A stretch of 15,164 bases of DNA from Bacillota bacterium (lineage in GTDB: Bacteria > Bacillota > Bacilli > Alicyclobacillales > SLC66), in contig JAKACR010000039.1 in assembly GCA_021821225.1 (NCBI GenBank), positions 1 through 15,164 on the forward strand, given 5' to 3'. A program made the position numbers and the translations under genes. Below, piece after piece: positions 1 through 15,164 of this stretch; positions within the stretch are counted from its first letter, which is position 1; each line of letters begins with the position of its first letter. The notes beneath the pieces are model-generated. The model saw only the letters and a list, made by a program, of their open reading frames with translations, was not told the DNA's origin and made no database searches.

Positions 1-61
1 CCCCGTCGTACGCGCTGTCGCTCACTGTCACAATCGCCACGCGCTTGTCCACTTCCCTCAC
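1..61 (-). CDS. moaB: MoaB/MogA-type molybdopterin protein, N-terminus only (cut by window edge)
   Basis: A leftward reading frame begins with GTG at 61..59, overlapping the moaC stop codon (TGA at 60..58) as GTGA, and runs off the window. The 20 visible residues include KRVAIVTVSDSAYDG, which resembles the first beta strand of MoaB/MogA proteins (usually V-x-(I/L)-(V/I)-(T/S)-V-S-D). These proteins bind or adenylylate molybdopterin before Mo insertion. A GAGGA ribosome-binding site lies inside the end of moaC. A second in-frame GTG at 52..50 is an alternative start. The overlap with moaC implies translational coupling and supports the Mo-cofactor assignment. The fragment is too short to separate MoaB from MogA. 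Confidence 0.6.
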   Translation of the reverse strand, partial: MREVDKRVAIVTVSDSAYDG

Positions 62-582
62 GACGGTTCCTCCCTGTCTGCCGCACGCTGGTAGTGGCCG
101 CTCCTGCCGCCCTGTTTTTCCATCAATCCGGCAAAGATCAACGACATGTCCTTGTCGATCGCCTTGCACATATCATACACGGTCCATGCGGCCGTCGTGG
201 CGGCTGTCAGCGCCTCCATCTCGACTCCCGTGCGCGCGGTGGTGCGCACCGTGACATCGATGCTGATCGACCGCTCGTCGGGATAGGAAAAATGCACGTC
301 CACTCCGGAGAGCGCAATCGGATGGCAGAGCGGGATGAGTTCGGGCGTCCGTTTTGCCGCCATGATTCCGGCCACTTGGGCGATGGCAAGCACATCGCCC
401 TTTTGCACACCGCCCGCGCGCACGCGCAGAAGCGTCTCCGGGCGCATGACCAGGACGGCGCGGGCCGTTGCAAAGCGGACGGTTTCCGGTTTGTTTCCCA
501 CGTCGACCATGCGCGCCCGCCCATCATCATCTAGATGTGTCAACACTCGGCCATCCTGCCGCCATCCCTCCTGCATGCCCAT
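58..582 (-). CDS. moaC: Cyclic pyranopterin monophosphate synthase MoaC
   Basis: This is the 174-residue MoaC, which with MoaA converts GTP to cyclic pyranopterin monophosphate, the first step of molybdenum cofactor synthesis in the cytosol. Visible signatures are LCHPI (about 85-89), the helix RTGVEMEALTAATTAAW with E121 and E123, YDMCKAIDK with D137 and K140, and the EKQGGRSG loop with K156. These match the catalytic E, D and K residues known from E. coli MoaC. Length is close to the usual 160 or so, with a short N-terminal extension. The ATG at 582 follows a GGCGGGG purine run; a second ATG two codons in is possible. It overlaps the next gene (moaB-like) by four bases and diverges from the moaD-moaE fusion. 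Confidence 0.96.
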   Translation of the reverse strand: MGMQEGWRQDGRVLTHLDDDGRARMVDVGNKPETVRFATARAVLVMRPETLLRVRAGGVQKGDVLAIAQVAGIMAAKRTPELIPLCHPIALSGVDVHFSYPDERSISIDVTVRTTARTGVEMEALTAATTAAWTVYDMCKAIDKDMSLIFAGLMEKQGGRSGHYQRAADREEPS

Positions 583-618
583 CCCCCGCCGTCAGACTCC
601 GGATTTTCACCGTAGACA

Positions 619-627
619 AGTATACCA
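619..627 (-). promoter_or_regulatory. Extended -10 promoter for moaC
   Basis: On the minus strand TGG-TATACT (TATACT at 624..619) forms a good extended -10 hexamer about 37 bases before the moaC start. No strong -35 is visible, which extended -10 promoters can do without. It lies back to back with the moaDE promoter. Confidence 0.5.
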
Positions 628-633
628 CGCGGG

Positions 634-664
634 TTGGGAATGGATCGAATTTCGCTGGTATAAT
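634..664 (+). promoter_or_regulatory. Promoter for the moaD-moaE fusion
   Basis: TTGGGA (634-639) is followed after 19 bases by a perfect TATAAT (659-664), preceded by TGG to make an extended -10. The gene starts at 704 behind a GGGGGAG Shine-Dalgarno sequence. The two divergent moa promoters lie within about 45 bp, so one regulator could control both. Confidence 0.6.
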
Positions 665-703
665 GGATAGAGAAACGCTCCGATCTGATGGGGGAGATTT
701 GCG

Positions 704-1426
704 ATGACCTGGAAAATCCACCTGTTTGCCGCCGCCGCAGAAGCGGCGGGGACCGATGAAATCATCCTGGCCGAGGATAGCGTGGACGCTGTGCGCGACG
801 TGCGGCGCGCCCTCGCCCTTCAGGCGCCCGCCTTGCAGGAACTGCTGACCCGCTCGTGGTTCGCGGTCAACGGGGAATACGCGACGGATGACACGGTTCT
901 TCGCGTCGGCGACGAGATCGCCGTCATTCCGCCTGTCAGCGGCGGCCTGAACAGCGCGCGCGCGTCGTACTCCAGTCGGGATATCGCCGTGGTGCGCGAC
1001 CCGCTTGATGCCGGAGCCATGTACGACCAAGTGGCGAGCCCGCGTTGCGGCGCCGTCGTCGTGTTTGCCGGAACGGTGCGTGAATGGACGCGCGAGCGCA
1101 GGACCCTGCGTCTTGAATATCACGCCTACGATGAGATGGCCATCGCCAAATTGCGTGAGGTGACAGCCGCCTGCCAAAAACGCTGGCCCATCGATCGAAT
1201 CTCCATTTGGCATCGCGTGGGTGTATTGGAAATCGGGGAAATAAGCCTGCTTGTCGGCGTATCGACACCCCATCGGAAAGACGCCTATACGGCGGCTCAG
1301 TTTGCCGTCGATATGCTCAAACGGATCGTGCCCATCTGGAAGAAAGAGTGGTACGCGGACGGTCAGGTGGAGTGGGTGGGACCCGACGGTCCATGGAATC
1401 CGGTTGGAGAGGAGAGGACCCCGTAA
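704..1426 (+). CDS. Fused molybdopterin synthase, MoaD-MoaE (MoaX-like)
   Basis: This 240-residue protein carries both molybdopterin synthase subunits. Residues 1-81 are a ubiquitin-like MoaD ending in PPVSGG, the Gly-Gly tail normally adenylylated and thiocarboxylated at a free C-terminus. Residues from about 92 to 232 are MoaE, with VVFAGTVR, LEYHAYDEMA, the HRVG/GE segment and LKRIVPIWKKEW, which carries the catalytic lysines (K213/K214 region). MoaE converts cPMP to molybdopterin using sulfur from MoaD. In the fusion the Gly-Gly (80-81) is internal, so cleavage after G81 would be expected before activity, as known for mycobacterial MoaX. The start has a GGGGGAG site 7-8 bases upstream. 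The stop codon TAA lies at the first bases of a dispersed repeat, so the last few residues may have been altered by its insertion. Confidence 0.95.
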   Translation: MTWKIHLFAAAAEAAGTDEIILAEDSVDAVRDVRRALALQAPALQELLTRSWFAVNGEYATDDTVLRVGDEIAVIPPVSGGLNSARASYSSRDIAVVRDPLDAGAMYDQVASPRCGAVVVFAGTVREWTRERRTLRLEYHAYDEMAIAKLREVTAACQKRWPIDRISIWHRVGVLEIGEISLLVGVSTPHRKDAYTAAQFAVDMLKRIVPIWKKEWYADGQVEWVGPDGPWNPVGEERTP

Positions 1427-1501
1427 AACGTACGCTCGGTCCGCATTTCTGTCTGCTTTCTCGCACTGCCCGGGTCTTACCCGCCCCCATTTTAAACAGG
1501 C
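1425..1501 (+). repeat. Truncated copy of the MITE-like repeat at 4661-4863
   Basis: Bases 1425-1451 are identical over 27 bp to 4732-4758, followed by CTGCTT in both. The rest (about 1460-1501, ending in AAACAGGC) aligns with 4823-4863 (ending GAACAGGC) with a few mismatches. The copy lacks the left half with its terminal inverted repeat, and it lacks the 50-odd bp palindromic segment at 4769-4822. It begins at the moaDE stop codon. Confidence 0.85.
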
Positions 1502-1537
1502 TTCATAAGAAGAGCCGTAAGCGGTTTCATCATTGGC

Positions 1538-1555
1538 GCAGGCAAAAATGCCTGC
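1538..1555. other. Small perfect hairpin in the moaDE downstream gap
   Basis: GCAGGCA, a four-base loop, then TGCCTGC gives a 7-bp perfect stem. It lies just past the stop of the possible small leftward gene at 1561-1773. There is no clear T-run on either side, so a terminator call is not secure. It is the only clear structure in the rest of the gap 1502-1560. Confidence 0.3.
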
Positions 1556-1560
1556 CCGTC

Positions 1561-1773
1561 CTACCGCTCTTCGTCGTCTTCCATCGTGGAAGGCGACCAC
1601 TGGGTTTCGGTCGGTTTGTGCCGATACGACTGGCAGATTGCCAGAAAAGGATCGTCTGCCACGCGCGTCGCCCTGCGCAGGAGATCTTCCGCTTCTTGCG
1701 TGCATGCCGTGCGCTGGCTTGACTTTCGCCCTTCGGCCACCCGGTCACACCCCTTGGCAATCAATTGAGTCAT
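1561..1773 (-). CDS. Possible 70-residue hypothetical protein
   Basis: An ATG (1773) to TAG (1561) frame encodes a 70-residue soluble protein with a central amphipathic helix (EAEDLLRRATRVADD) and an acidic tail (MEDDEER). It contains two cysteines (TAC, AICQSYRH) and no membrane segment. I do not recognise the family. In favour: natural-looking amino acid composition, codon use like its neighbours, and a sudden AT-rich stretch (1774-1845) upstream that could hold a promoter, including palindromes TACAATTGTA and TTGCAAT-TTG-ATTGCAA. Against: no convincing Shine-Dalgarno sequence before the ATG, and other open frames overlap it. It lies downstream of the gene ending at 1846 on the same strand. 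Confidence 0.4.
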   Translation of the reverse strand: MTQLIAKGCDRVAEGRKSSQRTACTQEAEDLLRRATRVADDPFLAICQSYRHKPTETQWSPSTMEDDEER

Positions 1774-1845
1774 GATAACATTACAATTGTACTACGTTGA
1801 TAGAATAAGTTCTAGCCCTGCGTTGCAATTTGATTGCAATTTTCC

Positions 1846-3102
1846 TCAAGATTCGACCGCCTGCAATGATGCCTTGACCACGGCCCCCCTGGACGCGCGC
1901 AGGGACCATTCGACGGTTTTCCACATGCGGTCCGCATGATAGTCGAGCATACGCGCAAGCGCCGCGGACGGCAGAACGAGCACGCCGACATCGTCCGCCA
2001 GCATGACCACCTCAGGCTCCATTCGGCCCAGGGCGAGCAGGACGGCGCTTTGCACTCTCTCCCTGGTTTTTCCGGCCAGAGCCCGCTCCACCGCCGCGCG
2101 CGGCACCGCGCCCTGTTCCGTCCACCCGACCTGAAAGACGACGGACGAACCCTCGTGATCGGCGAGAAAATATCCTTGGATCGACCGCTCGCCGCAGCGA
2201 TCGTCCATTTCCTTCACGCCGAATACGTCCATCAGAATCCGGACCGTCCCGGACATGTCGTCCGCCGCCAATTCGGCCAGCCTGTCAACGGTCACATCCC
2301 GGTCCGGAGAAAGTTCGTCCAAAGACACCGACGCCCGGTTTACGGTTGTTGCGGAAAGGTCGGCGCGCAGGCGTTCCTTGCGGCGGTCGAGCAGCGCCTG
2401 CCGGCGCGCCTGCTCAATCTCGTGGTCGATCCACGCCGTCCGATGACCAGCGCACCGCTCGTCGGCAAGGCCGTACTGTCCACAGAGGACTTCCGCCAGC
2501 GCTTCGCGATACAAGAGCGAAAGTCCGCCCCACTCCGCCGTCCGCGCTCTCTCCCACTGCGCAAACGACCGCCACACGCGCTTGAGATCCCCTCCGGCGT
2601 CGCGCGCCACTTCCTCGTCGATCCGCTCTTTTGCCATATCCAGCACCTCGCGGTTCAAAAGGAGCCAGAGGATCCGGACATCAGGGAAATGCATCCCCTC
2701 TTCGGACAGAATCGCGCCCAGATCATGGTGCATCGCAGGCGCCGAATGCGGCGTGAAAGGAATCCCGCGCTCGGCGGATGAACGCGCGATCTGTACCCGC
2801 CCGCATTCATCAATCCGGAACGGGCATCGCATATACACGGGGTAGCGCCTTGCGAAAAGACGCAAATACGACCGCGCGTCCCGCACGGCGACAGTGCACA
2901 ACGAAAGTTCGCGGCGCAACTTCGGAAGTTCCAGCCACAACGGGAGCAGGCGAACGTAAAGGCGCAGCCTCTCCTCGCCCGCCAGTCCCAGCCATGCCAG
3001 CGCCAACACCGCCGATGCGACGGCCGCTCGGGCCACTCCGCCTTCCAGCATGTTGTACGCCGCCCCCGCCAGCGCCACCGCAAACAATATCCACACGGAC
3101 AA
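1846..3102 (-). CDS. Unrecognised two-TM protein, possible degenerate Mrr-like C-terminal domain
   Basis: The 418-residue product starts with two hydrophobic segments (about 2-19 and 25-43) and then a long charged, helical cytoplasmic region. I do not recognise the middle. The C-terminal part (about 305-395) contains VVFQVGW, RAAVERALAGKTRERVQ, EVVMLADDVGVLVLP and SAALARML. This order recalls the restriction-endonuclease-like (Mrr type) fold, in which a Q-x-K strand is followed by a helix and a strand ending before a hydrophobic helix. The catalytic Lys would be replaced here (QVG), so any such domain is probably inactive; this is inference. Translation starts at TTG, which directly follows an in-frame TGA, so no longer start exists; GTG two codons later is the alternative. 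It diverges from the GH18 gene at 3244. Confidence 0.75.
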   Translation of the reverse strand: MSVWILFAVALAGAAYNMLEGGVARAAVASAVLALAWLGLAGEERLRLYVRLLPLWLELPKLRRELSLCTVAVRDARSYLRLFARRYPVYMRCPFRIDECGRVQIARSSAERGIPFTPHSAPAMHHDLGAILSEEGMHFPDVRILWLLLNREVLDMAKERIDEEVARDAGGDLKRVWRSFAQWERARTAEWGGLSLLYREALAEVLCGQYGLADERCAGHRTAWIDHEIEQARRQALLDRRKERLRADLSATTVNRASVSLDELSPDRDVTVDRLAELAADDMSGTVRILMDVFGVKEMDDRCGERSIQGYFLADHEGSSVVFQVGWTEQGAVPRAAVERALAGKTRERVQSAVLLALGRMEPEVVMLADDVGVLVLPSAALARMLDYHADRMWKTVEWSLRASRGAVVKASLQAVES

Positions 3103-3173
3103 TCACTCCATCCACACCCCAGTATGCGCGTTTTGCCGCACACCGATACGCGGGCTAAGCGCCACCATTTTTA

Positions 3174-3202
3174 TCATAGATTACGAGACAGCCTCATAGA
3201 TT
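3174..3202 (+). repeat. Direct repeat TCATAGATT spaced 20 bp, upstream of GH18 gene
   Basis: TCATAGATT occurs at 3174-3182 and again at 3194-3202, exactly 20 bp apart (two helical turns), ending 41 bases before the ATG of the GH18 gene. CATAGATTA in the first copy matches the CATA-N3-TA core of sporulation (sigma-K-type) -10 elements, but I see no convincing -35 at the right distance. Confidence 0.35.
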
Positions 3203-3243
3203 CAAGATAGTCATCCGATCCCCGACAGGCAGGTGCACAACGC

Positions 3244-4566
3244 ATGAAGATCATCCGCCGGACACATCGCGCGGCTCTCACCTTGATTGCAGCCGTATTT
3301 CTGTCATCCACACTGGCCGGTACAGCCGCGGCGCTGTATCTGTACGGCACAGCGCGACTCCGGTGGCCCGCCATTCCGGCGGCCACAGTGGCTCAAGCTT
3401 TGACTGCGGCCGCCCTGGCGCCGATCGCGCCGTCCAGGCCGGCTGGCCTGGAGCGCTCCGCCCTCATTTTTGCCTGGCTCTCCATTGGAGAATTGTCTTT
3501 CGAAGCGAATTCTTTTCGACAAATAGCGGCGCGCAGCCCGTTTCATGGTCAGGCGCTCCCTGCTGCCACGCCGCCTTTTCAAAAGAACATCGGCACGGCC
3601 GGAACCGCCTCGCAGCGCTTGGTGATCGGCTGGACGCTTGATACGGGCGCCGCCAATCTGATCCAGGCCATGCGCCAATCGCCAGGATTGAATGTCCTTG
3701 CTCCAAAGTGGATTCATCTAACGGGACCAGCGGGAACGATCAGCAATACGATTGAACCGAGCGTCGTGCAGGCTGCGCACGCACGCGGCGTCAAGGTGTG
3801 GGCGGTCGTGGACAACGGGTTCAACGCGGCGCTAAGCCACGCCGTGCTGCGTTACCAGGATACACAAAGCGCTTTGATCAACCGGATCGTGAATCTGGCC
3901 AAGCGCGACCAACTCAACGGCATCAATCTCGACTTCGAGGGACTCAGCTCAGCGGACCGGTGGAATTATGCGCGCTTTGCCCAATTGCTCGCAGGCAGGC
4001 TGCACGAGCTCGGCATGCAGTTGTCGATCGACCTGCCTCCCGACATCACGCCGGGAAATAACGCCGGACCGTACAACCACGCCGCTCTGGCCGCCTTCGC
4101 GAACTACATTATCCTGATGGGGTACGATCAGCACTGGGGCGGCGATGCGGTCGCCGGGCCGACCGCATCGCTGCCCTGGGTGACAAGCGGCGTGGCGGAC
4201 ATGTTGCACACAGGTGTTCCGGCGAGCAAGCTGGTGCTCGGCGTTCCGTTTTACACCCAGGACTGGACGCTCGGCCAGAACGGAAATACGGCGGGAAGCC
4301 AGGCGCTGTCCCTCGTTCAGGTGCACAATCTGCTCGCGGGCCTGCATCTTGCGCCTCGCTGGAATCCGTCGCTCGGCGTGTCGTACACCTCGTTCACACA
4401 AAGCGGCGTTCGTCACGAGATCTGGGTGGTCGACCAGCGTTCCCTGCTGCTCACACTGGAGTTGATCGCACAGGATCACCTCGCCGGAGCGGCGGCGTGG
4501 TATCTTGGACTGGAACGGCCCTCCACATGGCAGTCGCTTGTGCAGAGCGTTCATTCCCTGCTCTGA
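3244..4566 (+). CDS. Membrane-anchored glycoside hydrolase family 18 protein
   Basis: This 440-residue protein has a basic N-terminus and one hydrophobic segment (about 10-34), a signal peptide or membrane anchor, so it should act outside the membrane. A linker of about 85 residues leads to a GH18 barrel (about 125-438). The active-site strand reads LNGINLDFEG (224-233), with the proton-donor Glu at 232 and the assisting Asp at 230; the usual first Asp of DGxDxDxE is Asn, as in many spore-associated GH18 enzymes. YIILMGYDQHW (about 290-300) and the closing GAAAWYLGLERP strand are also typical. Family members cleave beta-1,4 bonds in chitin-like or peptidoglycan-like GlcNAc polymers. It has no LysM domain, unlike the second GH18 enzyme at 11370. 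AGGTG lies about 9-10 bases before the ATG. Confidence 0.9.
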   Translation: MKIIRRTHRAALTLIAAVFLSSTLAGTAAALYLYGTARLRWPAIPAATVAQALTAAALAPIAPSRPAGLERSALIFAWLSIGELSFEANSFRQIAARSPFHGQALPAATPPFQKNIGTAGTASQRLVIGWTLDTGAANLIQAMRQSPGLNVLAPKWIHLTGPAGTISNTIEPSVVQAAHARGVKVWAVVDNGFNAALSHAVLRYQDTQSALINRIVNLAKRDQLNGINLDFEGLSSADRWNYARFAQLLAGRLHELGMQLSIDLPPDITPGNNAGPYNHAALAAFANYIILMGYDQHWGGDAVAGPTASLPWVTSGVADMLHTGVPASKLVLGVPFYTQDWTLGQNGNTAGSQALSLVQVHNLLAGLHLAPRWNPSLGVSYTSFTQSGVRHEIWVVDQRSLLLTLELIAQDHLAGAAAWYLGLERPSTWQSLVQSVHSLL

Positions 4567-4573
4567 CAGCGAC

Positions 4574-4604
4574 AAAAAAAGTCCACCGGATTTCTCCGGC
4601 GGAC
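4574..4604 (-). terminator. Rho-independent terminator for leftward transcription (peroxiredoxin)
   Basis: Read on the minus strand, 4604-4581 folds as GTCC-C-CGGA... GTCCGCCGGA with loop GAAA and TCCGGTGGAC (nine paired bases with one mismatch), followed by seven T residues (4580-4574). The T-run lies on the minus-strand side only, so it stops transcripts from the right. The nearest such gene is the peroxiredoxin, from which it is separated by the MITE-like element. Confidence 0.8.
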
Positions 4605-4660
4605 GCCGCGCCCTTTGTCATCCGTCCGCGCGCATCGCACAGGCGGCAAAACTCACTGAG

Positions 4661-4863
4661 GTTGTTCAAAAAGGGGCAGAACTCCCCGGCGCATGGCCGC
4701 GTCATCGCCAGAAATGCTCCCTCACGTACCCAAAACGTACGCTCGGTCCGCATTTCTGGCTGCTTCCTAGGGGACATGGGATAATGTCCACTGCACACCC
4801 ACTCGGTTTATCCCATGTCCCATTGCACTGCGTGGGTCAACCCTGCCCCCTTTTTGAACAGGC
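4661..4863. mobile_element. MITE-like element with terminal inverted repeats
   Basis: TGTTCAAAAAGGGG at 4663-4676 is repeated inverted at 4847-4860 (14 bp perfect, with CAG just inside both ends). Inside lies a second inverted pair, GCCAGAAATGC (4707-4717) and GCATTTCTGGC (4750-4760), so the whole element can fold on itself. It encodes no transposase. A partial copy lies at 1425-1501. It sits between the GH18 gene and the peroxiredoxin, ending five bases from the peroxiredoxin stop codon. No secure target-site duplication is visible; CACT occurs near both ends but may be chance. The gap 4605-4660 holds nothing I can identify. Confidence 0.75.
4771..4821. repeat. Perfect 14-bp inverted repeat nested in the MITE
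   Basis: GGGACATGGGATAA (4771-4784) and TTATCCCATGTCCC (4808-4821) are perfect complements around a 23-base loop. The segment is missing from the other repeat copy at 1425-1501, which reads straight from the CTGCTT segment to the GCACTGC segment. It may be a nested insertion or a hairpin lost from the other copy. Confidence 0.8.
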
Positions 4864-4867
4864 ACTT

Positions 4868-5353
4868 TTAGACATTCAAACCGCGCAAAACGTCGAAAAT
4901 TTCCTCATTGTCCGGTTGCTTGTCAATCGGATGAACGTCGATGAAGCGGACGACGCCCTCCTTGTCAATCACGAACAGCGACCGTTCATTGAACCCTTCG
5001 GGCCGCAGCACGCCGTATTTTTCGGCCACAGCGCCATGCGGATAAAAATCGCTGCAAAGCGGATAGGTGATGCCGCCGATCGACTTCTGCCACGCCTCAT
5101 GACTCGGAACGCTGTCGACGCTGATACCCAGGACCTGGGTATTATACTCTTCGAAACGGGACAATTCGTCCTCGTACGAAGGCATCTGGGCGCTTCAGAC
5201 AGGCGTCCAGTCCAGCGGATAAAACGCGATGAACACATTCTTGCCGCGAAACTCGGACAGTGTGACCGTTCTGTCACCGTGCGCCTTCAGCGTAAAATCA
5301 GGCGCTTTGTCGCCCACTTTCAACGTCTTGGTCTGCGTTGCACCTTTTGGCAT
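4868..5353 (-). CDS. Peroxiredoxin (AhpC/TSA), candidate selenoprotein with in-frame TGA at codon 53
   Basis: Read through one TGA (5197..5195), this is a complete 161-residue thioredoxin-fold peroxiredoxin that reduces peroxides in the cytosol. Upstream are [12 protein letters not shown] (13-24), [16 protein letters not shown] (37-52), then TGA at residue 53, then [11 protein letters not shown]. In this family the residue after PLDWTPV is the peroxidatic Cys, so TGA sits exactly where Cys or selenocysteine is expected. Downstream, [33 protein letters not shown] and [18 protein letters not shown] complete the fold. C100 (PLCSDF) is the only Cys and might resolve the oxidised form. The ATG at 5353 follows a strong AAAGGGGG ribosome site; an internal ATG at 5185 has no such site. 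A SECIS-like hairpin follows the TGA at 5181-5149. A simple nonsense mutation is the alternative, but everything else is intact. Confidence 0.88.
5149..5181 (-). promoter_or_regulatory. SECIS-like hairpin for selenocysteine insertion
   Basis: Starting 13 bases after the TGA, the mRNA can fold into a stepped stem. A 5-bp lower stem (5181-5177 with 5153-5149) is followed by a small U/UU internal loop, a 3-bp stem, a single bulged A, a 4-bp upper stem (GGAC with GUCC), and a 5-base loop GAAUU (5167-5163). Bacterial SECIS elements are known to lie just after the UGA and to carry a G at the first or second loop position. Here the loop starts with G, 27 bases after the UGA. Pairing was done by eye. 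Confidence 0.6.
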
Positions 5354-5402
5354 GGAAATCCCCCTTTACCACTGATTTATGTAGCATCCGGCGCGCGAGT
5401 CC

Positions 5403-5411
5403 ATTATAACA
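5403..5411 (-). promoter_or_regulatory. Extended -10 promoter for the peroxiredoxin
   Basis: TGT-TATAAT (TATAAT at 5408..5403) overlaps the stop codon of the gene ending at 5404 and lies 50 bases before the peroxiredoxin start. No clear -35 is present. It suggests that the peroxiredoxin is transcribed separately from the upstream gene. Confidence 0.55.
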
Positions 5412-6747
5412 GATCACGCGGTTGGTTGCGCCATCGCCGCTTCCACTCGTCGGCCTGCGCGGGCAAAGGCCCGCTGTCGTACCGCTCGCGCTGAACGGCA
5501 AACAGCGCGATCTCCCGCGCCTTGACCGGACTTAGCACATCGGCTCCCACAAACGCGAGCAACGCTGCGCCCAACCCGCTGGCATCCCCTGCGCCAACCG
5601 TCACCGCGCATCGGCTCACGGCCGCCTGAAAGGCAAACAGCGCGGGTTCATCAAACACGACATCGTCCGCAAAAAGATGAAAAGCGAGAGAAGCGCCGTT
5701 AGCGATATCCGACAGCGCACCGTCCACGCTCAGAACCATTGAGCGCAGCGCCGCCGCAAACAAGTCCACCGGGCGCAAACCCGACCCCACATCGACCAGA
5801 GCGACGCGATCCGACCTGCCGGATAAAGCGCGAAACACCAGAGAATCGCCTAGGAAAAGCGCTTCGTCCAAGCCGTCTCGCAAACCGTTCCCGGGAAACA
5901 GTGCTTCAAGCCACAGCCATGCCTGTTGCGGCGCGGAAAAACGTGCAAAAAAGGCGTACGCAAAGCCTCCCGTCCTGGGCAGCCCGATCGGCCGCACCGC
6001 GGTGGCGCCAGAAGACAGCATCTGCGCCCGCCGCTCGTCCAGTCGCACGATCAGATATCCTTCCTCGCGATATCCGATGAAACCGGTGCCTGTCTCGTCA
6101 ATGCCTGTTGCGTACAGGGCGGCGACCGGAGTGCAGGCGATGGAAGTGACAGGCGCGCGCGCTCCGCCCAGATAGACGGCGGCGACGCGCCCAAGGACGC
6201 CCGGATGGTTCGCCAGGTGCGGCCACACTGCTCCGGGAAGCGGGACATCCTGCGCCGTCTGCACAAGATCCGCCAGGTCGTGGCTGATGTCAAGGAAGCA
6301 CAACTGCCCCTGCGTAAGATTCCACAACAGCCAGCTCTCCACTCCGCCCACGCGCAGGCCGCTTGCGCTTCGTTCCGACGCATTTGCCAGTTGAGGAACA
6401 CAGGTCAGCAAAAACGACAATCGTCCGCCGACATTCCTGGCCGGCCAGTCTTCCGGCGTCGTCCACAGGCCAACGGGTCTTCCCGACACCAATTCCCAAC
6501 ACACCAGCACGTGAGGAGACGCCGCGATCCCGACTGCCGCAAGTTCAAACGGTGTGATGCCGGCCCTGCGCACGGCCACATCCGACAGCGTGATGGTGGA
6601 ACTGAGCAATTCGTCGGCCGACAGCGGCCCATCCCACACACGGAGCGCGCGGGCCGCCTGACTGCCGTCCGATCTATATATGTACACCGCAAGCTGCCGG
6701 GAATCCTGCACAATGGAGAGGGCATAGCCCTCACGATCTTCCAGCAC
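5404..6747 (-). CDS. Degenerate FGGY-family (glycerol-kinase-like) protein, probable pseudokinase
   Basis: The 447-residue protein follows the FGGY sugar-kinase order but has lost its chemistry. Matching segments are LAAVGIAASPHVLVCWE (69-85; compare aIGITNQRET of glycerol kinase), GGVESWLLWNLTQGQ (134-148; DSWLIWKLTGG), VTSIACTPVAALY (200-212; ISGIAGDQQAALF), GTGFIGY (220-226; GTGCFML) and a C-terminal GLGAALLAF (391-399; ALGAAYLAG). The catalytic-base Asp of the GDQQAAL motif is Thr206. The N-terminal DQGTTS phosphate loop is absent, and the VDGG nucleotide-binding motif reads FADD (359-362). So it is probably a non-catalytic sugar- or partner-binding relative; this is inferred from alignment by eye. 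It starts at GTG behind GAGAGGG at a long spacing. The stop codon overlaps the peroxiredoxin promoter. Confidence 0.8.
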   Translation of the reverse strand: MLEDREGYALSIVQDSRQLAVYIYRSDGSQAARALRVWDGPLSADELLSSTITLSDVAVRRAGITPFELAAVGIAASPHVLVCWELVSGRPVGLWTTPEDWPARNVGGRLSFLLTCVPQLANASERSASGLRVGGVESWLLWNLTQGQLCFLDISHDLADLVQTAQDVPLPGAVWPHLANHPGVLGRVAAVYLGGARAPVTSIACTPVAALYATGIDETGTGFIGYREEGYLIVRLDERRAQMLSSGATAVRPIGLPRTGGFAYAFFARFSAPQQAWLWLEALFPGNGLRDGLDEALFLGDSLVFRALSGRSDRVALVDVGSGLRPVDLFAAALRSMVLSVDGALSDIANGASLAFHLFADDVVFDEPALFAFQAAVSRCAVTVGAGDASGLGAALLAFVGADVLSPVKAREIALFAVQRERYDSGPLPAQADEWKRRWRNQPRDLL

Positions 6748-6852
6748 GCTTGAAACACCCTCTCCCGACGACGAGCGGTCAGACGGATTTCTTTTTGGGG
6801 ATCAGATGGTCCGCTGGTCGATGACCGATTTGCGGAACCCTCGATCGCATCG

Positions 6853-6861
6853 ATTATACCA
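6853..6861 (-). promoter_or_regulatory. Extended -10 promoter for the FGGY-like gene
   Basis: TGG-TATAAT (TATAAT at 6858..6853) on the minus strand gives a perfect extended -10 about 106 bases before the GTG start at 6747. It implies an untranslated leader of nearly 100 bases in which I see no recognised riboswitch. It separates this gene from the HAD gene ending at 6890. Confidence 0.55.
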
Positions 6862-6889
6862 CGGCTTGTCCCCGCTTTATCGCGCAGGG

Positions 6890-7834
6890 TTACTGCTGTT
6901 CCCCGATCCAGGATGCGAGATCGGGGACGGTGGACAGGTAGATGTCGCCGTACTCATCGGGGGGGAAATGATCGCGCGGGCCGATCCCGGCAAAACGCAG
7001 CCCCGCTGCCCGCGCCGCGAGAAAGTCCGCCGGCGAATCGCCGACAACCAGCGTTCGCCCTGGCCGGACGCCCGCCGCGGCGGTCTGAAACGTGTAGGAG
7101 TGCGGTTTGGCCAAAGTTCCCTCGGGCGCCCCTGACCGCGCTTCTTCCTGCCTCACTTCGTCGATCGTCACGATGCGCCGCCGCTCAAAGAGCGACCACA
7201 GTCGCAGGGCGCGCAGGGCGCGCTCCGCTTCCCGGCGCGGACGACCCGTGCCGATGCCGAGTGAATGCCCGCTTGCGCGCAGCGTTTCCAGCGCGCAACG
7301 CATCGCGCGCGGGTCGGTCATACATCGCTCCTGTCGCGCCAGCCCCGCGCGCAGCCACGCGCTATTCGCCCGCCTGTCGCCGAGAAAATAGGCCTGGAAG
7401 CGGTCAATGACCCGCTTTTTCACATCGTCGCCTATCTCCGCGCCAACCTGGGAAAAAAGGACATCCAGCAGTTCCTTCCCCGTCTTCCGATAGCGAGCGA
7501 GTTCTTGCACGGCCTGTGCGCCGGACTGATCCACACCGCGCCGCCGCATCAGGACAAACAGCAACACCGCCGCAAGCGACTTGTCCCAGTTACTGTTCAC
7601 CGCCCGCGCCCGCAGTTCCCGGATCAGGGCGGCGGGCAGATAGTGTTCGCGCAGCAACGCGACATCGGACTCCGATGCGACGGCCTGCGGATCGGGCAGT
7701 CCGGTTGGCCAGCGGTTGTTCATGGTTTTTGCAAAGGACGCGGCGGTCAGCGCCGCCGCGTCCAGATAGCCCTCCTCGGACAGGATGACGCCATCGAGAT
7801 CAAACACCACCAGGTCGAACTCGCGCACGCTCAT
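6890..7834 (-). CDS. HAD-superfamily hydrolase, possible histidinol-phosphate-type phosphatase
   Basis: This 314-residue HAD hydrolase has all four motifs: VFDLDGVI (D12 nucleophile, D14), GIGTGRP with T196, AKPHS with K243, and VVGDSPAD with D266 and D270. A large helical cap (about 20-170) sits after motif I, as in phosphoglycolate-phosphatase-like enzymes. It should remove phosphate from a small metabolite. I placed the start at ATG 7834, which overlaps the hisB stop (ATGA) and begins five residues before motif I. A longer frame extends to 8008, but that part lies inside hisB and has no family resemblance. The position after hisD and hisB suggests it may supply the histidinol-phosphatase step (E. 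coli HisB uses a HAD domain for this), but a related pathway is equally possible. Confidence 0.88.
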   Translation of the reverse strand: MSVREFDLVVFDLDGVILSEEGYLDAAALTAASFAKTMNNRWPTGLPDPQAVASESDVALLREHYLPAALIRELRARAVNSNWDKSLAAVLLFVLMRRRGVDQSGAQAVQELARYRKTGKELLDVLFSQVGAEIGDDVKKRVIDRFQAYFLGDRRANSAWLRAGLARQERCMTDPRAMRCALETLRASGHSLGIGTGRPRREAERALRALRLWSLFERRRIVTIDEVRQEEARSGAPEGTLAKPHSYTFQTAAAGVRPGRTLVVGDSPADFLAARAAGLRFAGIGPRDHFPPDEYGDIYLSTVPDLASWIGEQQ

Positions 7835-8508
7835 TGCTCTTCCACGCGAATGCCGATATTTCCGGCCACGCCCGCCGTCATGCCCGCCCGCCACAGTCGC
7901 TGCGACAGCGCTTCGTACAGCGCCATGCCGAGTCCGCGAAAGGCGGATTCCCAGATGTGGTGCCCATGCCCGTCGCGGCCCTTGAGCAGGTCGACGTGCA
8001 GCGTACACTGTGCGCCCTGGACGAATCCCTCCAGGAATGCCACAAGATCCTCGCTGTTCATCCCCTCCGTCTGTTCGGGCAACCGCACGGCACCGCGCGT
8101 AAAATCCAAGTGGGCACGATTTTCCAAAGAGACCACCACGCGCGTGAGCGCCTCGTCGATCGTCCCGTACGCCGCGCCATACCCCACGATGCCCGCCGCC
8201 GCGTTGCGCTCCGCGTACTCCTTGACGGCGCGGCCGAGGGTGATCCCCACATCCTCCGTCACCAAGTGGGCGAGGTCAAAATGGTCCAAGCGCACCGTCA
8301 GGTCGATATTCAACTGCCCCCGCCACGCCACGTGCTCCAGCATATGGTTGAAAAACGGCAGGGGCGTCCGCAAGTTCCGCTTGGCTTCCGGGTCGCGCGG
8401 ACCGCGGTCCAGCACCACCTCCACTTCCGATTCGCTAGTGGTGCGGGTTACCCGCACCGGCTTAGTGGTGCGGACCACCCGTACCGGATTGTCGTGGCTA
8501 TCGCTCAA
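7831..8508 (-). CDS. hisB: Divergent imidazoleglycerol-phosphate dehydratase (HisB-like)
   Basis: This 225-residue protein aligns end to end with IGP dehydratases: PFFNHMLEH (canonical PFFDHML), TEDVGITLGRAV, DEALTRVVVSLENRAHL and GHHIWESAF (second HHxxE motif intact). The first metal motif, normally HHxxED, reads HLVTED, so its second His is Leu. The SHG of the early helix is RG, and the C-terminal STKG phosphate loop is AGNIG. The canonical enzyme dehydrates imidazoleglycerol phosphate using two Mn ions; loss of these residues suggests altered metal or substrate use. Translation starts at TTG, overlapping the hisD stop (TTGA) behind GGTGAGAG. The N-terminus carries a 9-residue tandem duplication. 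It ends in a four-base overlap with the HAD gene. Confidence 0.88.
   Translation of the reverse strand: MSDSHDNPVRVVRTTKPVRVTRTTSESEVEVVLDRGPRDPEAKRNLRTPLPFFNHMLEHVAWRGQLNIDLTVRLDHFDLAHLVTEDVGITLGRAVKEYAERNAAAGIVGYGAAYGTIDEALTRVVVSLENRAHLDFTRGAVRLPEQTEGMNSEDLVAFLEGFVQGAQCTLHVDLLKGRDGHGHHIWESAFRGLGMALYEALSQRLWRAGMTAGVAGNIGIRVEEQ
8436..8489. repeat. Tandem 27-bp duplication at the 5' end of hisB
   Basis: Bases 8436-8462 and 8463-8489 are adjacent 27-bp copies with five differences. They encode two nine-residue units (VRVVRTTKP-type then VRVTRTTSE-type). The first-listed copy contains a perfect palindrome, GGTGCGGGT-T-ACCCGCACC (8440-8458), which can form a 9-bp hairpin in the mRNA about 50 bases after the hisB start. 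Confidence 0.85.
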
Positions 8509-9809
8509 CGATCTCTCACCGCCCTGGCATGTGTTTCAAACCCTTCAATATCGGCAAACAGCGCGGCGCGCTCGCGCACGCGGGCAAAACCCGCCACCGT
8601 GGCGTACCCGATCGACGACCGTTTCATAAAATCGTGAATCGACACCGCCGACACGGAACGCGCCCAGCGTCCGGTCGGCAGGACGGCGTTTGGCCCAAGC
8701 AGGAAATTGCACAGCGTGACCGGCGTGTCGTCGCCAAGCAGGATCTCCCCCGCGTGCTCGATGCGCGGCAATACGCTAAACGGATCCGCCGTCATGACCT
8801 CCATGTGCTCCGGCGCGTATTCGTTCACAAAGCGGATGGAGTCGTCGAGGTCGTCTGTTACGACGATGCCGCCGTATCCCTGCAGCACCGCCTCGACAAA
8901 CGAGCGTCGCACGGGGTTGGCGATCTTCTCCATGAACGCCTGCACGTTCACCTCGACTGCGTCCGCCAACGCACGGCTGTGAGTGACCAGTAGGGCCGCG
9001 CTGTCCGGTCCGTGTTCCGCCTCGATCATCAGGTCGAGCGCCGCTTTGCGCGGATCCGCGCGCTCGTCGCACAGGATCACGGCTTCGCTCGGTCCCGCGG
9101 GCACGCCGGGATCGATCACCCCGGAGAGCATCCGTTTCGCCGCAGTCACGTACGGATTGCCCGGACCGATGATCTTGCAAGACGGCGCGACGCTCTCCGT
9201 ACCAAACGCCGCGGCCGCCACCGCCTGCGCTCCGCCCACCCGATAGATCTCGCGGATGCCGAGCATCCGGGCGACGTAGAGAATCGCGGGGTCCACCCCT
9301 CCCTCGCGGTTCGGCGGAGTGAAGACAGCGACGCGCGGCACGCCGGCCACCACGGCGGGCGTGCCGAGCATCAGCAGGACAGAGGGAAAGCTGCCCTTGC
9401 CGCGCGGGACGTACAGTGCCGCGTCGGAAAGCGGCGTCACCTTCTCGCCCGCCATGAGTCCATCGTCCACTTCCATCATCCACATGGGCGCGGGCTTTTG
9501 CGCCTCGTGAAAACGGCGGATATTCCCGTGCGCATAACGCAGCATCTCCTTCACATCCGGCGCAAGCGCGTTCTCCGCCGCCGCGAATTCCGTCTCTGGC
9601 ACGGCGATCCCCCGCCGGCTGATGTCGACGCCGTCAAAGCGCAGAGTGTATTCGACAAGAGCCCGGTCACCGCGCTCCCGCACATCCTTGACAATCGGCT
9701 CCACAACGCGCATCTGCTCCGAAATATCTACCGCCGCGCGTTGCATCACCCGGCGCTTGTCCTGTTCTGTCACTTGGCTCCAGACGTATCGATTGACGAG
9801 CCCCACCAC
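8505..9809 (-). CDS. hisD: Histidinol dehydrogenase family protein with altered zinc site
   Basis: The 434-residue protein is clearly of the HisD family. It has VGGAQAVAAAAFGTE (191-205), KIIGPGNPYVTAAKR (212-226), PAGPSE, EAEHGPDS (263-270), YAPEHME with catalytic E334-H335, and GPNAVLPTG. Relative to E. coli HisD, zinc ligand Gln259 is Glu263 and Asp360 is Asn368, while His262 and His419 are kept (H266, H427). The substrate-contacting His367 is Ala375. HisD oxidises histidinol to histidine with two NAD; some paralogs use other alcohols. Its start is GTG at 9809, with AGGAG about 9 bases upstream. It heads an operon with hisB and the HAD gene, with no hisG or hisZ nearby. Whether it makes histidine is uncertain. 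Confidence 0.9.
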   Translation of the reverse strand: MVGLVNRYVWSQVTEQDKRRVMQRAAVDISEQMRVVEPIVKDVRERGDRALVEYTLRFDGVDISRRGIAVPETEFAAAENALAPDVKEMLRYAHGNIRRFHEAQKPAPMWMMEVDDGLMAGEKVTPLSDAALYVPRGKGSFPSVLLMLGTPAVVAGVPRVAVFTPPNREGGVDPAILYVARMLGIREIYRVGGAQAVAAAAFGTESVAPSCKIIGPGNPYVTAAKRMLSGVIDPGVPAGPSEAVILCDERADPRKAALDLMIEAEHGPDSAALLVTHSRALADAVEVNVQAFMEKIANPVRRSFVEAVLQGYGGIVVTDDLDDSIRFVNEYAPEHMEVMTADPFSVLPRIEHAGEILLGDDTPVTLCNFLLGPNAVLPTGRWARSVSAVSIHDFMKRSSIGYATVAGFARVRERAALFADIEGFETHARAVRDR

Positions 9810-9864
9810 GGCACCCCCGCTCCTGTCTGTATTCCATTCGAAGCAAATGCTTTATCACACTAAT

Positions 9865-9894
9865 ATACTAAAGTAATTGTCCCCGATCAGTCAA
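9865..9894 (-). promoter_or_regulatory. Promoter for the hisD-hisB-HAD operon
   Basis: On the minus strand TTGACT (9894..9889) and TAGTAT (9870..9865) are 18 bases apart, about 55 bases before the hisD start. The -35 overlaps the stop codon of the thioesterase gene. No T-box or terminator-antiterminator pair is visible in the short leader. Confidence 0.5.
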
Positions 9895-10336
9895 CCGATG
9901 GAAGCTCTGAGGGAACTCCCGTCCGTTCCACTTCCGTCCGCTCATTGACCACCATGGCGAGGGTGCAGCGGGCCGCACACACAAGCCGTCCCGCATCGTC
10001 CACGATGCGCACGTCCCACACCTGCGTCCTGCGCCCCCTGTGCAACGGCGCCGCCGTGGCCGTCACCCTTCCTGAACGTACACTGCGTACATGGCTGGCA
10101 GTCAGTTCAATGCCGGCGACCTCATCGGTCTGCCGCCGCACGTTCAGGGCGGCCCCAAGGCTTGCCGCCGTCTCCGCCAGGGCGGCTGATGCGCCGCCAT
10201 GCAGCATTCCGGCCGGCTGCCTGGTCCGCGCGTCCACGGGCATCGTGACGATCACGCGCTCCGCACTCGCCTCCGCCACCTCGATCCCCAGGCATTCCAT
10301 CATCGTCCCGTTCCAACTGCCAGGCAAAAGGTCCAT
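9887..10336 (-). CDS. PaaI/YuxO-type hotdog-fold acyl-CoA thioesterase
   Basis: From ATG 10336 this is a 149-residue hotdog thioesterase. It has QPAGMLHGGASAALAE (40-55) with the H46-G-G active-site turn and Glu55, then SHVRSVRSGRVTATAAPLHRGRRTQVWDVRI, the typical second half of PaaI- and YuxO/MenI-type enzymes. These hydrolyse CoA thioesters such as phenylacetyl-CoA or 1,4-dihydroxy-2-naphthoyl-CoA; the substrate cannot be told here. I chose 10336 because GGAGG sits seven bases upstream and family proteins begin near this point. The frame stays open to 10399, but the extra 21 residues look unrelated. It diverges from the SDR gene. Confidence 0.88.
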   Translation of the reverse strand: MDLLPGSWNGTMMECLGIEVAEASAERVIVTMPVDARTRQPAGMLHGGASAALAETAASLGAALNVRRQTDEVAGIELTASHVRSVRSGRVTATAAPLHRGRRTQVWDVRIVDDAGRLVCAARCTLAMVVNERTEVERTGVPSELPSVD

Positions 10337-10385
10337 CCGGCGCCTCCATCCCCGTTCGGCAGACATGCGCGCGCAAATGGCCAGA

Positions 10386-10415
10386 TTCAACCCGGGCATG
10401 CCTGTCTGGTATCAT
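10386..10415 (+). promoter_or_regulatory. Promoter for the SDR gene
   Basis: TTCAAC (10386-10391), an 18-base spacer and TATCAT (10410-10415) preceded by TGG form an extended -10 promoter about 90 bases before the start at 10506. A shifted -10 (CATAAT, 10413-10418) is an alternative. Confidence 0.4.
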
Positions 10416-10505
10416 AATAATAGCGAACGCGCGCGGTTTCGCATAGACGCCCGTATGATCGCATGTCCAGCGGAAGATTGAAGATTGATCAGGAGGTTGA
10501 TCAGG

Positions 10506-11297
10506 ATGAAGGAAGATCGAGAGCGAATCGCGCTTGTCACCGGGGCAAGCGGCGGTATCGGCCGCGCAACGGCCCTGGCTCTAGCGGGCGCCGGGTATGA
10601 CCTCATCATCGGCGCGCGCCGGGAATCTCTGCTGGCGGAAACGGCGGATGCAATCCGCCGTCTGGGACGCCGTGTGTTATCCGCCCGTCTCGATGTGCGC
10701 GACAAAGCGTCGGTCAACCGCTTTGTGCAAGGCGCACTGACTAGTATGAGACATGTCGATGTGCTCGTGAACAATGCGGGGCTTGCCCGCGGCGTCACAA
10801 AAATTGCCGAACAGACCGACGAAGACGAGTGGCTTGAGATGATGGACACCAACGTCATGGGACTGCTGCGCGTGACGAGGCTCGTGTTGCCCACCATGAT
10901 TGCAAACGGGCGCGGACATATTGTGAACATCGGTTCGACCGCCGCACACGAGGCGTACGCGGGGGGATCGGTGTATTGCGGCAGCAAGTTCGCCGTGCGG
11001 GCCATCACGCTCGCCCTGCGCCAAGAATTGCTCGGTCAGCCGATCCGGGTGACCGAAATCGACCCCGGCATGACCGAGACGGATTTCAGCCGCGTGCGCT
11101 ACCGGGGCGACGAACAGCAGGCCGGAGCGGTGTACACCGGGGCCGTTCCCCTTGCGCCGGAGGACGTGGCGGATGTGATCGTCTTTGCCGTGACGCGCAA
11201 GTCCCATGTGAATCTCGACAACATCATCCTGCGCCCTGTCGATCAGGCCGTGCACACCATGGTCCACCGGCGCGCCAGAGCACAACGGGACGGCTGA
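10506..11297 (+). CDS. Short-chain dehydrogenase/reductase (YdfG-like)
   Basis: The 263-residue protein is a classical SDR: TGASGGIG (12-19, dinucleotide binding), an ARR motif after strand 2 (37-39) suggesting NADP, NNAG (89-92), and the Ser144-Tyr157-Lys161 triad (IGS, then YCGSK). EIDPGMTETDF and ILRPVDQA near the C-terminus resemble YdfG-type NADP-dependent 3-hydroxy-acid dehydrogenases, which reduce malonic semialdehyde or oxidise serine and allo-threonine. The substrate here is inferred only from overall likeness. The ATG at 10506 follows AGGAGG by nine bases; the frame is open to 10485, but that start lacks a ribosome site. A small direct repeat (TTGATCAGG twice, three bases apart) surrounds the ribosome site. 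The next gene follows after 72 bp. Confidence 0.92.
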   Translation: MKEDRERIALVTGASGGIGRATALALAGAGYDLIIGARRESLLAETADAIRRLGRRVLSARLDVRDKASVNRFVQGALTSMRHVDVLVNNAGLARGVTKIAEQTDEDEWLEMMDTNVMGLLRVTRLVLPTMIANGRGHIVNIGSTAAHEAYAGGSVYCGSKFAVRAITLALRQELLGQPIRVTEIDPGMTETDFSRVRYRGDEQQAGAVYTGAVPLAPEDVADVIVFAVTRKSHVNLDNIILRPVDQAVHTMVHRRARAQRDG

Positions 11298-11301
11298 AAT
11301 C

Positions 11302-11331
11302 CGCATATCCGCCATGCGCGACGCATATCCG
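11302..11331 (+). repeat. Direct repeat CGCATATCCG spaced 20 bp, upstream of sleL-like gene
   Basis: CGCATATCCG lies at 11302-11311 and 11322-11331, exactly 20 bp apart, ending 38 bases before the ATG of the LysM-GH18 gene. The spacing and distance mirror the TCATAGATT pair before the other GH18 gene. It could be an operator with two in-phase half sites, or chance. Confidence 0.4.
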
Positions 11332-11369
11332 TAGGATGTTGGAAGCGTCACGAGGCGAGGTGTGAAGAG

Positions 11370-12644
11370 ATGTTGGTCTATACCGTCAAACGGGGAGATA
11401 CCCTCCAGTCGATCGCTTTGCAAACCGGTGCGCAGGAGATGCACCTGCGACAGTTGAACGGGCTTGTCGGCACAGCCTTGACGACAGGTCTCAACCTGCT
11501 CGTGCCGGGACCGCCCCACACGCTGGCGGCGCACCGCGTACAGCCCAAGGAGACGCTGGACATCATCGCCCGCCGGAACGGCACGACGGTTGACGTGTTG
11601 GCGGCGGTCAACGGCCTGGACACAACTGCCCTCCTGGCGATCGGTCAGCTCCTGTGGGTGCCGATGCCAGTCGCCGCGAAACGGGCCATCGCGGCAAACG
11701 GCTACCTGATACCGGCCGGATCGCAGGATCGCCGCGTTCTGCGCGAGTCGGCGCCGCTTACCATGATCACCGTCTTCAGCTATCATGTGAACCCGGACGG
11801 CTCCCTCTCGCCGGTTGCGGACCAGCGCGCGCTCACCGAGAGTTCGGCCCTGGGGCTCACGCCCTTATTGTCCGTCACCAACTTTGACGGCCACAATTTC
11901 AACACCGACCTCGCGCATGCCATCCTGTCCGACTCCACCAAGCGGCTGGCCACGATCGACGCCATTGACCGCGCACTGGAGTTGAAGGGCTATCACGGGG
12001 TCAATATCGACTTTGAGCACATGCAGCCCAATGACCGCCCGCTCTACAACGAATTCATCGCGGAAGTGCACCGGGCCGTACACGCTAAAGGCAAGTCCCT
12101 GTCCATCGCGCTGGGTCCAAAGACGCACAATGAACCCGATGCCGCCTGGATGGGCGCGTTTGACTACAAAGCGCTTGGGGAAACCGTCGATTTCATCATG
12201 CTGATGACCTATGAATGGGGTTGGGTCGGCGGGCCGCCGATGGCCGTCGCGCCGCTTGGCCAAGTGCGCGCCGTGCTGGATTACGCCCTTTCCGTCATCC
12301 CCGCCGACAAACTGTTGATGGGCATACCGACATATGGATATAACTGGAACGTGCCGCACGATCCAAAGAGCCCGCCCGCGGCAGGCGAGTCGCCCCGGCA
12401 GGCGCAGAATCTTGCGGTGCAACACGGCGTCCCCGTGCAATTTCACCCACTGTCCGCCAGTCCGATGTACCGCTACCGCAGCGGTTCGCAGGAGCATGAG
12501 GTGTGGTACGAGGACGCCAAATCGCTGCTGGCCAAGTTTCACCTCGTCTATGAAATGAACCTGCGCGGCGTGAGTTTCTGGGTATTGGGACAAAACTTCC
12601 CGCAACTGTGGCCGCTTCTGGCCGATACGTTCACGGTCCGGTGA
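11370..12644 (+). CDS. sleL: LysM-GH18 spore cortex-lytic N-acetylglucosaminidase, SleL/YaaH type
   Basis: The 424-residue protein has two LysM domains (about 2-46, starting YTVKRGDTLQSIA, and 54-98, HRVQPKETLDIIA). These are followed by a GH18 barrel (about 130-420). The active-site strand is HGVNIDFEHM with proton-donor Glu216 and Asp214; LMTYEWGWVGGPP and FWVLGQNFP are typical of SleL. Length matches B. subtilis YaaH (about 427). SleL enzymes cut spore-cortex fragments during germination and are deposited in the spore by LysM binding; no signal peptide is present, as expected for a mother-cell product. AGGTG lies about eight bases before the ATG. Its stop overlaps the convergent epimerase-like gene by 14 bp. 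Confidence 0.94.
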   Translation: MLVYTVKRGDTLQSIALQTGAQEMHLRQLNGLVGTALTTGLNLLVPGPPHTLAAHRVQPKETLDIIARRNGTTVDVLAAVNGLDTTALLAIGQLLWVPMPVAAKRAIAANGYLIPAGSQDRRVLRESAPLTMITVFSYHVNPDGSLSPVADQRALTESSALGLTPLLSVTNFDGHNFNTDLAHAILSDSTKRLATIDAIDRALELKGYHGVNIDFEHMQPNDRPLYNEFIAEVHRAVHAKGKSLSIALGPKTHNEPDAAWMGAFDYKALGETVDFIMLMTYEWGWVGGPPMAVAPLGQVRAVLDYALSVIPADKLLMGIPTYGYNWNVPHDPKSPPAAGESPRQAQNLAVQHGVPVQFHPLSASPMYRYRSGSQEHEVWYEDAKSLLAKFHLVYEMNLRGVSFWVLGQNFPQLWPLLADTFTVR

Positions 12645-13626
12645 GTGTCTGGACGGACACGGCGAGCGCGGTCGACAGAGTCTGTCCGCCCTGAACAGTC
12701 ATGGCGGATCCGTTGTCGACAGCCTCGCGCAACCCATGCGTCGGATAGCCGCAAAACGGCTCCAGCCCGATGTTGTAATGGCGCCCGTACCACGGGAATC
12801 CGTCCGCCCCGAACTCCTGCCAGAACCAGCAGTCCGGAAACACGGCCTTGTCCCACTCGACACCCAGCACCACTCCGAGTCGCGGACTTACGATCTGGTA
12901 CACTCCTGTCGGGAAATCCGCCAGATATACGATATCCCGGCCGCTGCCGGGCTCGGGCAGACGGCTCGCGTCGTACACAGTCCCGTCCTTACCGGGGATG
13001 AGGGGCCATTCGTGGCAACCGGCCTGAAAGCGGCGGGATTCCAGCGGCTCATCCTCCACGCGCGCCGTTTTTGCGGGAGTCACGATGCGGCAGCCCGGTT
13101 CAAGAAATGGCCCGCCAAAGGCAAAGTGGTATCCCCACATCGCGCGCTGGGCAAACGGGCTCAGATTTTCAACCGTCTCTTCAATGACAAGGCGCGCCTC
13201 GCGCGACCGCAGACGCAGCGTCTTGACAAGCCGGAAGGGCGTCTTGTGCAGGTCCACGGTGAATCTCACGGCCACGCGGTTGGCAGACTGTTCGACAACC
13301 GTCCAGTCCCACGGCAAAAGCGCGGCCTCATCGTGCTGCCGCAGGTCTGCGCCGTTATACTGGCAGGGCATCCCGCCATTTGGAAATACCTCCTGCCAGC
13401 CCCCCTCGTAATTGAGGATGAAGCCGTCGCACAACCCCCGTTCGCGCAGTCCCCAGGCCGTTCCCCACGTGAAATCGCAGTCCGTGGGCTTGTGGAGAAA
13501 CTCCACCACATCCGTTCCTTTGCCCGGCAGGACCATCACTCGAAGGATCTCGTTCTCGATCACCAGCGCGTCGTATCCGCGCACGGTGATATCCGTCAAC
13601 ACCCGGCATCCCCGCTGTCCCAGCAT
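12631..13626 (-). CDS. Aldose 1-epimerase-like protein (DUF4432 type)
   Basis: The 331-residue protein resembles the galactose-mutarotase superfamily, DUF4432 branch. Signs are ENEILRVMVLPGKGTDVVEF near the N-terminus (compare n..l.v.v.p..Ga.i..l), a YEGGWQEVFPNGG loop, the central MWGYHFAFGGPFLE with a conserved His, and NIGLEPFCGYP near the end. Such proteins bind or interconvert anomers of sugars; substrate unknown. No secretion signal is visible. I placed the start at ATG 13626 behind AGGAGAAAGG; a TTG one codon earlier is also open. It is the last gene of the DeoR-isomerase-epimerase operon, about 103 bp after the isomerase, and its 3' end overlaps sleL by 14 bp on the opposite strand. 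No terminator separates the two. Confidence 0.82.
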   Translation of the reverse strand: MLGQRGCRVLTDITVRGYDALVIENEILRVMVLPGKGTDVVEFLHKPTDCDFTWGTAWGLRERGLCDGFILNYEGGWQEVFPNGGMPCQYNGADLRQHDEAALLPWDWTVVEQSANRVAVRFTVDLHKTPFRLVKTLRLRSREARLVIEETVENLSPFAQRAMWGYHFAFGGPFLEPGCRIVTPAKTARVEDEPLESRRFQAGCHEWPLIPGKDGTVYDASRLPEPGSGRDIVYLADFPTGVYQIVSPRLGVVLGVEWDKAVFPDCWFWQEFGADGFPWYGRHYNIGLEPFCGYPTHGLREAVDNGSAMTVQGGQTLSTALAVSVQTLTGP

Positions 13627-13729
13627 CAAACCTTTCTCCTCTCAGGGTGGATTAGTGGATTGCCCCGGCCGCGGTTGCGCATGAACATCCGATGGAACAT
13701 CGGCGGATGCTGTGCGGCGGCATGGAGGT

Positions 13730-14287
<558 letters not shown>

Positions 14288-15073
14288 TCACTCAACGCCG
14301 CTTCCCGCGCCCGTCAACACCCGGACGCCCCGTTCGCGCAGCGCGTCCTGGATCCCTGCCGAGAGCAGGTGATCGGACACCAGGATATCCACCTCATCCC
14401 AACGCGCGAACGCGTGGTACGACGCCTGCTCAAACTTGCTCGAATCGGCCAGCACGATGACCTGATCCGCCGCGGCAATCATGGCTTGCTTGATTTCCGA
14501 TTCATAGAGATTCGAATTGAGCAACCCCTGTTTCAGAGAGAGCGCCGAGGCTCCCAAAAACAGCTTGCTCGCCCGCAAATCACCCAAAAACTCTTTTGTC
14601 TTGGGGCCGACGGTCGAATGCGTGGACGCCCGGACGATACCGCCGGCCAGCAGCAAGGACGACGCTTTGCCTGTCAGTTCACGCGCGATCGGAAGCGAGT
14701 TCGTCACGACCACGAGATTCTCGTCCTGGGGAAGGATTTTCGCCAGTTCGAGTGTCGTCGTGCCGGCGTCCAGGATGATCACATCCTGCGTTTCAATGAT
14801 TCCGACTGCGCAGCGCGCGATCTCCTGTTTCCGGTTCGCGAAAGCCGATGCGCGCACATCCAGGTTCACGTCCTGGTTCACGCCCGTTCTCGCTGTGGCC
14901 AGGACGGCTCCGCCGTATACCTTTTTGACGACCCCCCGTTTTTGCAGGGCGTCGAGATCCCGCCGGATCGTCATGTCAGAGACGGCGAATTTCTCAATCA
15001 ACTCGGCCACCTTCACAAGGTGTTTTTCGCGCGCCATCTCCGCGATCAGCGCTTGTCTTTCCACGCTCAACAC
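14288..15073 (-). CDS. DeoR/GlpR-family transcriptional regulator
   Basis: The 261-residue protein has an N-terminal DeoR winged helix-turn-helix (about 5-57: LVKVAELIEKFAVSDMTIRRD, then RGVVKKVYGGA). A sugar-phosphate-sensing DeoRC domain follows, with DAGTTTLELA (102-111), VVTNSLPIA (122-130) and the LFLGASAL strand. Such proteins usually repress sugar operons and release DNA on binding a phosphorylated sugar. I chose GTG 15073 because AAGGGG lies upstream and the family starts close to the ERQ helix; TTG at 15070 is possible, and the frame remains open to 15133. It heads the operon with the D-lyxose isomerase, so it probably senses a related sugar phosphate and regulates itself. Confidence 0.92.
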   Translation of the reverse strand: MLSVERQALIAEMAREKHLVKVAELIEKFAVSDMTIRRDLDALQKRGVVKKVYGGAVLATARTGVNQDVNLDVRASAFANRKQEIARCAVGIIETQDVIILDAGTTTLELAKILPQDENLVVVTNSLPIARELTGKASSLLLAGGIVRASTHSTVGPKTKEFLGDLRASKLFLGASALSLKQGLLNSNLYESEIKQAMIAAADQVIVLADSSKFEQASYHAFARWDEVDILVSDHLLSAGIQDALRERGVRVLTGAGSGVE

Positions 15074-15113
15074 AGCGGGGCACCCCTTTTCGACCAAACA
15101 ACTTATCCTCATC

Positions 15114-15143
15114 AGTATAACGACATCAACCAATCATATGCAA
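15114..15143 (-). promoter_or_regulatory. Promoter for the DeoR-isomerase-epimerase operon
   Basis: On the minus strand TTGCAT (15143..15138) and TATACT (15119..15114) are 18 bases apart, about 40 bases before the GTG start at 15073. The sequence around it is AT-rich, unlike the genes. Confidence 0.5.
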
Positions 15144-15164
15144 TACAAACGACAGGTAGATTCA

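Follow-up and report, generated by a model that had tools for sequence, protein, structure and literature searches.

The window, i.e., the whole stretch of 15,164 nucleotides analysed here, carries on its minus strand a peroxiredoxin gene (4868..5353) encoding 161 residues, which reads from an ATG at 5353 down to a TAA stop at 4868. The frame is intact apart from a single in-frame TGA, codon 53 (5195..5197, minus strand), which directly follows PLDWTPV and occupies the position of the peroxidatic residue, where alignment with related loci indicates that it is probably read as selenocysteine (Sec). A ribosome-binding site, AAAGGGGG, lies 6 bases 5' of the ATG (5360..5367, minus strand), and further upstream there is a possible -10 box, TATAAT (5403..5408, minus strand; TGTTATAAT, extended -10 like), for which no clear -35 box was seen when the sequence upstream of the gene was read by eye. 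The Pfam AhpC-TSA domain matches residues 13-137 with 136 bits, spanning the TGA, when Cys is put at position 53. This confirms the initial annotation, which described a frame running from a ribosome site to its natural stop with the sole TGA at codon 53 after PLDWTPV, and places it on the minus strand. A Met is found four codons past the TGA, and a C-terminal piece of 105 residues would begin there. Among the 14 other frames taken as genes in the window, 12 have a Pfam match and 10 are terminated by TGA as an ordinary stop, so TGA is not reassigned throughout the window; the absence of in-frame TGA in these 14 frames is a consequence of how they were called.

The gene order GH18 gene, peroxiredoxin, hisB, hisD and short-chain dehydrogenase is common to the window and one related locus (L002). 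Just downstream of the peroxiredoxin gene there is an element of about 200 bases (4661-4866), whose ends pair and enclose nested hairpins, with a single-strand DNA fold z of -6.9; it resembles a MITE or REP-type repeat, and 37 of its bases recur at 1425-1461 (95%). Pieces of 24 and 18 bases from this element had no exact occurrence in 106 loci. Elsewhere in the window, MoaD-like (ThiS) and MoaE domains are fused in one protein (704-1426) beside moaC (58-582), and two long minus-strand frames of 418 and 447 residues (1846-3102 and 5404-6747) have no Pfam match.

A search for related loci in genome contigs with the peroxiredoxin gene retrieved 77 loci. The alignment of the 161-residue product with Cys and Sec homologues, proposed in the initial annotation, brings TGA and Cys codons into one column, 54 against 23: at codon 53 the window and 54 of the 77 loci have TGA (55 Sec rows), the other 23 have TGT or TGC (Cys rows), and no third residue occurs. 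Identity to the window protein is 51-91% for the TGA loci, which come from Bacillota, Acidobacteriota, Chloroflexota and unassigned metagenome-assembled genomes (MAGs), and 35-55% for the Cys loci, which come from Zixibacteria, delta-proteobacterial groups, Arthrobacter, Chloroflexi and one Methanoregula MAG. In Tumebacillus avium there are two copies of the gene (L008 and L010), both with TGA. In Desulforamulus aquiferis (L067) the match stops at residue 75 and the frame then breaks, and selA is likewise in pieces; both are probably errors of the draft. In a second peroxiredoxin on a Zixibacteria chromosome (L054, 10360-10761) the codon that aligns with the catalytic one is likewise TGA (YPKNNTPG*NSQ); it sits near a Cys-form relative of the window gene. 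On plasmid records, 463 entries match the window peroxiredoxin, every one below 60% identity, and no relative of it was found on viral contigs.

The structure predicted with Cys at position 53 (pLDDT 93.2) has as its best PDB fold match the AhpE of Mycobacterium tuberculosis (TM 0.90, 39% identity), which is also the best PDB match by sequence, and the predicted fold is AhpE-like, of the 1-Cys type. The PxxxTxxU motif comprises Pro46 (5216..5218, minus strand), present in all 55 Sec and all 23 Cys rows, and Thr50 (5204..5206, minus strand), present in 55/55 Sec rows and replaced by Ser in 11 of the 23 Cys rows (Thr in 12). The active-site arginine, Arg124 (4982..4984, minus strand), is found in 23/23 Cys and 54/55 Sec rows, the exception being a gap in L067, which through its early frame end has no residue there. 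The fold, the PxxxT/SxxC(U) motif and the conserved Arg that characterise peroxiredoxins of the AhpC/TSA type are all present, with Cys standing in for Sec. Cys100 was considered as a conserved resolving Cys and rejected, as it occurs in 24/55 Sec rows and in 0/23 Cys rows. As in AhpE-like proteins, a resolving Cys appears not to be needed, and an outside reductant is likely because 23 of the 55 Sec rows (the broken frame of L067 among them) have no other Cys at all. In AhpE-like 1-Cys peroxiredoxins, reduction is by mycoredoxin or a low-molecular thiol. Three Chloroflexota Sec forms (L046, L050, L051) are fused to a glutaredoxin domain, suggesting that reduction proceeds through a glutaredoxin or a low-molecular thiol; in Bacilli the reductant would presumably be bacillithiol together with bacilliredoxin, or thioredoxin.

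Peroxiredoxins with one catalytic residue can also hand oxidation on to partner proteins, and the absence of a conserved resolving Cys fits such a role. A protein that does contain Sec, and mainly senses H2O2 or oxidises partner proteins instead of scavenging peroxide in bulk, is nevertheless an unlikely alternative in our view, given that the peroxidase motif PxxxTxxU and the Arg are conserved and that the glutaredoxin fusions suggest a reducing cycle.

A much less probable explanation is that the TGA is a real stop, either in a pseudogene or by a sequencing error for TGC, so that the working protein is absent or consists of the 105 residues from the internal Met. The position of that Met, so soon after the TGA, would suit this explanation, as would the fact that the 105-residue piece is what gene callers report. 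The latter had been foreseen in the initial annotation and is borne out by the protein database, where a search gave 6721 matches: among the 120 matches listed, 27 are fragments of 103-105 amino acids starting at the Met of MPSYED, one of them the window's own. However, this piece would have neither a catalytic residue nor the strands with which the fold begins, and, as judged by eye, most rows have a ribosome-like site in front of the upstream start. The conservation of the flanks on both sides of the TGA, also claimed at the outset, held across the TGA loci at their 51-91% overall identity, which again speaks against a stop. In addition, all 14 further gene copies outside the 77-locus comparison have TGA at codon 53. 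Recurrence in 54 of the 77 aligned loci rules out that the TGA stands at this codon by chance, and because it is the same TGA in 54 loci a sequencing error is not credible. What we find, an in-frame UGA aligned with the Cys of homologues and set in conserved flanks, is the pattern by which selenoprotein genes are recognised. In the remaining listed matches the site residue is Cys in 71/120 and Trp in 22/120; the Trp entries (P0013, P0024 and P0028 among them) are probably selenoproteins whose TGA was translated with genetic code 4.

Within the coding sequence, 27 bases past the TGA, folding identifies a SECIS-like hairpin (5144..5185, minus strand) with a 5-base apical loop, GAATT (5163-5167, minus strand). 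The bSECIS rules, as set out in the accessible text of PMC13188914, call for a loop of 3-9 bases, a G in its first two bases, a distance of 16-37 bases from the UGA and a minimum free energy of -7.5 kcal/mol or lower, and the window hairpin agrees with all four, with G first in the loop, 27 bases and -17.4 kcal/mol. By themselves the four rules discriminate poorly because Cys rows also pass: considering the single best fold, 19/55 Sec rows and 4/23 Cys rows agree with all of them, and considering folds within 3 kcal/mol, 41/55 and 10/23.

A clearer separation was obtained by codon shuffling over the 51 bases past codon 53, in which the protein was kept fixed and synonymous codons were redrawn 300 times per row according to local usage, the latter being counted from all six-frame open stretches of at least 250 codons, false ones included. 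The mean z of the stability is -2.33 for the Sec rows vs -0.25 for the Cys rows, and the native sequence ranks at 5% or less in 43/55 Sec rows vs 1/23 Cys rows; for the window z is -2.37, with 5 of the 300 shuffles equally stable. Five control stretches from the same genes gave mean z values from -0.5 to +0.18 (Sec rows) and from -0.8 to -0.18 (Cys rows), the less clean ones lying 37 codons upstream, where 9/55 Sec rows rank at 5% or less, and 22 codons downstream, where 8/23 Cys rows do so. Judged against these shuffles, the RNA past the TGA is more structured than the encoded protein requires.

Covariation gave mixed results. Counting all pairs of the hairpin, 36 cells are changed on both sides vs 19.1 in shuffles (3/500 reach 36), and the covariation score of the hairpin at 5144-5185 is 0.160 vs 0.123, a value reached in 0/500 shuffles. 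At the pair formed by columns 21 and 45, both third codon positions, the 52 distinct rows show A-U in 15, G-C in 15 and no pairing in 22. The number of hairpin pairs with a change on both sides is 6 vs 6.1 in shuffles, and the cells paired in this hairpin amount to 68.6% vs 65.2%. An Rfam search of the window and of the gene gave no SECIS match, and RNAalifold returned no consensus pairs for the 55 Sec rows, nor for the Cys rows.

In order to relate the gene to the Sec machinery, curated cut-offs were applied to 48 genomes. Of these, 42 were taken from the 52 genomes that contain the 54 TGA loci (a pair of loci in two cases), and the other 6 represent 6 Cys loci out of 23. In the 42 Sec-form genomes, selA is over the cut-off in 41, selB in 41, selD in 42 and tRNA-Sec in 41, with all four in 39. 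The three genomes that miss one component (tRNA-Sec in G010, selB in G015 and selA in G033) are all MAGs, and the weak tRNA-Sec scores in G005 (49.7 bits) and G042 (47.1 bits) may belong to other tRNAs. The selD gene itself carries an in-frame TGA in 42/42 Sec-form genomes, as expected for a Sec-containing SelD. Among the six Cys-form genomes, three from Arthrobacter have none of the four components over the cut-off; the other three, G043, G044 and Arthrobacter ipis (G046), possess the complete set.

The association was also examined in 398 genomes sampled from the class to which Ferroacidibacillus organovorans belongs, taking the gene as present at E <= 1e-40. It occurs in 28/398 genomes as 29 copies, and codon 53, checked copy by copy (16 among the 77 loci and 13 among the further copies), is TGA in 29/29. 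All 28 gene-bearing genomes have selA, vs 85/398 overall (Fisher p = 2.9e-21, with the kinship of the genomes ignored), and in the 313 class genomes lacking selA no copy, Sec or Cys, was found at this threshold. Within the order of F. organovorans the gene is present in 8/59 genomes, each with one TGA, all 8 being among the 29/59 with selA; 8 other genomes have only distant matches, 41-44% identical and without TGA. The alignment of the TGA with the Cys of homologues, together with the company of Sec machinery that the gene keeps in relatives, supports the initial proposal of a Sec enzyme. The accompanying remark that such proteins are uncommon in this Bacilli lineage fared less well, since the Sec machinery is not rare there, with selA in 85/398 genomes of the class and 29/59 of the order. 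Decoding of the TGA as some residue other than Sec, be it Trp (as in code 4), Cys or Gly, is the least probable explanation and can be practically dismissed, since apart from the Trp entries in the database, which would suit it, TGA ends 10 of the 14 other window genes, the loci without TGA have Cys at the DNA level in 23/23 cases, selA accompanies the gene in 28/28 genomes and the RNA after the TGA is structured.

In our view the gene almost certainly encodes an AhpE-like Sec peroxiredoxin with one catalytic residue, whose UGA is decoded via SelB and the hairpin and which is reduced by another molecule. As far as can be judged from sequence, the product is very probably a genuine antioxidant enzyme that uses selenium; Sec insertion in the organism of the window, peroxidase activity and the identity of the reductant are what we infer on this basis. 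With the ribosome at codon 53, SelB carrying Sec-tRNA(Sec) would bind the hairpin at 5144-5185 just downstream, so that the UGA would be decoded as Sec. Pro46, Thr50 and Arg124 would hold the selenol, which on reducing a peroxide would turn into a selenenic acid. The reduction of this acid would then fall to a second molecule, probably a low-molecular thiol working together with a glutaredoxin-like protein; for Bacilli we presume bacillithiol and bacilliredoxin, or thioredoxin, as the partner.

The distribution of Sec and Cys was traced on a tree of 89 rows, built by a quick method with the catalytic site masked, from which L067 was omitted and to which 12 Cys proteins from the database were added by choice. 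The window falls in a clade of seven rows, all TGA, together with Ferroacidibacillus organovorans and five MAGs. The Bacillota set (35 rows, SH-aLRT 97) is wholly Sec, and no Cys version was found in this AhpE-like clade of Bacillota. On the whole tree the Sec/Cys label changes at least 7 times, 3 of these changes being forced by starred branches. Many Bacilli are aerobic. The broader proposition, that the Bacillota AhpE-like clade uses Sec without exception and that Sec is indispensable for peroxide defence in these mostly oxygen-living spore formers, seems to us evenly balanced. If true, a Sec-only peroxide defence in spore formers would go against the rule, stated in the accessible text of a 2026 review, that aerobic bacteria rarely retain selenoproteins (PMC13188914), and the all-Sec clade in Bacilli offers a direct test case for that rule as worded there. 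As long as these proteins are recorded as fragments of 103-105 residues or as Trp forms, the selenium-dependent part of oxidative defence in Bacilli goes unseen.

Sec-peroxiredoxins are already known as a kind. The "Peroxiredoxin (Prx)" selenoprotein family of the published surveys (PMC1794560, PMC5029168, PMC9312934 and PMC13188914, in their accessible portions) shares PxxxTxxU, PF00578 and a peroxidatic Sec with the window protein, and by its TxxU motif, as given in those portions, the predicted product belongs to this family. The same portions name neither a Bacilli peroxiredoxin nor an AhpE-like subgroup; the open text of PMC5029168 counts 91 proteins from 78 organisms in the TxxU family, and that of PMC1794560 gives Bacillales 3 selenoproteins, belonging to 3 families, without naming them alongside the count. 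In the literature within reach, no AhpE-like Sec form from Bacilli was found, and subscription papers and supplementary tables beyond it may count orthologues. Nothing was found on Ferroacidibacillus and selenocysteine, nor, by title, on Tumebacillus and selenoproteins, and the deep-Sep paper (PMC12013277) makes no mention of peroxiredoxin, Prx, Bacill or Firmicutes. A "PrxU" reported as upregulated on ore in Sulfobacillus thermotolerans is a 178-residue peroxiredoxin for which the accessible part of PMC7409299 gives no evidence of Sec.

The window gene stands outside PrxU (NCBIfam NF040737), with which it shares the use of Sec as the peroxidatic residue. The PrxU model is longer, at 233 positions, and membership was rejected at 82.2 bits vs a curated cut-off of 270; altogether 15 NCBIfam models matched the window protein, 0/15 at their own cut-off. 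From reference lists, we take PrxU to be the Sec-peroxiredoxin of Eubacterium acidaminophilum. The three Sec peroxiredoxin-glutaredoxin fusions of Chloroflexota and a Cys form (P0010) have the same peroxiredoxin domain as the window protein, but carry their own glutaredoxin domain, which the window protein does not have. The reductants of the window protein may differ from those of AhpE, and to our knowledge mycothiol is absent from Bacilli. With AhpE of M. tuberculosis (PDB 1xvw, 4x0x and 5id2) the window protein shares its length, the active-site Pro, Thr and Arg and the absence of a required resolving Cys, whereas at the site itself it reads TPVUSAQ against TGICQGE, the predicted Sec taking the position of the peroxidatic Cys of AhpE.
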